A stretch of 64,000 nucleotides of DNA from Paludisphaera rhizosphaerae. GTDB lineage: Bacteria > Planctomycetota > Planctomycetia > Isosphaerales > Isosphaeraceae. Below, piece by piece: positions 1-64,000 of the stretch. The notes under the pieces are model-generated. The model was not told where the DNA came from. It saw nothing but the letters and a program-made list of their open reading frames with translations, and did no database searches. The stretch covers positions 124,001-188,000 of the forward strand of contig NZ_JAALCR010000010.1 of the NCBI RefSeq assembly GCF_011065895.1, given 5' to 3'. A program made the translations under genes and the position numbers. Every line of letters starts with the position of its first letter. Position 1 is the stretch's first letter.

Positions 1-22
1 ACCCTGAGACGCGGAGAGCGGC

Positions 23-712
23 TTGGCGACGATCGCGGAATTGATGCGGGTCCTCCAGTTCGGCGATTCGCTGCTGCCTGTCGGGGCGTTCTCGTTCTCG
101 AACGGGCTGGAGACCGCGGTGGAAATCGGCGTGGTGCACGACGTCGAGACGCTTCGCGCGTTCGTGCGCGCGGCCGTCGAGCAAGCGGCCACGTCGGACG
201 GCGTGGCCGTGCTGGCGACGCATCGCGCGGTTTCGGTCGGCGACATTACGGGCGTCGACCGGGCCGATCGGGCGGTGTTCGACCGCAAGCTGAACGAGGA
301 GATGCGGACGATGACCGTCCGGATGGGCCGCAAGCTCGCTGAGATGGCCGCACGCGTCCTCGGCCCGTCGACCCCCTCCGACTGGCTCGATCGCATCAAG
401 GCCGGCGCGACGCCCGGCTGCCTGCCCATCGGTCAGGCCCTGGTCTTCGCGGCGCTCGGCCTCTCTGAACGCGACGCCTTCGCCGTTCATCAGTACGGGC
501 TGGCGACGATGATGATCAACGCCTCGCTGCGGCTGATGAAGATCCACTATCTGGACGCGCAGGCGGTCCTCTTCGAGGTCGACGCCGACGCTGAAGAGGC
601 TTACTGGCGAGTCGCGAAGCTGGGGCTCGACGATATGGCGGCCTTCGCGCCAGGGTTCGACGTCCTGGCCTCGCTGCACGTTCGGGCCCACGTCCGCATG
701 TTCATGAATTGA
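23..712 (+). CDS. ureF: Urease accessory protein UreF
   Basis: UreF acts with UreD and UreG in cytoplasmic assembly of the nickel centre of urease and is thought to gate GTP hydrolysis by UreG. The 229-residue all-helical product has the family opening (residues 7-30, with [18 protein letters not shown]) and the usual length. Translation appears to start at TTG 23, because no ATG or GTG precedes the conserved opening; a stop codon at 5-7 probably ends an upstream gene, perhaps ureE (inference). The next gene, ureG, begins 17 bases after its stop, so the two are almost certainly co-transcribed. The structural genes ureABC are not in the window and would be expected just upstream. Confidence 0.95.
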
Positions 713-729
713 TCGAGGAGTCGAACGAG

Positions 730-1371
730 ATGGCGAAGAAGATCACGCGGATCGGCGTCGGCGGCCCGGTCGGCTCGGGGAAGACGGCGATCATCGAGGC
801 GATCACGCCGAGGCTTCTGGACCTGGGCTCGCGCGTCCTCATCATCACCAACGACGTCGTCACCACCGAGGACGCCGCGCACGTTCGGAGGACGCTCAAG
901 GGCGTGCTCGTGGAGGAGCGGATCCTCGGCGTTGAGACCGGCGCCTGCCCGCACACAGCCGTCCGCGAGGATCCTAGCATGAACCTCGCGGCCGTCGAGG
1001 ACATGGAGGCCCGGTTCCCCGACTCGGACGTCGTCCTGATCGAGAGCGGCGGCGATAACCTCACGCTCACGTTCAGCCCGGCGCTCGTCGATTTCTTCAT
1101 CTACGTCATCGACGTCGCCGCCGGCGACAAGATCCCCCGCAAGAACGGGCCGGGGATCACGCGGTCGGACATCCTCGTCATCAACAAGACCGACCTCGCG
1201 CCGTACGTCGGAGCCAGCCTCAAGGTCATGGAGGACGACTCGCGGCTGATGCGCAAGGGCCGTCCGTTCGTCTTCACCAACTGCAAGACGGGCGAGGGGA
1301 TCGAGGAACTCATCGACCTGATTCGCGAGAACGTCCTGTTCGATCTTCCTACCGAGAAGGCCGCGAAGTGA
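730..1371 (+). CDS. ureG: Urease accessory GTPase UreG
   Basis: UreG is the SIMIBI-class GTPase that delivers nickel to apo-urease in complex with UreD and UreF. The 213-residue product carries the P-loop GPVGSGKT near its N-terminus, the ESGGDNL segment typical of UreG, a Cys-Pro-His metal-binding motif (GACPHTA) and the base-recognition motif NKTDL. I chose ATG 730 because GAGGAG lies at 715-720, nine bases upstream; a TTG at 709 inside the end of ureF would add seven unconserved residues. The stop overlaps the start of ureD by four bases (GTGA), which indicates translational coupling. Confidence 0.96.
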
Positions 1372-2279
1372 GCATGATCCCCGCTCCCGAACTGGCCCCG
1401 TACCTCGACGAGCCGGCGCAGCTCCCCAGCGGCGGGTTCGGCAAGAATGCGAAGCTCCTCCTGCGCTTCGAGCGTCGGGGCGAGCGTTCGATCCTCGCCG
1501 CCATGGAACGCCGCGCGCCTCTGCTGGTGCAGAAGGCCCTTTATTGCGACGAGGGGATGCCCAGCCTGCCGGTCGTCTTCATCATCAGCAACGCGGGGGG
1601 CATCCTCCAGGGGGATCGCTACGCGATGGACTTTTCCGCCGGCCCGGGCTCGTGTGGGCACATCACGACGCAGGCGGGCACCAAGATCCACGAGATGGAC
1701 GCCAACCACGCGAGCCAGACCCAGGAGATCACGCTCGACGAGAACGCCTATCTGGAGTACATCCCCGAGCCCACCATCCCGTTCGCCCGCTCACGCTTTC
1801 TGACCAGGACGCGGGTTCGGATCGCCCCCACGGCGACGCTCCTCTACGCCGAGACCCTCCTGGGCGGCCGGAAGCACTACCGCGACGGCGAGCTGTTCCG
1901 CTTCGACCTCTTCTCGTCGACCGTCGCCGCCGAGCGGCCCGATGGGTCGAGCCTTTTCGTCGAGAAGTTCATCATCGACCCCGCGCGCTCGCCCGTCGCG
2001 CGACCGGGCGTGATGCAGGGCTTCGACGTCTTCGGCAACGTCCTGTTGCTGACGCCCCCCGCCATCGCCGACGTCGTGGCGAACCAGGCCGCCTTCGGCT
2101 GGAACGAGACTGAAGGCTGGGCCGCCGGCGTCGGCCGCCTGCCCAACGACGCAGGGCTCGTCTACAAGGTTGTCGGCCGCGACTCGGCTATTGTCCGGAC
2201 AAAAATCCGCCACTTCTGGTCGATCGTCCGTCCGGCGGTCAACGGACACGTCGTGCCGCCGGAGTTCGCGTGGAGGTAG
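1368..2279 (+). CDS. ureD: Urease accessory protein UreD (UreH)
   Basis: UreD is the scaffold that binds apo-urease and recruits UreF and UreG for nickel insertion. The 303-residue product shows the family segments [11 protein letters not shown] (about residues 75-85), [11 protein letters not shown] and [11 protein letters not shown], and ends as expected for the family. It starts at GTG 1368, overlapping the ureG stop by four bases, or possibly at ATG 1374 two codons later. It is the last gene of the urease block. Only six bases separate its stop from the stop of the convergent lipase gene, so read-through in both directions is possible. Confidence 0.95.
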
Positions 2280-2285
2280 GAGACG

Positions 2286-3290
2286 TCAGCCCTCACGTCT
2301 CGCTGCGGCCACCGCATTCCAGAGGAGCGTGGCGTAGTAGACGGGGGCGTGGTCGGCGAGGCCTCGGACGAGCAGGGGGGCTTCGCCGACGGCCAGCCGG
2401 CGCTGTTCGAAGGACAGGCGGACGGCGGCGGCCAGGGCCTGGAATCCCTCGTTCCACTCTTGCCAGAGCCGCCGAGGCGCGGCGTCGGGGACTTCCTGTT
2501 CCTCGCCGGCGTGACGATAGCCCAGCGGCCAGGGCGGAGGGACCTTGGGGATGAGATCGTCGCGGTGGACGAACCGACGGTGGACGCAGACCGGGAGCGT
2601 GTCGACGAACTCGGCGTCGCCCACGCGCGGGCATCCGTAGGTGTAGATTCCCGTCACGTCCGATTCGCGAAGGTGCGACGCCGCCAGCACCGCCAGGGCG
2701 CCGCCCAGGCTGTGGCCGGTCAGCCAGAGGGCCTGGCCAGGACGCCTTGCGGCCACGACCTCGTCGAGCTGCTGGCTGATGGCCTGGAACGCCTGAAGGA
2801 ATCCCGAGTGGACTCGCCCACCCGAGGCGCGGGTTGCGGGGAGGAGTTGAGCGTCGATCTTGAGGTCCTCATTGCCGAGGATCCAGTCGACCAGCCGGGC
2901 GACTTCATTCGGCGAGAGGTTCTCCGGCACGGGAGGGACCGGCAAGCTCGTGCCGCGGAAGGCGATCACCAGGGCGTCGGGTCCTTGAAGGACCACGGCC
3001 CGCGGTTCGTCCGGGTCGCCAAGCGTCCGGGCCTGCCAGCCGAGGCCGGGCAGGGGGGATTGACGAACGCGGTCGGCGATGAAGTTCGCGTCGCCGTAGG
3101 CCAGCAGAGAGGCGTCGGCCAGGAGCCAGGCGTTCGGGTCGTCGAACGCGCCGGCAGGCGTGCGGACGGATCGCCGGGGGTCGGCCTCGAAGGGGACGAC
3201 CTCGGCGAAGGCGAAGTAGGGGAAGTCGGCGGCGGGGGGCGTGAGCCCTTCGAGGGTCTCGCGCGGCGGCGGTCGATCCGGCAGGGTCAC
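2286..3290 (-). CDS. Class 3 lipase family alpha/beta hydrolase
   Basis: The 334-residue protein belongs to the fungal-type class 3 lipase family. The nucleophile elbow GHSLGG lies at residues 192-197 (Ser194), the oxyanion-side motif FRGTS at 111-115, the likely catalytic Asp is in RDDLIP (about 245) and the likely His is in YRHAGEE (about 260). No signal peptide or membrane segment is visible, so the product is predicted to be cytoplasmic. The substrate cannot be told from sequence. The gene is followed four bases upstream (in genome order) by the end of the hybrid kinase, so it may be transcribed together with it. Confidence 0.88.
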   Translation of the reverse strand: MTLPDRPPPRETLEGLTPPAADFPYFAFAEVVPFEADPRRSVRTPAGAFDDPNAWLLADASLLAYGDANFIADRVRQSPLPGLGWQARTLGDPDEPRAVVLQGPDALVIAFRGTSLPVPPVPENLSPNEVARLVDWILGNEDLKIDAQLLPATRASGGRVHSGFLQAFQAISQQLDEVVAARRPGQALWLTGHSLGGALAVLAASHLRESDVTGIYTYGCPRVGDAEFVDTLPVCVHRRFVHRDDLIPKVPPPWPLGYRHAGEEQEVPDAAPRRLWQEWNEGFQALAAAVRLSFEQRRLAVGEAPLLVRGLADHAPVYYATLLWNAVAAARREG

Positions 3291-3294
3291 GGGA

Positions 3295-5742
3295 TTAGCT
3301 CCGGTGGGCGGGCGCGGTATCGACGGGGCGGGTCAGGGCCGCCAGCGATTCGGGCGTCATTCGTTCGATCTGCCGCGACAGGGACGGGAGACCGGAGACG
3401 AGCCGGGCGAGGATCGGGCGGGCGTCGTCGAGGCGGCCCTCGGCGGCGGCGGCTTCCAGATCCAGGGCGAGCGCGGCGGCCGTGGAAGAGAACATGGAGG
3501 CCATCCCGGCGAGCTTGTGGGCCGCGGCGCGGAGAGAATCGGCGTCGTCGTCGCGGAGAGCGTCGCGGGCGGCGGCCAGGCGTACGGGGGCCAACTCGCG
3601 GAAGTCGCGGCAGAGGCCGGCGAGCAATTCGGCGTCGCCTCCACAGGCGGCGAACAGGGCGTCAGGGTCGAGCGCAGGGGCTTCACCGGCGCCGACGCTG
3701 CGGAACGAAGCGAGTCGCTCCACGACGGCGAAGAGGCGGTCGGTGCGGATCGGCTTGGTCAGGTAGTCGTCCATGCCGGCGGCCAGGCAGAGCGCTCGGT
3801 CCCCCTGTCGCGAACGGGCGGTCAAGGCCGCGATGGGGAGTCGTCGGCCGCCCCGGGCGGCCTCGGTTTCACGGACGGCTCGGACGACGGCGAAACCGTC
3901 CAGTTCGGGCATGTGCACGTCCAGCAGCATCACGTCGAACGCCTGCGACTCATCGAGCGCCAGGGCGAGCGCTTTACGGCCGTCGGTCGCCAGGCGAACG
4001 GACCAACCCCGGCGGTTGAGCAGGCGGACGAGGAAGTGAGCGTTGAACTCGTCGTCCTCCGCCACCAGGATCGAAAGCTTGACTCCGGCGGCTTCCTCGT
4101 CGGCGTCGGCGGACTCGGCGAGAGGGGAAGGCGCGGGGGCCACGAGTGCGGTGCGGAGGGCCTCCAGCAACTCGTCCTGCCGGATCGGCTTGAGAAGCCG
4201 GGCGGAGACGCCCAACTCGCGGCTGCGGGCCAGGTCGCCGGGTTCGTCGCCAGTGGTCAAAATGACGATCGGCGCGGCGGCCAGCTCGTCGCTGGCCCGG
4301 ATCTTGGCGGCCAGGTCGAGGCCGTCGACGTCGGGCATGCGGGCGTCGAGCAGGACGACGTCGGGGAGCCGCTTGCGGGCGGCCGCGCGCCAGAGGGCGT
4401 CGAGCGCGGCGATGCCGTCGCCCGCCGTGGCGACGCGCAGGCCCCAGGCCGTCAGCCAGCCTTCCAGGACGCGTCGAGTGGTCTCGTTGTCGTCCACCAC
4501 CAGGGCCCATCGGCCGCGAGGGAGGCCCGTGGGACGGACCCCGGGCGTGCGCTTCGGCGTGGGCTTGCGAGCAAACAGAGACGTGAGCGTGAACGTGCTG
4601 CCCCGACCCGGCTCGCTCTCGACGGCGATCCCGCCGCCCATCAGCGCGGCCAGTCGGGCGGCGATCGTCAGCCCCAGGCCGGTGCCGCCGAACCGTCGCG
4701 TCGTGGAGGCGTCCTGTTGCTCGAAGGCCCGGAAGATCCGCGACTGCTCCGGCTTGGGGATCCCGATTCCTGTGTCGCTGACCTTCACTCGCAGGCCGAC
4801 CCGGCCCGGCCCTTCAGCGGCGGCGTCGTGATCGAGCTCGACCAGAACGAAGACCTCGCCGACCTCGGTGAACTTCACCGCGTTGCCGACGAGGTTGATA
4901 AGGATCTGACGGAATCGGCCGACGTCGCCGATCAGGGCGTCCGGCACGTCCTCACGGACGAGCGAGACCAGATCGAGCTTCTTCGCATGCGCGCGAGGGC
5001 CCAGGAACCGCAGGACGTCCCCCACGGCGGCGCGAAGCGAGAATTCGGAGGCGTCCACATCCATCTTGCCGGCGGCGATCTTGGCGAAATCGAGCACGTC
5101 GTCGACGATCCGCACCAGCCCCTCGGCCGCCGAACGCACCGTCTTGAGGCACTGGCGCTGGTCTTCGGTCAGCGGCGTCTCCAGGGTCAGCTCGGTCATC
5201 CCCAGGATGGCGTTCAGGGGCGTGCGCATTTCGTGGCTGACGTTGGCCAGGAATTCATCCTTGGCGCCGTTGGCGGCCTCGGCCTTCTGCATCGCGCGGC
5301 GCAACTCGCACTCCAGCCGCTTACGCTCGCCGATGTCCTCAAGCACGCAGATCACATAGGCGGGCGCTCCGGCCTCGTCGCGCTGGAGCGAGATGTACAA
5401 CTTGACCCACACGAAGCCGCCTTCGTGGCGGATGTATCGCTTCTCCACCGAGTACGGCCCACGCTCGCCGCGGGCCAGGCGGCGGAAGTCGGGAGGGCCC
5501 AGGTGCTGGTCCTCCGGGTGGGTGATCTCACTGAACGGTCGGCCGATGAGTTCATAGGGCTCATGGCCGACGATGGCGCAGAAGGTGTGGTTCACGCGGA
5601 TCCAGCGACCTTCCAGGTCGCAATGGGCGATCCCGACCGCGGCGTTCTCAAACGTGCCCCGGAACCGAGCTTCGCTGACGCGCAGATCGTCGTCGACCGG
5701 CGGGCGGGAGCCGTCGTCCTGGGACGGTTCTGGTTCGGGCAT
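3295..5742 (-). CDS. Hybrid sensor histidine kinase (PAS-HisKA-HATPase-REC-REC-HPt)
   Basis: The 815-residue protein is a phosphorelay kinase. In order: a PAS domain with a PAC tail (about 20-145), a dimerisation/phosphoacceptor domain with NVSHEMRTPLN, a catalytic ATPase domain with NLVGNAVKFT, DTGIGI and GGTGLGL, two receiver domains (VLLDARMPD and MLLDVHMPE phospho-Asp sites) and a C-terminal HPt domain with AAHKLAGMASMF. No membrane segments are present, so it senses a cytoplasmic signal through PAS. I placed the start at ATG 5742; the frame stays open further upstream, but that part is low-complexity, crosses the divergent neighbour and has no domain. The divergent gene at 5911 encodes an NtrC-type regulator, a likely partner. 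Confidence 0.92.
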   Translation of the reverse strand: MPEPEPSQDDGSRPPVDDDLRVSEARFRGTFENAAVGIAHCDLEGRWIRVNHTFCAIVGHEPYELIGRPFSEITHPEDQHLGPPDFRRLARGERGPYSVEKRYIRHEGGFVWVKLYISLQRDEAGAPAYVICVLEDIGERKRLECELRRAMQKAEAANGAKDEFLANVSHEMRTPLNAILGMTELTLETPLTEDQRQCLKTVRSAAEGLVRIVDDVLDFAKIAAGKMDVDASEFSLRAAVGDVLRFLGPRAHAKKLDLVSLVREDVPDALIGDVGRFRQILINLVGNAVKFTEVGEVFVLVELDHDAAAEGPGRVGLRVKVSDTGIGIPKPEQSRIFRAFEQQDASTTRRFGGTGLGLTIAARLAALMGGGIAVESEPGRGSTFTLTSLFARKPTPKRTPGVRPTGLPRGRWALVVDDNETTRRVLEGWLTAWGLRVATAGDGIAALDALWRAAARKRLPDVVLLDARMPDVDGLDLAAKIRASDELAAAPIVILTTGDEPGDLARSRELGVSARLLKPIRQDELLEALRTALVAPAPSPLAESADADEEAAGVKLSILVAEDDEFNAHFLVRLLNRRGWSVRLATDGRKALALALDESQAFDVMLLDVHMPELDGFAVVRAVRETEAARGGRRLPIAALTARSRQGDRALCLAAGMDDYLTKPIRTDRLFAVVERLASFRSVGAGEAPALDPDALFAACGGDAELLAGLCRDFRELAPVRLAAARDALRDDDADSLRAAAHKLAGMASMFSSTAAALALDLEAAAAEGRLDDARPILARLVSGLPSLSRQIERMTPESLAALTRPVDTAPAHRS

Positions 5743-5910
5743 GCGTGCAGTCCCCGTGTGCGGGCGGGACCTTCCAACTCCATCCGTGGGGCGATCGGCG
5801 TCGACCTCCCCCCGAACCCGGCCCTTGCCCGCTGGATTGGGAGGCGTACTAGCGAATAGAATACCAATTCGGCCCGCGGGGGCCGAGACGTCATCGCCGC
5901 GAGGTAACGT

Positions 5911-7392
5911 ATGGGCCGCCTGTTGCTGATCGACGACGATCCTGCCTTGGTCGCCCGCCAGGCTCGGCAGGTTTTTCCTTCGCCCGAGCACGCCGTCGAC
6001 ATCGCCGAGTCGGGAGCCCTGGGGATCGAAACGGCCCGCCGCATTCGGCCCGACGCCGTCCTCCTGGACTTGCACCTGCCCGACGCCTCCGGCTTCGACG
6101 TCTTCCAGGCGATCCGCCGAATCGACGCGCGGATCCCGGTGATCTTCATCACCGTCGCTCGCAAGGCCGACGCAGCCATCGAGGCGATGAAGCAGGGGGC
6201 CTACGACTACCTCTTCAAACCGCTCGATCTGCGGCGGCTGCGAGAGGTCGTCGAGGGGGCCTTCGAGGTCTCGCGGCGGATGCGCACGCCGGCCGTCGTG
6301 GCGGAGGACGGCGAGGCCGACGTCGAGGGTGCCATCGTCGGCTCGTGCCCGGCCATGCTCGAGGTTTACAAGGCCATCGGCCGCGTCGCCGCCCAGGACG
6401 TTCCCGTTCTCATCACCGGCGAAAGCGGTACGGGCAAGGAACTTGTGGCCCAGGCCATCTATCAGCACGGCCCCCGCGCCCGCCAGCCGTTCCTGGCGCT
6501 CAACTGTGCGGCGATCCCCGAGACCCTGCTGGAATCCGAGCTTTTCGGCCACGAGAAGGGGAGTTTCACCGGCGCGGACCGCCGTCGGATCGGCAAATTC
6601 GAGCAGTGCAACGGCGGGACCCTGTTCCTCGACGAGATCGGCGATATGCCGCTCGCCTTGCAGGCCAAGGTGTTACGGCTGCTCCAGGAGCAGACCTTCG
6701 AACGCGTCGGCGGCGGCGAGACGATCCATACCGACGTTCGGCTGATCGCCGCCACCCACCGCGACCTCCGCACCTGGTCGAACGAGGGTCGGTTCCGGGC
6801 CGACCTGTACTACCGCCTGAGCGTCTTCACCCTGGCCTTGCCGCCGCTCCGTGAACGCGGCGACGACCTTCGGATCCTCGTCCGCCATTTCCTCCGCCGC
6901 CTCAGCGCCGAGATGGGCCGCGATGTCCGCGACCTCGCCCCCGAGGCGATGCAGAGGCTCCGCGACTATCCCTGGCCGGGGAACGTCCGCGAACTTCAGA
7001 GCACGCTCAAACAGGCTCTCCTCCAGGCCAGCGGGCCAGTTCTCCTCAGCCGATTCCTCCCCGAATCGTTCGGGGAACCTTCGCCGGGATCGACGGTTGT
7101 GGAGGCGTCGCGATCGCGCGACGCCGAGGTCTCGGCCGCCGGCGAACTGGCCGTGACCTTGCACGGCTCGTTCCGTCCCGAGGATCGCGACGTCTACGTC
7201 GAGCTGCACCGCGAACTCGATCGGCTGCTCCTGCCGGCCGCAATGGAATTCGCGCACGGCAGTCAGCACCAGGCTGCGCTCCTGCTAGGGATCGCCCGGC
7301 AGACCCTCCGACAAAAACTCAAACAACTGGGCCTGCATCCAGCCCATCAGGGCGATCACGAGGAGCCTGACGGTCAGGACTCTGCCACCTGA
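5911..7392 (+). CDS. NtrC-family sigma-54-dependent response regulator
   Basis: The 493-residue protein is an enhancer-binding activator of sigma-54 RNA polymerase. It has a receiver domain (1-120, phospho-Asp D53 in VLLDLHLPD), an AAA+ domain with Walker A GESGTGKE, the sigma-54 contact loop as GSFTGA (canonical GAFTGA), Walker B TLFLDEIGD, and a Fis-type helix-turn-helix near the C-terminus (QAALLLGIARQTLRQKL). ATG 5911 follows GAGG at 5901-5904. The gene is divergent from the hybrid kinase, which leaves 168 bases for shared control. A sigma-54 type promoter lies 68 bases past its stop, ahead of the Dps gene, a plausible target. Confidence 0.94.
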   Translation: MGRLLLIDDDPALVARQARQVFPSPEHAVDIAESGALGIETARRIRPDAVLLDLHLPDASGFDVFQAIRRIDARIPVIFITVARKADAAIEAMKQGAYDYLFKPLDLRRLREVVEGAFEVSRRMRTPAVVAEDGEADVEGAIVGSCPAMLEVYKAIGRVAAQDVPVLITGESGTGKELVAQAIYQHGPRARQPFLALNCAAIPETLLESELFGHEKGSFTGADRRRIGKFEQCNGGTLFLDEIGDMPLALQAKVLRLLQEQTFERVGGGETIHTDVRLIAATHRDLRTWSNEGRFRADLYYRLSVFTLALPPLRERGDDLRILVRHFLRRLSAEMGRDVRDLAPEAMQRLRDYPWPGNVRELQSTLKQALLQASGPVLLSRFLPESFGEPSPGSTVVEASRSRDAEVSAAGELAVTLHGSFRPEDRDVYVELHRELDRLLLPAAMEFAHGSQHQAALLLGIARQTLRQKLKQLGLHPAHQGDHEEPDGQDSAT

Positions 7393-7459
7393 ATCGTTTC
7401 CTCGGGTAAGTCTGCCCACCTCCGGCGGATGTGAGACGCCTCCATCGGCCTCCTCCCAA

Positions 7460-7476
7460 TTGGCATGGACGATGCA
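7460..7476 (+). promoter_or_regulatory. Candidate sigma-54 (-24/-12) promoter of the Dps gene
   Basis: The sequence TTGGCATG-GACG-ATGCA matches the sigma-54 consensus YTGGCACG-N4-TTGCW at all but two positions. The invariant GG (7462-7463) and GC (7474-7475) are separated by exactly ten bases. Transcription would start near 7487, about 67 bases before the Dps start codon. A sigma-54 activator is encoded immediately upstream. The match is seen directly; the function is inferred. Confidence 0.65.
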
Positions 7477-7504
7477 TCAAGAAGACTCGCGAGTGTACCG
7501 TCGA

Positions 7505-7524
7505 CTCCGGGGACGTCCCCGGAG
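7505..7524. promoter_or_regulatory. Perfect 20-bp palindrome in the Dps leader
   Basis: CTCCGGGGACGTCCCCGGAG is a perfect inverted repeat, 30 bases before the Dps start codon and just downstream of the predicted transcription start. As RNA it would form an eight-pair GC-rich stem with an ACGT loop; as DNA it could be a repressor site. It ends 16 bases before the Shine-Dalgarno sequence, so it could affect translation. Confidence 0.5.
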
Positions 7525-7553
7525 CGCGGCGGACCCACGCGAGAGGTTCAACC

Positions 7554-8171
7554 ATGTCTGTCGCCACCAAGAAAGGCCATGACGGCCACGCCCAGACTTC
7601 GGCGAAGAGCAAGGAAGAACACAGTCAGCCCTGGATCCATGTGAAGAAGGCCGAGATCCAGAAATTCGGGACCGTCCGGCAGCTCCCGATCGGGCTTTCG
7701 TACGACGCCCGCATGTACTCCTGCCAGCGCTTGAATCAGGTTCTGGCGGATTCGCAGATCCTCTACGGACTGTACAAGAAGCATCACTGGCTGATGCGGG
7801 GCCACACATTCTATCAGCTCCATCTGTTGCTGGATAAGCACGCCGGCGAACAGCTCGCGATCATCGACGAGTTGGCCGAGCGCATCCAGGCGCTGGGGGG
7901 CGTGGCCGTCGGTGATCCTCGGCATGTCGCCGAGCTGACTCGCATCCCTCGTCCTCCCGACGGCTGCGAAGAGGTTCCGTCGATGATCTCGCGGCTGCTC
8001 GAAGCCCACGAAATGATCCTGATCGACGCTCGCGACGCCGCCCACAAGACCGCCGACCAGGGGGACGACGGCACGAACGACCTGCTCGTCTCCAACGTCG
8101 TCCGTACGGGCGAGGCTCAGGTCTGGTTCCTGGCCGAGCATCTCGTCGACACGCCGCTCGGCCGCGACTGA
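7554..8171 (+). CDS. dps: Dps-family ferritin (DNA-binding protein from starved cells)
   Basis: Dps proteins form dodecameric shells that oxidise and store iron with peroxide and protect DNA. The 205-residue product contains the ferroxidase-helix region (KKHHWLMRGHTFYQLH, followed by DKHAGEQLAIIDELAERI), with the inter-subunit His/Asp/Glu ligand pattern of the family. It has a lysine- and histidine-rich N-terminal tail of about 45 residues, suited to DNA contact. ATG 7554 has GAGAGG at 7541-7546. The sigma-54 type promoter and palindrome upstream, and the NtrC-type activator gene beside it, suggest stress- or nutrient-linked control (inference). Confidence 0.93.
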   Translation: MSVATKKGHDGHAQTSAKSKEEHSQPWIHVKKAEIQKFGTVRQLPIGLSYDARMYSCQRLNQVLADSQILYGLYKKHHWLMRGHTFYQLHLLLDKHAGEQLAIIDELAERIQALGGVAVGDPRHVAELTRIPRPPDGCEEVPSMISRLLEAHEMILIDARDAAHKTADQGDDGTNDLLVSNVVRTGEAQVWFLAEHLVDTPLGRD

Positions 8172-8188
8172 GGAGACGCGAGGAACTT

Positions 8189-8205
8189 CCGCCGGGCCCC
8201 GGCGG
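8189..8205 (+). terminator. GC-rich hairpin after dps
   Basis: CCGCCGG-GCC-CCGGCGG forms a seven-pair stem 18 bases after the dps stop codon. No U-tract follows, so it may only stabilise the transcript end or act as a weak terminator. Confidence 0.4.
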
Positions 8206-8258
8206 GTCGTAAGCTGGCGACCGATCAAAAGCCAGCCGCGATCCTCCGGGGCCCTCTC

Positions 8259-9851
8259 ATGCGCTCGATTCTCTCCTCGATCGCTCTCATCGCCGTTCTG
8301 GTCGTCCCCGCACGCGGGGAGACTCCCGAGTTCGACGTCGTCGTCTTCGGCGCCACGCCCGGCGGCGTCACGGCCGCCGTCGCGGCTGCGCGCGAAGGGG
8401 CCGCCGTCGCGCTGGTGGAGCCTCAGGACTTCGTCGGCGGCGTAATGTCGGGCGGGTTGAGCTTCAGCGATTCGAACCAGACCGACCGTCGCACGCTTCG
8501 TGGCTTGTTCGAGGAGATCCACCTTCGCATCGAGAAGGACTATCGCGATCGCGGCGTCTCCCTGCCGTATCAGGTGGCCGTGAAGGACCAGACGCACTGG
8601 ACCTACGAGCCCCACGTCGCCGAGCGCGTCATCAACGCCCTGCTCGCCGAGGCCGGCGTCCGCGTCTTCCTGGAAGAGCGGCTCAGGTCGGTCGAAAAGG
8701 CCGATGCACGGATCCAGGCGCTCGTCACGGAGAAGCGTCGTTTCACGGCCCGCGCTTTCGTCGACGCCACCTATGAGGGGGATCTCATGGCGTCAGCCGG
8801 CGTCGGCTTCACGATCGGCCGTGAGAGCCGGGCGACGTTCGGCGAATCCCTGGCCGGCCGGCGATATCCCAAGAAGCCGGTCGTCCTCGATCCACTCGAC
8901 TCGCAGGGGCGTCCCCTGCCACTCATCACGACCGTGGAGAAGGGCGACGACGCGGCTGGCGACGGCGACGTCATGACGTACAGCTTCCGGCTCTGCCTCA
9001 CGAAAGACCCAAACGCGACGCCGCTGACGAAGCCCCAGAACTACGATCCCGCGCGGTACGAACTGGTCCGGCGTTTCGTCGCGGCTTATCCGCCGAAGAA
9101 ACCGCTGTTCGACCTGTATCCGCTCCCGGGGGGGAAGTTCGACGGCAACAACAGCATCGGCGGCCAGATCTCGACCGGGCTCGTAGGGGGCGGGAACCGT
9201 TGGTGCTCCTCGTCCTATGTCGAGCGCGAGGCGATCTTCCACGAGCATCGCGATTACACCCTGGGTCTGCTCTGGTTCCTGGCCTCCGACCCCGCCGTGC
9301 CGGAGAGCGTTCGGCGCGAGATGCAGTCCTACCGCTGGCCGGTCGACGAGTTCACGAAGACGGACGGCTTCCCAACGGCGTTGTACGTCCGCGAAGGCCG
9401 ACGGATGCTCGGGCTGTTCATCCTCACCCAGGCTGACGTTCAGGAACGGACCACGAAGGACGACTCGATCGCGATCGGGTCGTTCCCGATCGACTCCCAC
9501 GACGTCCGCCGCGTCGCCACGGCGGACGGCTTCGTGAACGAGGGGACGATCTTTCCCGACCGCGGCGTCGGCGGCAAACGCGGGAAGGCGTACCAGATCC
9601 CCTTCCGCGCTGTCCTGCCGGTTCCCGCCGACTGCCGGAACCTGCTCGTTCCGGTCGCCCTCTCATGCTCGCACGTCGCCTTCTCGTCAATCCGCGTGGA
9701 GCCGACGTGGATGGCGATCGGCCAGGGGGCGGGCGTGGCCGCCGCGATCGCCGCCCGGACGGGTCGGGCTGTGCAGGACGTCCCCTACGTCGACCTCCGC
9801 GAGCGGCTGCTCAAGCAGGGCCAGGTGCTCGACCTTCCCGACGTTCCTTGA
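8259..9851 (+). CDS. Exported FAD-dependent oxidoreductase
   Basis: The 530-residue protein starts with a signal peptide (about 1-20, ending PARGE) followed at once by a Rossmann dinucleotide-binding motif in VVFGATPGGVTAAVAAAREG and the VEP strand end. It matches the FAD-dependent oxidoreductase family often found in planctomycetes and sometimes annotated as xanthan lyase-like. The C-terminal part has another flavin-contact segment near the end (MAIGQGAGVAAAIAA). The substrate is unknown; family members are often encoded near carbohydrate-catabolism genes, but no such gene is adjacent. The gene stands alone between dps and the Panacea-domain gene. Confidence 0.88.
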   Translation: MRSILSSIALIAVLVVPARGETPEFDVVVFGATPGGVTAAVAAAREGAAVALVEPQDFVGGVMSGGLSFSDSNQTDRRTLRGLFEEIHLRIEKDYRDRGVSLPYQVAVKDQTHWTYEPHVAERVINALLAEAGVRVFLEERLRSVEKADARIQALVTEKRRFTARAFVDATYEGDLMASAGVGFTIGRESRATFGESLAGRRYPKKPVVLDPLDSQGRPLPLITTVEKGDDAAGDGDVMTYSFRLCLTKDPNATPLTKPQNYDPARYELVRRFVAAYPPKKPLFDLYPLPGGKFDGNNSIGGQISTGLVGGGNRWCSSSYVEREAIFHEHRDYTLGLLWFLASDPAVPESVRREMQSYRWPVDEFTKTDGFPTALYVREGRRMLGLFILTQADVQERTTKDDSIAIGSFPIDSHDVRRVATADGFVNEGTIFPDRGVGGKRGKAYQIPFRAVLPVPADCRNLLVPVALSCSHVAFSSIRVEPTWMAIGQGAGVAAAIAARTGRAVQDVPYVDLRERLLKQGQVLDLPDVP

Positions 9852-9990
9852 CCTGCGGTGGCCTTCGCCGGCACGCCGAAGAGATTCGTCGACGATTTCC
9901 GTTATTCCCGACGAGATCGTTGTGCGAACGGGTGGTGGTGGACGATGATAGAGATAGGTCTCCCCCATCTCTTTCCATGGAGACGACGCC

Positions 9991-10464
9991 ATGAGTCGCT
10001 GCGTCCAGGAAGTCAGCAATTACATCGTGTGGGATTCCCACGAGGCCGGATCTTATCTGACGCTGGCGAAGCTCCAGAAGCTGATGTATCTGGCGCAGGC
10101 GCGACATCTGGCGATCCACGGTCGACCGTTGTTCCCGGGCAAGTTCGAGGCCTGGGCCCATGGCCCGGCTCTGCGGTCGGTCCATAAGCGGTTCGAGAAG
10201 TACGGCTGGCGGAACATTGACGAGTTCATCCCCAAGCCGGCGATCGACCCCGACGCCGAGAAGTTCCTCAAGTGCGTCCTGGACGAGTTCGGCTCGTTCG
10301 ACGCTCGCCAACTCCAGGCGATCACCAACCGCGACGAGGCCTGGATCGCCGCTCGTCAGGGAGCCCCGGAAACCATCGACGGACGCTGGGAGGGGGTGAT
10401 TTCCGAATCACTCATGCGCGACGCCCAGCGCCGGCGGCTCAACCTGGAGCCGGCGGAGGTTTGA
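9991..10464 (+). CDS. Panacea-domain (DUF4065) protein, SocA-like
   Basis: The 157-residue protein matches the Panacea/DUF4065 family by the N-terminal LTLAKLQKLMYLAQA helix, the FEAWAHGPALRSVHKRFEKYG segment and the C-terminal SFDARQLQAITNRDEAW region. Members include Caulobacter SocA, a ClpX adaptor-antitoxin, and antitoxins of several toxin-antitoxin pairs. ATG 9991 follows GGAGA. The downstream gene, 22 bases away in the same direction, is a HAD hydrolase rather than a recognised toxin. No toxin-like small gene is seen upstream, so this may be a solitary member or use a distant partner. Confidence 0.85.
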   Translation: MSRCVQEVSNYIVWDSHEAGSYLTLAKLQKLMYLAQARHLAIHGRPLFPGKFEAWAHGPALRSVHKRFEKYGWRNIDEFIPKPAIDPDAEKFLKCVLDEFGSFDARQLQAITNRDEAWIAARQGAPETIDGRWEGVISESLMRDAQRRRLNLEPAEV

Positions 10465-10486
10465 GTCGTTCGAGGGCGATGCGACG

Positions 10487-11149
10487 ATGATCGAAGCGGT
10501 CGTCTTCGACCTCTACGGCACCTTGATTCGGCTCGAACGCGACACGCGACCCTACTACCGCCTCGCCCGGCTCATCCGACCTGATGCACCGGGTGAAGCG
10601 GTCCGGCGATCGCTCTTGATCCCAAGTCTCGGGATCGGCGATTTCGCCACGAGGCTGGGGGGCGATCCGCCGTCGGAAACCGCCGATCTGGAAGAGGACT
10701 TGAGACAGGACCTCCTCTCCGCGCGCGTTTTTGACGATGTTTTCGAGACCCTCTCGTCCCTGCGAGAACAAGGCTGCAAGCTGGGGCTCAGTTCCAATCT
10801 CGCCGGCCCTTACAAGGAGCCGTATCGGCGGTGTGGGCTTGCGCCGTTCTTCGACGCAGCCCTGTTCTCTTGCGACGTCGGCCGTCGGAAGCCTGAGTCT
10901 TCGGTTTTCAAGGAGATGGCGGAGGCTCTCGGCTGTGATCCGGCGCGTGTCGTGATGATCGGAGACAGCCGCCGGTCGGACTATGATGGTGCAAGGGCGG
11001 CGGGGATGGCGGCTCTGCATCTGTGCAGAGGCTGTGGTGAACTCGGCGCTGGGCAGCTTGGCTCGTTGCGCGACCTGCCGCAGCGGCTGGAACTTGGCGA
11101 GCGGGAAAAAGACTTCCCTGATCCCGATCGCGCCATTAAGGCCGGTTAA
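10487..11149 (+). CDS. HAD-superfamily hydrolase
   Basis: The 220-residue protein has all four HAD motifs: FDLYGTL (motif I; the second Asp is Tyr, as in haloacid dehalogenase-type members), SSN (motif II), the Lys of GRRKPE (motif III) and GDSRRSDYDGA (motif IV). The cap is a small helical insertion between motifs I and II. It is likely a phosphatase or dehalogenase acting on a small cytoplasmic metabolite. The Tyr in motif I leans towards the 2-haloacid dehalogenase/epoxide hydrolase branch, but motif IV is compatible with phosphatases. It lies 22 bases after the Panacea gene, probably in one transcript. Confidence 0.85.
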   Translation: MIEAVVFDLYGTLIRLERDTRPYYRLARLIRPDAPGEAVRRSLLIPSLGIGDFATRLGGDPPSETADLEEDLRQDLLSARVFDDVFETLSSLREQGCKLGLSSNLAGPYKEPYRRCGLAPFFDAALFSCDVGRRKPESSVFKEMAEALGCDPARVVMIGDSRRSDYDGARAAGMAALHLCRGCGELGAGQLGSLRDLPQRLELGEREKDFPDPDRAIKAG

Positions 11150-11342
11150 GCCGATTGCTCGGCGAGTTTCGCCTCGGCGCAAGTTCTTGCGTGATTGACG
11201 CGCGGGGGGGTTAGGGTCATCATGGCGATGTGGTCCGCGGACCCTTCGCCCCCTTCTCGCCGAACCAGGCGACCTTCTCTTGCCGGGGGCTCGGCGTCAG
11301 CGCCCGGATCAGACCGGACCCTTCGACGGCGGGGGACGCGCG

Positions 11343-13781
11343 GTGATCGGCCCAGGCTCGACGCTCAACGATCGATTCCTGCTCCTGAAGGAGCTGGGGC
11401 GGGGCGGCATGGGGGCGGTCTATGCGGCGACCGACCAGGTCCTCCAGCGCGACGTCGCCATCAAGCTCCTGAAGGACCAGCAGGCCGGCGGCGAGGTCGC
11501 CAAGCGGCTCCGGCTGGAGGCCCAGATCGCGGCCCGGCTTCTGCACGACAACGTCGTGCGGATCTACGATTTCGGACTGGCGGGGAACACCAGCTACCTG
11601 GTGATGGAGCAGGTCGACGGTGTCAGCTACGTCCGCCGGTGGCGGGCCCTTGGGCTGGCCGAGCGGCTGGCGATCCTCGCCGGCGTGGCCGACGCCCTCG
11701 ACTACGCCCACCGTCAGGGGGTCATCCATCGCGACGTGAAGCCGGGGAACGTCCTGCTGACCTCGACCGACGTTCCGAAGCTCTCAGACTTCGGTCTCTC
11801 GCTGCTGGCCGAGCACGACGACGTCGCTGGAGTGGTCCGCGGCACGCCCCACTATATGAGCCCGGAACAGGCCACCGCCAAGCGACTGACGTACAAGACC
11901 GACCTGTACTCGCTGGGAGTGATGCTCTACGAGTCGGCGACCGGCGCCGTGCCGTTCACCGGAGCGCCCATGGCCGTGATGGCGATGCACGCCAACACCG
12001 CCCCGCCGCCGATTCCGCGCGATCGGGGGATCTCGCCCGAACTGGAGCGATTGATCCTGTCGCTGATGGCCAAGCGACCTGAGGACCGTCCCGCCGGCGG
12101 CGCGGTCGTCGCCGAGGCCCTCCGCGCCGAGGCCCGTAAACTCCGCGGCGAGCCTGCCCCCGCCGACGCTCCCGCTGAGGAGCCGGCCGCGGACGTCGCG
12201 CCGGCCCTCGACCTCGGCGCGCTCGCCGAACTGGGCGAAGGTCGAGCCGCCGCGCCGGCGAAACGCTCTCAGTCGGCCGCGTCTCGTCCCGCCGCCCCCC
12301 GGATCGCAACGGCCGAGGCCGCCGATCTGGCCGCGTCGCCGCTGGTCCGCAAGATGCTCCGCACCGTGCTGGCCGAGCCGGTCGCACTCAATCCGGACGA
12401 ACGGTACTTCTACGGCTATTACCTCGCCTACCTCCTCGTCGGCTCTCGACGGCGGCCTTTCTACGCTCGTCGCGATCTGGAACGCCTCAACGCCGACCGG
12501 GCCCGGCTGATCCTCGCCCTGACCTACGCGTTGATCGCGCCCGACACCGAGGCCGCCGTGCAGGAGGCCGCCCAACTCCTGGACCAGCGAATCGAGGTCC
12601 GCCCCTCGCTCAACCCGGCGGTCGTCGCCAAGTTCCTGAGCTGGCGCGACTCCCCGAGCCGGAAGCGGACGCTTCGTCAGGTCCGCAAGGCGATCCAGGA
12701 CGCCAGCAAATACGCCCGTGAGAAGATGACCGACGCCAAGGGCGTGATGAACGTCGGCCTGATTCCGCGCTCGCTGGACGACCTTCGCAAGATCGCCCCC
12801 GACCGCGAGGTCGGCGACGATCTGGTCGAGCGCTGGAACCGCCTGGCCGACGCCTGGCGCGAACATCCCGACCTCCGCGACGCAGTCCTCCGTTATGCGG
12901 GAGGAGCCGCCTATCGCGATCCCTCCGGCGTGGCGATGTGGGCCGAGGTCGTCTACCCGCTCGTCGAGATGGCCCGCTTGCAGCGAGCCCGTCGGGGGCG
13001 ATTCAGCGGCGTCTGGCACTTCGTGAGCAGCCGAGTCCTCCACCTGCCCGATCCCGGCGAGAAGCTGCACAAGACGCTCACGCGCCTGCTGGCTCCGCGA
13101 GTCGTCGAGCAGCTCGACCGCTCGGCCGTGCAACTCGATCGCGTCCTCTCCCGCGCCGAGGACGACGAGGAGGCCGGCGACGAACAGGACGCCCGCGCGG
13201 CGAGGCTCGCCCACGGGACGGAGGCGGCCCGGATCGGCGAGATCGCCTCGGAGCCCGAGGCCGAGGCCCTTGTCACCGACGCCGTCTCACTCGTCGACGT
13301 CGACCCGATCCGGTTCCTCCAGGGCGAGCTGCACGAACTCTGGAAGGAAGCCGCTGCCTCGCTCGGCCGAGCCCCCGGCGGGCCTGGCGCCCGCCCGGCG
13401 GGGCATCGCCACACCCCGCTGGGCCCGTACCGACTGGCGGTCGTTCCCTCGATCCGAGGCGCGGCGGCCGGCCAGGTGGTGATCCAGGGGATGCCCAGCA
13501 AGCAGATCGAGATGCTCACCCCCTCGCTTCGCACCGCCGGCTCCCGCAACCGCGCCCTGATCGCGGCCTGGGTCTACGACGACAACAGCCTGCTGTTGAC
13601 GTACAGCGACTTCAAGAGCACCCAGCGCTACATCCTCTGGGACGCCCCCCACAGCCGACAGACCACCTACGCCGACCCGGCCGAGGTCTACCGGGATCTC
13701 GAGAGCCAGGGTATGGAAGTCCCCGAGGCGATGGAGACCGCCCTCAGCCGCAGCTTCCGCCCTCAGGGGGGCCGACGCTGA
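11343..13781 (+). CDS. Soluble Ser/Thr protein kinase with long C-terminal helical region
   Basis: The N-terminal 270 residues form a Hanks-type kinase: glycine loop GRGGMGAVY, Lys41 in VAIK, catalytic HRDVKPGN (Asp131), DFG at 149-151 and the SPEQ segment in place of APE. After an Ala/Pro-rich linker (about 270-325) comes a roughly 480-residue mainly helical region that I do not recognise, ending in a compact domain with KQIEMLTPSLRTAG and YILWDAPH. No transmembrane segment is present, unlike many bacterial sensor kinases. The start is taken as GTG 11343 behind a GGGGGA stretch; the frame is open to TTG 11280, which would add 21 unconserved residues. The gene converges with the VWA operon. 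Confidence 0.88.
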   Translation: MIGPGSTLNDRFLLLKELGRGGMGAVYAATDQVLQRDVAIKLLKDQQAGGEVAKRLRLEAQIAARLLHDNVVRIYDFGLAGNTSYLVMEQVDGVSYVRRWRALGLAERLAILAGVADALDYAHRQGVIHRDVKPGNVLLTSTDVPKLSDFGLSLLAEHDDVAGVVRGTPHYMSPEQATAKRLTYKTDLYSLGVMLYESATGAVPFTGAPMAVMAMHANTAPPPIPRDRGISPELERLILSLMAKRPEDRPAGGAVVAEALRAEARKLRGEPAPADAPAEEPAADVAPALDLGALAELGEGRAAAPAKRSQSAASRPAAPRIATAEAADLAASPLVRKMLRTVLAEPVALNPDERYFYGYYLAYLLVGSRRRPFYARRDLERLNADRARLILALTYALIAPDTEAAVQEAAQLLDQRIEVRPSLNPAVVAKFLSWRDSPSRKRTLRQVRKAIQDASKYAREKMTDAKGVMNVGLIPRSLDDLRKIAPDREVGDDLVERWNRLADAWREHPDLRDAVLRYAGGAAYRDPSGVAMWAEVVYPLVEMARLQRARRGRFSGVWHFVSSRVLHLPDPGEKLHKTLTRLLAPRVVEQLDRSAVQLDRVLSRAEDDEEAGDEQDARAARLAHGTEAARIGEIASEPEAEALVTDAVSLVDVDPIRFLQGELHELWKEAAASLGRAPGGPGARPAGHRHTPLGPYRLAVVPSIRGAAAGQVVIQGMPSKQIEMLTPSLRTAGSRNRALIAAWVYDDNSLLLTYSDFKSTQRYILWDAPHSRQTTYADPAEVYRDLESQGMEVPEAMETALSRSFRPQGGRR

Positions 13782-13799
13782 TCCCGCCGCCTCCCCTCC

Positions 13800-14840
13800 T
13801 CAGTAGCCGTTGGGCGACTTCGGAAACCGGGACGTGTCGACGTAGTGGTACGCGCCGCCGCTTTCGGTGGCTAACCGTCGCAGAGGCGTGTTCTGGCCGA
13901 TGTCCCGGCCAAGGCCGAACTCGATGGCCTGGATTCGGCTCCCCTTCGATTCGGCCAGGACGGTCTCGACGTTGTCGTTGGTCATCGAGGCGGCGTCGGT
14001 GAGGAAGAAGATGACTTCGGGCCTGTCGACCAGGGCGGTCCGGAGCGCGAGCAGGTGATCCGTGCCGCCGAACGGGGCGACGGCCGCAAGCTGCGCGCGG
14101 ACGCGCGACTTGTTGGCGGCGGTCGCCTGCATGATGCCGCGACGGCCCTGGGCGTCGGTCAGCTTGCGGGCGTTGAGGTCGTAGAAGGTGACCGAGAAGC
14201 CGACGTCGGGCGGCAGACGGTCGAGACTCGCCAGCAGCTCGCGCTTGGCGATGTCGAGCGCGTTGCGGGTGCTCATGCTGCCGGAGCAGTCGATCACGTA
14301 GGCGAACGACCGGCCGTGTTCGCGGCTGCCGAAGAACTCGGTTCCCGGCCCGACGCCCCGGCCGATCCCCCCGCCGGAGCCTCCCCCTTCGCCGCCTCCC
14401 CCGCCGTCGCCGGATCCCGGGATCATGCCCGGGGAAGGGGACGGCAGGTCGGGGATGTCGCGGGCGAGAGTCTCGACGAGTTTGACGTCGCTCTGGGGGA
14501 GGATCTCGTTCAGCAGGGCGTCGGCCGTGGGGTCGTGGACCTGCTTCACCGCCGGCGCGACGGTCGGCTTCGAGATCAGGTTCGGGTCGGCCATGCCGCC
14601 GATCTCGCCCGGTCCACCGCCTCCGCCGGAGCCCGATTCGCGATCAGCCCGGTTGTCGACCGGCTCAAGCTCGCCGCGCAGGGCCCTGCGATCGGCCTCG
14701 TCCTCTTTCGAGGAGACCACCGAGAGGACCGTCAGCGAGGCCAGCATGGCGAGCAGGACGTGGAACGCCGTCGACGTCGCCAGCGAGCGCGGGTCGGTCA
14801 ACGGCGTGTCGCCCAGATGGTGCTTAGGGGCTGTCGCCAT
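13800..14840 (-). CDS. Membrane-anchored VWA-domain protein with TonB-like SxxxH anchor
   Basis: The 346-residue protein has one N-terminal membrane helix (about 19-42), then a Gly/Pro-rich periplasmic linker with poly-Gly tracts, and a C-terminal von Willebrand factor A domain (about 178-335). The metal-ion-dependent adhesion site is intact as D184-x-S186-x-S188 (DCSGSMS), with the later GGTDHL and LTDAAS segments. The membrane helix contains S23-x3-H27, the pattern of Ser16/His20 in TonB that couples to ExbB/ExbD. It is the last gene of a five-gene minus-strand operon with ExbB and two ExbD proteins and overlaps the preceding gene by 17 bases. Coupling to the proton channel is inferred. Confidence 0.87.
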   Translation of the reverse strand: MATAPKHHLGDTPLTDPRSLATSTAFHVLLAMLASLTVLSVVSSKEDEADRRALRGELEPVDNRADRESGSGGGGGPGEIGGMADPNLISKPTVAPAVKQVHDPTADALLNEILPQSDVKLVETLARDIPDLPSPSPGMIPGSGDGGGGGEGGGSGGGIGRGVGPGTEFFGSREHGRSFAYVIDCSGSMSTRNALDIAKRELLASLDRLPPDVGFSVTFYDLNARKLTDAQGRRGIMQATAANKSRVRAQLAAVAPFGGTDHLLALRTALVDRPEVIFFLTDAASMTNDNVETVLAESKGSRIQAIEFGLGRDIGQNTPLRRLATESGGAYHYVDTSRFPKSPNGY

Positions 14841-15510
14841 CGGTGGGCTCCGGTTCGAGGAATTCGGGATCGGGGCCGGGCTCAGGACGAGGTCCCTGGC
14901 TCCGCCTACGCCGCCGTGGACCCGACGCCATGGCCAACGATCGCCAGGCGAGCAATCCGCCGATCGCCGCCAGCCCGACGAACAATCCTACGATCGCCAA
15001 CGGCCCAGGCCAGTCGTTTCGAGGGGATTCCTCGGTCGCAGCCGGTGCGGGCTTTTCGACGACCGGCGCTGCCGGGCCGACGATCAACGGGGCCAGCCGG
15101 TCGCCCTCGGCCTTGTACCGGACGCGTCGGAGGTAGGTCCCCGTGAATGTCACCGACGCCCCCGTGGCGACGCCCGTCTCGCGGGGAGGAGCCGGGAAGA
15201 CGACGCAGAGAAGGTCGCCCGACGGCTGTTCGATCCACGACTCGACGAGCGCGGGGAAACTGCCGACGGCGTCCTGGCGGAAGCTCCGAACCACCCGGCC
15301 CGAGACCGCCACGCGACGGTTGCGGAACTCGTCGGGACGCTCCCAGAGGTCGCGGAACGTCGCCGGCCGGGGCGGGGACGCATCCCCTTTGCCGGTTAGC
15401 GCATCGTGCTCGGCAGCGAGGTCGGTCAGGCCCAAAGGGGCGTCGTCCTGGGCCGTGGCGGAGGTTGCGACGAGCATCGCGACGACGAGAGCCGCCCATC
15501 GCCCGATCAT
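14824..15510 (-). CDS. Unknown exported membrane protein of the ExbB/ExbD/VWA operon
   Basis: The 228-residue protein has a signal peptide (1-20, ending SATAQ), an extracytoplasmic region of about 140 residues, one membrane helix (about 165-190) and an Arg/Pro-rich cytoplasmic tail. The middle part ([24 protein letters not shown], read at 53-76, followed by a beta-rich stretch) resembles an OB-fold-like barrel, but I cannot assign a family. It overlaps the gene before it by four bases and the VWA gene by 17 bases, so it is tightly coupled to both. Its place in the operon suggests an accessory subunit of the ExbB/ExbD-VWA assembly (inference). Confidence 0.8.
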
Positions 15511-16046
15511 GGCCCGACTCCTACAGGAGCCAACCGAACGGCCGAGACGCCCGACGAGGAGCAGACCGCGATGATCCGCGCCGCGGGCTCGTAGAGCAGG
15601 CGGTCGTCGGCGATGAGGCGGACGCGCAGCGGACGATTGCCGAGCAACTCGACGTACCGCCGCAGGCGCTGGGTGAGCTGCGTCAGATCGGCCACGGGGG
15701 CCTCGCCGAGACGCAGCGATTTCAGATCGCCCAGGTCGTCGGCCTCGGCGCGGATGATAACGTCGTTTTCCAGGTCGACGTCGACGGTTCGCGAGGTCGG
15801 CCGGGCCATCCCTCGCGGGGCGCTAGGGAGGGCGGCGGGGGTGGTCGGCAGGTGGAGGTCGACGTGGGTCTCGGCGGTCGGCGGGCGGAACGTCAGGATG
15901 AAGAACGCCAGGAGCTGGAACGCCATGTCGAGCATCGGCGCGACCGGGAAATAGACGTCGTCGGGCGGGCCGGGGCGGTAACGCCGCTTGCGGCGAGGCT
16001 CGTCGTCGGTCGATGGAGTTCTGGGGATCGGGGGCGCGACGCTCAC
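15507..16046 (-). CDS. ExbD/TolR-family protein, second copy
   Basis: The 179-residue protein is a biopolymer transport ExbD/TolR subunit. It has a cytoplasmic Arg-rich N-terminus, one membrane helix (about 36-53) with the proton-carrying Asp at residue 40 in [15 protein letters not shown], and a periplasmic domain. It overlaps the neighbouring ExbD gene by four bases upstream and the unknown membrane protein gene by four bases downstream. Two dissimilar ExbD genes behind one ExbB gene imply a mixed ExbD pair inside the ExbB pentamer, as ExbD acts as a dimer (inference). Confidence 0.9.
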
Positions 16047-16567
16047 GGCTGCTCCCGGTTGAGGACGACGAGGCTGAAGTTGGCGAACCCCTGCGACTGG
16101 GCCTCCACGAGCGTCTTCCGCACCGCCCCGTACGACGCCTCGCGATCGGCCCGCAGGACGACCACCGTGGGGAGTTCGCCACCCGGATCCGGTTCGTTGA
16201 ATTGAAGTCGGAGCGTGGGGGGCTCGGGGCGCGTTGCCGTGGTGGGCTCGGATTGGATCAACTCAAGTCCGGCGCGGCGGGACTGGGCCTGTTGCTTCCA
16301 CCAGGCCGTCGCCGCGTCTCCCTGGAGGGGATGACCATCGACCAGGAGATTCCCGCGGGCGTCGATCGCGGCGGCGAGGCGGTCCAGCGCCAGGTCCGCG
16401 CCGGGCAGCGCGGCCGGGGCCACGGGGAGCCTCACGGCGCGGGTTTCCCCCTCGATCTGGTTGCCGAAGTGGACCAGCATCATGAAGAACGTGATTAACT
16501 GCAGGACCAGATCCAGCAGCGGCGTCAAGTTCGGGTTCAGGACGTGATCGGGGGACGAGCGCGACAT
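16043..16567 (-). CDS. ExbD/TolR-family protein, first copy
   Basis: The 174-residue protein has a short cytoplasmic N-terminus, a membrane helix (about 14-34) with the conserved Asp19 in [16 protein letters not shown], and a periplasmic domain. This is the canonical ExbD arrangement and is closer to the family consensus than the second copy. Its start lies 19 bases after the ExbB stop and its end overlaps the second ExbD gene by four bases. Its role is to form the proton path with ExbB and transmit motion to the partner protein; here the likely partner is the VWA protein at the end of the operon. Confidence 0.91.
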
Positions 16568-16586
16568 GGGGCGTCCTCGTCCAGGG

Positions 16587-17531
16587 TCACTCGTCGCGCG
16601 CCGGCGGCAGGATCGGCCGCGGCGGAGCGCCGCTCGACGCCGCTAGCGCCGCGTTGAGGGCGAACGGATGCGGATGGGCGCCCGGCCCCGCCGGCGGGGA
16701 AGCGGCCGGCGCAGTGGGCTCCTGGGCTTTCACTCCAGGGACGAACTGCTCCAGCAACGGCTCGGCGGCCATCTCGGCTTCCAGCGACATCCGCGCGATC
16801 CGGTTGCGGAAGAAGGCGTAGAAGTAGATCGCCGGGATCGAGATGGCGATCCCTTCCAGCGTGGCGAAGAGCGCCGTGGAGATCCCCTCGGCGAGCAGGC
16901 TGGCCTGAGGCGCGGTCCCCTTGGTGGCGATGACGCGGAACGCCTTGATCATGCCGTAGACCGTCCCCACCAGGCCGATCATCGGGCCGAGGGTGCCGAC
17001 GGTCGCCAGGTAGGTCGTCCGGTGCTCCATCTCCATCGTGGCGTCTTCGTTGGCCATCTCCATCGCCCGCCGCGCCGGGGCGACTCCCGTGGGGAGCTTC
17101 TGAACGCCGGCTGACAGGATCCGTGCGAACAGCGATCGATCGTTCATGAGTCGGTTGTAGGCGTCGCCGAAGCGGCGCTGGTCCAGCAGGTCGCGGATGT
17201 CGCGGACGACCAACCTGGGCGCGGCGGCCGAGGTCCGGTAGTTCAAGGCCATCCAGACGATCAAGGCCACGAGGTAGAAGGACATCACCGCGATCACGAC
17301 GCCGATCAGGCCCGAGGCGCGGAACATCCACCGCAGGAACGACTCGTCCCCACCACCCTCGTCGGACTGACCGGGGGTTGAGGTCGACTCCGTCGCCTTC
17401 GTCGAGATTGGGGCTCCGCTCGGAGCCTCCTGAGCCGTCGCGACCGCCGGAACGGCCGTCAGCCAAAGCGTCAGAAGCCCGATCCCGAGCCAGACCGCGA
17501 ACGCTCTCGCCCGGCCTTGCCGTGTTTCCAT
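16587..17531 (-). CDS. ExbB/TolQ/MotA-family proton channel protein
   Basis: The protein of about 314 residues has a signal peptide (ending VATAQEA), a short periplasmic segment, and the ExbB core: one membrane helix (about 74-97), a cytoplasmic helical part (LDQRRFGDAYNRL), and two further helices with TVGTLGPMIGLVGTVYGMIKAF and EGIAISIPAIYFYAFF. The Pro/Ala-rich C-terminal tail of about 50 residues is probably disordered. I start it at ATG 17531; the GTG directly before (17534) is possible. It is the first gene of the five-gene operon running down to 13800. The 162 bases upstream, before the nitrilase gene, should hold the promoter. Confidence 0.92.
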   Translation of the reverse strand: METRQGRARAFAVWLGIGLLTLWLTAVPAVATAQEAPSGAPISTKATESTSTPGQSDEGGGDESFLRWMFRASGLIGVVIAVMSFYLVALIVWMALNYRTSAAAPRLVVRDIRDLLDQRRFGDAYNRLMNDRSLFARILSAGVQKLPTGVAPARRAMEMANEDATMEMEHRTTYLATVGTLGPMIGLVGTVYGMIKAFRVIATKGTAPQASLLAEGISTALFATLEGIAISIPAIYFYAFFRNRIARMSLEAEMAAEPLLEQFVPGVKAQEPTAPAASPPAGPGAHPHPFALNAALAASSGAPPRPILPPARDE

Positions 17532-17693
17532 CACCGCCGGACCTCCCGCCTTGGGTCGTCTGCCGCCGCTTCTCTCACCTTACTCGATCGCTCCCGATCG
17601 GACAAACGCAACCGCCGCGCCCATTCGCTCGACGCGCAGGCTCTTTCCAATTCAGCGTTTTCGCTCGCCCGACTGGTCCGCTCGCGGTCGGTT

Positions 17694-18536
17694 TCAACCG
17701 GAGATCGGTTCGGCGAGTGGGCCATAGAAGGCGGGGCGGCGATCGGCGAAGCGGTCGATCTCGTGACGGCCGGGGACGCGGACGAGTCGCTTGGTCCGCG
17801 ATTTTTGGGGATCGAGGTCGGCGAACAGGATGGTCTCCTCGGAGTCGTTCGCCCTGGCGAGGACGGCCCCGGCCGGGTCGGCGATCGAGCTGGCCCCGAT
17901 GAACCGGAACCCGCTCTCGGTCCCAACTCGGTTCACCGCCATGAAATAGACCACGTTCTCCATGGCGCGGGTCGGAACCATGTGTTCCGCCTGGCATTCG
18001 CTGCGGGGAGGCCAGTTGGTGGGGAGGGCGATCAGGTCCGCCCCCTGGAGCGCGAGGAGCCGTGGAGCTTCCGGGAACGCTCCGTCGTAGCAGATCAGTA
18101 CGCCGACCCGAAGGCCGGCGATTTCGTAGACGGCCGGTGGACGGTTCCCGGGATCGACGTGCATGTCGATGCCGAGATGGGGGAGGTGGATCTTGCGATA
18201 ATTCCCCACAACGCCTTCCGGTCCGACCAGGGCGCAGGCGTTGTACAGGCTGTCGCCGTCTTTTTCCAGGAAGCCGAAGATGCACGCGCAGCCGGTTTCC
18301 CGGGCAGCCTCGGCGACGGCGGCCGTCTCCGGGCCTTCGAGTGGGACGGCGTGGGCGAAGCCCTCCTCGCGGCTCGCGAACCCGTATCCGGAGAGGGCGC
18401 ATTCGGGGAAGACGGCCAGCTTCGCCCCGCCGCTCGCGGCGGCCTTCAGGCCGGCGACGATCCGTCCGAGGTTGTGGTCGACTTGCCCAAGCAGCGGCTC
18501 CATCTGAACCGCCGCGACTCGAATCGACTCCGCCAT
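17694..18536 (-). CDS. Carbon-nitrogen hydrolase (nitrilase superfamily)
   Basis: The 280-residue protein shows the Glu-Lys-Cys catalytic triad of the nitrilase superfamily: Glu in FPECALSGYG (about residue 45), Lys in YRKIHLP (about 114) and Cys in GVLICYDGAFPE (about 149). It is cytoplasmic and of standard length, and most resembles the omega-amidase/N-carbamoyl amidohydrolase/predicted amidase branches. The actual amide substrate is not deducible. The next gene (glycerophosphodiesterase) lies upstream on the same strand; the 33-base gap makes co-transcription likely. Confidence 0.9.
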   Translation of the reverse strand: MAESIRVAAVQMEPLLGQVDHNLGRIVAGLKAAASGGAKLAVFPECALSGYGFASREEGFAHAVPLEGPETAAVAEAARETGCACIFGFLEKDGDSLYNACALVGPEGVVGNYRKIHLPHLGIDMHVDPGNRPPAVYEIAGLRVGVLICYDGAFPEAPRLLALQGADLIALPTNWPPRSECQAEHMVPTRAMENVVYFMAVNRVGTESGFRFIGASSIADPAGAVLARANDSEETILFADLDPQKSRTKRLVRVPGRHEIDRFADRRPAFYGPLAEPISG

Positions 18537-18569
18537 GTCGCGTCCTCTCCAGGGTGACGAGTCAGACCG

Positions 18570-19385
18570 TCACGGCAACTGCTGTTTCACCTTCTGAATC
18601 GCCGTTGGGATGTCCGTGCAGTGGACGTCGAGCCCCAGGCCGATGGCGAGGTAGTAGTCGTTGACCGCGTGGCCGGGCCAGCCGTTGACCTTCAACCCCT
18701 GCTTGTGGGCGTCTTCAACGTCGGTTCGCGACGTTCCCTTCAACTGGCAGGCGATCCGATCCGCGCCGACCGCCTTGGCCTTCTGGATGAACTCGGCCGA
18801 GCAGGGCTTGCCGGCGATGAGCGACATCGGCGCCTTCGGGTCGAGAGCATGGACGGCCTTGAGGGGACGCTCGTCGAACGAGGTGTAAATGTAGGTCGAG
18901 GATTCCGGCTTGCGAGCCTGGGCCGCCTTGTAGAGCGTCTGGCAGTAGGGCTCGATTCGACCGTCGGGATAGAGCGTCTTGTTGCTCGTCTTCATCTCCA
19001 GCTCGATGTAGCAACCCGGCTTGTCGGCGAAGTAGTCGAGAAACTCGTCCAGGAACAGGAGCTTTTGGCCTTTCTTGCCGGTCACGTTCTTCAACTCCGC
19101 TGCCGACATCTCCTCGACGGCCCCCTTGGCGTTGTACGTCCGGTCGAGGGCGTCGTCGTGGAGGATGACGAGGGCCCCGTCCTTGGTCATGCGCACGTCG
19201 GTCTCGAAGCCGCGGATTCCCTTCTCGTAAGACGAGCGGAAGGCTTCCATCGTGTTCTCTTCGAATTCATAACTGCCGCCGCGGTGGGCGAGGATGATCG
19301 GGCGCTGCTCCTGGGCGATCGTCGTGGATGAATCAACGAACAAGGGGCAGGCGGCCAGGAGGAGGATCGCGGACCGGCGGATCAT
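18570..19385 (-). CDS. Exported glycerophosphodiester phosphodiesterase
   Basis: The 271-residue protein has a signal peptide (about 1-24) and the GDPD catalytic signature: HRGG (His34 region), EENTMEAF, ETDVRMTKDG and LHDDALDRT, which supply the metal ligands and general acid. It would hydrolyse glycerophosphodiesters from phospholipids to glycerol 3-phosphate and an alcohol in the periplasm. Other conserved parts are YIELEMKT and, towards the end, GLKVNGWPGH and DVHCTDIP. The gene is followed by the nitrilase-family gene on the same strand. Confidence 0.92.
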   Translation of the reverse strand: MIRRSAILLLAACPLFVDSSTTIAQEQRPIILAHRGGSYEFEENTMEAFRSSYEKGIRGFETDVRMTKDGALVILHDDALDRTYNAKGAVEEMSAAELKNVTGKKGQKLLFLDEFLDYFADKPGCYIELEMKTSNKTLYPDGRIEPYCQTLYKAAQARKPESSTYIYTSFDERPLKAVHALDPKAPMSLIAGKPCSAEFIQKAKAVGADRIACQLKGTSRTDVEDAHKQGLKVNGWPGHAVNDYYLAIGLGLDVHCTDIPTAIQKVKQQLP

Positions 19386-19490
19386 GTCGAAGGCTCCAGA
19401 GAGTGAGAGACTCGGCAGGGCCCGATTGTATAGGCGTTGCGCCGGCGGGGACGAGGGCGGGCTCCGAAAAAATTCGAGGGCGCAAGAAGC

Positions 19491-19524
19491 GGGCCTCCCG
19501 GCTCACAGGGGAGCGGGGAGGCCC
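19491..19524 (-). terminator. Probable terminator after hppA
   Basis: GGGCCTCCC (19491-19499) pairs perfectly with GGGAGGCCC (19516-19524), and the inner GGCTC/GAGC bases can extend the stem. It lies 30 bases beyond the hppA stop codon. On the minus strand the stem is followed about 20 bases later by a run of T residues (complement of 19467-19472). Confidence 0.6.
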
Positions 19525-19553
19525 AAAGGGTTATCGATTCGATCGGTTTGGCG

Positions 19554-22205
<2,652 letters not shown>

Positions 22206-22963
22206 TTTCCCTCTCCGGGTTTTTGAAACTTTTGTGAATCGAGGCGGTCGGTCGTCGACCTGTCCCGTCGATTGGCTTGGGGCTGCCGCCCAGGGCCCTT
22301 TTTCGGGCCGATGTCTCGCGAGCTTTAAGGTGTCGCGGGGGGTGGCGACCAGGCTGAGGCCGGCGGCCTGACGCCGCCGGTGGAGGCCGGCTCCTTACCT
22401 GTAATAGTTCGTCGCTCTTCGCGTCGGTCTTGAAGTGCGACGCCGTGATTTCATTCGATTAGACAGCGCGGTCGGTCCTCATGGAAGAGGGAAAAGAGGG
22501 AATTTCGAAGGAAATCTCCGAGCCTCAAGTCGCGCTGGAGGATTGGATAATACGGCAAGTCTAAATATCGGGATGTTTTATGGAATCCCGTCCCCGTTCG
22601 GGCTTCGGCCGCTGAATTTCCTGGCGGACGCGATCCGCTCGACGCGGAGGGGCTCGGGCTTTCGACGGAGGTCCTTGCGAAGTTCTCTTGGCGCCGGATC
22701 GTCGAATTCATCAGTGTCGATCAGGACATGGGGGCGGTACTTTTTAGAACATGCGTCGACGTCGTGGATTTCGAAATTTGTGAAATCGTCGACAAGGAAG
22801 CGGCCGGTTTCCCGGGGATTGACGTTCACCAAAAACCGAGGGTTGGTTAGTCTCCCTCGATCCTTCGCGCATTCTCTGGATGGACGCGGTCTCACGGACG
22901 AGACGACCCCGGCGATTCGCCGACGTTTTCTCCGGCTGATCGCCTGGGGAGACTCCTAGACTC
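22206..22963. other. Long AT-richer intergenic stretch without a convincing gene
   Basis: The 758 bases between the divergent hppA and GT87 genes are clearly less GC-rich than their surroundings, above all 22390-22900, which contains TAATAG, TTTTAGAAC and AAATTTGTGAAATC. Short frames exist on both strands (for example minus 22578-22895, about 105 codons), but they lack recognisable domains, clear ribosome sites and the third-position GC bias of the neighbours. I read it as a promoter region for hppA (near 22210-22380, with a GGGCCC/CGGGCC hairpin around TTTTT) plus a decayed or acquired non-coding segment. Confidence 0.45.
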
Positions 22964-24550
22964 ATGGCGCACCCGGACGAGACCGGCGCGGCTGACGGCT
23001 GGAACAGACCTTCGCGAATCCGTCGCGACGAGGCTGCGGATCGACCTCCGACCATTGCGGCCCGGACGCCCTTCCGTTGGGAGCCATGGCTGATCGGCCT
23101 GACGGCGATTCTGATGGTGGTCTTTTCGGCCCCCCCTCTCTACAACCTGTTCGCGGGGGCGCCGAACAAGGACTACAGCCTTTGGTATCAGGTCGGCGCT
23201 GCGGTGCGCGAGGGGATCGACGTCTACCCCGACCCGGACTCGAACAGGCTCTTCCCGTTCATGTATCCGCCGTCGGCCGCGGCGCTTTTGGGGTACGTCA
23301 GTTGTGTCGGTCCCTACGCGACAGGCATCCTGTTGGTCCTGGTGCATTCCGCGGCCTGGGTGGGAGCGGTGCTACTCTCAGTCCGACTGGCGACCGGCGG
23401 GACGGCGAGGACGCGAAACCCGATCCTGTACGTCGTCCCTTCCCTGGTCATCATCGCGCTGATCCACAACACGTACCTGCTCGGTCAGCCGAACCTGACA
23501 TTGCTGACGCTGCTGTTGGCGGCGTTCCTGTGCTTGCAGAAGGGGAAGGACGGCTGGGCGGGAACCCTCGTGGCGACGGGGGCGGCGATCAAGGCGTTTC
23601 CGATCCTGGCGCTGGGCTATTTGATCTATCGCCGACGGTGGCGGGCCTCGGCGGCGACGGTCGTCGCGCTGGCGGTCTGGCTGCTGGTCGTACCGCTGGC
23701 CTTCCGCACGCCTGCCCAGGCGGTTCGCGACGTGAAAGTCTGGGCCGGCGGGATGCTCTTCACGTACAACTCGAACGGCATCGCCCAGCGGCCGTTTCGG
23801 TCGTACAGCTACAAGAACCAGTCGATCATGGCGATGGCGCATCGCCTGCTGCGGGACGTGCCGGCCGACGGCGAGACCGTGCTGTCGAAGCGGGTCGCCG
23901 CGATCCGTCGCAAGCTCAGGGAGACCGAGCCGGAGCAAGCCCGCGCGGACGCCTCGCTCGACCTCAAGACGATGCTCACGGCCCAGCCCAAGGGGCGTTC
24001 GCCGCTCGAAGGGGCGTTCGAGGGGATCGACGACGACCTCAAGGCCGCCTGGAGGGTGAACGTGGCCTCATGGGGCTTCCGGGCCGTGACGCTGGCGACC
24101 CTCGCCGGCATGGCCGTGCTGAGCCTGTTTACGCTGGCCGTGCTTCCTCGCGACCGCGAGCGCACGCCCCGAACCGACGCGCTGGAGTTCTCGATCATCA
24201 CCCTGCTGATCGTGATGTTCTCGCCGTTGTCGTTCAATTATGCATTCGTGTGGATGATCTTTCCGATGACGGTCGCGCTGCAAGAGGTTATTGAGCATCC
24301 CGCCGCCGATCCGAGGCGACGCAAGCGGGAACGGGCCTGGCTCGGCTTCATCCTCTTGCTGCCCGCGACGGCGATCGCCTTCCCGCTCTATGCGCAGGCG
24401 TACGGCAACCTCTTCGTCCCGGCCGCGTTGTTGGTTTTCACGCTGGGTTGGAAGCTGCGCGAGGCGACTCGCGACGGGCTGGCCACGACGACGACAGAGC
24501 CGCACTCCACCTCGCTCGGACGATTCGCCGGCGCTTCGACCGTTGGTTGA
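22964..24550 (+). CDS. GT87-like integral membrane glycosyltransferase (DUF2029)
   Basis: The 528-residue protein has a cytoplasmic N-terminus of about 40 residues and roughly ten membrane helices. It matches the glycosyltransferase family 87/DUF2029 type, with an early DYSLWYQVGAAVREGIDVYPDPDSN loop, read here in parts at about 69-93, including the acidic D-Y segment expected of GT-C enzymes, and MYPPSAAALLGY right after it. Such enzymes use polyprenyl-phosphate sugars to mannosylate or glycosylate envelope glycans. A soluble insertion (about 285-365, charged) lies between helices. Its ATG at 22964 is close to the AT-rich segment. The substrate is unknown. Confidence 0.85.
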   Translation: MAHPDETGAADGWNRPSRIRRDEAADRPPTIAARTPFRWEPWLIGLTAILMVVFSAPPLYNLFAGAPNKDYSLWYQVGAAVREGIDVYPDPDSNRLFPFMYPPSAAALLGYVSCVGPYATGILLVLVHSAAWVGAVLLSVRLATGGTARTRNPILYVVPSLVIIALIHNTYLLGQPNLTLLTLLLAAFLCLQKGKDGWAGTLVATGAAIKAFPILALGYLIYRRRWRASAATVVALAVWLLVVPLAFRTPAQAVRDVKVWAGGMLFTYNSNGIAQRPFRSYSYKNQSIMAMAHRLLRDVPADGETVLSKRVAAIRRKLRETEPEQARADASLDLKTMLTAQPKGRSPLEGAFEGIDDDLKAAWRVNVASWGFRAVTLATLAGMAVLSLFTLAVLPRDRERTPRTDALEFSIITLLIVMFSPLSFNYAFVWMIFPMTVALQEVIEHPAADPRRRKRERAWLGFILLLPATAIAFPLYAQAYGNLFVPAALLVFTLGWKLREATRDGLATTTTEPHSTSLGRFAGASTVG

Positions 24551-24571
24551 GCCAACGAGGGCTCCCTCGAT

Positions 24572-25831
24572 TCAGGGCGTCGAGCCTGCGCAGGCGGCTT
24601 CCCGCAGATCCTTCGTCAACTGCCCTGACATCCCCTCCAAGGTCGTGTTGGTCATGCAGACGACGGAGAGCTTTCGCGTCGGGTCGACGAACCAGTAATG
24701 GCCGTAGACCCCGCCCCACTGGCATGACCCCTTGGAGAGAGGCGTTCCGGCGAGTGCCGGGTCGACGACCACCGCGGCGCCGAAGCCGAAGGCCCATCCG
24801 GGGCCGCTGGCGACGTTCTGGAGGTCGCCGGTCTGAGGGCTGAACATGGCGAGGGCCGTTTCGGGCTTGAGAATCGGCGCGCCTCCCTTGCGGATCGCCT
24901 CCAGGAATTTCAGGAAGTCGCCGGCCGTGCCGATCATCCCGCCGCCGCCGGAAGCGTACGAGGTCGGGACCAGGGCGCGGTCGGGGGCGAACCGCACCCC
25001 CGCACCAGGGCCGAACGAGGTGACGTGCACCGCGCCCATGAGGATCGGTTCGGGCGCGGCGTCGAAGTACGCGGCGGCCAGCCTTCCCGACGGCGGGTAA
25101 TAGAACGAGGTGTCCCGCATCTCCAGCGGGCCGGTGACCGTGCGCTCGACGACGGTCGGCAGCGGATCCCCCCCGGCGCGAGCGACGACGGCGCCGAGGA
25201 CGTCCGTCGCCAACGAGTACCGCCACGCCGTACCGGGCTCGAAGAGGAGGGGGGCCGAGGCAAGCCGCTTGAGGTTCTCGTCGAGCGTCAGTCCCGGCTG
25301 ATCGAGACCGTCGGAAACGCCCGCACGGTGGTAAGGGCCGTCCGCGGGCTCGGCGAAGCCGTATCCCAGGCCCGAGGTGTGGGTCAGGAGTTGCCGGACG
25401 GTGATCGTCGGGACGCGGCCGTCCGCCAGGCGAGGGCGGAAGTTCGGCAGCCATCGCGTGATCGGATCGTCCAGTCTGATGCGGCCCTGATCGACGAGCG
25501 CCAGCGCCGCGGCGGAGACGATCGGCTTGGTTACGGAGGCCAGGCGGAACACGGCGTCCTCGCGCATCGGCCGGCCCGCTTCCCGATCCGCCAGACCCAC
25601 CGCCCGATGGTAGACGATCTGCCCATCCCGGGCCGCCAGCACGACGCCGCCGACGATTCGCTTCTCCCTGACGGCTCGGCTGAGCGCGGCGTCGAGCCCA
25701 CCGGCGATCGGATCAGCGACGGGCGTCTGACCGAATGTTGGCGTGGCGATCGCCAGGCAGGCGGCGAGGGCCGTCAAGACGGGCCGAATATGACGAGGCA
25801 TCGAATTCGTCGCGCGGGCCTTGGCGGTCAC
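24572..25831 (-). CDS. Exported beta-lactamase-family serine hydrolase
   Basis: The 419-residue protein has a signal peptide (hydrophobic part about 16-34) and a class C beta-lactamase/transpeptidase-like domain. The nucleophile motif is SVTK (SxxK), with conserved LLTHTSGLGYGF and a Tyr motif YSLATDVLG (YxN-type Tyr). Members include esterases, D-aminopeptidases and penicillin-binding enzymes. I start it at GTG 25831 because GAGGAG sits at 25839-25844, seven bases upstream; ATG 25801 has no ribosome site. Its stop is 21 bases from the stop of the convergent GT87 gene. Confidence 0.9.
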   Translation of the reverse strand: MTAKARATNSMPRHIRPVLTALAACLAIATPTFGQTPVADPIAGGLDAALSRAVREKRIVGGVVLAARDGQIVYHRAVGLADREAGRPMREDAVFRLASVTKPIVSAAALALVDQGRIRLDDPITRWLPNFRPRLADGRVPTITVRQLLTHTSGLGYGFAEPADGPYHRAGVSDGLDQPGLTLDENLKRLASAPLLFEPGTAWRYSLATDVLGAVVARAGGDPLPTVVERTVTGPLEMRDTSFYYPPSGRLAAAYFDAAPEPILMGAVHVTSFGPGAGVRFAPDRALVPTSYASGGGGMIGTAGDFLKFLEAIRKGGAPILKPETALAMFSPQTGDLQNVASGPGWAFGFGAAVVVDPALAGTPLSKGSCQWGGVYGHYWFVDPTRKLSVVCMTNTTLEGMSGQLTKDLREAACAGSTP

Positions 25832-25880
25832 CGGGGATCTCCTCTCGGGTGTCGATCGTCGGGGGTAAATCAGAGCTTAT

Positions 25881-25935
25881 CGGCATTCCGCCCGGCTTGG
25901 CATTGCCTTTTTCAGGGGGTTCGCCAAGAATGCCG
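25881..25935. promoter_or_regulatory. Imperfect inverted repeat between divergent genes
   Basis: CGGCATT (25881-25887) pairs with AATGCCG (25929-25935), and CTTGGC (25896-25901) pairs with GCCAAG (25923-25928); an eight-base bulge separates the two left arms. A second, perfect dyad ATGCGT-G-ACGCAT lies at 26023-26035. Both fall in the 354-base gap between the serine hydrolase and the MurE-like gene and could be regulator sites or leader structure. Confidence 0.3.
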
Positions 25936-26185
25936 CCACCTACCTGCGACGCACCTCCTTGTTGACGGCGGCCCGCAACGGGCCGAGACGAACGGGAACG
26001 GACGGATCGAGCGAGGTTCGCGATGCGTGACGCATGACAGACACGATGCGAGACGAAGTCGCGGACCCTGTTCGGCGACGTCGCGAGGCCGACCCCGACG
26101 GAGCGTAAGGGATGACGCCGGGGGCCGGAACGCGGGGGGATGAGGTGTTGGGCAGGCCGAAAGGCCGAGCAAGGAGGCGATGCCC

Positions 26186-27691
26186 ATGGCACGCTGGTTC
26201 GTCGATCGACTTCCTCAGCGCGGGATTCCCTCGGTGAGCCTCCGCAGGCTGTTGCCGGGGGCGAAGTTCGTGGGGTGCCCGGACTGGGAGGTCACCGGCT
26301 GCGCCGTCGATCATCGCCGGCTCGACCCAGGTCAGGTGTTCGTGGCCGTTCGCGACGCTCGCTATGACGGCCACGGCCACATCGCCGACGCACTCGATCG
26401 GGGCGCTGCAGGCGTCGTCGTCGAGCGCGTCGTCCCTGAGGCTGGTCGTCTCCAGGTCGTGGTGGACGACGCTCGTGCCGCGCACGCTCGGATTTGCCAC
26501 GCTCTGGCCGGCGATCCGTCGGAACGGATGGCCACTCTGGGCGTCACCGGCGTTCGGGGCAAAACGGTCGTCAGCATGATGGCCCGGTCGATCATGGAGG
26601 CCGCGGGCCTTCGCTGCGGTCTTGTCGGCGGCGCTCCCGCCGAGTCCGGCGCGACCTGGCCGGGAGGCGCTGCGGGGCTGGCCGCGATCCTGGCGCACAT
26701 GGTCGAGCAGAAGTGCGAGGCCGGCGTGATCGAGATCGGCGCCGAGTCGCTGGAGGCTCGCGGGCTTGAAGGCGTGACCTTCCAGGCGGCCGTGGCGACA
26801 GACCTGGCTCTGCCGCAGGGCGTTCCCACCGAGGAGGCGCTGCGACGTCGCCGGGCCAAGGCCAGACTCTTCCGCAAGATCGCGCCGGGGGGGGCCGCGG
26901 TGGTCAACGCCGACGACCCCGCCGCCGAGATCCTGGGCGGCCTGAACCTGGACGCCCGCCGCGTCAGTTTCGGCCTGCAACGACCCGACCAGGTCGACGT
27001 CTCGGCGACCATCGAGCGGGTCGACTCCGTCGGCACCCGGTTCCAGCTTCACGGTTTCGACCGCTCGGTGCCGGTGACGCTCCGCCTGATCGGCGAGCGG
27101 CACGTCTCACACGCCCTGGCGGCCGCGGCCCTGGCGTGGTCGATGCACGTCGACGTCGACGCCGTAGTGGCCGGCCTGGAGTCGGTCGCTGGCGTCGCCG
27201 GGCATCTTGAGGCGGTCGACGAGGGACAGGATTTCGACGTCCGCATCGACGAGGCCCGCGACGCGACCGCGCTCGCCCAGGCCCTGGCCGCCTTGCGGTC
27301 GGTCTCCGCCGGACGCATCCACCTGGTCCTGAGCGCCCATGGCGATCAGGATCGCGCCGAACGCCGGGCCCTGGCGATGGTCGCCGAGCAGGCCGCCGAT
27401 CGCGTGATCCTCACGCTGGGCGATCCTCGGACCGAAGAGCCCGACCGCTGCATGGACGACGTTCTGGGCGGCTTCCGGCGTCCTGGCAAGGTGCACGTCG
27501 AACCCGACCGCCGTCGAGCCATCGAGACTTCCCTGGCCGACGCCCGTCGCGGCGACGCCGTGCTGATCGCCGGCAAGGGCCGCAACGCCTTCCAGATCTT
27601 CGCCGACCGCGTCGTCCCCTTTGACGACTTCGCTGTTACCCGAAGCTTCCTGGCGAACGGGGGCCGGGTAGCGGCCTCGCGCTCGGCTTGA
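26186..27691 (+). CDS. MurE-like Mur ligase with degenerate motifs
   Basis: The 501-residue protein has the three-domain Mur ligase layout: an N-terminal UDP-binding-like domain, a central ATPase domain with the P-loop GVTGVRGKT (canonical G-T-N-G-K-T has Asn where Arg is here), and a C-terminal domain. The family DH pair after the NLT-type segment is replaced (ATDLALPQGVPTEE), and the amino-acid recognition motif DNPR reads GDPR (TLGDPRTEEP). It may be a paralogue acting on another substrate or be inactive. I prefer ATG 26186: AAGGAGG at 26171-26177 is eight bases away, while ATG 26180 would leave only two. No mur genes are adjacent. Confidence 0.85.
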   Translation: MARWFVDRLPQRGIPSVSLRRLLPGAKFVGCPDWEVTGCAVDHRRLDPGQVFVAVRDARYDGHGHIADALDRGAAGVVVERVVPEAGRLQVVVDDARAAHARICHALAGDPSERMATLGVTGVRGKTVVSMMARSIMEAAGLRCGLVGGAPAESGATWPGGAAGLAAILAHMVEQKCEAGVIEIGAESLEARGLEGVTFQAAVATDLALPQGVPTEEALRRRRAKARLFRKIAPGGAAVVNADDPAAEILGGLNLDARRVSFGLQRPDQVDVSATIERVDSVGTRFQLHGFDRSVPVTLRLIGERHVSHALAAAALAWSMHVDVDAVVAGLESVAGVAGHLEAVDEGQDFDVRIDEARDATALAQALAALRSVSAGRIHLVLSAHGDQDRAERRALAMVAEQAADRVILTLGDPRTEEPDRCMDDVLGGFRRPGKVHVEPDRRRAIETSLADARRGDAVLIAGKGRNAFQIFADRVVPFDDFAVTRSFLANGGRVAASRSA

Positions 27692-27726
27692 GGTCTTGCC
27701 GGGCGAGTCCGACCGACCCTCCCGTT

Positions 27727-27880
27727 CCCTCTCCCACCGGGAGAGGGCAGCCGCGCAGCGGCGGGTGAGGGTCGTCGGATTTCGGAGGGCGTCGCGGACG
27801 CGAATTCGCCGAAGCGATCGCGAAGCGCGGCGACCCTCATCCGCCCCTTCGGGGCACCTTCTCCCGGGGGGGAGAAGGGA
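27727..27880. repeat. Palindromic intergenic repeat (REP/MITE-like)
   Basis: The element has nested inverted repeats: CCCTCTCCC-ACC-GGGAGAGGG at 27727-27747, a GCCGC/GCGGC stem, GTGAGGGTCG facing CGACCCTCAT across the centre, a CCCC-TTC-GGGG stem, and CCTTCTCCC/GGGAGAAGG at 27857-27878. The two ends are roughly inverted copies of each other (CCGTTCCCTCTCCC against GGGAGAAGGGACGG). Such elements are commonly dispersed in GC-rich genomes. It fills the gap between two convergent genes and could also terminate both transcripts. Confidence 0.7.
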
Positions 27881-27910
27881 CGGCTCGCGCTGGTTACGAG
27901 GCAGCGGAAC

Positions 27911-30028
27911 TCACCGCTTGAAATCGGCGATCGGACAGCCCACGCCCTCAACGCGGGCTTCCGCCACGGTGCGGCCGGCGAGGACGGCGTCGAGCGCCTC
28001 GCGGAGGTCGTGGCGCGAGGGCTCGGGTTTCTGGCGGCCGAGCTTGCCGAAGCGGTCGTCGATGCGTCCGCAGTAGGCGACCGAGCCGTCGGCCGCGATC
28101 ACCGCGGCCTCCGGGCTGGTCTTCGCGCCGGTGCGCGCGACGAGATCCTGCTTGCCGTCGAGGACGACCGGCATGTCCAGGGATAGTTCCTTGGCGCTCG
28201 ACGCGGCCTGGCTCGACGAGACGTCGGGGTCGACCTGCACGAGCAGGAAGTCGACCCCCTTGTCGGCGTAGTCTTTGGCGATCCGCGCCATTTCGGGGGC
28301 GAACTGGTTGGCGACGGGGCAGCCGTCGGCGACGAAATAGAGGACGTTCGCCTTCGTCCCCGCGGCCGGATGCATGGGCGTCCACGACCGCCCGGAGAGG
28401 TCGGCCACGACCGGCCCTGCGTTGGGTTTGGTGGAGCTTTGCGGGCCTTCGTCACGCTTTTGCATGAGCCCGCGCAAGAGGCCGCCGGGACGGAGCCGCT
28501 TGAACTCGTCGAGCTGGAGGGCGCCGTCGCCGTTGGCGTCGAGCCGGCCCACGAAGGGCTTGAGCCGATCGGGGATCTCGATCCCCTCCAGGCGGCCGTT
28601 GCGGTCGGCGTCGAGGACGTTGAAGATCGTCTCCAGCCGCTCGGGGTCGAGGTTCCTCAGCAGCATACCGCCGAGCGCGCCGCCGCCGCCGCCTCCCGCG
28701 AATCGGCCGTTCCGGCCGCCGGCGAAGACCGAGGGGCCGTCGTAGGCGTCGATGTCGGCCTCGTTCACGGCGGCGAACGCCAGGCCGATCGAGCCCATCT
28801 CGTCGGTCGAGCCCTCGCCCCAGTGGACGCGAACGGGCGGGTCGGACGGGTTCCGGGGATTGTCCTTGGAGTTGTCGTACGTGAGCGTGGTGCGGACCAT
28901 CGTCCCCTTGGGGAGTCGCACGGGCTCGGCGTAGTTGTAGCGCCCTTGCCAGTTGAAGTCCCAATCATCGATGGCGAACAGCTTCAGTTCGCGGCCGTCG
29001 GGGAGTTCGGCCACGGCTTTCATCGTCTTGCAGAGGTAATGGGCGTGCCCGCCGATCGAGACCACGTCGATGTCGAAGGGGGCCTGCCATTCGCCGTGGA
29101 TGGTGAAGTCCTTCACCCCCGGATCGATGCCGTGGCCGCCAAGCTCCGTGGCGATTCCGAACGCCAGGGGCGCCTGCGTCCCCAGCAGCCGGCGCTTGGG
29201 ACGCTCCTTGGCGAAGTAGAGGCCGAAGGTCGTCTTCTCATGCTCGGCCTTGCCCGAGGGATGGAAGTGGACCTGCACCACCAGGTCAGACCCCTTCGCC
29301 AGCGGGTAGGCCAGGCCCATCGGCAGTTTCCGAGGCGTGGCGCCGACGGCCCAGCCGCCGAGCGTCCCCGTGCGTGGAAAGCCCATCCGGCTGAAGCCGA
29401 GACCCGGGTCGGCCTCGTCCAGGCGACGGGCCGCGCCCGACGAGTCGAGGAAGTAGATGGCGTGGTGGACGACCGACCGCGCCGTGGGTCGGATCTCGAC
29501 GGCCGTCACCCAGCGGTCCTCGGAGAGGTTCAGCGGCAGGACGAACATCCGGTAGATGTCCGGGCCGTCGGCCGGCACGTCGAACGCCTCGGGGAGCGTG
29601 ACGACCATATCGGGCTCCCCCAGCGTCCAGCCGCCGGGGGGGAAGGTCGGCAGAGGCGGGAGCTTGTCGGCGGGACCCTCGGGGGCACCGGCCTCGACCC
29701 ATTTGTCGATCGTGGCGATCTGTTCGTCGGTCAGCCGGCGCTCGTCCTGGAAGTGGCCCCAGCCCTTCGCGGGAGGCCACGGGGGCATGTAGGCGTCCTT
29801 GACGACGTCGCGGATCAGGCTGGCCCGCTTCTGCACGTCGCGATAGCCCATCAAGGTGAAGGGAGCCCCTTCGCCGGGGCGATGGCACGAGGTGCAGTTG
29901 TTGAAGACGATGGGCGCGACGTTCTCCGTGAACGTCGGGGCCGAGCCTTCACCGGCCGAGGCCGCCCCGCTCGCAAGGAGCAGGAATGCAGCCGCCGCCA
30001 GGCCGGTCGTGGGGTGTTTGGTCGTCAT
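27911..30028 (-). CDS. Exported heme c / copper monooxygenase-like / EF-hand / redoxin fusion protein
   Basis: The 705-residue protein has a signal peptide (1-25) and four parts. A heme c motif CTSCH (45-49) lies in a cytochrome-like segment. A peptidylglycine monooxygenase-like beta region has the paired copper-ligand patterns VVHHAIYF, VHFHPSG and GGHAHYLCK. Two EF-hand-like calcium loops follow, DADRNGRLEGIE and DANGDGALQLDE. The C-terminal 150 residues form a thioredoxin-fold redoxin domain with DGCPVANQFAPEM and only one Cys there. It is the last gene after an ECF sigma factor and its anti-sigma, one base after the latter's stop. A periplasmic oxidative role is likely; the substrate is unknown. 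Confidence 0.88.
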   Translation of the reverse strand: MTTKHPTTGLAAAAFLLLASGAASAGEGSAPTFTENVAPIVFNNCTSCHRPGEGAPFTLMGYRDVQKRASLIRDVVKDAYMPPWPPAKGWGHFQDERRLTDEQIATIDKWVEAGAPEGPADKLPPLPTFPPGGWTLGEPDMVVTLPEAFDVPADGPDIYRMFVLPLNLSEDRWVTAVEIRPTARSVVHHAIYFLDSSGAARRLDEADPGLGFSRMGFPRTGTLGGWAVGATPRKLPMGLAYPLAKGSDLVVQVHFHPSGKAEHEKTTFGLYFAKERPKRRLLGTQAPLAFGIATELGGHGIDPGVKDFTIHGEWQAPFDIDVVSIGGHAHYLCKTMKAVAELPDGRELKLFAIDDWDFNWQGRYNYAEPVRLPKGTMVRTTLTYDNSKDNPRNPSDPPVRVHWGEGSTDEMGSIGLAFAAVNEADIDAYDGPSVFAGGRNGRFAGGGGGGALGGMLLRNLDPERLETIFNVLDADRNGRLEGIEIPDRLKPFVGRLDANGDGALQLDEFKRLRPGGLLRGLMQKRDEGPQSSTKPNAGPVVADLSGRSWTPMHPAAGTKANVLYFVADGCPVANQFAPEMARIAKDYADKGVDFLLVQVDPDVSSSQAASSAKELSLDMPVVLDGKQDLVARTGAKTSPEAAVIAADGSVAYCGRIDDRFGKLGRQKPEPSRHDLREALDAVLAGRTVAEARVEGVGCPIADFKR

Positions 30029-30029
30029 G

Positions 30030-30953
30030 TCAGTCGCCTTTGAGGAGGAGGGAGCCGAAGAAATGGATCAGTTCGCGACGTCGTCGCGGGATCTGGTCGG
30101 GGCCGAGGATCGGGGCGTTCTCGTCGAGATGCGACGGCAGCCGATACGAGGCGTCCGGCTGCCGTTCCGCACCGTCGAACGTGAACGAGACCTCGCCGAG
30201 CGGCCGCCCGTCGCGGACGCGGGCGAGGACGACCTTGCGCACGAGTTTGGTTTCATCGTCGATCTCCACGTCGATCCAGCGCAGCCGGGGTCGGACCCGA
30301 TCGGAGGGCGGCGTCCCCCGGATCAGTGTAGAACGCGGAGAGGCGTTGAGCGTTCTCACGTCGAATTCCGTGGCGAGGATGTGGAGAGTCGCATCGAGGT
30401 CGAAGCTGAACAGGTCGAGCACCTCGTCGAGCGGTCGGGGGACTTCCTCGGGGGCGAAGTCGAGTCCCACGTCGGGGCTCGGCGCGAGCCAGACCCAACG
30501 CCGTTCGTCCCGGCCGCAGGCCCAGCCTCCCTGGCGAGCCTCGACGCGGAAGCAATCGCGACGCGCCCAGAGGCGGCAGTCGGCCGTCGCTAGCGCCGCG
30601 AGCAAGGGGGCCTGTTCGCCCATTCCGGGGGCCAGGTCGACGCGTATCTGATAGGCCCGATCGTCGTCGGTCGCAGCCAGCGCCTGGCGGGCCTCGTGGA
30701 CAAGCTTCAGCGGGTCGGCCTGGATGGGGCGAGGCCCGCGCCAGATCCAGGTCGAGGCGGCGAGCACGATCGCCGCCGCGGCGGCGACGGCCGTCCACCG
30801 AGTGGCCTTGCGCCGTGAGGGGCGCTGGACGGTCGCCTGGCGGGCTCGGACTCCGGCGAGGATCTTGGTGGGATCGACGTCGAGCGATCGGTCGTGAAGG
30901 TGGTCTCGGAGCAGGGCCTCGACGTCGGGGCGTTCGGGTGAGCCGGTGGTCAT
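30030..30953 (-). CDS. Probable membrane anti-sigma factor
   Basis: The 307-residue protein has a cytoplasmic N-terminus of about 45 residues, one membrane helix (about 47-66) and a large periplasmic domain. It begins inside the last codon of the ECF sigma factor gene (ATGA overlap at 30950-30953), the usual arrangement of sigma/anti-sigma pairs. The outer part is beta-rich and resembles RseB/LolA-like sigma-E regulators and lipoprotein sorting proteins in plan (stretches such as VRTLNASPRSTLIRG and LRWIDVEIDDETKLVRKVVL). No zinc-binding HxxxCxxC motif is visible. The redoxin fusion gene starts one base after its stop, so periplasmic state and that enzyme may be linked. Confidence 0.75.
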   Translation of the reverse strand: MTTGSPERPDVEALLRDHLHDRSLDVDPTKILAGVRARQATVQRPSRRKATRWTAVAAAAAIVLAASTWIWRGPRPIQADPLKLVHEARQALAATDDDRAYQIRVDLAPGMGEQAPLLAALATADCRLWARRDCFRVEARQGGWACGRDERRWVWLAPSPDVGLDFAPEEVPRPLDEVLDLFSFDLDATLHILATEFDVRTLNASPRSTLIRGTPPSDRVRPRLRWIDVEIDDETKLVRKVVLARVRDGRPLGEVSFTFDGAERQPDASYRLPSHLDENAPILGPDQIPRRRRELIHFFGSLLLKGD

Positions 30954-31579
30954 GGCTCGGGCCCTCCCAGGTAGGGGGCGAGCGCCGCTTCCATCGCGGC
31001 CCTGGCCCGGTGCACCAGAACGCCGGCGTTGCTTTCGCCGACGCCCAGGGCTTCTGCGATCTCGCGGAGCGAGCAGCCCTGGCTCTTCAACTCGATCGCC
31101 GCCCGGTGGCGGACGGGCAGCGTCCTTAAAGCCCGGTCGATCGCCTCGGCCAGTTCGCGGCCGAGCAGCGCGCCGTCGGGGGGAGGGGTGGACGGGTCGG
31201 GGAGGTCGCGGGTGCGGCCCTCGGCGTCGAACAGGGAGAAGAACCCGCGCCGGCGGGTCTTCAGGTTGACGCACGCGTTGGCGACGGCCGCCAGCAGGAT
31301 CTTCAGTCCGTCGGCCCGGAGGTCGTAGGCGTCCTTCCGCGCCAGGAGCCGGCAGTAGCAGGTTTGCACCACGTCTTCCGCCCTCTCGCGGTTGTGCAGC
31401 AGCGAGACGGCGAAGGCCACGGCCCGCGGCGCCGTGGCTTCCACCCAGTCCGAGAGGTCGTCCGCCGGGCCGCGCGGACGGACGCCGCCGGCGTCGAGAG
31501 CCTCGGTCGGCTCGACGGCCCTGTCGTCTCCTTCAAGGCGGTGTGGACCACCCAAGGTCGTCGGCCCCCGGCGCGTCAC
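30950..31579 (-). CDS. ECF-type RNA polymerase sigma factor
   Basis: The 209-residue protein shows region 2 (NRERAEDVVQTCYCRLLAR) and region 4 with a helix-turn-helix (CSLREIAEALGVGESNAGVLVHRARAAME), the layout of extracytoplasmic-function sigma factors. The first 40 residues are not conserved and the true start may be later than GTG 31579; no good ribosome site marks an internal start. Its stop overlaps the start of the probable anti-sigma gene by four bases. The 152-residue LEGRELLS protein gene ends seven bases upstream, so all four genes from 32045 to 27911 could be one operon. Confidence 0.9.
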   Translation of the reverse strand: MTRRGPTTLGGPHRLEGDDRAVEPTEALDAGGVRPRGPADDLSDWVEATAPRAVAFAVSLLHNRERAEDVVQTCYCRLLARKDAYDLRADGLKILLAAVANACVNLKTRRRGFFSLFDAEGRTRDLPDPSTPPPDGALLGRELAEAIDRALRTLPVRHRAAIELKSQGCSLREIAEALGVGESNAGVLVHRARAAMEAALAPYLGGPEP

Positions 31580-31586
31580 CGACGGT

Positions 31587-32045
31587 TTACTTCTTCAAGG
31601 TCCCGAGGTCAGCCAGGATCGCCTGGACGTCCCCAAGGATGACTTTCACCTGCTGCTTCGTGACTCCACTCGCGATCACGAGCGTCTTCACGTCGGCCGC
31701 CGTTTGCTGCGCCAGCGACTTCGGGATATTCGCACTGACGAGCACCGCGGAGACGTCCTTCTCAAGCTTTACGGCCTCGGCCGGCGTGATGACGCCGTCG
31801 GAGGCGGCGGCCGCGACGTCGGTCTTGAGCGTCGCGACCGTCTTTGGATCCGGTTTGGTGGCGACCTTCGCGATCGCCGACAGGTCGGTCCCGACGGCCT
31901 TGATCTCGGCCGGCGTGACGTTCGACCCCTGGTGAATGGCGGAGAGATCCTGAACCAGCTTCGCCACGTCCTGTTGAAGCCCGGAGAGGAGTTCACGCCC
32001 CTCCAGGCGATCGAACTCGACGCGGGTCCTGCGTCTGACCGTCAT
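31587..32045 (-). CDS. Small helical protein with planctomycete LEGRELLS N-terminal motif
   Basis: The 152-residue protein begins with an Arg-rich stretch and FDRLEGRELLSG, the motif that opens many exported planctomycete proteins (usual form LE-x-R-x-LLS). The rest is low-complexity and helical, rich in Ala, Val and Lys, with repeating VTPAE segments (NVTPAEIKAVGTDLSAIAK and VITPAEAVKLEKDVSAVL), which suggests two or three copies of a helical hairpin of about 45 residues. There is no second membrane segment. It precedes the ECF sigma factor gene by seven bases and may be its target or part of its operon. Confidence 0.7.
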   Translation of the reverse strand: MTVRRRTRVEFDRLEGRELLSGLQQDVAKLVQDLSAIHQGSNVTPAEIKAVGTDLSAIAKVATKPDPKTVATLKTDVAAAASDGVITPAEAVKLEKDVSAVLVSANIPKSLAQQTAADVKTLVIASGVTKQQVKVILGDVQAILADLGTLKK

Positions 32046-32161
32046 GCTCCATCCCCCCGACTGATGACTCTGGAAGAATCCGTTTCACGTCCCGACAGAG
32101 GGTGAACCCCGAACCCCTCGATTTCTTACACGGGCGGAAAAGGATTCTTCGAGTCGATCGG

Positions 32162-34546
32162 TCAGGGCTTCTTCGCCGGCGCCGGGTCGGCGGCGGACGT
32201 GTGGTCGTGAACGATCTTCCAGCCGGCGGGGAGCCGGCGGAGGATCAGGGTGAACAGGCCGTGGGGCTCGGCGCCGTCGGGCATGACGAGATGCCAGCCG
32301 CCCCGGGCCATGGCGGAGTCGGGGCCGAGGGTGTCGACCTCGACGTCTGTGAAGTCCAGCCGTCCCATCGCGCGGCCCTCGGCCTTGTATCGGGAACGGT
32401 AGCGGTCGCGGGTCGGGCCGAAGCCCATCGTCTTGGTGCCGCCGGACTGGAAGACCAACTCGGGCGAGTCCCAGTAGGTCGTCAGGAATCCGTCAAGGTC
32501 CCCCGCGTTCCAGGCTGAGACCTGCTTGGCGAGTACCTCGCGGACGTCGCCGGCGGGGTCGTGCTCGACGGCCGGCGTGGCGGCCTGGCCGCCGGAGGCC
32601 GGGTTGCGGAGGAAGTACAGGCGGCCGTCCTCCGCGCCGCCGAGGAAGTCGGGGACGCCGTCGGCGTCGAAGTCGACGACCGTCGGGCTGACGTCGTGGC
32701 CCTCGATGTTCGTGTTCGAGAGCAGGCCGACGTTGCGGAACGTCCAGCTACGCGTGGTCGAGGGAACCTGCTTGTAGAAGAGGGCGTTGGCCGCGTTGAG
32801 CAGGAGGTCCAGCTTGCCGTCGCGGTCCCAGTCGACGACGCAGAGCTTGCGCCGGCCGCTGCCGCCGGCCGCCTTGGAGTTCAGCCGCAGCGGCTCGCCG
32901 GCCTCGTCGACGAAGACCCGCGCCGGAGGCCGCAGAGAGAGCTTGCCGTCGCGTTTTTCGCGTTCGAAGAAAGCAAGGTAGCCCTCCTGATCGAGCATGA
33001 CGAGGTCGACGAGGCCGTCGCGGTTCCAGTCCACGGCGACGGGCGTGGTCCGCCACTGGGTCAGCAGCTCGTTGCCGACGGGTTTCATCCAGCCCCAGGC
33101 CAGCTCCGGCTGAGGCTGCGCGGCCGTCCAGGCGACCTCGATGGGCTGGGCCGCGGCCAGCTTCGGGGCGTTCCGCGTACCGACGTTCTTGTACCAGTGG
33201 ACCTTGCCCAGGATCGAGTTCACCAGCAGGTCGGGGAGGCCGTCGCCGTCCCAGTCGGCGATGCTCAGCGTGGTGTAGCCCCACTTGGCCTCGCACGGAC
33301 CCTGGATGCTGCCGTTGGGGCCGGCCATGATCCGGATGACGCTGCCGTCGGCTTCCAGCAGCTTGGGCGCGGCCCACTTCGGCCGGGCGACGCCCGGGCC
33401 GCTGAGGTTCTCGAAGAACCCGATGTATCCGGCCGTGTCGCCGGAGACGACGTCGAAGTCGCCGTCACCGTCCCAGTCGAAGCCGAACGGCGTCGCGAGC
33501 GCCCCGAACTTCAGGTCGTCGGCTTCCTGCTGGAAGTAGACGGGGGCCAGGAACCGCGGCGTGCGGTCGTCGGCCAGGCCGCCGGCGTTCTCGACGAGCG
33601 CCACGCGGCCGTCCTCGTCGCCGACGATCAGGTCGAGGTCGCCGTCGAGGTCCCAGTCGATGGCCGTCGGCGTGATCATCTCCAGGTCCATCGTCAGCGG
33701 CGAGCCGTCGCCCCGCTTCAATCGACGTCCCGGAGAGTACTTCGGTTCAGTCCGCGAGCCGATGTTTTCGAAGTAGGTGAAGCCGTCCAGGAACTCGCCG
33801 CAGAGGAGGTCCAGATCGCCGTCGCCGTCGAAATCGGCGAAGTTGGGGGAGGGCCAGCCGAAGACTTCCAGCGGGTCTCCCTTCACGGTCAGGCGGGACG
33901 GCGTCTCATATTTCGGCTTGTCGTTGTCGCCGACGTTCTTCGCGACGTAGACGTATCCCCGCAGCGGGCCGCGGGTCCAGACGCCGTCGGCGTTGTAGGC
34001 GTTGTCCCAGCCGTAGTCGGTCCAGTCGTCGGCGCCGACGACCACGTCGAGCTTGCCGTCGCCGTCGTAGTCGACGTATCGCCAGAAGTTGCCGCGGACC
34101 TTGTTGGGGTGGACGTTGGCCGGCAGGGTGAGCTTCTTGCTCTTCTCCAGGCCGGTCTTGAGGAAGTCGGGGTGTTCGGCCCCCGGGGAGAGGATGCGGG
34201 GGCGGCCGTCGACGTAGCTGACCTGCACGTTCTGCAAGCCCTTGCTGATCCGGCGGCCCGGCTTGAAGACGGGGAGCTTGGTCCGCGAGGTCGGCCCCGC
34301 CGTGTTCTCGAAGAAGTAGACGCCGTTGGAGGGCTTGTCGGGACAGTTGACCACAAGGTCCAGGTCGCCGTCGCCGTCGAAGTCCATCGGCAGGGGCCAG
34401 GCCCACAGGCCGACCCCGAGGTCGACGACCAGCCCGGGGTTGTTGTACTTGAGCCGCTCCAGATCCTGCCCCCGGGCGGTCCCCGCCGCGATCGCCAGCA
34501 GGGCCAGCGCCGCGGCCATCGGCGAGCGGGTCGACGTCGTCCCCAT
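32162..34546 (-). CDS. Exported FG-GAP/VCBS beta-propeller protein with SnoaL-like C-terminus
   Basis: The 794-residue protein has a signal peptide (about 1-26) and nine calcium-binding FG-GAP-type motifs of the form DxDxDGxxD (for example DFDGDGDLDLVV, DYDGDGKLDVVV and DWDRDGKLDLLL), which fold as a beta-propeller. The last 130 residues (about 665-785, with VLAKQVSAWNAGDLDGFLTTYWDSPELVFQ) form a SnoaL/DUF4440-like alpha+beta barrel that usually binds small ligands. The fusion places a ligand-binding or enzymatic cap on an extracellular propeller. The function is unknown. It is followed 116 bases later by the LEGRELLS gene. Confidence 0.9.
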   Translation of the reverse strand: MGTTSTRSPMAAALALLAIAAGTARGQDLERLKYNNPGLVVDLGVGLWAWPLPMDFDGDGDLDLVVNCPDKPSNGVYFFENTAGPTSRTKLPVFKPGRRISKGLQNVQVSYVDGRPRILSPGAEHPDFLKTGLEKSKKLTLPANVHPNKVRGNFWRYVDYDGDGKLDVVVGADDWTDYGWDNAYNADGVWTRGPLRGYVYVAKNVGDNDKPKYETPSRLTVKGDPLEVFGWPSPNFADFDGDGDLDLLCGEFLDGFTYFENIGSRTEPKYSPGRRLKRGDGSPLTMDLEMITPTAIDWDLDGDLDLIVGDEDGRVALVENAGGLADDRTPRFLAPVYFQQEADDLKFGALATPFGFDWDGDGDFDVVSGDTAGYIGFFENLSGPGVARPKWAAPKLLEADGSVIRIMAGPNGSIQGPCEAKWGYTTLSIADWDGDGLPDLLVNSILGKVHWYKNVGTRNAPKLAAAQPIEVAWTAAQPQPELAWGWMKPVGNELLTQWRTTPVAVDWNRDGLVDLVMLDQEGYLAFFEREKRDGKLSLRPPARVFVDEAGEPLRLNSKAAGGSGRRKLCVVDWDRDGKLDLLLNAANALFYKQVPSTTRSWTFRNVGLLSNTNIEGHDVSPTVVDFDADGVPDFLGGAEDGRLYFLRNPASGGQAATPAVEHDPAGDVREVLAKQVSAWNAGDLDGFLTTYWDSPELVFQSGGTKTMGFGPTRDRYRSRYKAEGRAMGRLDFTDVEVDTLGPDSAMARGGWHLVMPDGAEPHGLFTLILRRLPAGWKIVHDHTSAADPAPAKKP

Positions 34547-34603
34547 TCGTACATCTCCCGTCGAGGTCGGCGAGAGAGGGAACGCGCGTCGTCCCGGCCG
34601 ACC

Positions 34604-34900
34604 TCAACCGGTGACGAGCCGCCGTTTCAACGAGGCGAGCCACCCGCCCCCTGAGGCCGGCGCGGCCTCCGGGCGACCATTGTAAGCGCACAGCTGGAAC
34701 AATTCCTCCAGCTTGCGGCGGAACGACCAGTCGCGGGAGAACCCGCACAGGTGGTCGAAATCCGTCTTGCTCATATAACCATGATAATAGAGCCGCCGCG
34801 CGTCCGGGTCGAAGACCAGGCGATCGGCGTACTTGGCGGGGATCTTGTACCCCTCGGGCAGCTTCTCGAGCGCGACGAAGCGATCCACGAGACCCTCCAT
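34604..34900 (-). CDS. Hypothetical 98-residue protein
   Basis: This 98-residue product is rich in aromatic and charged residues (FDPDARRLYYHGYMSKTDFD) and has a Cys-rich short segment (HLCGFSRDWSFRRKLEELFQLCAYNG). No signal peptide or membrane helix is visible and I recognise no family. It has its own ATG at 34900 and GC-biased codon use, which supports it as a real gene. It lies just upstream of the VCBS gene on the same strand; a 57-base gap separates them, so co-transcription is possible. No further gene is seen in 34901-35166. Confidence 0.55.
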   Translation of the reverse strand: MEGLVDRFVALEKLPEGYKIPAKYADRLVFDPDARRLYYHGYMSKTDFDHLCGFSRDWSFRRKLEELFQLCAYNGRPEAAPASGGGWLASLKRRLVTG

Positions 34901-35166
34901 CCGAATCGAGGCGATGTGTCGTTCACGTCCTCACATGAAGCTGAGCGGCTTCACGGCGGAGAAGCGCGCCCGGAATCCAAGGCTGAAAAGGGCGATGACG
35001 GGAGAGACGCCCGTGTAATCCATCGGATCGTCGCCATGCGTCGACATCAAGGGAAATCTTCGACGTCGCCGGTTGCGTGCCGGTCGTTCCGGATCTAGGC
35101 TCGAAGGTTCGGCGTGGGAGTCGCCGACGCGTTCGGGCCGAAGCCGGTCGATCAGGAGGGCGCGAG

Positions 35167-36408
35167 ATGAACCATCGGCGCGATTGGTTGAGGGCGGTTG
35201 TCGGAGGTGCGGCGGCCTTCGCCGGGGGCTGGAATCAGCCCGTCTCGGCCCAGGAGCCCGCGAATCCCAACCAGCGGCGAACCGTGCGGCGGCCGGTGTT
35301 GCCCGATCCCGCCCGGATGGCGCTCCGCCCCGTGATCGAGCCCTGGGAGACGCGTCTCCCCGACGATCCCCAGGCCGCGGCCCTGCTGGAAGGCGTTCGC
35401 GAGAAGCACAGCCTTCCCGGCATGGTCGGCGCGATCCTCAAGGGGCCCTCGGTCGTCTCCATCGCTGCGACCGGAGTCCGCAGGATCGGCGACGCCGGCG
35501 CGTTCCGCACGACCGATCAGATCCACCTCGGATCCTGCACCAAGGCGATCACCGCCACCCTGCTGGGTACGCTGTTCGAGGAGGGCGTGCTGTCGCCGTC
35601 GAGCACGATCGGCCGGGTTTTCCCCGAGTTCGCCGATCGGCTCCACCCTGATTTCCGCGACGCCACCCTCTCGCACCTCTTGACGCATCGGGCGGGCCTG
35701 CCGCACGACGCCGACTGGTGGAACCTGCCCGGCATGAACCCGACCGAGAAGCGATACGCGGCGCTGGTCGACCTGTGCTCGGTGCCCCCCAAGACACTAC
35801 CCGGGAAGACTTACGCCTATTCCAACGCCGGCTATACGCTGGCGGGGCTGATGGCCGAGCACGTCACGGGGGCCTCGTGGGAGAACCTGGTCCGCGCCAG
35901 GGTCTTCGAGCCGCTCTACATGTACTCGGCCGGCTTCGGTCCGCCGGGGCTGGACGGCTCCTCGCGCGAGAACCAACCGTACGGGCATCAGCTTTCCATG
36001 GGCAAGCCGAAGCCGATCCGCCACGACAACCCCGAGGTCATGGGGCCTGCGGGGACGGTCCACTGCTCGATCGTCGACTGGGCCAAGTTCGCGATCGCCC
36101 ACCTCCGCGGCGAGCGACCCGGGGCGAAGCTGCTCCTTCCTGCGACCTACCAGGACCTCCACACGCCGCCGCCGCGTTTCGAATACGCCGGCGGCTGGCT
36201 CGTCTTCAATCGCCCCTGGGCGGGCGGCCGCGCCCTGAACCACGCCGGCAGCAACACCATGTGGTACGCTGTCGTCTGGCTCGCTCCCGAGCGCGACTTC
36301 GGCGTCCTCGTCGCCACCAACATGGGCGGCGGCCCCACCGCCAAGGCCTGCGACGAAGCGGTCGGCGCCCTCCTCGGTCGCTACCGCGAGGCGTTTGCGG
36401 GGGTGTGA
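35167..36408 (+). CDS. Tat-exported beta-lactamase-family serine hydrolase
   Basis: The 413-residue protein opens with a twin-arginine-like signal (HRRDWLRAVVGGAAAFAGG). Its hydrolase domain has SCTK (SxxK nucleophile), LLTHRAGLPHD, YSNAGY (YxN) and HAGS (HxG), the complete active-site set of class C beta-lactamase-like esterases and peptidases. AGGAGG at 35154-35159 supports ATG 35167; the frame is open further upstream but without a ribosome site. It is a distant paralogue of the hydrolase at 24572-25831, where the Tyr motif is YSL rather than YSN. The substrate is unknown. Confidence 0.92.
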   Translation: MNHRRDWLRAVVGGAAAFAGGWNQPVSAQEPANPNQRRTVRRPVLPDPARMALRPVIEPWETRLPDDPQAAALLEGVREKHSLPGMVGAILKGPSVVSIAATGVRRIGDAGAFRTTDQIHLGSCTKAITATLLGTLFEEGVLSPSSTIGRVFPEFADRLHPDFRDATLSHLLTHRAGLPHDADWWNLPGMNPTEKRYAALVDLCSVPPKTLPGKTYAYSNAGYTLAGLMAEHVTGASWENLVRARVFEPLYMYSAGFGPPGLDGSSRENQPYGHQLSMGKPKPIRHDNPEVMGPAGTVHCSIVDWAKFAIAHLRGERPGAKLLLPATYQDLHTPPPRFEYAGGWLVFNRPWAGGRALNHAGSNTMWYAVVWLAPERDFGVLVATNMGGGPTAKACDEAVGALLGRYREAFAGV

Positions 36409-36449
36409 GGTCGCTCACCGTGCCACTCCCACTCTCTCAGGGCTTGGCT

Positions 36450-36848
36450 ATGGACCAGATAGCGTTGATGAGTGAGGAGACCGAGGCGGGGGCCGAATTC
36501 ATCGGCCGCTTTGACGCGGTGATTCCGGTCAAAGTCGCGTTCTGGCTCAATCCGACGGAAGCGGGCCGGTGGTATCTCTACATCGCGTCCGACGAATTCG
36601 ACGACCAGAACCTCGGACCTGGTTATCGGGAAGTCCTGCGCCAGGCGAAGGAGCACTCGAACTTCTACGTCGACCCTTTTCGGGTGCGACTCATCCCGGC
36701 GCGCGACCCCCGGGCTCTGGCCGCGTTGGATATTCACCGAAGGTATCCGAGCCAGCGGCCGACTCGCATCGGAGCCGGAGCCTTCGGCGGGATGAGTGTG
36801 GATGGAGTCTTCATCTATCCAGCCGCAGCGGGAGCGCCGACGGTTTGA
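36450..36848 (+). CDS. Hypothetical protein of 132 residues
   Basis: The product has a balanced, cytoplasmic-type composition with segments such as EFIGRFDAVIPVKVAFWLNP and ASDEFDDQNLGPGYREVL. No signal peptide, membrane helix or known motif is visible. The ATG at 36450 follows the serine hydrolase stop by 41 bases. Aromatic residues and hydrophobic strands at regular spacing suggest a small alpha+beta fold. It does not resemble either neighbour. I could not assign a function. Confidence 0.6.
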   Translation: MDQIALMSEETEAGAEFIGRFDAVIPVKVAFWLNPTEAGRWYLYIASDEFDDQNLGPGYREVLRQAKEHSNFYVDPFRVRLIPARDPRALAALDIHRRYPSQRPTRIGAGAFGGMSVDGVFIYPAAAGAPTV

Positions 36849-36944
36849 GAGGCCGCGACAAAGCCGCCGGTATCTTCGGCAACCGGTACCGCGCGACTTA
36901 CGTGGGAGCGTAAGCACAACCGGCACGTGATCCGCTATCAGCAA

Positions 36945-38057
36945 TTATGGGCCGGAACTTGTGACCAATCGGATCGTGGCCCGGCGGACGCTGAAGTAGT
37001 CTTCGCCCGAGAAGACGAGGTGGAGGGTCTTCCCGTCGGCCCCGGCCCATTTGGTGGGGAAATCGCCGTGTTCGCCGGGGCCGGCGTCCCAGCGGGGGGT
37101 GAAGTAGGCCGTGGTCCACGGGCCCCAGGGTTCGGGGGCGTCGTAAACGGCGAAGCCGCCCTCGAACCGGGTGTCGGCCCTGTCGGGATGGCCTATCGGC
37201 TGGGGGATCTGCTGCCACCAGAGGTAGCGGCGGAGGCTCGGTTGATACGTCATGGCCGACCGCAGGCAGGAGCCGGGGTTGGTGAAGACGCCTTCGCGGC
37301 GGCCGGCGTCGGGGGACCACTTTGGCTGACCGTCGACGGAGCCTGTATAGAACTCCCAGGAGGATCGCTCCGTCAGCCGGCTCTTCGGCGCCCGCATGAG
37401 GATGAACCGGTCGGCCGGCGTGTGGGCCTGGGGACCGTCGTGCGAGTAGGCGTAGACGAAGTCGTCTCGTGCGTCCTGGTAGTTTCGGCCGAAGTTGACG
37501 AAGCCGACGAACCCAAACTCGTCGAGCCGCCAGTCGGCGAACGTCCAGGTCCGCGCATGGTCGGTCGACCAGGCGAGTTGGGCCCCGCTTCCCTGCCCGT
37601 CGACGTGGTCCAGCCAGAGGTACAGCACGCCGGCCACCGACAGCAGGCCGGAGCCCTTCTTTCCGCGGCGGCCGTCGCCGAGCTGTTCGCCATTGGAGGG
37701 GACGTTGACCCCGACGAAGTCGCCCGGTCCGCCGGCGATCCGGGCGAAGCCGCAGCTCAGCTTCCGCTTCGACTTCGGCGGGAAGCCGGTCCCGTCGCCG
37801 AACGTCGTGTAGAGGGCGTCGTCGTCGGCCCAGGTCAGCGGCCAGTTGTCGCCGTCCCGCGCCTGACGAACCACCGTGTCGAGCGGAGCCCATCCCAGCC
37901 CGGCGATGACCGGACTCGGAGGATACGGCGGGACCGCCTCTTCGCCGTTCACGAAGTCTGTGAGCACGAAGAGAAGGACAAGCCCAGCCAGGAATCGACT
38001 CACTCGCTGAAAGCGCACAGCCCCCCGGCGCATCTGGAACCGCTTGTCGCACGTCAT
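36945..38057 (-). CDS. Exported DUF4185-like beta-propeller protein
   Basis: The protein of about 370 residues has a signal peptide (FLAGLVLLFVLTDFVNGEEA) and repeated WxxDDALY/YLWLDH/STDHARTW-type strands as in DUF4185 and other five-bladed glycoside-hydrolase-like propellers. Characteristic parts are TWADDDALYTTFGDGTG, DRFILMRAPK and the terminal VFSGEDYFSVRRA. A carbohydrate-active function is plausible but not shown. I start it at ATG 38057, before the signal peptide; the frame is open to 38216 and ATG 38033 is an alternative. It is a lone gene. Confidence 0.75.
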   Translation of the reverse strand: MTCDKRFQMRRGAVRFQRVSRFLAGLVLLFVLTDFVNGEEAVPPYPPSPVIAGLGWAPLDTVVRQARDGDNWPLTWADDDALYTTFGDGTGFPPKSKRKLSCGFARIAGGPGDFVGVNVPSNGEQLGDGRRGKKGSGLLSVAGVLYLWLDHVDGQGSGAQLAWSTDHARTWTFADWRLDEFGFVGFVNFGRNYQDARDDFVYAYSHDGPQAHTPADRFILMRAPKSRLTERSSWEFYTGSVDGQPKWSPDAGRREGVFTNPGSCLRSAMTYQPSLRRYLWWQQIPQPIGHPDRADTRFEGGFAVYDAPEPWGPWTTAYFTPRWDAGPGEHGDFPTKWAGADGKTLHLVFSGEDYFSVRRATIRLVTSSGP

Positions 38058-38289
38058 GGCTTCGCCAATCCCCGAACAGAATTCAGGTTTCGACCCCATG
38101 ATAGTAATAGCAGGACCGGCCGCGGGAGGGACGACGGAAGAACGAACGCGGCAGGCGCATTCTCGCGAAAACTGACCGATCGAAGCCAATTGCCGAGGTT
38201 GGATTTTGGTGCTCAACCCATTGATCCGAGAACGACTTACGCCGATCGGGTTCGGTCGCGCATCGGCGCGAGCGAACCCGATTCGGTGG

Positions 38290-40377
38290 TCACTCGGCGT
38301 CGTCGGGGAGGTTGAGGACCTGGCCGACGGGGAGGCGGGCCGGATCGTCGATGACGTCGCGGTTGAGGTCGAGGATCTCGCGGGCGCGTCGGGAGTCGCC
38401 GAGGCGGTCGCGGGCGATCGTGCGCAGGGTCTCGCGGGCGCGGACCTTGTGGACGGGGGGCGATGCGGCGCGGCGGCTGGTCGCGGCGGGTTCGTCGAAG
38501 TCCTCGCGGGACGATGCGCGGCGGCGTTCGCCGGTGTCGGCGGTTCGCTCCGTGGAAGGGTCGGAGACGGGGAGGTTCAACTCGCCTTCGAGCTTTCCAC
38601 GGCGGACGGGGACTCCGGCAGCGGCGGTCCGGGGGGCCTTCGCGGGGGCGGCGGCCGTCTCGGCGGGGTCGCGGTTGCGAGAAGATCGTCCGCCGGGGGG
38701 GTCGATGTAGGCCGGGTCGAGGTCCTCGGGGGGCGGGATCCGGATGACGGCGCCGACGTACAGGTCTTCGAGCCGCTGGAACTGGTCGGCGTTGGCCTTG
38801 CCGAGCGCCCGGTAATAGCGGCCGGAGGCGTAGTGGGTCCGCGAGATCGTCCAGAAGTTCTCGCCGGCCTGAACCTTGTGGAGAACGGTGTCCATCTTGC
38901 CTTCGTCGGACGCGGCGGCCGCTCGCGACGAGGCCCTGGAGGTGACGGCGGCCGCCGTCGCTCCGGCGGCTCCGGCCGCAGCGCCGACGGCCGCGGCGGG
39001 CCGGGTCTCGACGGGGACGAACCGGATCGGCTCCTCGTTCGCCGCGCGACGAGCGTCGCGCAGGGGATCGCTGGATTCGCCCGTGATGGGATCAACGCCG
39101 TCGCGGGAATCCATCTCCTCGGCGTCGAGCTTGACGGGACCGCCGTTGTGCTTGAGCGGCAACCAGTCGGTCTTCGGCTCCGCCGTCGGCGGCGAAACAG
39201 ACGAGGGGGCCGTCGGTTCTGGAGTCGGACTCGGCATGTTCGGACCGGGGGCGGCTTCCGCCGCAGCGGCTCCGGCGATGGCCCCCAGGGCCGGGAAAGC
39301 GGCCGGAGGCGCGGACGGCTGGACGGGCTCCGCCGGCGGGGTGAACGCGGGTTCGGCCGGGGGAGTCGACGGCTGAGAGGCCGGAACGTCGCTCTTCTGC
39401 GGCTTCGGCGAAGCCTCGGCCGGAGGCGCAGGGGCCGGAGCCTCAGGCTCGACGGCGGGGGCCTTGGGCTCTGGCCCAGCCGGGAACGCCGGCGCGGGGG
39501 CCTTCTCGGAGTCGGCCGCCTCGGGGGCTGGCGCGGCGGCGGGGGCCGGCATCGCGGGAGGGAGTTCCGGCTCAGTGGTCGGCGTCGGGTCCGGACCTGG
39601 GGCTGGGGCCGGGGCCGGGCCTGCGGGGGGGAGTTCCGGCTCAGCAGCCGGCGTCGGGTCCGGGGCTGGGGCCGGGGGCTCCTCGATCGGCTTGGCGCTG
39701 GCGAGCAACAGCGAGGCACCGGGCTCGACCGCCGGTTCGACCGCGGGCGCCGGGGCCGGAGCGACGGCCTCGCCCGCCTTGGCGTCGATCATCGACGGCA
39801 GTTCCGGCATCGCCGGATCGCCGCCGGCCAGCTTGACCTCGGCCGGCTGGGGAGTCGGTTCAAGGGTGGCCGGGGCGGGACTCGCTCCCACGGGAGTCGG
39901 GGCGGGAGCGGGGCCTTCGGCGACGGACTCGGCTGCAGGGGGAGTCGGGCCGGAGTCTTTCTTCGGATCGGCCTCGGCACCCTTCGGCGAAGGGTCGGCG
40001 CTCGCCTGGGAGGCCGCTGCATCGGGGGGCTCGATCTCGACAGGGAGGGGAGCCTTGCCCGATCGCAGCGAGAAGACGCCGCAGAGAACCAGGGCCGACA
40101 GACCCGACGCGATCGAAGCGCGGGGGTAAGCGCGGGCCAGCCCGCCGACCTGGGACGCAGCGGCCGTCGTTCCGCCCCACGCCTTGGAGGCGATTGGACC
40201 GATCGCCCCCAGGATCCGGGCGATCGCCTTGGGGGAGGTCGGATCTTCCTCGAGCGCCTCGGCCACGGTCTCGACGGCCTCGGCGACCTCCTCGGAGGGG
40301 AGGACCTCGGCGGCGTCTTCGTCGTGGATCAGTTCCTGGGGCTCGTCGGGGTCGGGATGGGTTCCTGGTTCGACCAT
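38290..40377 (-). CDS. Membrane-anchored LysM protein downstream of rsmH
   Basis: The 695-residue protein has a cytoplasmic acidic N-terminus, one membrane helix (about 84-106 in ASIASGLSALVLCGVFSL), a very long Pro/Ala/Glu-rich linker, and two LysM domains: HKVQAGENFWTISRTHYASG and, at the very end, HKVRARETLRTIARDRLGD. LysM domains bind peptidoglycan. It overlaps the end of rsmH by 49 bases, the place where most bacteria carry ftsL. A cell-envelope or division role is plausible. The Pro/Ala linker varies in composition and is probably disordered. Confidence 0.85.
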   Translation of the reverse strand: MVEPGTHPDPDEPQELIHDEDAAEVLPSEEVAEAVETVAEALEEDPTSPKAIARILGAIGPIASKAWGGTTAAASQVGGLARAYPRASIASGLSALVLCGVFSLRSGKAPLPVEIEPPDAAASQASADPSPKGAEADPKKDSGPTPPAAESVAEGPAPAPTPVGASPAPATLEPTPQPAEVKLAGGDPAMPELPSMIDAKAGEAVAPAPAPAVEPAVEPGASLLLASAKPIEEPPAPAPDPTPAAEPELPPAGPAPAPAPGPDPTPTTEPELPPAMPAPAAAPAPEAADSEKAPAPAFPAGPEPKAPAVEPEAPAPAPPAEASPKPQKSDVPASQPSTPPAEPAFTPPAEPVQPSAPPAAFPALGAIAGAAAAEAAPGPNMPSPTPEPTAPSSVSPPTAEPKTDWLPLKHNGGPVKLDAEEMDSRDGVDPITGESSDPLRDARRAANEEPIRFVPVETRPAAAVGAAAGAAGATAAAVTSRASSRAAAASDEGKMDTVLHKVQAGENFWTISRTHYASGRYYRALGKANADQFQRLEDLYVGAVIRIPPPEDLDPAYIDPPGGRSSRNRDPAETAAAPAKAPRTAAAGVPVRRGKLEGELNLPVSDPSTERTADTGERRRASSREDFDEPAATSRRAASPPVHKVRARETLRTIARDRLGDSRRAREILDLNRDVIDDPARLPVGQVLNLPDDAE

Positions 40378-41300
40378 CGTTCGGCCACCCTTAGTTTGGC
40401 GCTTCGGGCGCGGGGGTTGACGGCGGTTTCCTCGGCCGTCGCAGTGATCGGTTTCTTGGTCAGGACGGTCCATCTCGGGTCGTTGCGGAACGCCCACTTC
40501 ACGCGCCGGTCTTCCAGCGAGTGGAAGCTGATGATCGCGGCGCGACCGTGCGGGGCCAGGATCTCGGGGAGAGTCGCCAGGATCGAATCCAGGTGCTCCA
40601 GCTCGTCGTTGACGAGGATCCGGAGGGCCTGGAAGACCCGCGTCGCCGGATCGATCGGCCCGTGCCGCAGCTTCCCGGGGATGCAGCGGCGGACCAGATC
40701 GGCGAGTTGGGTCGTGGTCGTGAGCGGCTCAGCCTCCCTGGTCTCGACGATCCGCCGGGCGATCCGGCGGCTGAACCGTTCCTCTCCGAACTCGAAAAAC
40801 GCCTTCGCCAGCTCCTCGTCCGACAGCTCCGCAAGCAGGTCGGCAGCGGTCGGGCCGTCCGAGGTCGGGTCGAACCGCATGTCCAGCGGGCCTTCCGTCC
40901 CAAAGCTGAAACCCCGGTTCCGCCAGGCGAGCTGGTCGGATGAGAGCCCCAGATCCAGGAGGACGCCGTCCACGGTCCCGGCCGCGATCCCGAGTTCCGC
41001 CAGCCCCTCGCGCATCGCGCTGTACGGCGCGTGGACGAGGTCGACGGGGAGCCCGGCGGTCGCCGCGCGGGCCAGTTCCAGCATGTTCGGGTCGCGGTCG
41101 AAGCCGATGACCTTCCCGGAGCCGACGAGTCTGGCCAGAGCCGCGGAATGCCCGCCGGCGCCGGCCGTTCCGTCGACGAGGATCGATCCCTCACGCGGCG
41201 CGAGCCATTCGATCACCTCGTCCATCAGGACGGAGCGGTGGACGGCTCGGGGCGGCTGGGGTTCGGACCCGTCTGGATCGGGAGGCCTCTCGGTTGACAC
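40329..41300 (-). CDS. rsmH: 16S rRNA (cytosine(1402)-N4)-methyltransferase RsmH
   Basis: RsmH (MraW) methylates N4 of C1402 in the decoding centre of 16S rRNA. The roughly 323-residue product has HRSVLMDEVIEWL, the SAM loop DGTAGAGGHSAAL, LLDLGLSSDQL, RGFSFGTEGPLDMRFD, and the terminal FHSLEDRRVKWAFR and NPRARSAKLRVAER motifs. I start it at GTG 41300, which gives the family length; ATG 41441 would add 47 low-complexity residues. Its end overlaps the LysM gene by 49 bases. No mraZ or mur/fts genes flank it, consistent with the dispersed division cluster of planctomycetes. Confidence 0.93.
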   Translation of the reverse strand: MSTERPPDPDGSEPQPPRAVHRSVLMDEVIEWLAPREGSILVDGTAGAGGHSAALARLVGSGKVIGFDRDPNMLELARAATAGLPVDLVHAPYSAMREGLAELGIAAGTVDGVLLDLGLSSDQLAWRNRGFSFGTEGPLDMRFDPTSDGPTAADLLAELSDEELAKAFFEFGEERFSRRIARRIVETREAEPLTTTTQLADLVRRCIPGKLRHGPIDPATRVFQALRILVNDELEHLDSILATLPEILAPHGRAAIISFHSLEDRRVKWAFRNDPRWTVLTKKPITATAEETAVNPRARSAKLRVAERWSNQEPIPTPTSPRN

Positions 41301-41635
41301 GGCCAGGACGCTCGTTTCGCTGCCAAAGACGTTGGACCGACCCGTTCCCGGGCCGGCGCCGCGGACTCTACCCGACCGCCCAGACCTGTCAACCCCGAGG
41401 CCCTCGCGGGCGCTCGGTCGGCCGGGACGATCCCTCTTCATCTTACAATCGGTCGGCCGCCCGGTGGGCTTGAGACGGACTTCACCGCGGCGGCTCCCCT
41501 TTTCGACGCCCCCCGTCAAGGGATATGATGGAAATCCGAGGTCGAGTGGCGCCGTCGTGAGACGTGACGCGGACCAGGGACGGCGAAGCCGTGCTGTTTG
41601 ATCGAGGCCGACGATACGGCCAGAGCGAGTGCATC

Positions 41636-42151
41636 ATGACCCGACGTTCCCGAGGCCGCGAAGTCGCCCTCCAGGTCCTCTACCAACTCGAACAAAACTC
41701 GGGCGTCGTCACGCCGGACGTCCGACGCTTCATCGACCGCCGTCTGCTGCGCGACCGCGACCTGGCGGCGTTCACCCTCGGGCTCGTTGAGGGAGTTCGG
41801 CAGCACGGGCCCGCGATCGACGAGGCCATCAAGGAGGTCGCCGAAAACTGGCGGCTCGACCGGATGGCGGCGATCGATCGCAACATCCTGCGTCTCGGCG
41901 CCTTCGAGATCCTCCACCGGCCTGAGGTCCCCGCCAAGGTCGCCATCAACGAGGCGCTGGAACTGGCCAAGCGGTACAGCACCGCCCAGTCGAGCCGGTT
42001 CGTCAACGGCATCCTCGACAAGGTCCTTCAGAACCGAGACTCCGCCGAGGGCGAACGCCCGGCCGACGAAGCCGCGGCCGACCCGGACGTCGAAACGGCC
42101 CCCGAGGCCGCGACGCCGCCTGCGGCCGTTGAGGAAGGCCCCGGCGCGTGA
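41636..42151 (+). CDS. nusB: Transcription antitermination factor NusB
   Basis: NusB joins S10 (NusE) on boxA RNA to protect rRNA transcripts from premature termination. The 171-residue product has RREVALQVLYQLEQNSG-like residues at its start (RSRGREVALQVLYQLE), ENWRLDRMAAIDRNILRLGAFE, and KVAINEALELAKRYSTAQSSRFVNGILDKV, the family core of about 140 residues. An Ala/Glu/Pro-rich tail of about 30 residues is extra. ATG 41636 lies after a frame that is open upstream to 41564. Its stop overlaps the PHP gene start by four bases (GTGA). Confidence 0.95.
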   Translation: MTRRSRGREVALQVLYQLEQNSGVVTPDVRRFIDRRLLRDRDLAAFTLGLVEGVRQHGPAIDEAIKEVAENWRLDRMAAIDRNILRLGAFEILHRPEVPAKVAINEALELAKRYSTAQSSRFVNGILDKVLQNRDSAEGERPADEAAADPDVETAPEAATPPAAVEEGPGA

Positions 42152-42984
42152 ACCGCCGCGACGCCGACCTGCACGTCCACACGACCCACTCCGACGGCTC
42201 CTGCTCCCCGTGCGAGGTCGTGATCGCCGCGGCTCAGGTCGGCCTGGCGGCGATCGCGATCACCGACCACGACGCCGTCACCGCGTTGGCGGTCGCTCGT
42301 CCCGAGGCCGATCGGCTGGGCGTCGAGTTGGTCCCCGGCGTGGAGCTGACCTGCGAGTACCGAGCCCGGGAGGTCCACCTCCTGGGCTACTACTTCCGCG
42401 ACGACGACCCCGACCTCCTGGCCGCCGTCGCCCGCCTCCGGGCCAGTCGCGCCGAGCGGCTGGGCTCGATGGCCGCAGCGCTGGAAGGGCTCGGACTGAT
42501 CGTCGACGTGGAGGCCGTCCGCCGCTGCTTCCCCCGCGCCGCCTTGGGCCGCCGTCACCTGGCCGAGTATCTGTACCGGACCAAGCAATCGCCCAGCGTT
42601 CGCGAGGCGTTCGACCGCTGGCTGGCCGACGGACGTCCTGCGTGCGTCGAGAAGCTCCGGCTCGACGCCTTCGAGGCGATCGCCCTGGTCGGCAAGGCGG
42701 GCGGCGTCGTCTCCTGGGCCCACCCCCCGTACAACACCAACCTGGAGTCGCTGCGAGCTCTCGCGGACGCCGGCATGGCGGGCGTGGAAGTGGCCGGTCC
42801 GGGCGTCCAGAACCGCGTGGGCCGGCGGTTCCGCGACTGGGCGGCGACCCTTAACCTCGTCCCGACCGCCGGCTCGGACTTTCACGCTGCTGACCGGCCC
42901 GGACGGCGGGTCGGGGCTTACGTCACCCCCGACGCGGACCTTTTGCATCTCCGCGAACGGGCCGGCGCGTCTCGATCTGGGTGA
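42148..42984 (+). CDS. PHP-domain phosphoesterase
   Basis: The 278-residue protein matches the YciV/RNase AM branch of PHP enzymes, trinuclear-metal phosphoesterases such as 3',5'-nucleoside bisphosphate phosphatase and 5'-3' exonuclease. Metal-ligand motifs are DLHVHTTHSDG, ITDHD, PGVELTC, SWAHPP and GSDFHA in order. It starts at GTG 42148, overlapping nusB by four bases, and is followed by ftsY 84 bases later. The pairing with nusB suggests a link to RNA metabolism (inference). Confidence 0.9.
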   Translation: MNRRDADLHVHTTHSDGSCSPCEVVIAAAQVGLAAIAITDHDAVTALAVARPEADRLGVELVPGVELTCEYRAREVHLLGYYFRDDDPDLLAAVARLRASRAERLGSMAAALEGLGLIVDVEAVRRCFPRAALGRRHLAEYLYRTKQSPSVREAFDRWLADGRPACVEKLRLDAFEAIALVGKAGGVVSWAHPPYNTNLESLRALADAGMAGVEVAGPGVQNRVGRRFRDWAATLNLVPTAGSDFHAADRPGRRVGAYVTPDADLLHLRERAGASRSG

Positions 42985-43068
42985 AGATGTTAGAATCGGA
43001 AGCCTCGCTCGTCGGCGTGGCGTAAGGTCGGCGACGGACGGTTGGGAACAGGGAATTGCAGGGCGGAC

Positions 43069-43974
43069 ATGGCGATCAAAGGGATCCTGGAGCGGTTCAA
43101 GAAGGGGCTGGCCAAGACGGCGCAGCTGTTCAACGTCCGGTCGTGGTTCGGCCGGAAGGTGGACCAGGAGTTCCTGGACGAGCTGGAAGGCCGGCTGATC
43201 CAGGCGGACGTCGGCGTTGCGGCCACGCGCCGAATCATCGACTCGGTGCGGGAAGCCTACGCTGAGAAGACGGCCGACGAGCACCTCGTGGCGTTCGTCA
43301 AGGACCAGCTCAAGGAACTGCTGCGCGACGTGAGCCCGGAAACGCTGGCGGTCTCGTCCAAGAAGCCGAGCGTCTATCTCATCGCCGGGGTGAACGGGTC
43401 GGGGAAGACGACATCGATCGCCAAGCTCTCCCAGAGGCTGCGGAACGAGGGGAAGTCGGTCACGCTGGCCGCCTGCGACACCTTCCGCGCCGCCGCCGCC
43501 GACCAGCTTGCAATCTGGGCCGGACGCTCGGGTTGCGAGATCGTCCGAGGCGCCCCGGGGGCCGACCCGGCGAGCGTCGCTCACGACGCCTGCCAGCGCG
43601 CCCTGGCTCGCGGCAGCGACGTCCTGATCGTCGACACGGCCGGCCGACTCCACACCCAGACCCACCTGATGCGTGAGCTGGAGAAGATCAAGTCGGTCGT
43701 CCAGCGCCAGATCCCCGGGGCGCCGCACGAAGTCCTGCTGGTCCTCGACGGCACCAACGGCCAGAACGCCATCCGCCAGGCCGAGGTCTTCACCAAGAGC
43801 ATCGGCTGCACGGGGGTCATCCTGACGAAGCTGGACGGCACGGCCAAGGGGGGCGTCGTGGTGGCCGTCCGCCAGACGATGCAGCTTCCCGTGAAGTTCC
43901 TGGGCGTCGGCGAGGGGATCGAGGACTTCCAGCCCTTCGACGCCGAAGCCTTCGTCGAGTCTCTGTTCTCCTGA
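43069..43974 (+). CDS. ftsY: Signal recognition particle receptor FtsY
   Basis: FtsY is the SRP GTPase that brings ribosome-nascent-chain complexes to the Sec translocon. The 301-residue product has the N domain, the P-loop GVNGSGKTTSIAKL, DTFRAAAADQL, VDTAGRL, TKLDGTAKGG and the closing FLGVGEGIEDFQPFDAEAF. It lacks the acidic membrane-binding N-terminal A domain of the Escherichia coli protein, so it is the short NG form. ATG 43069 begins MAIKGILERF; the frame is open to 43042. It follows the PHP gene and precedes a palindrome and the DUF1501 gene. Confidence 0.95.
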   Translation: MAIKGILERFKKGLAKTAQLFNVRSWFGRKVDQEFLDELEGRLIQADVGVAATRRIIDSVREAYAEKTADEHLVAFVKDQLKELLRDVSPETLAVSSKKPSVYLIAGVNGSGKTTSIAKLSQRLRNEGKSVTLAACDTFRAAAADQLAIWAGRSGCEIVRGAPGADPASVAHDACQRALARGSDVLIVDTAGRLHTQTHLMRELEKIKSVVQRQIPGAPHEVLLVLDGTNGQNAIRQAEVFTKSIGCTGVILTKLDGTAKGGVVVAVRQTMQLPVKFLGVGEGIEDFQPFDAEAFVESLFS

Positions 43975-44014
43975 TCACGGCCCTTGGCGCGGCGGCGGTC
44001 GCTCGGCTACGGTT

Positions 44015-44034
44015 TGTTCAACGTCCGTTGAACA
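44015..44034. promoter_or_regulatory. Near-perfect 20-bp palindrome, likely operator
   Basis: TGTTCAACGTCCGTTGAACA has nine-base perfect arms around a central TC. The two-base centre cannot make an RNA loop of its own, so a dimeric repressor site (TetR- or LacI-like in form) is more likely than a terminator. It ends 20 bases before the DUF1501 start codon, where it would block initiation. Confidence 0.5.
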
Positions 44035-44053
44035 GGTCGGGCCGGAGGCTGCC

Positions 44054-45469
44054 ATGACTCGCCCTCGTCCGCAATCCGCCTGCAGCGGCCCGACGCGCCG
44101 GGGGCTTTTGAGCGCCGCGCTGGCGTCGGGGCTCGGCCTCGACCTGCCGGGCCTGCTGCGGGCCCGCGCCGAAGGGCGTCCCGCCGGATCGTCGCTGCCG
44201 CCGATCCGGTCGTGCATCGCGATCTTCTACTACGGCGGCCCGAGCCAGCTCGACACGTTCGACCCCAAGCCCGACGCACCGGCCGAGATCCGCGGCGAGT
44301 TCAAGACGATCGCGACGAGCGTCCCCGGCACCCGGATCTCTGAGCACCTGCCGATGACGGCTCGGGTGATGCACAAGATCGCCCTGATCCGGACGATGCA
44401 CCATGAGAACCGGCTGCACGACCCGGCGTCGATCCACACCTTCACCGGCCGGCTGCCACCTCAGGGGGACTTCGAGCTGTTCTCGGCGGTCCCCCAGCGC
44501 TTCCCGAGTTGGGGCGGGGCCGTCTCCTACATGATGCGGGACCGCGATCTGCCGGTCGCCCATGCGATCCTGCCATTCGCCTTCCACAACGTCGTCGAGA
44601 CGCCCTGCCAGGGGGCGGGCTTCCTCGGCCCGGCGTTCGATCCGTTTCGCATCGGGATCGACCCCGCAGGACAGTCCTACCGTGCGGACCTGCTGGTCGG
44701 AGCGGAAGGCGTCGGCCCGGACAGGAGCCGTCGCCGTCGCGACCTTCTGGAGGCGATCGACGCCCAGGCCGCATCGAATCAGGCCCGCGAGATGCGCCGG
44801 CATTATGAGAAGGCGTACCGGCTCCTGGCCTGCGAGGAAGTCGCTCGGGCGTTGGAGATCGGTCGCGAGGACCCCCGGACGCTCGCCCGTTACGGCGTGC
44901 CGGACGGGCAATGGGCTCAGGGCGGGACCACCGGCGCGGAGCTGGGGTACGCACGCAATATGCGGGGGTGGAACCTGCTGGTCGCGCGGCGACTGGTGGA
45001 GGCCGGCGTCCCGTTCGTGAACGTCGCCGACTTCCAGCAGCAGGGGCAGAACTGGGACTCGCACGCGAAGAACTTCGAGCAGCACCGCGACCACCTCTTG
45101 CCGCCGATGGACCGGGGCCTCTCCGCCCTGATCGAGGATCTGGACGCCCGCGGCTTGCTGGAAAGCACCCTGATTGTCGCCCTCGGCGAGTTCGGCCGGA
45201 CGCCGAGGATCAATTCAACGGCCGGTCGCGACCACTGGCCCGATTGCTACACGGCCGTTCTGGCCGGGGGCGGCGTCCGGGGCGGGGCGGTGCACGGCGT
45301 CAGCGACCGCTTCGCCGCGCAGCCGGCCTCTGACCCCGTTTCCCCCGCCGACCTCGCCGCCACCATCTTCTGGCGTTTCGGCCTCGACCCAGCTTGCCAG
45401 ATCCGCGACCCCGAGGGGCGTCCCTTCCCCCTGGCCGACGGAACGCCGTTGACCCACATGTTCGGCTGA
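44054..45469 (+). CDS. DUF1501 Tat-exported protein
   Basis: The 471-residue protein opens with a twin-arginine-like signal (PTRRGLLSAALASGLGLDLPG). The body matches DUF1501, an alkaline-phosphatase/sulfatase-fold family expanded in planctomycetes and often paired with DUF1553 or DUF1549 cytochromes. Family segments are FYYGGPSQLDTFDPKP, RTMHHENRLHDPASIHTF and the terminal TLIVALGEFGRTPRIN and GRDHWPDCYTAVLAGGG. GGAGG at 44044-44048 supports ATG 44054. The palindrome 20 bases upstream suggests repression. No cytochrome partner gene is adjacent here, which is unusual for the family. Confidence 0.92.
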   Translation: MTRPRPQSACSGPTRRGLLSAALASGLGLDLPGLLRARAEGRPAGSSLPPIRSCIAIFYYGGPSQLDTFDPKPDAPAEIRGEFKTIATSVPGTRISEHLPMTARVMHKIALIRTMHHENRLHDPASIHTFTGRLPPQGDFELFSAVPQRFPSWGGAVSYMMRDRDLPVAHAILPFAFHNVVETPCQGAGFLGPAFDPFRIGIDPAGQSYRADLLVGAEGVGPDRSRRRRDLLEAIDAQAASNQAREMRRHYEKAYRLLACEEVARALEIGREDPRTLARYGVPDGQWAQGGTTGAELGYARNMRGWNLLVARRLVEAGVPFVNVADFQQQGQNWDSHAKNFEQHRDHLLPPMDRGLSALIEDLDARGLLESTLIVALGEFGRTPRINSTAGRDHWPDCYTAVLAGGGVRGGAVHGVSDRFAAQPASDPVSPADLAATIFWRFGLDPACQIRDPEGRPFPLADGTPLTHMFG

Positions 45470-45610
45470 CGGCTGGGCTCCGTCGCGATTGACAGATCGG
45501 TCGGATTGTGGATAACACGGACGCCCTCGTTGCGCCCGGCGTCTTGAGCCCAGGGAAGGGTGAACACGTCGCGCGGTCCGCCGCCGTCGGGGGCGATCCG
45601 TGGAGGATGG

Positions 45611-47125
45611 ATGGCGACCTTCCGCATCGACGCCCTCGGCCGAACGCCGGCCCGCCTTCGCAACTGGTTCGACCGCGCCCGCAAGGCGACTGGTGGTCGA
45701 TCCGCGCCAGCGCGGCTGGGATTGATCGCGGTCACGGCCGGCTGCCTGGCCGTCGCCGGATGTCTGGCCGTCTGGTCCGTCGGCTCGGCTGATCGAGTTT
45801 ACCTCGCCGCCGGCCGCGTCTTCCGGCCCGACGACCTCCACAAGATCGAGCGGGCCCTGCAATCTCAGGGAGTCGAGTACCGGATTGACGACCGCCGCAT
45901 GAGCGTCGCCGGCCGACAGGCCGAATCCGCCGCCGCGCTCGTCGCCAAGCTCGACCTGGGACCGCGCTCGCCCCGGGAGCTGCGCGACGTCGCCCCGGCC
46001 AGTTCCTTCTTTGAGAGCCCCAGTGAGAAGGAAGACCGGCTTCTACGCGGACGAGCCCAGCTTTGCGAGGCGTTCATCGACGATCTGCCCGGCGTTGAGA
46101 GCTCGCTGGTTAGGATCAATCGCAGTCAACAGCGCGGGGGGATTCGTCCGACTGTGAAGTCGACGGCCTTCGTCAGCATCCAAACCGAGGGGGGGCGTGA
46201 CGTGCCACTCCCCACCGTCGACTCGATCGTTTCCATCCTCATCGGCAACGAGCCCGGCCTTCAGCGGGAATCGATCACGGTCATGGACGGCGCGGGGCGT
46301 CGCTACCTGGACGCCGGCAATCCCGAACTGACCGCCCTGACCAACAACCGGGCCCACGAGGACGAGATCAGCCGGCGGATCCGCGACCAACTGGACTGGA
46401 TCAAGGACGTCCGCGTCACGGTCACGATCCACGACCCTCCTCCGGCCACGACGCCCGCGCCGACCGTCCAGACATCGTCACCGAAGTACGAACCGGCGAC
46501 GACTCACGCGGGGATGTCCGTCGGCCTCAACCGGGCGATGGAGATCGAGACCGACGAAGAGCCTGCACCCGCGCCGGAGGTCGTCGTTCCTGCTCTCCCC
46601 ACGCCGGCGAAGCGTCACGGCGAGGTCTGGGTGCTCGTCCCGCGGAGCTACTACTACAACGCCACCCGCAAGCCCGAGGGAGGCGCTGCGTCCCACGAGG
46701 ACCACGTCGCCCTGATGAACCGGACGGAGGGGCTGGTCCTCAACGCGGTCCGGCTCGCGGCGTCCGACGACGACGGGATCGAGTGGGCTCCGCCGAAGGT
46801 CGACGTCTTGCCCGACGAGATGCCCGTCGATACCGCTCCATCCGTCGCCGTCTCGTCATCTCGGCGAGCGGCCCGCGAGTGGGCGTTGGCAGGTGGTGCG
46901 GGGGCGGCCGCGGCGGCCATTGTGGCGATCGGCACCTGGATCCTCGGCGGCTTGCAGCCCTCGCGGCGGAGTTCCTCCTCGCGGAGCGGCGATCTGCGCT
47001 ACCACCGTGGAACGCCCGGAACGCCGGCTCCGACGGAGCGGGTCCTTGAATTCGTCCGACGCAATCCGGAAACCGCATTCAGCGTCCTCAACCGATGGAC
47101 GACCCAGGGAGGGGGGAGGTCATGA
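45611..47125 (+). CDS. fliF: Flagellar M-ring protein FliF
   Basis: FliF forms the MS ring on which the rotor and export gate are built. The 504-residue product has two membrane helices (about 40-61 and 437-455) around a periplasmic part with ring-building motifs (GVESSLVRINRSQQRGG, KSTAFVSIQTEG, LTALTNNRAHEDEISRRIRDQL), and a C-terminal FliG-binding tail (ERVLEFVRRNPETAFSVLNRW). It is about 50 residues shorter than usual. ATG 45611 has GGAGG at 45602-45606. The stop overlaps fliG by four bases (ATGA). Confidence 0.88.
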   Translation: MATFRIDALGRTPARLRNWFDRARKATGGRSAPARLGLIAVTAGCLAVAGCLAVWSVGSADRVYLAAGRVFRPDDLHKIERALQSQGVEYRIDDRRMSVAGRQAESAAALVAKLDLGPRSPRELRDVAPASSFFESPSEKEDRLLRGRAQLCEAFIDDLPGVESSLVRINRSQQRGGIRPTVKSTAFVSIQTEGGRDVPLPTVDSIVSILIGNEPGLQRESITVMDGAGRRYLDAGNPELTALTNNRAHEDEISRRIRDQLDWIKDVRVTVTIHDPPPATTPAPTVQTSSPKYEPATTHAGMSVGLNRAMEIETDEEPAPAPEVVVPALPTPAKRHGEVWVLVPRSYYYNATRKPEGGAASHEDHVALMNRTEGLVLNAVRLAASDDDGIEWAPPKVDVLPDEMPVDTAPSVAVSSSRRAAREWALAGGAGAAAAAIVAIGTWILGGLQPSRRSSSSRSGDLRYHRGTPGTPAPTERVLEFVRRNPETAFSVLNRWTTQGGGRS

Positions 47126-47757
47126 ATCCGACGGCCCCGTCCGCTCGACCGACGCAACGCGCTCGCGACATGGGCGACCCTCCGCGCGTGACCTCGCCCA
47201 CGGCGAACGCGCCCGAGGCCGCGCCGCCGATCATCGATCCGCCGTCGATCACCGCCATCCCGCCCCTGCGCAAGGCGGCGATCGTACTGGTGAGCCTGGA
47301 GCAGTCGCTTTCCTCGCAGATGCTCGCCCACCTGGATCACGCCGCGGTCGAGGCCGTCACCTGGGAGATCGCCCGGATGGACCGCGTCGACCCGGCCGAA
47401 CAGGCCGTGGTTCTGGAGGAGTTCCTGGCGCTCGGCCTGCGACGGCTCTGCTTCGTTTTCGAGGACGTCCTTCGCATGGACGACCGCCAGCTCCGAGCCG
47501 CGTTTCGCCCCGAGGACGCCGAGGCCTGGGCGTTGGCCCTGGCCGGCTCGGCTCCGCCGCTGCGGGCCAAGGTGCTTGGCGCGCTGAACACGTCGGCCGC
47601 CCTGGTGCTCCAGCGTCATCTGGAGAACCTTGGGCCGTTCCGGCTCTCGGACACGGAAGTCGCGCAGGTGGAGGTCGCGGAGTTGCTCCGGATCCTCTCC
47701 GACCAGGGCGCGATCGACCTGCCCGATCCCAGCGGCCGGGAAGAAGTGCTGGTCTGA
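47122..47757 (+). CDS. fliG: Two-domain FliG-like protein lacking the middle domain
   Basis: FliG is the rotor protein whose C-terminal domain meets the stator. This 211-residue form has an unstructured Pro/Ala lead (1-45), a FliG-N domain (RKAAIVLVSLEQSLSSQMLAHL, 50-71, then WEIARMD) and a FliG-C domain (112-211). The usual length is about 330; the middle domain that binds FliM is absent. Aligned without gaps to the E. coli C-terminal domain, K264 becomes A141, R281 S158, D288 R165 and D289 H166; only R297 is kept (R174). ATG 47122 overlaps fliF. The family is clear; torque function is doubtful. Confidence 0.87.
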   Translation: MNPTAPSARPTQRARDMGDPPRVTSPTANAPEAAPPIIDPPSITAIPPLRKAAIVLVSLEQSLSSQMLAHLDHAAVEAVTWEIARMDRVDPAEQAVVLEEFLALGLRRLCFVFEDVLRMDDRQLRAAFRPEDAEAWALALAGSAPPLRAKVLGALNTSAALVLQRHLENLGPFRLSDTEVAQVEVAELLRILSDQGAIDLPDPSGREEVLV

Positions 47758-47804
47758 ACGCCCCGGAAGGACTCCACGCTTCGCCACGGATGAGGGGACG
47801 TCGT

Positions 47805-48293
47805 ATGGCCCGAACCAAACTCCTGCTGCTGTCTCTCGCCCTGCTGCTGGCGACGGCCCCGGCCGTACCAGCCCAGGAAGCCCCCGCGCCCGAAACGGTA
47901 AAGTCGTCGCGGGAGACGCTCGCCTCCCGGAAGTCGCGTTCAACGCTCGCGCCGACCTCGCAGGCCTGGTGGCTGGGGACGGCCGTCATGATCCTGGCGC
48001 TCGGCGGCGCTGGTGCGATCTGCATGGCCGCGAAGCATCGGACCGAGAGTGGGCCGACGGTTCGCCTTCAGGTCGTCGGCCGGGTCGCACTCCCCCCGAA
48101 ACACGCGGTCTTCGCCGTGAAAGCCGGCGGTCGGACGCTTCTGATCGGCGTCGGCCCCCAGGGGGCGCCCTCGCTCGTCGGCGAGCTTGACGCCGACGAT
48201 GAACCCGTCGTCGAGCCAGCCAAGGTCTCCACGCCTCATCGCCCGGTCCACACCCAGCCACGCTTTGACGTGAGGATCGGAGACGAATCATGA
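47805..48293 (+). CDS. fliO: FliO-like flagellar biosynthesis protein
   Basis: FliO is a small membrane protein that helps FliP assemble in the export gate. The 162-residue product has a signal-like hydrophobic start (KLLLLSLALLLATAPAVPAQ), one membrane helix (about 54-76, WWLGTAVMILALGGAGAICMA) and a beta-rich cytoplasmic domain (LQVVGRVALPPKHAVFAVKAGGRTLLIGVG) as in FliO. GAGGGG at 47792-47797 supports ATG 47805. FliO is poorly conserved, so position before fliP carries much of the evidence. It overlaps fliP by four bases. Confidence 0.85.
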   Translation: MARTKLLLLSLALLLATAPAVPAQEAPAPETVKSSRETLASRKSRSTLAPTSQAWWLGTAVMILALGGAGAICMAAKHRTESGPTVRLQVVGRVALPPKHAVFAVKAGGRTLLIGVGPQGAPSLVGELDADDEPVVEPAKVSTPHRPVHTQPRFDVRIGDES

Positions 48294-49138
48294 ACGGCCG
48301 AAACGCCGCGCGATGGTTCGCCGTGATACTGCTCCTGACGCTCGCATCGCCATGCCTCGCCCAGACGCAGGCGCAGCCCGGTCCTCAGCGCAAAGCGGCG
48401 GTCACCCAGGTCAACACGCCTGTCGAGGTCCCCGAGCCCTCGCCGACGCCCGAGAAGGCTGCGACGCCGACCATGGCGGCCGACGCGTCGCGGACGGTTC
48501 AGCAGGTCTTGATGTTCGGCGCGGCCTCGCTCATCCCGGTGGCGCTGCTGACGATCACGCCGTTCGTGCGGATCAACATCGTGCTGATCCTGCTGCGACA
48601 GGCGCTGGGGAGTCCGCAGGTGCCGGGGAACCAGGTGCTCACGGCGCTCTCGCTCTTGCTTGCCGCCCTGGTAATGCGGCCCGTCGCCGAGAAGGTCTAC
48701 GTCGAGGCGATCGAGCCCTACCAGGCCGGTCGCGTAGGCGTCGCCGAAGCCTGGCGGACCGGGTCGGAACCGATCAAGACGTTCATGGTCGATCAGATCG
48801 TCCTGACCAACCATCAGGAATACCTGACGACGCTCTACGACCGGGCGCATCCCGGCGCGTCCTTCGGTTCGAAGCCCGACGCGGCGGAGGACTTCCCGAT
48901 CGGAGTCGTCGCGCCGGCGTACATCCTCAGCGAGCTGACGACGGCCCTGAAGATCGGCTTCATGCTCTACCTGCCGTTCCTGGTGATCGACCTGGTGGTC
49001 TCAGCCGTGCTGGCGGCGATGGGGCTGTTCATGCTGCCGCCGACGCTGGTTTCGACGCCCGCCAAGTTGATCGTCTTCGTCCTGGCCGACGGCTGGCTGC
49101 TGGTGGCCGACATGCTGCTCGCCAGCCTTTCGGCCTAG
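48290..49138 (+). CDS. fliP: Flagellar export gate protein FliP
   Basis: FliP (SctR) forms the core pore of the flagellar export gate as a pentamer with FliQ and FliR. The 282-residue product has a signal peptide, then FliP hallmarks LLTITPFVRINIVLILLRQALGSPQ-like sequence (read at 84-107), PAYILSELTTALKIGFMLYLPFLVIDLVVSAVL and the closing MLPPTLVSTPAKLIVFVLADGW, each given here in pieces. The ATG overlaps fliO. It is well conserved and shows no sign of decay, unlike FliG and FlhB here. Confidence 0.94.
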   Translation: MNGRNAARWFAVILLLTLASPCLAQTQAQPGPQRKAAVTQVNTPVEVPEPSPTPEKAATPTMAADASRTVQQVLMFGAASLIPVALLTITPFVRINIVLILLRQALGSPQVPGNQVLTALSLLLAALVMRPVAEKVYVEAIEPYQAGRVGVAEAWRTGSEPIKTFMVDQIVLTNHQEYLTTLYDRAHPGASFGSKPDAAEDFPIGVVAPAYILSELTTALKIGFMLYLPFLVIDLVVSAVLAAMGLFMLPPTLVSTPAKLIVFVLADGWLLVADMLLASLSA

Positions 49139-49155
49139 AAGGAAGGAGCCCGCGC

Positions 49156-49422
49156 GTGGACCTCAACGTGACGATCGACTGGACCCGCGAGGCTCTCCGG
49201 CTGGCCCTGATGCTGGGCGGGCCGATCCTGGCCGCGGCGCTGGTGGTGGGGCTGGCGGTGAACGTTCTTCAAACCATGACCCAGCTTAACGAGCCGGTCG
49301 TCGGCCTGGTGCCGCGGTTGGTGGCCGTGGTCGTCGCCACTCTCGTCCTGCTGCCCTGGCTGGCGGCCCGTTGGATCGAGTTCACGGTCGATCTCATCGG
49401 CTCCATCCCCGACATGCTCTGA
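49156..49422 (+). CDS. fliQ: Flagellar export gate protein FliQ
   Basis: FliQ (SctS) is the two-helix subunit that wraps the FliP/FliR core. The 88-residue product has the normal FliQ length and segments LMLGGPILAAALVVGLAVNV and QTMTQLNEPVVGLVPRLVAV, which match FliQ (LQAxTQxNE). It begins at GTG 49156, seven bases after AAGGAG (49143-49148), and 17 bases after the fliP stop. It shares its strand with a long open frame entering from 48313, but only the fliQ part is protein-like, so it should be treated as a separate small gene. Confidence 0.92.
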   Translation: MDLNVTIDWTREALRLALMLGGPILAAALVVGLAVNVLQTMTQLNEPVVGLVPRLVAVVVATLVLLPWLAARWIEFTVDLIGSIPDML

Positions 49423-49445
49423 TCCTGTTGCGAAGGCGGGCCTTG

Positions 49446-50213
49446 ATGGGCGACATCCCGATCGAGCTGGGCTGGTCGTGGGCGACGGCGACGGCCTGCG
49501 TCCTGGCGGGCGCACGGACGGCCGGCGTCTGCTTCACGGCTCCGACCCTGGCCGCCCCCGGGCTCGACTGGCGGTATCGTATCGTGACGGCGCTGGCGCT
49601 CGGCGTCTGGACGGCTCCGCTCGCCGCGACTGCGATTGGGACGCCCTCCTCACCCTACGGCTTCGGCGGTCTGATCGTCGGCGAGGCGCTCGTGGGGGCG
49701 TTGCTGGGGCTGTCGGCGTCGCTGGTGGTGGCCGGCGCTCGGCAGGCCGGCGAACTGGTTGCGGCCCAGGCCGGCCTGACGACAGCCTCGCTCTTCGACC
49801 CTGAGACGGGAGAGGAAACCTCGGCCCTCGGCCACCTTTACGGCCTGATCGCGATCGCCGTCTTCCTAGCGATGAACGGCCCGCTCGTGGTGCTCGACAG
49901 TCTGCTCCGGAGCTTTGAGGCGATCCCCGCCGGCTCGCTCGTCTTCGAGCGGAGCGTGATCCAGCAGTTGTTCGGACGCGCGGCCGAGGCGCTTCAACTG
50001 GCCGTTCGCGCCGCGGCGCCGCCGGCGATCGCCCTGGCGACGGCCGGCGTGGCGCTCGGATGGCTCGGCCGACTGGCCCCAAGCGTCCCTCTGATGGCCC
50101 TGTCGCTCCCCATTCGCGCGACCCTCGGCGTTCTTCTTATTATGGCGAGCTTGGCCGCCTTGACTGCCTGTCTGGAAGGCGGCTGGTCGGCCTGGGCGAC
50201 CGGCGGATTCTGA
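49446..50213 (+). CDS. fliR: Flagellar export gate protein FliR
   Basis: FliR (SctT) completes the export-gate core and abuts FlhB. The 255-residue product is polytopic with six predicted helices. Family segments include FTAPTLAAPGLDWRYRIVTALAL, GEALVGALLGLSASLVVAGARQAGEL and IALATAGVALGWLGRLAPSVPLM, quoted here in part. ATG 49446 is 23 bases after fliQ and a gap of 13 bases separates it from flhB. It looks intact and of normal length. Confidence 0.93.
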   Translation: MGDIPIELGWSWATATACVLAGARTAGVCFTAPTLAAPGLDWRYRIVTALALGVWTAPLAATAIGTPSSPYGFGGLIVGEALVGALLGLSASLVVAGARQAGELVAAQAGLTTASLFDPETGEETSALGHLYGLIAIAVFLAMNGPLVVLDSLLRSFEAIPAGSLVFERSVIQQLFGRAAEALQLAVRAAAPPAIALATAGVALGWLGRLAPSVPLMALSLPIRATLGVLLIMASLAALTACLEGGWSAWATGGF

Positions 50214-50226
50214 GCGGGGAGGAGTG

Positions 50227-51255
50227 ATGTCTGAGGACCGCACCCAAGCCGCGTCGCCGCGTCGCCGCCAAATGGCTCGCGAGCAGGGGCAAGCGGCGCA
50301 CAGCCCAGAGCTGACGGCGGCCGTCGGTTGGCTCGTCGCTGTGGCGATGCTGGCTGCTTTTCAAACGAGCCTTGTCGGCTCGCTCGTCGAGGTTGTCCAG
50401 TCGCCGTTCGCGAGCCCCGCCGCTCGTCTCAATAACGCGGTCGATCTGGCGAGGCTGGTTCGAACGGCGATGTGGGGCGTTGCGATGCCGGTGGGGGCGG
50501 TGGTCTCGGGTTTCGCCGTGGGCGCGTTCGCGGCGCATCAGTTTCAGACCCTCGGCCTGTTCGCGCCGGGGCTGATCGCCCCGGACGTTTCGCGGCTTTG
50601 GAGGCCCGGGCGGGGCGGGGGATTGGGAGCGAAGGTCGAGCGTTGCGTCTGGTCTGCGGCCAAGGCGGTCATCCTGGCCGGCGTGATGATCTGGGGCGTG
50701 CGTTCGCGTTGGGATGTGCTTGAAAGCCTGAGTTTCCTGGACTTTCCTGACGCGGTTCGCGGCGGTCTCGGCGCCTTGCTGGCTCCGGCCTGGACGCTGG
50801 CGGCGGCGATGCTCGCGGTCGGGATCGTGGACTATGGGCTTCGCTCCTCGCGGTTCGAGGCCATGCTGCGGACGACGCCCGAGGAACATCGAGAGGACCA
50901 GCGGACCATCGAGGGGGATCCCCGGACCCGAGCCTCGCGACGGAGGCTGGCGAAGTCCTGGCGCGAGGGGGCTTCCGAACTCCTCGAAGGGGCGACTCTC
51001 GTGCTGACGGGCGACGGGGGACTAATCGTGGTCCTCGCCGGCGGACCGCCGCCGCGCAAGGTATTCGTCCGGACCGCGGCGCGAGGGAAGTCGGCCGCGC
51101 CGCTGAGAGCCGCGATCGCGCGGGCGAATCTGCCGACGCGCGAGGCTCCGTCGCTCGCTCGGCTGATCGTTTCGAGGCCGGCCGCATCGTCGCGCGGGGC
51201 GATCGCCGATCCGCTGCTGATCGCCCAGATTCGCGCCCTCTGGCAGACCGCCTGA
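50227..51255 (+). CDS. flhB: FlhB-like export switch protein without the autocleavage site
   Basis: FlhB (SctU) sets substrate class by cleaving itself between Asn and Pro of NPTH in its cytoplasmic domain. The 342-residue product has the four-helix membrane half and the linker EGDPRTRASRRRLAK that is typical of FlhB. At the site where NPTHY should be (about 262-265), the sequence is LVLTGDGGLIVVL, so Asn-Pro-Thr-His is GDGG. Autocleavage should be impossible. The start is ATG 50227 behind GGGGAGGAG; GTG 50224 is an alternative. The gene is 14 bases after fliR. Confidence 0.87.
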   Translation: MSEDRTQAASPRRRQMAREQGQAAHSPELTAAVGWLVAVAMLAAFQTSLVGSLVEVVQSPFASPAARLNNAVDLARLVRTAMWGVAMPVGAVVSGFAVGAFAAHQFQTLGLFAPGLIAPDVSRLWRPGRGGGLGAKVERCVWSAAKAVILAGVMIWGVRSRWDVLESLSFLDFPDAVRGGLGALLAPAWTLAAAMLAVGIVDYGLRSSRFEAMLRTTPEEHREDQRTIEGDPRTRASRRRLAKSWREGASELLEGATLVLTGDGGLIVVLAGGPPPRKVFVRTAARGKSAAPLRAAIARANLPTREAPSLARLIVSRPAASSRGAIADPLLIAQIRALWQTA

Positions 51256-51450
51256 TCCGGCGTAGAAAAGCAGGTCAAGCAGTCCATTCGCCCTGGACAC
51301 TTCCGGGCGTCGGAAGTATGGTCCCTGCACACATCACGCGGGCCGGTTCCGGCGCGCAGGTCCAGGCATCCTGAGTGGGTTCGTTGAGATTGCGGCGACG
51401 CTTCGCGCGTTGGGTCGCGCTCGATCGTTCGGCCTTTTGGAGAGGAATGG

Positions 51451-53694
51451 ATGCCCCCCTCGACGTCCGGTAGCAACGCCTTCTGGCGGAATGCTTCGAG
51501 CCTGGTGCTGCCGCTGACGATCGTCGGCGCGGTGCTGGTCTTCGTCGTACCCATCTCGGCCGAGGTGCTCGACCTTCTCCTTTCAGCGAACCTCACGCTT
51601 GCGGTGCTCGTCCTGCTGACCACGCTGGCGATCCGGACTCCCCAGGAATTCAGCGCGTTCCCGACGATCCTGCTGACGACCACGCTGACGCGGCTCGTCC
51701 TGAACGTCGCCACCACCCGGCGAATCCTCACCCACGGCGGAGTGATGGGCCTGGATGCGGCCGGCACGGTGGTCCGGGCGTTCGGCCAGTTCGTCGCCGG
51801 CGACCAGGTGCTGGTGGGCGTGATCCTCTTCTCGATCCTCGTCGTCATCCAGTTCGTCGTGATCACGAAGGGCGCCACGCGCATCAGCGAGGTCGCCGCG
51901 CGGTTCATGCTCGACGGCCTGCCTGGGCGGCAGATGGCCATCGACGCCGACCTGCACGCCGGGATCATCGACCAGCATCAGGCCCACGCCCGGCGTGACG
52001 AGGTCTATCGCCAGGCGGACTTCTTCGGGGCGATGGACGGCGCCGGCAAGTTCGTCCGGGGCGACGCCGTCGCGGGCGTGGTGATCCTGCTGGTGAACAT
52101 CGCCGGCGGCCTGTTCATCGGCGTCGTCCAGCACGGGATGGCACCGACGGAAGCGATCGACGTCTTCACCCGACTGACGATCGGCGACGGTCTGGTCAGC
52201 CAGGTTCCGGCGTTCCTGATCTCGCTGGCGGCGGGCCTGATCGTCACCCGATCGTCCTCGGCCAGCGACCTCGGCCGCGACGTCGTCGGCCAGCTCACCC
52301 GAAACCCCAGCGTCCTGGGCGTCTCCTCGGCGTTCCTCGCCCTGCTGGCCCTCACCCCGCTGCCGAAGCTCCCGCTGCTGACGCTCGCTGGCGTCCTGGG
52401 CTGGCGGGCCTACCGACTGAGCGGGCAACCGGTCGAGGAGACCGACGAAGAACGCGAGGCTGAGCCTCAGACCCGGCCTAACACACGGACCGACGCAGCC
52501 CGAGCCGAAGCCGAGCCCCACGTCCGTCCGGCCGCTGCGAGATCGCCTGAACCGGCCCGTCCCGCGAGCGACCCGGCCTCGGACGACATGCAGAACCTGT
52601 TGCACGTGGACCTGTTGGAGTTGGAGATCGGCTACCGGCTGATCAGCCTGGCCGACTCCACTCGCGGCGGCAACCTGCTGGAGCGACTGCGGACCGTTCG
52701 GCAAGACGTGGCCCGGGAGCTTGGCCTGATCGTCCCGCAGGTTCGGATTCACGACGAGATCGGCCTCTCGGCCCACGAGTATCGGGTGAAGATTCGCGGC
52801 ACGGTCGTCGGCGGAGGTTCGGCTTACGCGGGCCGGCTGCTGGCCGTCCCGCCGGCGGGGCTGGCTGAGCGTCCCGAGGGACGCGAGGCCGTCGAGCCTG
52901 CCACCGGTCGCGCCGCGGTCTGGATCCACGCCGAAGGCCGCGAGGTCGCCGAACTGGCCGGGTGCAAGATCCTGGACGCCGCCGCCTACGTCGCCTCCCA
53001 CTTCGGCGAGATCGTCCGCAACCACGCGGATGAGTTGCTGACCCGCGAACAGGTCGACCGTCTGCTGGATCGCGTTCGAAGCACGTCTCCGACGCTCGCC
53101 AACGAGGTCGTCCCCGGCCTGATGCGGCCCGGCGAGTTGCAGCGGCTGTTGCAGAACCTCCTGCGAGAGCAGGTGAGCGTTCGCGACCTGGAAACGATCC
53201 TGGAGACGATGGCCGTTCACGCGGGGAAGACCAAGGACGTGGAGTCGCTCACGGAACTGGCCCGCCAGAGCCTCGCGCGTCAGATCACCGAGAGCCACCG
53301 CTCGGAAGACGGCCGGCTGCGGGTCGTGACGCTGGCCCAGGATCTCAACGCCAGGCTAGCGGCGGTCGCCGCGCAGTCGGAGGCCCATCCCTCGGAAGCG
53401 CTGGGGGACGAGACGGTCCGCAACATCCTTCGCGCCGTGGCTCAAGGAGTCGCGGCCCTGGTCGACGCCGGCCTGCCGCCGATCGTGCTGACGACGGCCT
53501 CCGCTCGAGCCGTGCTCAAGGACCTGACCCGCGCCGATTTGCCCCGGCTCGTCGTCCTCAGCCAGCGCGAGATTCCCCGCGATACGCCCGTCGAAGTTCT
53601 CGGGACGATCGTCGAGGATCCGATCGAAGAGGATGAAGCAGACGCGACCGGCCAGGATCCGATCTCGTTCGCCACTACCGAGGCGTTCGCATGA
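51451..53694 (+). CDS. flhA: Flagellar export gate protein FlhA
   Basis: FlhA (SctV) forms the nonameric export ring and couples the proton gradient to export. The 747-residue product has the membrane half of about eight helices with the FHIPEP signature (ISEVAARFMLDGLPGRQMAIDADL, about 145-168, with Asp in AIDAD), a linker rich in Glu/Pro/Arg (about 325-375), and the cytoplasmic ring domain (LHVDLLELEIGYRLISLAD and VPRTANEVVP-type region NEVVPGLMRPGELQRLLQ). The length matches the family. Its ATG follows GGAGAGGA. The ATGA stop overlaps flhF by four bases. Confidence 0.94.
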   Translation: MPPSTSGSNAFWRNASSLVLPLTIVGAVLVFVVPISAEVLDLLLSANLTLAVLVLLTTLAIRTPQEFSAFPTILLTTTLTRLVLNVATTRRILTHGGVMGLDAAGTVVRAFGQFVAGDQVLVGVILFSILVVIQFVVITKGATRISEVAARFMLDGLPGRQMAIDADLHAGIIDQHQAHARRDEVYRQADFFGAMDGAGKFVRGDAVAGVVILLVNIAGGLFIGVVQHGMAPTEAIDVFTRLTIGDGLVSQVPAFLISLAAGLIVTRSSSASDLGRDVVGQLTRNPSVLGVSSAFLALLALTPLPKLPLLTLAGVLGWRAYRLSGQPVEETDEEREAEPQTRPNTRTDAARAEAEPHVRPAAARSPEPARPASDPASDDMQNLLHVDLLELEIGYRLISLADSTRGGNLLERLRTVRQDVARELGLIVPQVRIHDEIGLSAHEYRVKIRGTVVGGGSAYAGRLLAVPPAGLAERPEGREAVEPATGRAAVWIHAEGREVAELAGCKILDAAAYVASHFGEIVRNHADELLTREQVDRLLDRVRSTSPTLANEVVPGLMRPGELQRLLQNLLREQVSVRDLETILETMAVHAGKTKDVESLTELARQSLARQITESHRSEDGRLRVVTLAQDLNARLAAVAAQSEAHPSEALGDETVRNILRAVAQGVAALVDAGLPPIVLTTASARAVLKDLTRADLPRLVVLSQREIPRDTPVEVLGTIVEDPIEEDEADATGQDPISFATTEAFA

Positions 53695-54827
53695 GCGCCG
53701 CGGGGCCCGCAGGACGGGCCGTGGTCGCAGGCGCCGCGAAGGTGCGGACCTATCGAGGTCGGACGATGCGCGAGGCCCTGACGCGGGTGCGCCGCGACCT
53801 CGGGGGCGATGCCGTGATTCTCGCCGCGCGAGAGGTCCGCCGCCGTCGGCTGTTCGGGCTGGGCCCTGACCAGTCGGTGGAGGTCGACGCCTCGCCGCCG
53901 CGATCGGAGTGGCTCGCGACGCCGGCCGACTCGCGACCCCCTCGCGGACTTGGCGGCGATCTCGGAAAGCTCCACATGATGGTCGGCGCGGTGAGCCGCC
54001 GGGGGGCGGTCGAGCAATGGACGCCCGAACTCCCCTCTGGCCTGGCGACCGCCTACGCTCGTCTCCTCGATCTCGACGCTCCCGAGCCCCAGGCGCGAGC
54101 CCTCGTTCGCGAGGCGGCCCGCGGCGGCGATGCTGAGGAATCCACGATCCCCTCGACAGGCGTCGTCGCCGTCAGGCAGGCCCTGGAAGACGCCCTCTCG
54201 ATCGCCCCGCCGGTCCGCCCGGTCAGCGGCACGCGGCGGGTCGTGGCGCTCGTCGGGCCGACGGGTGTGGGGAAGACGACGACGATCGCCAAGCTGGCTG
54301 CGACTCTGAGGCTTCAGCAAGGGGCACGCGTCGGCCTGCTCACCGTCGACGCTTACCGCATCGCCGCCGTGGAACAGCTCAAAACCTACGCCGAGATCCT
54401 CGACGTGCCGATCGCCGCGGCCGACGACCCTGAGTCGGCCCGTGGGGCTCTCGACGGTCTCGACGCTGCGGACGTCGTTCTGGTCGACACGGCCGGACGA
54501 GGCCCTCGCGACCGTGAGCGCATCGGCGAACTGGGCGATCTTCTGGCTCGATTGCGGCCTGACGAGGTCCATCTGGTCCTGTCCGCGACCACGTCCGCGC
54601 GGGGCCTTGGCGCGTCGGCCGAACTGTTCGCCCCCGCGCATCCTGACCGCTTGATCTTGACCAAGCTCGACGAAGCCGAGACTCTTGGGCCCTTGCTGGC
54701 CGTCCTCGGCCGAGCCGACCTCCCCGTCTCCCATCTGACGACGGGGCAGGCCGTGCCCGACGACGTCGAGGCCGCCTCGCGGGGCCGCCTCGCTCGGTTG
54801 ATCCTCGGCGAGGAGGCGGTCGCATGA
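53691..54827 (+). CDS. flhF: Flagellar biosynthesis GTPase FlhF
   Basis: FlhF is an SRP-type GTPase that sets the site and number of flagella. The 378-residue product has the family N-terminus (RTMREALTRVRRDLGGDAVILAAREV), a variable linker, and an NG-type GTPase with the P-loop GPTGVGKTTTIAKL, DAYRIAAVEQLKTYA, VDTAGRGPRD and TKLDEAE. It starts inside the flhA stop and its own stop overlaps the next small gene. The sequence looks intact, though no FlhG homologue follows in the usual place. Confidence 0.92.
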   Translation: MSAAGPAGRAVVAGAAKVRTYRGRTMREALTRVRRDLGGDAVILAAREVRRRRLFGLGPDQSVEVDASPPRSEWLATPADSRPPRGLGGDLGKLHMMVGAVSRRGAVEQWTPELPSGLATAYARLLDLDAPEPQARALVREAARGGDAEESTIPSTGVVAVRQALEDALSIAPPVRPVSGTRRVVALVGPTGVGKTTTIAKLAATLRLQQGARVGLLTVDAYRIAAVEQLKTYAEILDVPIAAADDPESARGALDGLDAADVVLVDTAGRGPRDRERIGELGDLLARLRPDEVHLVLSATTSARGLGASAELFAPAHPDRLILTKLDEAETLGPLLAVLGRADLPVSHLTTGQAVPDDVEAASRGRLARLILGEEAVA

Positions 54828-55066
54828 GCGTGAAGCCGAAACCGAAACCGATTCGCGTCGACGAGATCCCCCGGAGGCGTTCCATGGACGACCAGGCCGA
54901 GAGCCTCAGACGACTGGTCCAAGCACGCCGCGATTGGGAAAGGCTCACCACCGGCCCTCCTCGGCGTCGGCGGGTGGAGGACGAGCCGTCGCGGAGGCCG
55001 ACTTCGGCGTTCGGAGGCGGAGAATCACGCGGAAGCAGACGCGACGAAACGCGGAATCCGGGCTGA
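54824..55066 (+). CDS. Small basic hypothetical protein after flhF
   Basis: This 80-residue product is Arg-rich (EIPRRRSMDDQAESLRRL; RRRRVEDEPSRRP) and probably unstructured in its second half. Its ATG overlaps the flhF stop by four bases (ATGA), which supports translation. In other bacteria flhG (a MinD-like ATPase of about 290 residues) occupies this place, but this product is too short and has no P-loop. The function is unknown; it may be an unrelated filler gene. Confidence 0.45.
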   Translation: MSVKPKPKPIRVDEIPRRRSMDDQAESLRRLVQARRDWERLTTGPPRRRRVEDEPSRRPTSAFGGGESRGSRRDETRNPG

Positions 55067-55377
55067 CGCCCCCGGGACCGCGTCCAGCCAGGGACGGCGG
55101 ACGACGGTTGAGAATGGCGGGCGGGTTGTTCGGGTTCTTCGGACGATGAGGCTCAAGACGAATGGGCGGGTCGTCCGATGAATACTGAGGATCGAGTTCC
55201 CTGAATGGTGAGGGGCGGGGGGCGGAATCGCCGACTCGGCCGACAGGTCCTCTAACGGGGGCCGACTCGGCGGGAGGAGATTCGCCCCGATCGAAGGAGG
55301 GCGGGCGGGCCGTCGCCCGCTCCCTGAGGCCGCACAGGGATGTGCGTCCCCTCGCAGCAGCCGACACGGAGGTCAGG
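55067..55377. other. Intergenic region before the sigma28-type gene
   Basis: The 311-base gap has no gene that I can support. It contains two copies of CCGACTCGGC about 30 bases apart (near 55228 and 55260) flanked by GGGGCGGAATC and GATTCGCCCC, which are roughly inverted. These may be regulatory or simply GC-rich coincidence. The promoter of the sigma factor should lie here, and GGAGG at 55368-55372 is its ribosome site. Confidence 0.35.
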
Positions 55378-56154
55378 ATGTCAACCAAGGTGGATGTGGA
55401 TGTGACCGAACTCTGGCGGGAGTTCAAGGAGCACCCCACCACGGAGCTGCGGAACCAGTTGGTCGAGCGTTACTTGGCTCTGGTCAAGTACAACGCCGAA
55501 CGCATCTGGCAGCGCCTCCCCGAGGGGGTCGATCTTGACGACCTGATCTCGGCAGGGGTCTTCGGCCTGATGGATGCGATCGACGCCTTCGACTTGACTC
55601 GCGGCGTCAAGTTCGAGACCTACTGCGTACCCCGCATCCGCGGCGCCATGCTCGACGAGCTGCGCACGATGGACTGGGTCCCCCGGCTGGTGCGGTCCAA
55701 GGCCACCAAGATGGAGGAGGCCCGCAAGGAGCTGGAGGCCCGCCACGGCCGGCCCCCCACCGACGTCGAGCTGGCCGAGCGACTCGGCCTGCCGATGGAA
55801 GAATACGAGAAGATGGCCAACGACGCCAACGCCGTCGGCCTCATCAGCCTCAATAAGAAGTGGTATGAGACCGACAGCTACAAGGACGTCCGCGAGATCG
55901 ACATTCTCGAGGACAAGAAGGGCGAGGACCCCACGCGTCGCCTCCAGCGCAAGGACCTGATGCGCATGGTGACGAAGGGGCTCAACCGCAACGAGCGTCT
56001 GATCATCATTCTCTATTATTATGAAGAATTGACCATGAAGGAGATCGGCGCGACGCTCGACCTGAGCGAATCGCGGGTCTCCCAGATGCACTCTTCGATC
56101 ATCCAGCGGCTTCAGTCTCAGCTCTCGCTCCGCCGCCCCGAATTCGGCACCTGA
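55378..56154 (+). CDS. FliA/WhiG-family RNA polymerase sigma factor
   Basis: Sigma-28-type factors drive late flagellar or developmental genes. The 258-residue product has region 2 (VDLDDLISAGVFGLMDAIDAFD and VKFETYCVPRIRGAMLDELR), region 3 (EARHGRPPTDVELAERLGL), and a region 4 helix-turn-helix (LTMKEIGATLDLSESRVSQMHSSIIQRL). The full family layout is present and no region 1 precedes it. GGAGG lies at 55368-55372, five bases before ATG 55378. It sits at the end of the flagellar-type cluster, as fliA does in many species; no anti-sigma FlgM-like gene was recognised. Confidence 0.93.
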   Translation: MSTKVDVDVTELWREFKEHPTTELRNQLVERYLALVKYNAERIWQRLPEGVDLDDLISAGVFGLMDAIDAFDLTRGVKFETYCVPRIRGAMLDELRTMDWVPRLVRSKATKMEEARKELEARHGRPPTDVELAERLGLPMEEYEKMANDANAVGLISLNKKWYETDSYKDVREIDILEDKKGEDPTRRLQRKDLMRMVTKGLNRNERLIIILYYYEELTMKEIGATLDLSESRVSQMHSSIIQRLQSQLSLRRPEFGT

Positions 56155-56407
56155 CCGGCCGTTCGGGCTCGAACTCGACTCGATCCAGCCGCGATCCGCG
56201 GCCCCGTCACCGCCGACGGGGCCGACCCGATCCGGCCCGCCGAGCCCGCCCCCCGACTCTCGGGAGCCCCCCGAAGGTCGGGGGGCGGGCTCGCGCGCCG
56301 TGGTCGCGTTCCCCTTCCCGCGACATACGGCCTACACTTAGAATGAATCCCGCGACGCCGTCGCCGACGGCTGATCCCAATCCGCAACCGGGTGACCCGA
56401 CGACATC

Positions 56408-57118
56408 ATGAAGACGCGACACGTTGCGCCGGCCCTCGTCATCTGTCTGGCCGCCCTCGCCGGGGAGTCGCCCGTTCGGGCCCAGGGATTCGGCTGGGGC
56501 GGGTTCGCCATGCCCTGGGTTCCCACCCCCACGAATTTCGTCAACGACTGGGCCCTCCAGAACGCAGCCCGGGCCGGCCGGCCCCCGTCGAACAACGTCT
56601 ACGCCAACAACCCCAACTCGTACATCAACCGCTTGCGCGACCCCGGCTTCACGCCGACCCAGGACGCGCGCGGCTTTTCCTACGGCAGCCGTCGCGCCGC
56701 GGAAATCGCCGCGGCCCAGGCCGCGCGGTCCCCGGGCGAGGTCGCCGCACATGGCTCCTCCGCAACGACGGCTCCCCCGCCTCCGCCCCCCGCGAAGCCG
56801 GCTCAGCCCGTCGCCAGCTTCTTCGACGCTTCGGGCCGCCTCGTCTGGCCGGCCGAGGCGCCGACCAACGGCGACCTGAAGGCTAAACGAGACGTCTCCG
56901 ACCAGGCTGCGGCCGCGGTCCGCCGCGAGGTCGACGCCCAGGGCTGGGCCCCCATCGCTCTGGCCGCAGAGGCTCGCCAGAAGCTTCTGGACTACGGCCG
57001 TCCGGCCCTTCAGGAAGTTCGAGCCTCATCCACCCCGATGATCGCCCAGACCTTCCACGAGTTTCTGATGAGCCTTTACAACGCCATCGGCTCGGCGACG
57101 GTTCCTCCGCCCCATTGA
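56408..57118 (+). CDS. Exported hypothetical protein
   Basis: The 236-residue protein has a signal peptide (about 1-25, ending PVRAQG) and no membrane helix. The mature N-terminal part is rich in Asn, Pro and Tyr (NNVYANNPNSYINRLRDPGF), then a poly-Pro stretch, then a helical C-terminal half (EARQKLLDYGRPALQEVR). I recognise no family. It lies 254 bases after the sigma factor, on the same strand. Nothing ties it to export or flagellar function directly. Confidence 0.7.
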   Translation: MKTRHVAPALVICLAALAGESPVRAQGFGWGGFAMPWVPTPTNFVNDWALQNAARAGRPPSNNVYANNPNSYINRLRDPGFTPTQDARGFSYGSRRAAEIAAAQAARSPGEVAAHGSSATTAPPPPPPAKPAQPVASFFDASGRLVWPAEAPTNGDLKAKRDVSDQAAAAVRREVDAQGWAPIALAAEARQKLLDYGRPALQEVRASSTPMIAQTFHEFLMSLYNAIGSATVPPPH

Positions 57119-57180
57119 AGACGGGCTGGGGCTGGTTTGGCTGAATTGATCCCCGGTTGGTTGGCGAAGTGCGGGGCGGC

Positions 57181-57624
57181 GTGTTGAAGTCGAAGCTGCT
57201 CGATTGGATCGTGATGACCACCAGGGACGCCGCTTGGGCGCCGTCGCTGGTTTTCCTCGCCCACGCCGTCGCGTCCCTCGGCTTTCACGCCTACCAGCGC
57301 TGGCCGTCGCTCGACATCCCGATGCATTTCCTCGGCGGCGTCGTCATCTGCTATTTCTACCACCGAGCCTCCATCAACGCCTCGGCCGTCGGACTTCTCG
57401 GTCCGTTCCATCGCGTGACCCATGTGATCCTGGTCTTCGCACTGGTCGCGACGACCACGGTCTTCTGGGAGTTCGCGGAATACATCAGTGACCAGGTCTT
57501 CGGGACGCACGCTCAGGTCGATCTCGAAGACACGCTCCTGGATATGTTGCTAGGAATCGTCGGAGGCGTGGTCTTCCTGACCGCCAACTCTGCTCTTCGC
57601 CCGGCCCGGCGGCTGGGCTCCTGA
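57181..57624 (+). CDS. DUF2238-like small integral membrane protein
   Basis: The protein of about 147 residues has four probable membrane helices. Motifs resemble the DUF2238 type: IPMHFLGGVVICYFYH, FWEFAEYISDQVFG and DTLLDMLLGIVGGVVF, with acidic residues at helix ends. The function of that family is unknown. GTG 57181 is used as start; TTG 57157 upstream and ATG 57214 inside are alternatives. It converges on the TlpA-like gene across a bidirectional hairpin. Confidence 0.7.
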   Translation: MLKSKLLDWIVMTTRDAAWAPSLVFLAHAVASLGFHAYQRWPSLDIPMHFLGGVVICYFYHRASINASAVGLLGPFHRVTHVILVFALVATTTVFWEFAEYISDQVFGTHAQVDLEDTLLDMLLGIVGGVVFLTANSALRPARRLGS

Positions 57625-57722
57625 GCCCTCGACGCCGGAGAGCCGCCAACGGCTCAACGGCTCCAGCCCGATCAAACCGGCCGACCAGGGCCGTTCGGTA
57701 ATGGACCTGTCACGGAAGCGCA

Positions 57723-57765
57723 TGAAAACGGGCGGCCTTCGTTGAACGAAGGGCCGCCCGTTTCA
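57723..57765. terminator. Bidirectional hairpin terminator
   Basis: TGAAAACGGGCGGCC-TTCG (57723-57741) pairs with CGAA-GGGCCGCCCG-TTTCA (57747-57765) with one bulge, giving a very stable stem of about 17 pairs with short A/T flanks on both sides. It lies between convergent genes and can end transcription both ways. Confidence 0.75.
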
Positions 57766-57789
57766 TTTACGGCTCTTCGCGATTCAGCC

Positions 57790-58908
57790 TCAGGGCTTGA
57801 CCAGCTTCGAGACGGTGGGTTCCAGGTTCTTGCGGACGAGGTCCAGGCCGACGATCTTCCCTTCGCGGTCGATGAGGACGCTGGCGGGGATCTCGGTGAC
57901 GCCGTAGGCGCGGGCGATGTCGCCGGCGCCGGGGCGGTTCATCAGGATCGGCCAGCGGAGGTTGTAGTCCAGGGCGAAGCGGCGGACGTTCGGGATAAAG
58001 CTCTCGACGCTCGCCTTCTCGTCCTGGAGCGGGTCCAGGTTGACGCCGACGATCTCGAAGCCCAGGCCGTGATCGGCGTCGAACGTCTGCTGGAGCCAGG
58101 CGACCTCGGCGGCGCTGGGGAGGCTCCAGGTGGCCCCGAAGACCACGAGCACCACCTTGCCGCGGAGGGCGGCCAGGTCGAAGGACCGGCCGTCGATGTC
58201 GGTTCCCTGGATCGCTGGCGCCGGCTTGCCGATCAGATTCAGCCGGTTCAGTCGCGAGGCGAGATAGCCCTTGACCTCAGGGTGTTCCGCCTGGGTCGCG
58301 AGAAGTTGGAACGCCCGGGTCGCGACGTCGTAGCGGCCGGCATGAACCAGGCGCTGATAATAGGCGTCGGCCAGTCCCAGCACCTCGGCCGTGGAGAGGG
58401 TGCCTTCGGCGTGCGCCTCGGCCTTCTTCGCCATCAGGGTCGACAGATCCTTCAGCGACTGCTCGAAGTCGCCGCGGTCGCTCTCGGCGATCAGCTTGAC
58501 GAGGTGGGCCAGCACCCTGACGGTCGGCGAAGGGAGTTGGGCGCGGATGGCGGCGTCGGCGGCCGGTTCGACCTCGGCGAAGACGTCGGACGCGATCGCC
58601 GAGCGGAAGAGTTGCTCGTAGACCGGGGCGGCCTCTTTGGGGGAGAGTCCGGCGGCCAGGGCTTGCAGCTTCGCCAGGCGTTCGACTTCCAGCCCCTTGA
58701 ACTTCTGGGAATACTCGGCGTCGATGGCGAGGATGGCTTCGGCGGTTCCCTTGTCGGGGGTGCTGAGTTCAGCCCGCTCGCTTCTGGCCGTCGCCGGCGC
58801 CGTCGGCGCGACGGCCGGCGCTTGCTGGCCCCACGCCGGTCCGGCGGTCAGCAGCAGCCCAAGCGTCGCGGCTCGGGAGGAGCGGGTCACGGAACGGCGC
58901 GTCATCAT
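57790..58908 (-). CDS. TlpA-like thioredoxin-fold protein lacking CxxC
   Basis: The 372-residue protein has a signal peptide (about 8-28, ending PAWGQ), a helical region of about 170 residues, and a C-terminal TlpA/ResA-type thioredoxin domain (GKPAPAIQGTDIDGRSFDLAALRGKVVLVVFGATWS, quoted in parts). The active-site CxxC should follow ATW, but the sequence is ATWSLPSAAE: both Cys are Ser. The fold looks whole, including the cis-Pro loop (TEIPASVLID). It should be redox-inactive and serve another role. ATG 58908 follows AGGAG; ATG 58905 is next. It overlaps the gene before it by four bases. Confidence 0.88.
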   Translation of the reverse strand: MMTRRSVTRSSRAATLGLLLTAGPAWGQQAPAVAPTAPATARSERAELSTPDKGTAEAILAIDAEYSQKFKGLEVERLAKLQALAAGLSPKEAAPVYEQLFRSAIASDVFAEVEPAADAAIRAQLPSPTVRVLAHLVKLIAESDRGDFEQSLKDLSTLMAKKAEAHAEGTLSTAEVLGLADAYYQRLVHAGRYDVATRAFQLLATQAEHPEVKGYLASRLNRLNLIGKPAPAIQGTDIDGRSFDLAALRGKVVLVVFGATWSLPSAAEVAWLQQTFDADHGLGFEIVGVNLDPLQDEKASVESFIPNVRRFALDYNLRWPILMNRPGAGDIARAYGVTEIPASVLIDREGKIVGLDLVRKNLEPTVSKLVKP

Positions 58909-59273
58909 AGGATCTCCTGATCGGTCAGGGTCGAAAATCGGGCGATCGGGGGTGGAGCAGAGTGATCGGCGTCGGTCTTCTTCGGCGTCGTGGACTTCGT
59001 GCGGGCCTTCCGGGGCGCCGACGGCTTCGGCGTGGGACGGTTCACCAGCCGCCACAACGCCGCGGCGAAGAGCATCGCCGCAACGATCGAGACGGCCCAG
59101 AGAGCCGCCTTGACGCCCGCCGAAAGAGGCTTCGCGGGCGTGTCTCGAAGGAACTCCGAGAACGGCCTGGACGGGCCCGTCGTTGATGGGGCCGTCTCGT
59201 CGATGAACAGGTCGTGGCCACGCCGCTTAATTGAGATCTCCTGACCAGGCTGTTCGCGTCGCTCCCCGGACAT
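58905..59273 (-). CDS. Single-pass membrane protein upstream of the TlpA-like gene
   Basis: The product of about 122 residues has a charged N-terminus, one membrane helix (VKAALWAVSIVAAMLFAAALW) and a Lys/Pro-rich tail that would be on the far side. No family is recognised. I start it at ATG 59273, where GGAG lies nine bases upstream; ATG 59327 and the frame up to 59360 are alternatives. Its stop overlaps the TlpA-like start (ATGA), so the two are translationally coupled and may act together. Confidence 0.6.
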   Translation of the reverse strand: MSGERREQPGQEISIKRRGHDLFIDETAPSTTGPSRPFSEFLRDTPAKPLSAGVKAALWAVSIVAAMLFAAALWRLVNRPTPKPSAPRKARTKSTTPKKTDADHSAPPPIARFSTLTDQEIL

Positions 59274-59379
59274 ACCGCCATTCTCCACGCGAGACCGGGC
59301 CGCGACGCCCCCCATTTCGGTCGCCATTCCCAGACTAGTGTCGGCGGCCGGCCTGCACAAGGGAGGCCGTCGACCGGGG

Positions 59380-60177
59380 TCACGCCTCGGCGTGGAAGAA
59401 CCAGTCCCAGCTCGGCGGTTCGGCGGCCAATTCGGTTGCTCCGGCGAAGTTCTCGTCCCATGGGTAGAGGACTTTGTCCAGGGTTACAGAACGGAAGCCC
59501 GCCTTGCCGAATCGATGCTGGAACTCGAACGGCAGCCAGAATTTTTGCCTCAGCCCCTGGTATCGGAACCGGCCGAAGGCGAAGTCGTAGCAGTTGTGTT
59601 CGCCGTGGATCGCCGCGAACCGCTCGGCTTCCGACGGCGCCAGGCCGCGTTCCAGGGCCTGGTCGTACAGCAGCATCGTGTGGTACTGGATCGCATCCAT
59701 CGACGGCGCGATCCCCAGAAAGACGCCGCCGGGCCTCAACGCGCGGTGGATCGCCGTGAGGACGCGGTGAATCCTTTGGACGTCGGGCATCACCAGCGAG
59801 TTGACCGCCACGGCCACGTCGAGCGGTCCCGAGAGATCCTCAAGATCCTCCATCGTTCGCTCAAGAAACATCACCCGGTCGCGGTCGGCCTCGGCCACGC
59901 GTCCTCGAGCCCGTTGCAGCATTCCGGGAGCGAAATCCAGGGCGACGACGCGTCCAAACCGTTCCAGCAGCCGATTGATCAGCGGGCCGGTGCCGCACCC
60001 AAGGTCGGCCACGGTTTTCGTCTCAGGGGCCTCGATCGCGTCAAGCGCCTTCCAGAGTGGGTTCTGGACGCCGGGGCCGTAGGGGTTGAGGAAGACCTCG
60101 TCGTACCGTGCCGCATGTCGGCTCCAGGATCGGCTCTGGTCGGGCGTCTTGCCGCTGAAAGTCGTCACGATCGCCAT
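59380..60177 (-). CDS. Class I SAM-dependent methyltransferase
   Basis: The 265-residue protein has a Rossmann methyltransferase core: motif I VADLGCGTGPL (about residues 56-66), a motif II acidic end VALDFAPGM, and the post-motif LRPGGVFLGIAPS. It is cytoplasmic and of UbiE/Methyltransf_11/25 type. The C-terminal part is not of a known substrate class. ATG 60177 follows GGAGG. The acceptor is unknown. Confidence 0.87.
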   Translation of the reverse strand: MAIVTTFSGKTPDQSRSWSRHAARYDEVFLNPYGPGVQNPLWKALDAIEAPETKTVADLGCGTGPLINRLLERFGRVVALDFAPGMLQRARGRVAEADRDRVMFLERTMEDLEDLSGPLDVAVAVNSLVMPDVQRIHRVLTAIHRALRPGGVFLGIAPSMDAIQYHTMLLYDQALERGLAPSEAERFAAIHGEHNCYDFAFGRFRYQGLRQKFWLPFEFQHRFGKAGFRSVTLDKVLYPWDENFAGATELAAEPPSWDWFFHAEA

Positions 60178-60257
60178 CGTCCTCCGCAATGCGGGCCCGT
60201 CTCAGCCGGTTCAGCCGTCTTCTACTTAACTAATCATAGAACGTCGAAGCGACGGCG

Positions 60258-61013
60258 TCAGATCCTGCTCGTCGCTGATTCGGCCGTCAGGACCAGTTCG
60301 GAGCCGTCGAGTGTCAGGCCGCCGAGACGAGGAAGGGCGACGAAGTCGAACTCGTTGGCGTTGCCGAAAGCCCACGAGGCCGCTCGCGTCCGGCGTTTCG
60401 TCCCTCCCGAGAGTCGTCTCCAGGCGGACGTCATAAGCGTATCAACGGGCCTCTCGGATTGGACGACGACGCGTCGCCTTCGTGACAGGGCGTCCACGAT
60501 CGGGGCGATCCTCGCGTCGACTTCTCCCGAAGGCTCTTTCCCCAGATTCACGGGTTTGACGCGACCTCGGGGGAGAGGAGTGTTCTGGTCGGCCGCCGTC
60601 CAGTCGTTGCGAAAGGCGGGGGCGAATGCCAGGGGGCAAGCCCCAGCGCGTCGATACGACCACGGTGAAACGAACAGGGCGTGGAAGGCCAGCGCCCCGG
60701 GTCGGCCCTGATCGTCGCAGCCAAGCGAGTCCACCTGAACGATCATCCACGCGGAACGGTCCACCGGCATCGCGAAGACGCTCTGGAACGGGTCCACTCG
60801 GGAAGGACGCTCGCCGAACCGGCCGCAGGCCCGCTTCATCGCGTCGCGCCATGCCGGCGTGCAGCCTTCTGAGGCCGTCAGCATCGCATAGCCGCGTGAC
60901 CAAAAGGGAAAACTGCCATACACCGCTTGCTCGTATCCGATCGCGCCGAGGATCACCGCGCAGGGACTCCGCAAAAGTTCGTAGGGGAATGCTCCCGAGC
61001 ATAACCCAATCAT
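60258..61013 (-). CDS. Hypothetical protein, possibly GAP1-N-like
   Basis: The product of about 251 residues has a distinctive segment YEQAVYGSFPFWSRGYAMLT followed by ASEGCTPAWRDAMKRACGRFG. I recall similar YGSF/GY/SxGC patterns from the GTPase-associated protein GAP1 N-terminal families, but the match is from memory and weak. No membrane helix is evident. The start is uncertain; ATG 61013 is used, and the frame is open to 61091. It is a lone gene between the methyltransferase and the DUF937 protein. Confidence 0.55.
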   Translation of the reverse strand: MIGLCSGAFPYELLRSPCAVILGAIGYEQAVYGSFPFWSRGYAMLTASEGCTPAWRDAMKRACGRFGERPSRVDPFQSVFAMPVDRSAWMIVQVDSLGCDDQGRPGALAFHALFVSPWSYRRAGACPLAFAPAFRNDWTAADQNTPLPRGRVKPVNLGKEPSGEVDARIAPIVDALSRRRRVVVQSERPVDTLMTSAWRRLSGGTKRRTRAASWAFGNANEFDFVALPRLGGLTLDGSELVLTAESATSRI

Positions 61014-61110
61014 GCGGATGCGTGGAGGCCGCCGCTTTCGAAGGCGAGCGGTCCGACCGCTTCGAACGGTCGGACCGTGGGGGTGACGCATCAGCCGCGC
61101 GCACAGGTCG

Positions 61111-62472
61111 TCATTCGACGATCAGCGAAATGCTGATCGGGACGTCGTCCTTGACGACGGCCGCCGGATGCTCGGCCGGAAGATTGGCGGCGACGGTGTC
61201 GATGATGATTCGATCCGCTGGGACGCCGGCGTGCACGAGAGAGTCGCGGACGACTTCCGCGTGATGCAGGGCGGCTTCGCGGGTGACGAGCTTGGGCGCG
61301 TCCTTGAGAGATTCCCGCCCGCTGACCTTCAGTTTCACCTGGGGATAGGCCGCGGCGATCTTGGCGATGTCCTCAATCGAGTGGACGCCGTCGGTCGTGA
61401 GCTTGCCGTCGCCGTCGAAGATCAGGTCGGAGGCGACGAACGTCTGCGCGACGACGGGCTTGCCGTCGCGAAGGGCCTTGTACATCGCCTCGATGTACGA
61501 GTTCTCAGGAACCTCGATCGTCACATTGTTGGGGAGCGTCAGCGAGACGCCCTTCGCCATCGTTTCGACGACGGCTCGGCCCGATTCGATGACGGCGGCC
61601 GACGCTGCGGGCTGTTCAGGTTTGACTTCGTGCACGACGCTGGGAGCCGCGGGAGCCGGCTGGGGGACGACCTCAACGGGGCGCTCGCCGGCCCTGGGGA
61701 GGAGGTAGAAGCCGGCCAGAAGGGCCAGGGCCGCCAGAGCAGCCGGCACGGCCCATCGAGCCATCGAGGGCTCGGGTTCGGGGCGGACGACTCGCGTGGA
61801 GACGGAATCACGAACGACCGCGGGACGCGAGGACGGAGTCGTCGTCCGTTCGACGGAGGCTCGCTCGGCATACGTCGCGCCAGGCGTTCGTTGCGGGGAG
61901 TCGAGATCGGCGAAGCTGTTCAAGCCCATGGCCGCGGCCAGCCCGCTCGGGGCCTGCCGAAGGATGGTCTCGCGATGGTCGGCCAGCAAGCTGCGCAGAC
62001 TATCCAGCGAGAGATCCCGGCCGCTCGACGCCTTGCGGATCATGCCCGCGAAGGCCGGAGCGAGAAGCGAAAGGATCGTCGAGGCGCTCGACGGCTTCAC
62101 TCCCGCATCGTCCGCGACAAGGTTCGACACGCGATCCAGCTTGTCTCCCAGGATGGAGCGAAGCATGGAATAGCCATGCTTGGCGAGCGACTCAAGAGAA
62201 CCACTCTTGAGCATCTCGTGGAGGAGCCCCGGCGAAGCCGAGAGGTTGTCGAGCCGCGCCAGTTCCTGAGGCTCGCGTCGAAGCGAGTCGAGCAGGGCGG
62301 AACTGTCACGCGCGCCGGTCAGCATGTGCAGCAGGCCGGCGAGGATGGAGGAACCCCCGATCGAGATCGCCCGTTCGACGCGGTCCGGCGCTTCCTCCAG
62401 CGTCCTGGCGATGTCGTGAACGACGTCGCTGTTGAAGATCCGCTTGACCTGATTCAGGAGGTCGATCGACAT
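61111..62472 (-). CDS. DUF937-type protein with membrane helix and OmpA-like domain
   Basis: The 453-residue protein has a cytoplasmic helical N-terminal region of DUF937 type (VERAISIGGSSILAGLLHML, then SSASTILSLLAPAFAGMIRK), a linker, one membrane helix (about 237-258, WAVPAALAALALLAGFYLLP) and a periplasmic C-terminal domain of OmpA/MotB-like fold (GDGKLTTDGVHSIEDIAKIAAAYP, then KLKVSGRESLKD and ALHHAEVVRDSLVHAGVPADRI). The fold normally binds peptidoglycan through an Asp and an Arg; the usual NxxLSxxRA pattern is changed here, so binding is uncertain. It resembles other YidB-like/OmpA fusions. Confidence 0.8.
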   Translation of the reverse strand: MSIDLLNQVKRIFNSDVVHDIARTLEEAPDRVERAISIGGSSILAGLLHMLTGARDSSALLDSLRREPQELARLDNLSASPGLLHEMLKSGSLESLAKHGYSMLRSILGDKLDRVSNLVADDAGVKPSSASTILSLLAPAFAGMIRKASSGRDLSLDSLRSLLADHRETILRQAPSGLAAAMGLNSFADLDSPQRTPGATYAERASVERTTTPSSRPAVVRDSVSTRVVRPEPEPSMARWAVPAALAALALLAGFYLLPRAGERPVEVVPQPAPAAPSVVHEVKPEQPAASAAVIESGRAVVETMAKGVSLTLPNNVTIEVPENSYIEAMYKALRDGKPVVAQTFVASDLIFDGDGKLTTDGVHSIEDIAKIAAAYPQVKLKVSGRESLKDAPKLVTREAALHHAEVVRDSLVHAGVPADRIIIDTVAANLPAEHPAAVVKDDVPISISLIVE

Positions 62473-62609
62473 GATGCGTACTCCATCAGATGGCGGCCCG
62501 TCGGACGCACGCCCGATTGGGCCGGTCGAGGAATCACCGCCAGAGACCTTCCTGCTTCTCCGGCATGAGAGGGGAGCGTTCCCAACCGAGTTGCAGCAAT
62601 CCGCATGCC

Positions 62610-62640
62610 GCGTCCGCCGTCGATGAACGAAGGCGGACGC
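62610..62640 (-). terminator. Hairpin after the repeat-protein gene
   Basis: GCGTCCGCC (62610-62618) pairs with GGCGGACGC (62632-62640) around a 13-base loop. It lies 19 bases after the stop codon of the minus-strand repeat protein, and no T-run follows. Confidence 0.45.
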
Positions 62641-62658
62641 AGCCGCGGCTGGGCGAGG

Positions 62659-64000
62659 TCAACCGATGAACAGGCCGTTCAGCAGGGCGTTGGGTCCGCC
62701 GGTGTTGGCGATCCGGAAGACCACCTTGCCCGACAGGGCCCAGGAGAGATAGACGCCGTTGGAGAAGGAACTGATCGACCGCGAGTCGAGCACGGCCCCG
62801 GTGCTCGCGTCGAGAACGTCGACCTGTTGGTTGCGGTTCGAGCCGTCCCAGTCGAGGAAGTAGAGGGCGACGTTCTTGGCGGTCGAGCCCAGGTCGAGCG
62901 TGACCGTGAAGGCGGAGTTCGAATACCAGACGGCGGCGACGCGGTTAGAGGAGCCCGGAACCTGGAGGGCGCGGGAGTCGCTGGAGGCATCGCTCCAGAT
63001 GTAGGAGCCCGCCCCTGCGACGCCGAAGCCGTAGGAGGCGTCAAGGTTGGAGGCGGAGCCGGCCAGGGTATATCCGGAAGCTCCGTAGGCGGAGGTCCAG
63101 GTCCCCTGGGTCGTGGCGTCTGTCCCCAGATAGTTGGCCGTCGCCGCCGCGCCTGAGGGTCCGCCGATGAACAGGCCGTTGAGCAGGGCGTTGGGTCCGC
63201 CGGTGTTGGCGATCCGGAAGACCACCTTGCCCGACAGGGCCCAGGAGAGATAGACGCCGCTGGCGAAGGAGCTGATCGACCGTGAGTCGAGCACGGCTCC
63301 CGTGCCGGCGTCGAGAACGTCGACCTGTTGGTTGCGGTTCGAGCCGTCCCAGTCGAGGAAATAGAGAGCGACGTTCTTGGCGGTCGAGCCCAGGTCGAGC
63401 GCGACCGTGAACGAACCGCTGGAGTACCAGGCGGCGGCGATCCGGTTGGAGGAGCCTGGAGTTTGCAGGGCGCGGGAGTCGCTGGTGGCGTCGGTCCAGA
63501 CGTAGGGGCTGGCTCCTGCGACGCTGAAACCGTAGGACGAGTCGAGGTTGGAGGCGGAGCCGGCCAGGGCGTATCCGGAGGCTCCATAGGCGGAGGACCA
63601 GGTCCCCTGGGTGGTCGTATTGTTCCCCAGGTAATTGGCCGTCGCCGCCGCGCCCGACGGTCCGCCGATGAACAGGCCGTTGAGCAGGGCGTTGGGTCCG
63701 CCGGTGTTGGCGATCCGGAAGACGACCTTGCCCGACAGGGCCCAGGAGAGATACACGCCGCTGGCGAAGGAGCTGATCGACCGCGAGTCGAGCACGGCTC
63801 CCGTGCCGGCGTCGAGAACGTCGACCTGTTGGTTGCGGTTGGAGCCGTCCCAGTCGAGGAAGTAGAGGGCGACGTTCTTGGCGGTCGAGCCCAGGTCGAG
63901 CGCGACCGTGAACGAACCGCTGGAGTACCAGGCGGCGGCGATGCGGTTGGAGGAGCCCGGAGTTTGCAGGGCGCGGGAGTCGCTGGTGGCGTCGGTCCAG
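62659..64000 (-). CDS. Large exported-type protein of 167-residue tandem repeats (5' part outside the window)
   Basis: The visible 447 codons are the C-terminal part of a longer protein; the frame runs open to the window edge. It is made of a 167-residue unit repeated at least 2.7 times. Each unit contains a WxxAYGASGYxLAG segment, a SNLDxSYGF stretch, an NVALYFLDWDGSNRNQQVDVLD strand (quoted in part) and the closing GPNALLNGLFIG. The composition, with Gly/Ser/Asn/Thr-rich beta strands, suggests a carbohydrate-binding or galactose-binding-like domain chain at the cell surface. The last unit ends at the stop. Signal peptide and start are not visible. Confidence 0.82.
   Translation of the reverse strand, partial: WTDATSDSRALQTPGSSNRIAAAWYSSGSFTVALDLGSTAKNVALYFLDWDGSNRNQQVDVLDAGTGAVLDSRSISSFASGVYLSWALSGKVVFRIANTGGPNALLNGLFIGGPSGAAATANYLGNNTTTQGTWSSAYGASGYALAGSASNLDSSYGFSVAGASPYVWTDATSDSRALQTPGSSNRIAAAWYSSGSFTVALDLGSTAKNVALYFLDWDGSNRNQQVDVLDAGTGAVLDSRSISSFASGVYLSWALSGKVVFRIANTGGPNALLNGLFIGGPSGAAATANYLGTDATTQGTWTSAYGASGYTLAGSASNLDASYGFGVAGAGSYIWSDASSDSRALQVPGSSNRVAAVWYSNSAFTVTLDLGSTAKNVALYFLDWDGSNRNQQVDVLDASTGAVLDSRSISSFSNGVYLSWALSGKVVFRIANTGGPNALLNGLFIG
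62665..64000. repeat. 501-bp tandem DNA repeats
   Basis: The GATGAACAGGCCGTT boundary recurs at 62665, 63166 and 63667, an exact 501-base period (167 codons). Copies two and three are nearly identical in DNA, including silent positions, while copy one has diverged more. This points to recent duplication or gene conversion. Confidence 0.9.

Follow-up and report, generated by a model that had tools for sequence, protein, structure and literature searches.

Chlamydiae, which are non-motile and belong to the same superphylum as the planctomycetes, keep the flagellar homologues FliF, FliI and FlhA and are not known to have most of FliPQR-FlhB-FliG. The set found in the planctomycete family Isosphaeraceae, non-swimming bacteria of soils and bogs, is the reverse. 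The 'Myxo' non-flagellar type III secretion system (NF-T3SS) of the Myxococcales is, like the system described here, an export apparatus related to the flagellum that is inherited vertically and has no rod, hook, stator or identified outer structure, but it keeps the ATPase and has no FliG, while the Isosphaeraceae lack the ATPase domain and keep a short FliG and FliO (PMC3459982). With the injectisome, the SctQ-containing NF-T3SS, the Isosphaeraceae share a single double-SpoA protein instead of separate FliM and FliN and the absence of torque generation; on the other hand, their FliG, FlhF and FliO are flagellar, a SctN ATPase domain is missing and FlhB has no NPTH motif. FlhA, FlhB and FliQ of the window, the stretch of 64,000 nucleotides from Paludisphaera rhizosphaerae that was analysed, have higher scores as flagellar proteins than as injectisome components. 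As in flagellar operons, FliF, FliG parts, FliOPQR, FlhB, FlhA, FlhF and a FliA-type sigma factor are clustered and the C-terminal tail of FliF is kept, whereas stator, rod/hook, filament, FliM and FliI were not detected in the Isosphaeraceae, the FliG of which is devoid of the middle domain and the torque charges.

On the plus strand of the window, the flagellar-type operon fliF-fliG-fliO-fliP-fliQ-fliR-flhB-flhA-flhF is followed by the gene for a sigma factor of the FliA/WhiG family. The MS-ring protein gene fliF (45560-47125, start codon approximate; YscJ_FliF 57.3 bits) ends with the FliG-binding tail TERVLEFVRRNPETAFSVLNRWTTQGGGRS (47033-47122), which had been noted as retained in the initial annotation and is conserved family-wide in every genome from which FliF was recovered. 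A missing FliF_C domain (PF08345) was considered as a sign of rod loss and rejected, as the domain is also missing in two FliF proteins from rod/hook-bearing genomes. Downstream of fliG are located fliO (47805-48293; 30.3 bits, cut-off 22), fliP (48290-49138; 206.8 bits), fliQ (49156-49422; TIGR01402 68.6 bits, below the cut-off of 88.9), fliR (49371-50213; 149.5 bits), flhB (50224-51255), flhA (51451-53694; FHIPEP 773 bits), flhF for an SRP-type GTPase (53691-54827; TIGR03499 above cut-off) and the sigma factor gene (55342-56154, likely start 55378; TIGR02479 above cut-off). Homologues of the type III export gate components FliP, FliQ, FliR, FlhB and FlhA are all present, with the gene order retained across genera.

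The FlhB of the window has TGDGG instead of the NPTH autocleavage motif, and the motif is lost in every homologue that reaches this region; genus g20 has lost the FlhB C-domain and genome G012 the FlhB near FliG. In Salmonella, FlhB cleavage is needed for the switch to late substrates (PMC7911332); in the absence of hook and filament there is nothing for FlhB to switch to. In other genera, the interval from flhB to flhA contained no additional conserved genes, and a transposase-like ORF was seen by eye at this place in one g19 genome (L057:3896-5209, minus strand). Inspection of the raw sequence of the window by eye also revealed long tandem repeats, nearly identical and some 480-500 bases in length, at 62659-63980, inside a minus-strand ORF.

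The fliG gene (47122-47757, plus strand) encodes 211 amino acids followed by the stop codon. The open reading frame is real and intact, with its ATG at 47122 overlapping the fliF stop codon (ATGA) and preceded by a strong purine-rich ribosome-binding site. In a 220-amino-acid reading, Pfam recognises FliG_N from residue 57 (50.1 bits, cut-off 25) and FliG_C at residues 111-209 (74.7 bits, E 8e-21, cut-off 23.3), and the NCBIfam fliG equivalog reaches 82.8 bits, below its cut-off of 226.7. A weak FliG_M match of 25.2 bits coincides with the residues of the FliG_N match, so that there is no separate middle domain; the alternative that the retained N-terminal part is itself FliG_M is disfavoured by the two scores. 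In the short FliG, a proline-rich tail is combined with some 52 FliG_N residues and the C-terminal torque subdomain of Thermotoga maritima FliG structure 1qc7, which is matched without gaps. In E. coli numbering, residues ~9-59 from the region of FliG_N helices 1-3 (47263-47421) are directly joined to residues ~233-321 (47425-47721), with no counterpart of the second FliG_N half, ARM-M, the linker helix or ARM-C. The initial annotation had thus correctly proposed a two-domain FliG without the FliM-contacting middle domain, a description now refined by the additional loss of ARM-C. Its claim of a retained FliF-binding N-terminal part holds as far as the FliG_N match goes, but only about the first half of this domain is present, and its interaction with the FliF tail is expected without binding data. 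An AlphaFold model of the short FliG from three sequences reached a pLDDT of 51 and was left out of fold searches.

In the P. rhizosphaerae genome (8.05 Mb, 99.99% complete), a whole-genome profile search found a single FliG_C and a single FliG_N match, both of which are the fliG gene of the operon; an alternative complete fliG elsewhere in the genome, which would have refuted the initial interpretation, was not found. FliG is present in 38 of 45 Isosphaeraceae genomes, corresponding to 19 of 21 genera and 25 of 26 good-quality genomes. All 38 proteins are short, derive from open frames, have the common join (with a short extra linker in three g18 members) and lack the EHPQR-loop middle domain FliG_M (E. 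coli ~60-232). As join and losses are common to all of them, chance is excluded; the shortening of FliG is a single old deletion common to the family. In eleven genera of the family, a second FliG_C match directly follows the short fliG, a feature absent in Paludisphaera. In the cases read it is an ORF of its own, in a different frame and with FliG_C alone, and the seven ORFs read, all on the minus strand (L057:9187-9879, L061:9766-10116, L120:6969-7418, L123:6156-6587, L124:4277-4861, L137:8591-9127 and L013:1164-1748), retain neither R297 nor the torque residues.

Compared with E. coli K-12 FliG, the protein of the window shows the substitutions K264A, R281S, D288R and D289H with R297 kept, in agreement with all five residue assignments made initially. 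Family-wide, position 264 is occupied by alanine in 35, glycine in two and valine in one of the 38 proteins and never by lysine; R281 is found in 2/38, R/Q and A/H/R prevail at positions 288 and 289, where acidic residues are rare, and position 297 is arginine in 36 and lysine in two. Homologues in the clade with the torque set, a second potential refutation, were accordingly not encountered in the orthologue alignment. Related planctomycete FliG proteins, the best 30 from a class search, retain K264, R281 and E288 in 30/30 and E289 in 29/30. Being best-scoring, these outgroup sequences are biased towards conserved ones, which is offset by comparisons with family f3 and genus g94. The f3 FliG proteins read have kept R281, E/D288 and E289. 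Low FliG_C scores in f3 had been considered as further motorless systems, an idea rejected as all nine f3 genomes tested possess five to six rod/hook genes. Within the Isosphaeraceae, positions 281, 288 and 289 range at the 97th, 77th and 89th percentile of variability, and they are invariant or nearly so in the outgroup; three columns this variable occurred in 0.15% of random draws from the near-invariant set (P = 0.0015). Fold positions of FliG_C such as 259, 262, 263, 294 and 315 are fixed, which indicates that the domain has been retained while the stator-facing charges have not.

The losses extend to the entire motor. At the profile thresholds used, none of the 45 Isosphaeraceae genomes has MotB_plug above cut-off or Flagellin_N, whereas Flg_bbr_C of rod/hook proteins was found in one, a draft of 85% completeness that has no FliG, the FliI/SctN domain T3SS_ATPase_C in one as a contig-edge fragment, and FliM above cut-off in one, again a fragment. 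In the P. rhizosphaerae genome, neither the stator protein MotB, flagellin and rod/hook proteins nor T3SS_ATPase_C were detected. As a control, 18 of 20 searched genomes harbour five to six Flg_bbr_C genes; only P. rhizosphaerae and a second planctomycete, G202, have none. The whole machine, beyond FliG alone, is motorless. The initial annotation had viewed FliG as a retained scaffold that no longer drives rotation; with stator, rod/hook, filament, FliM and export ATPase also missing, the second part is supported, but the view was too narrow and 'scaffold' stays an inference. Four family genomes were compared in a 2017 study, which reports poorly represented flagellar assembly genes, no motile swarmers and species described as non-motile (PMC5352709). 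The retained core with a short FliG was not found in the passages of that study consulted, nor in the other literature searched. In Isosphaeraceae, annotation of FliG, FlhA or FliA should not be read as a sign of motility.

One SpoA-domain protein per genome is present in 34 of the 45 family genomes. In P. rhizosphaerae, its gene is located outside the window (contig C2, about 96.8-98.0 kb) adjoining unrelated genes, so that its link to FliG is based on profile and co-occurrence only. The best NCBIfam match of the protein is SctQ (TIGR02551, 87.1 bits over both SpoA domains, cut-off 100.8), its profile finds FliN and YscQ-C structures and its N-terminal part is a faint FliM relative. The loop that reads LLGGG or similar in planctomycete FliM has become LGFDRP or similar, with loss of GGxG. 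As the FliM GGxG loop is the contact partner of the FliG EHPQR loop (PMC7355467), both sides of this contact are gone. Contacting parts have in general been lost together: the FliG middle domain with FliM and the GGxG loop, the torque charges with the stator, and NPTH with the rod/hook/filament sequence. Four genomes (G004, G005, G012 and G034) have lost the SctQ-like gene.

A second planctomycete lineage offers a comparison. G202 (family f2, genus g94), without Flg_bbr_C, possesses a full-length FliG in which R281 and the acidic 288 charge are missing and K264 and EHPQ remain, along with a recognisable FliM with GG loop and FliH-FliI. The full-length FliG without R281 and the 288 acidic charge is seen in G202 and relatives (L111, L163-L165), and related genomes with two FliG proteins have one copy of each type. 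Natural FliF-FliG fusions of 864 and 894 amino acids with a FliG of the torque-residue-poor type occur in two-FliG genomes of g94 (L160:2895-5486, plus strand; L162:4980-7661, minus strand). The patterns of Isosphaeraceae and G202 suggest that charge loss tracks the loss of the axial structure and middle-domain loss that of FliM, although two cases are not a statistical test.

We consider it fairly probable that the short FliG belongs to a flagellum-derived, PMF-driven, non-rotating export apparatus. Directly observed are gene content, domain loss, residue loss and conservation, while assembly, FliF-FliG binding, export activity and the connection of the SctQ-like protein with FliG are inferred. 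FliF would form the membrane ring, the C-terminal tail of which may be bound by the retained N-terminal helices of FliG as in flagella. With its C-terminal subdomain fused to these helices, FliG could form a compact collar under the ring and couple it to the cytoplasmic side; the torque-helix charges would have drifted as no stator was faced and the middle domain would have been dropped as there was no FliM to bind. The SctQ-like protein, with a divergent FliM-like core and two SpoA domains, probably supplies a cytoplasmic ring or pods, and FlhA-FlhB-FliPQR may act as a PMF-driven gate without FliI and without the early/late substrate switch of FlhB, for the passage of unidentified substrates through the inner membrane. 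That PMF can drive export in the absence of FliHI has been established with Salmonella bypass strains (PMC7911332). Against the export reading, no substrate, chaperone or outer-membrane channel has been identified, whereby secretins were outside the searches.

The main and serious rival is decay, whereby the locus would be a leftover of an ancestral planctomycete flagellum under weak selection and on its way out, with FliG domains lost as unused. Within Paludisphaera, omega is relaxed for FliF (0.51), FliP (0.38), the SctQ-like protein (0.30), FliG (0.29) and FlhA (0.24) as compared with 0.04 for the sigma factor (55378-56154), the most constrained gene at the locus, so that the operon is constrained but relaxed, clearly so versus its neighbour. 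Values for FliO, computed in a wrong frame (47806 in place of the true ATG at 47805), and for FtsY, distorted by a mismatched G028 sequence, were left out. The stepwise disappearance, in some genera, of the FlhB C-domain, the FlhB near FliG, the SctQ-like gene or FliG fits decay as well, as do descriptions of the species as non-motile (PMC5352709). Nevertheless, all omega values are well below 1, the 38 FliG frames have stayed open after one old family-wide deletion, the operon is conserved in most genera and the C-domain fold residues and the FliF tail are strongly conserved, which makes decay a rather unlikely account, though not one to be set aside. Given that no flagellin or late genes were found, the regulon of the sigma factor must be something else.

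Considerably less probable is a non-secretory role, in which FliF-FliG rings and FlhF would provide the membrane with a landmark or organise the cell as a ring, for instance during budding, with the gate as a mere assembly nucleus. The FliF tail and FliG N-terminal part kept as an interaction pair and the retention in the operon of FlhF, a placement GTPase in flagellates, would suit this role, but a landmark would not need the substrate-handling FlhA, the most conserved large export gene with a near-complete profile match. A motor that still rotates, using another stator and other torque residues, could be invoked for the conserved FliG_C fold and R297, but is close to refuted by the highly variable torque-helix columns and by the lack of MotB, flagellin, FliM and, apart from one draft, rod/hook genes in the family.

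Beyond the export reading itself, we propose more tentatively, as a possibility short of an expectation, that the Isosphaeraceae have, independently and as a whole clade, turned a flagellum into an export machine that does not rotate. Such a machine would combine a minimal FliF-FliG(NC) mount with a single SctQ-like C-ring protein and a non-switching FlhB and would do without an export ATPase, and G202 and its relatives would be a second parallel case. If true, nature would have repeated here the step from which injectisomes are thought to have arisen. Within one clade, the family shows which flagellar parts fall away once rotation is not needed, and it provides a testable, non-pathogenic comparison for the origin of secretion systems from flagella.

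Follow-up and report, generated by a model that had tools for sequence, protein, structure and literature searches.

A conserved flagellar-type export gate whose FlhB lacks a recognizable Asn-Pro autocleavage site in the apparently non-flagellated planctomycete order Isosphaerales

Cleavage of the flagellar export-gate protein FlhB serves the transition of export from rod/hook to filament substrates. To our knowledge, autocleavage of FlhB occurs in nearly all flagella and injectisomes, and the reason for it is still debated. In Salmonella, the FlhB variant N269A is not cleaved and export is locked in the rod/hook mode (PMC3708937), and once the cleaved C-terminal domain is removed, export is fixed in the late mode and early secretion is blocked (PMC13344023). 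Among bacteria that likewise lack flagella, the Chlamydiae keep base proteins encoded by the residual flagellar genes FliI, FlhA, and FliF (PMC2830194). Described Isosphaeraceae are non-motile, except for the gliding Isosphaera pallida (PMC7716859), and a comparison published in 2017 reported four non-motile Isosphaeraceae with few flagellar genes but makes no mention of FlhB, its cleavage site, or a conserved gate as a unit (PMC5352709). No earlier description of order-wide loss of the FlhB site together with a retained gate was found in the open-access literature.

The locus of Paludisphaera rhizosphaerae compares with each of these systems in a different way. With the Salmonella/Shewanella-type FlhB it shares the membrane domain, the EGDP linker, the likely fold of the C-terminal domain, and the fliPQR and flhA neighbors, but it has no Asn-Pro site, scores far under the TIGR00328 cut-off, and belongs to a genome in which no flagellum was recognized. 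The non-cleaving FlhB, YscU, and EscU mutants (Asn-to-Ala/Asp or Pro-to-Ala) have the same turn without Asn-Pro and are the best structural matches, whereas here the change is natural and order-wide, affects all four residues, and leaves no rod/hook substrates to lock on. The Salmonella FlhB without its cleaved C-domain resembles the natural C-domain deletions of several relatives in the order, although it is a laboratory construct acting in the late mode of a complete flagellar system, whereas FliI and flagellin are absent here. Finally, the Chlamydiae keep FliI and have a true injectisome, whereas the present system lacks FliI and retains the entire FliOPQR-FlhBA gate. The features below were identified in the window, that is, the whole 64-kb stretch of DNA that was analyzed, positions 124001-188000 of its contig.

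45560..47125, + strand: FliF-like MS-ring protein, 521 aa (PF01514, 57 bits; conserved in the order and in synteny)
47095..47757, + strand: short FliG, 220 aa (PF14842 and PF01706; PDB alignments to the FliG N and C domains)
47919..48293, + strand: FliO-like stretch, the C-terminal part of an open reading frame whose exact start is not fixed (homology in loci)
48290..49138, + strand: FliP (PF00813, 207 bits; nearer to flagellar FliP than to SctR)
49141..49422, + strand: FliQ (PF01313, 75 bits)
49371..50213, + strand: FliR, given from the upstream-most start; the true start may be downstream (PF01311, 150 bits)
50227..51255, + strand: flhB, FlhB/SctU-family export-gate protein, 342 aa (Pfam PF01312, Bac_export_2)
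50911..50922, + strand: EGDP linker motif of FlhB, residues 229-232 (computed position)
51010..51021, + strand: GDGG replacing the NPTH autocleavage motif, residues 262-265 (alignment, profile, and predicted turn)
51451..53694, + strand: FlhA, complete, with the signature FMLDGLPGRQMAIDAD (PF00771, 773 bits)
53691..54827, + strand: FlhF GTPase (TIGR03499, 192 bits, above the cut-off)
55342..56154, + strand: FliA/WhiG-type sigma-28 factor (TIGR02479, 270 bits, above the cut-off)

The flhB gene starts at the ATG at position 50227, with an in-frame GTG at 50224, and encodes a membrane part of approximately residues 1-221 followed by a C-terminal domain of residues 222-342. The protein matches the Pfam family Bac_export_2 (FlhB/YscU) with 127.1 bits against a cut-off of 24.4, covering profile positions 1-311 of 335, and also matches solved FlhB chains. 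Against the flagellar equivalog TIGR00328 it reaches 82.8 bits, far under the cut-off of 349, and is thus not assigned to that equivalog. A whole-genome search identified a single copy in the 8.05-Mb genome, which rules out a second, intact FlhB elsewhere. At the position of GDGG, no NPTH is hidden in the other two reading frames, one of which contains stops.

The original prediction that the EGDP linker is present and that GDGG occupies the clearly recognizable position of NPTH is borne out by three lines of evidence on the cleavage position. When canonical planctomycete FlhBs are aligned with the protein by MAFFT, GDGG falls in the columns of NPTH or NPTE. The Gly-Asp of the EGDP linker is conserved across all rows of an FlhB alignment. 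A profile of 19 C-terminal domain sequences from the order matches the solved C-domains of FlhB, YscU, and EscU (best E-value 1.5e-9) and pairs V-T-G-a-s-G with V-T-N-P-T-H. An AlphaFold model of the C-domain, built from a two-sequence alignment and of modest confidence (mean pLDDT 66), places GDGG at the turn (positions 41-44 of the model) between strand 1 (35-40) and strand 2 (45-50). The top PDB matches of this model are all C-domains of FlhB, YscU, and EscU, mostly of non-cleaving mutants, with Z of about 6-7 and rmsd of 3-5 Å. The full-length model, also from a two-row alignment, has a pLDDT of 48 and was relied on for secondary structure alone. The glycine-rich turn is conserved in its own right within the order, as T-G-x-x-G-L-T-V-V-L-x-G-G-P-P-P, and therefore the C-domain appears to have been remodeled rather than scrambled. 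From the models and the profile, we infer that the C-domain keeps the FlhB fold.

The replacement extends across the order. The sample comprises 38 FlhB loci (the present one and 37 others) from 45 genomes; the cleavage site can be read in 28 of these proteins, the C-domain is lost in eight, and two run off the end of a contig. Asn-Pro occurs at the site in none of the 28, which carry sequences of the G-x-x-G type instead (GDGG, GDAG, GPSG, GNDG, DAGG, GMTG, and similar). By comparison, a sample of 44 canonical FlhBs from other parts of the phylum contains 43 with NPTH (33), NPTE (9), or NPSH (1), and the site of the 44th was not read by the pattern. The nine NPTE proteins include L036, L069, L072, L073, L075, and L076, and since most tested owners of this type possess flagellin, the histidine seems to be dispensable there. 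The sequences compared thus indicate that the loss of the motif is order-wide and old, and the cleavage at Asn-Pro, together with the classical switch that depends on it, can hardly operate, as had been predicted from the single gene. In a tree of the membrane part of FlhB, which has weak deep branches and several long ones, most of the order clusters together and at least some of the outside cases without NPTH fall separately; within the order, the C-domain is absent at four separate places. In the congener G031 (L030), the reading frame of the C-domain is broken just past the GDAG turn, which could be real or an assembly error. Some flagellated members of the class have two FlhB genes (G109, L088; G143, L079/L087), and the second FlhB of G109 is without the C-terminal domain.

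The proteins that an FlhB switch would serve were searched for by family models in whole genomes; such models would miss a very divergent filament or ATPase. Flagellin was found in none of the 45 genomes of the order, and FliI over the curated cut-off was likewise found in none of the 45, with controls from the class exceeding that cut-off. Rod/hook proteins (Flg_bb_rod) were not found in the present genome and match in 3 of the 45 genomes (G006, G018, and G043). The FlgB of G018 is nearest to alphaproteobacteria among plasmid records, which points to contamination during binning, and the match in G043 looks similar by eye; the three matches are probably contamination. No intact flagellum was found elsewhere in the genome by these searches. 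A similar association is seen outside the order, where five other members of the class (G196, G200, G204, G262, and G317) have a sole FlhB that is without NPTH or without the C-domain; none of the five has flagellin, and FliI is lacking in three. In turn, flagellin is present in 14 of 15 flagellar-type comparison genomes with an FlhB match or close kin, the exception being G266. On the basis of the membrane-part tree, the FlhB site has likely been lost repeatedly outside the order. The further proposal of the original prediction, that the gate handles a single substrate class, finds no support as stated: flagellin, rod/hook proteins, and FliI are undetected, and both classes of the switch are missing. 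A single substrate class for the gate is possible.

What the order keeps is the inner-membrane base of a flagellum, with an MS ring, C-ring proteins, and the FliPQR-FlhBA gate all present. The end of the FliF-like protein looks, by eye, like the FliG-binding tail of FliF, and the FliG of the order has its N- and C-terminal domains joined, with most of the middle missing. The FliO-like homologous stretch lies between FliG and FliP in 23 loci. FlhA scores 754 bits against TIGR01398, slightly under the cut-off of 772, compared to 507 against hrcV. An origin from a non-flagellar type III secretion system (injectisome) was rejected, as flagellar models give FlhA, FliP, FliQ, and FliR higher scores than Sct models do. 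A FliM/FliN-like protein with a C-terminal SpoA domain is encoded at a separate locus in 34 of the 45 genomes (439 aa in the present genome). This locus (L151:9827-11146; L151:10995-11783, - strand) adjoins response regulators and a conserved 262-aa protein that had no Pfam match and resembled the FliG middle domain by eye.

The surroundings of the gate hold further conserved genes. The sigma-28 factor is 92-98% identical among the order relatives compared by tblastn, far above the neighboring genes, and probably now serves a different essential regulon in these flagellum-less bacteria; the FliA promoter core GCCGATAA has one match in the 64-kb window, which is at chance level and distant from the cluster. 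Flanking the cluster are small proteins of two families that seem to carry Sec signals (56408-57118; L113:16489-17064; L125:4146-4931), one downstream of the sigma factor and the other, with a YEWVLKKK..WGHK motif, upstream of FliF; neither showed a convincing Pfam match where tested. A FlhG/MinD-like ATPase lies between FlhF and the sigma factor in some genera (L113:4002-5018) and not between them in the window. The cluster is often accompanied by a PMT-type glycosyltransferase and a small Sec-signal protein; the FlhG-like ATPase occurs with it in some genera.

The gate is conserved across the order as a unit. FlhA was found in 42 and FlhB in 38 of the 45 genomes, and both occur in all 26 near-complete genomes, which span at least 19 genera. 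The gene order fliF-fliG-fliO-fliP-fliQ-fliR-flhB(-flhA-flhF-fliA) is kept across many genera. Among 14 flhB pairs, Nei-Gojobori dN/dS values with a finite dS ranged from 0.11 to 0.42 for the membrane part and from 0.09 to 0.61 for the C-terminal part, and none reached 1; these values are rough, as several pairs have a high dS and saturation affects one C-part. FlhB is under purifying selection in both parts. Based on tblastn identities, conservation within the set is lowest for FlhB and FliF, and FlhB evolves faster than FlhA.

All near-complete genomes contain the gate, dN/dS is low, and synteny is conserved. These findings favor a continuing role, and we therefore consider that FlhB probably persists as a switchless export gate or scaffold in an order without flagella, rather than as a dying relic. 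An ancestor of the order would have lost the rod, hook, filament, and FliI ATPase of its flagellum and kept the inner-membrane base, comprising the FliF ring, a short FliG, FliM/FliN-like proteins, the FliOPQR-FlhB-FlhA gate, FlhF, and sigma-28. With the hook-to-filament transition gone, selection for FlhB autocleavage would have ended, and Asn-Pro-Thr-His could have become a plain glycine-rich turn (Gly-x-x-Gly) closing the same hairpin of strands 1 and 2. The C-domain would then have stayed one uncleaved piece, and several lineages may later have dropped it altogether, while the switchless gate would be maintained by purifying selection. The switch was most likely lost because the rod, hook, and filament substrates were gone; with both substrate classes missing, its loss is expected. 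The remaining machine would most likely be an inner-membrane export gate that is driven by protons and independent of an ATPase, or a membrane scaffold positioned by FlhF, in either case with a non-flagellar purpose. The loss of cleavage, the retained activity, the energy source, and the function of the gate are thus what we infer for this machine. Points against this explanation are the faster evolution of FlhB relative to FlhA, the frame break in G031, and the low-to-modest confidence of the AlphaFold models; the repeated loss of the C-domain could equally mark decay.

The main competing explanation, which we regard as unlikely, is that the base is a functionless relic, slowly decaying after the loss of motility, with FlhB further along this path than FlhA. 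Such decay would fit the undetected flagellin, hook, rod, and FliI, the shortened FliG, the low conservation of FlhB and FliF relative to the rest of the set, and the state of the FlhB C-domain, which at least four branches have lost and which is frame-broken in G031. However, an idle operon is not expected to survive with its gate in 26 of 26 near-complete genomes, an FlhA that still scores about 773 bits, dN/dS well under 1, a sigma factor that is 92-98% identical across the order, and its gene order kept.

It is rather improbable that the retained set serves as a CORE-type conduit, in which FliOPQR-FlhA-FlhB would form a platform for membrane tubes and molecule exchange, as proposed for nanotubes of Bacillus. 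The whole published set (FliP/O/Q/R and FlhA/B; PMC8455137) is retained together here without substrates, and such tubes would not depend on a rod, a filament, or switching by FlhB. On the other hand, the proposals leave out FliF, FliG, FliM/N, and FlhF, all of which are kept in the order, the nanotube literature is itself disputed (PMC8455137), and no report of an examination of this order for nanotubes was found in the literature. Very improbable is a third explanation, namely that FlhB is still switched or processed by another route, being cut elsewhere or losing its whole C-domain, and exports unrecognized substrates of a divergent appendage. The late mode of Salmonella is set by physical removal of the cleaved C-domain, beyond a change in conformation (PMC13344023), and the natural loss of this domain in eight FlhBs of the order mimics that state; yet, apart from the probable contamination, the genomes of the order yielded no relative of a rod, hook, flagellin, or FliI protein.

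There is next to no chance that GDGG reflects a sequencing error, pseudogene, or contamination, to which the sole pointer is that the assembly is a draft of 110 contigs, since the frame is open with normal codon-position GC, the FlhB of an independent metagenome-assembled genome (47% identical) has GSGG at the cleavage position, and every congener shows the same replacement. An intact NPTH in relatives had been named beforehand as the sign of such an error or of a recent loss; no relative in the order has one, and both are ruled out by 28 of 28 readable proteins.

Returning to the preferred explanation of a retained, switchless gate, we tentatively suggest a wider form of it, in which the whole order may use a derived flagellar base, permanently without the switch and the ATPase, as a new kind of inner-membrane export or polar-organizing machine with its own substrates. 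This derivative would consist of FliF-FliG-FliM/N and FliOPQR-FlhB-FlhA, with FlhF determining its placement and a link to sigma-28. The order represents a natural experiment in the function of the gate without switch, ATPase, rod, or filament, with FlhA and the rest kept, and bears on the possible uses of a primitive or reduced flagellar base as well as on the CORE/nanotube proposal.
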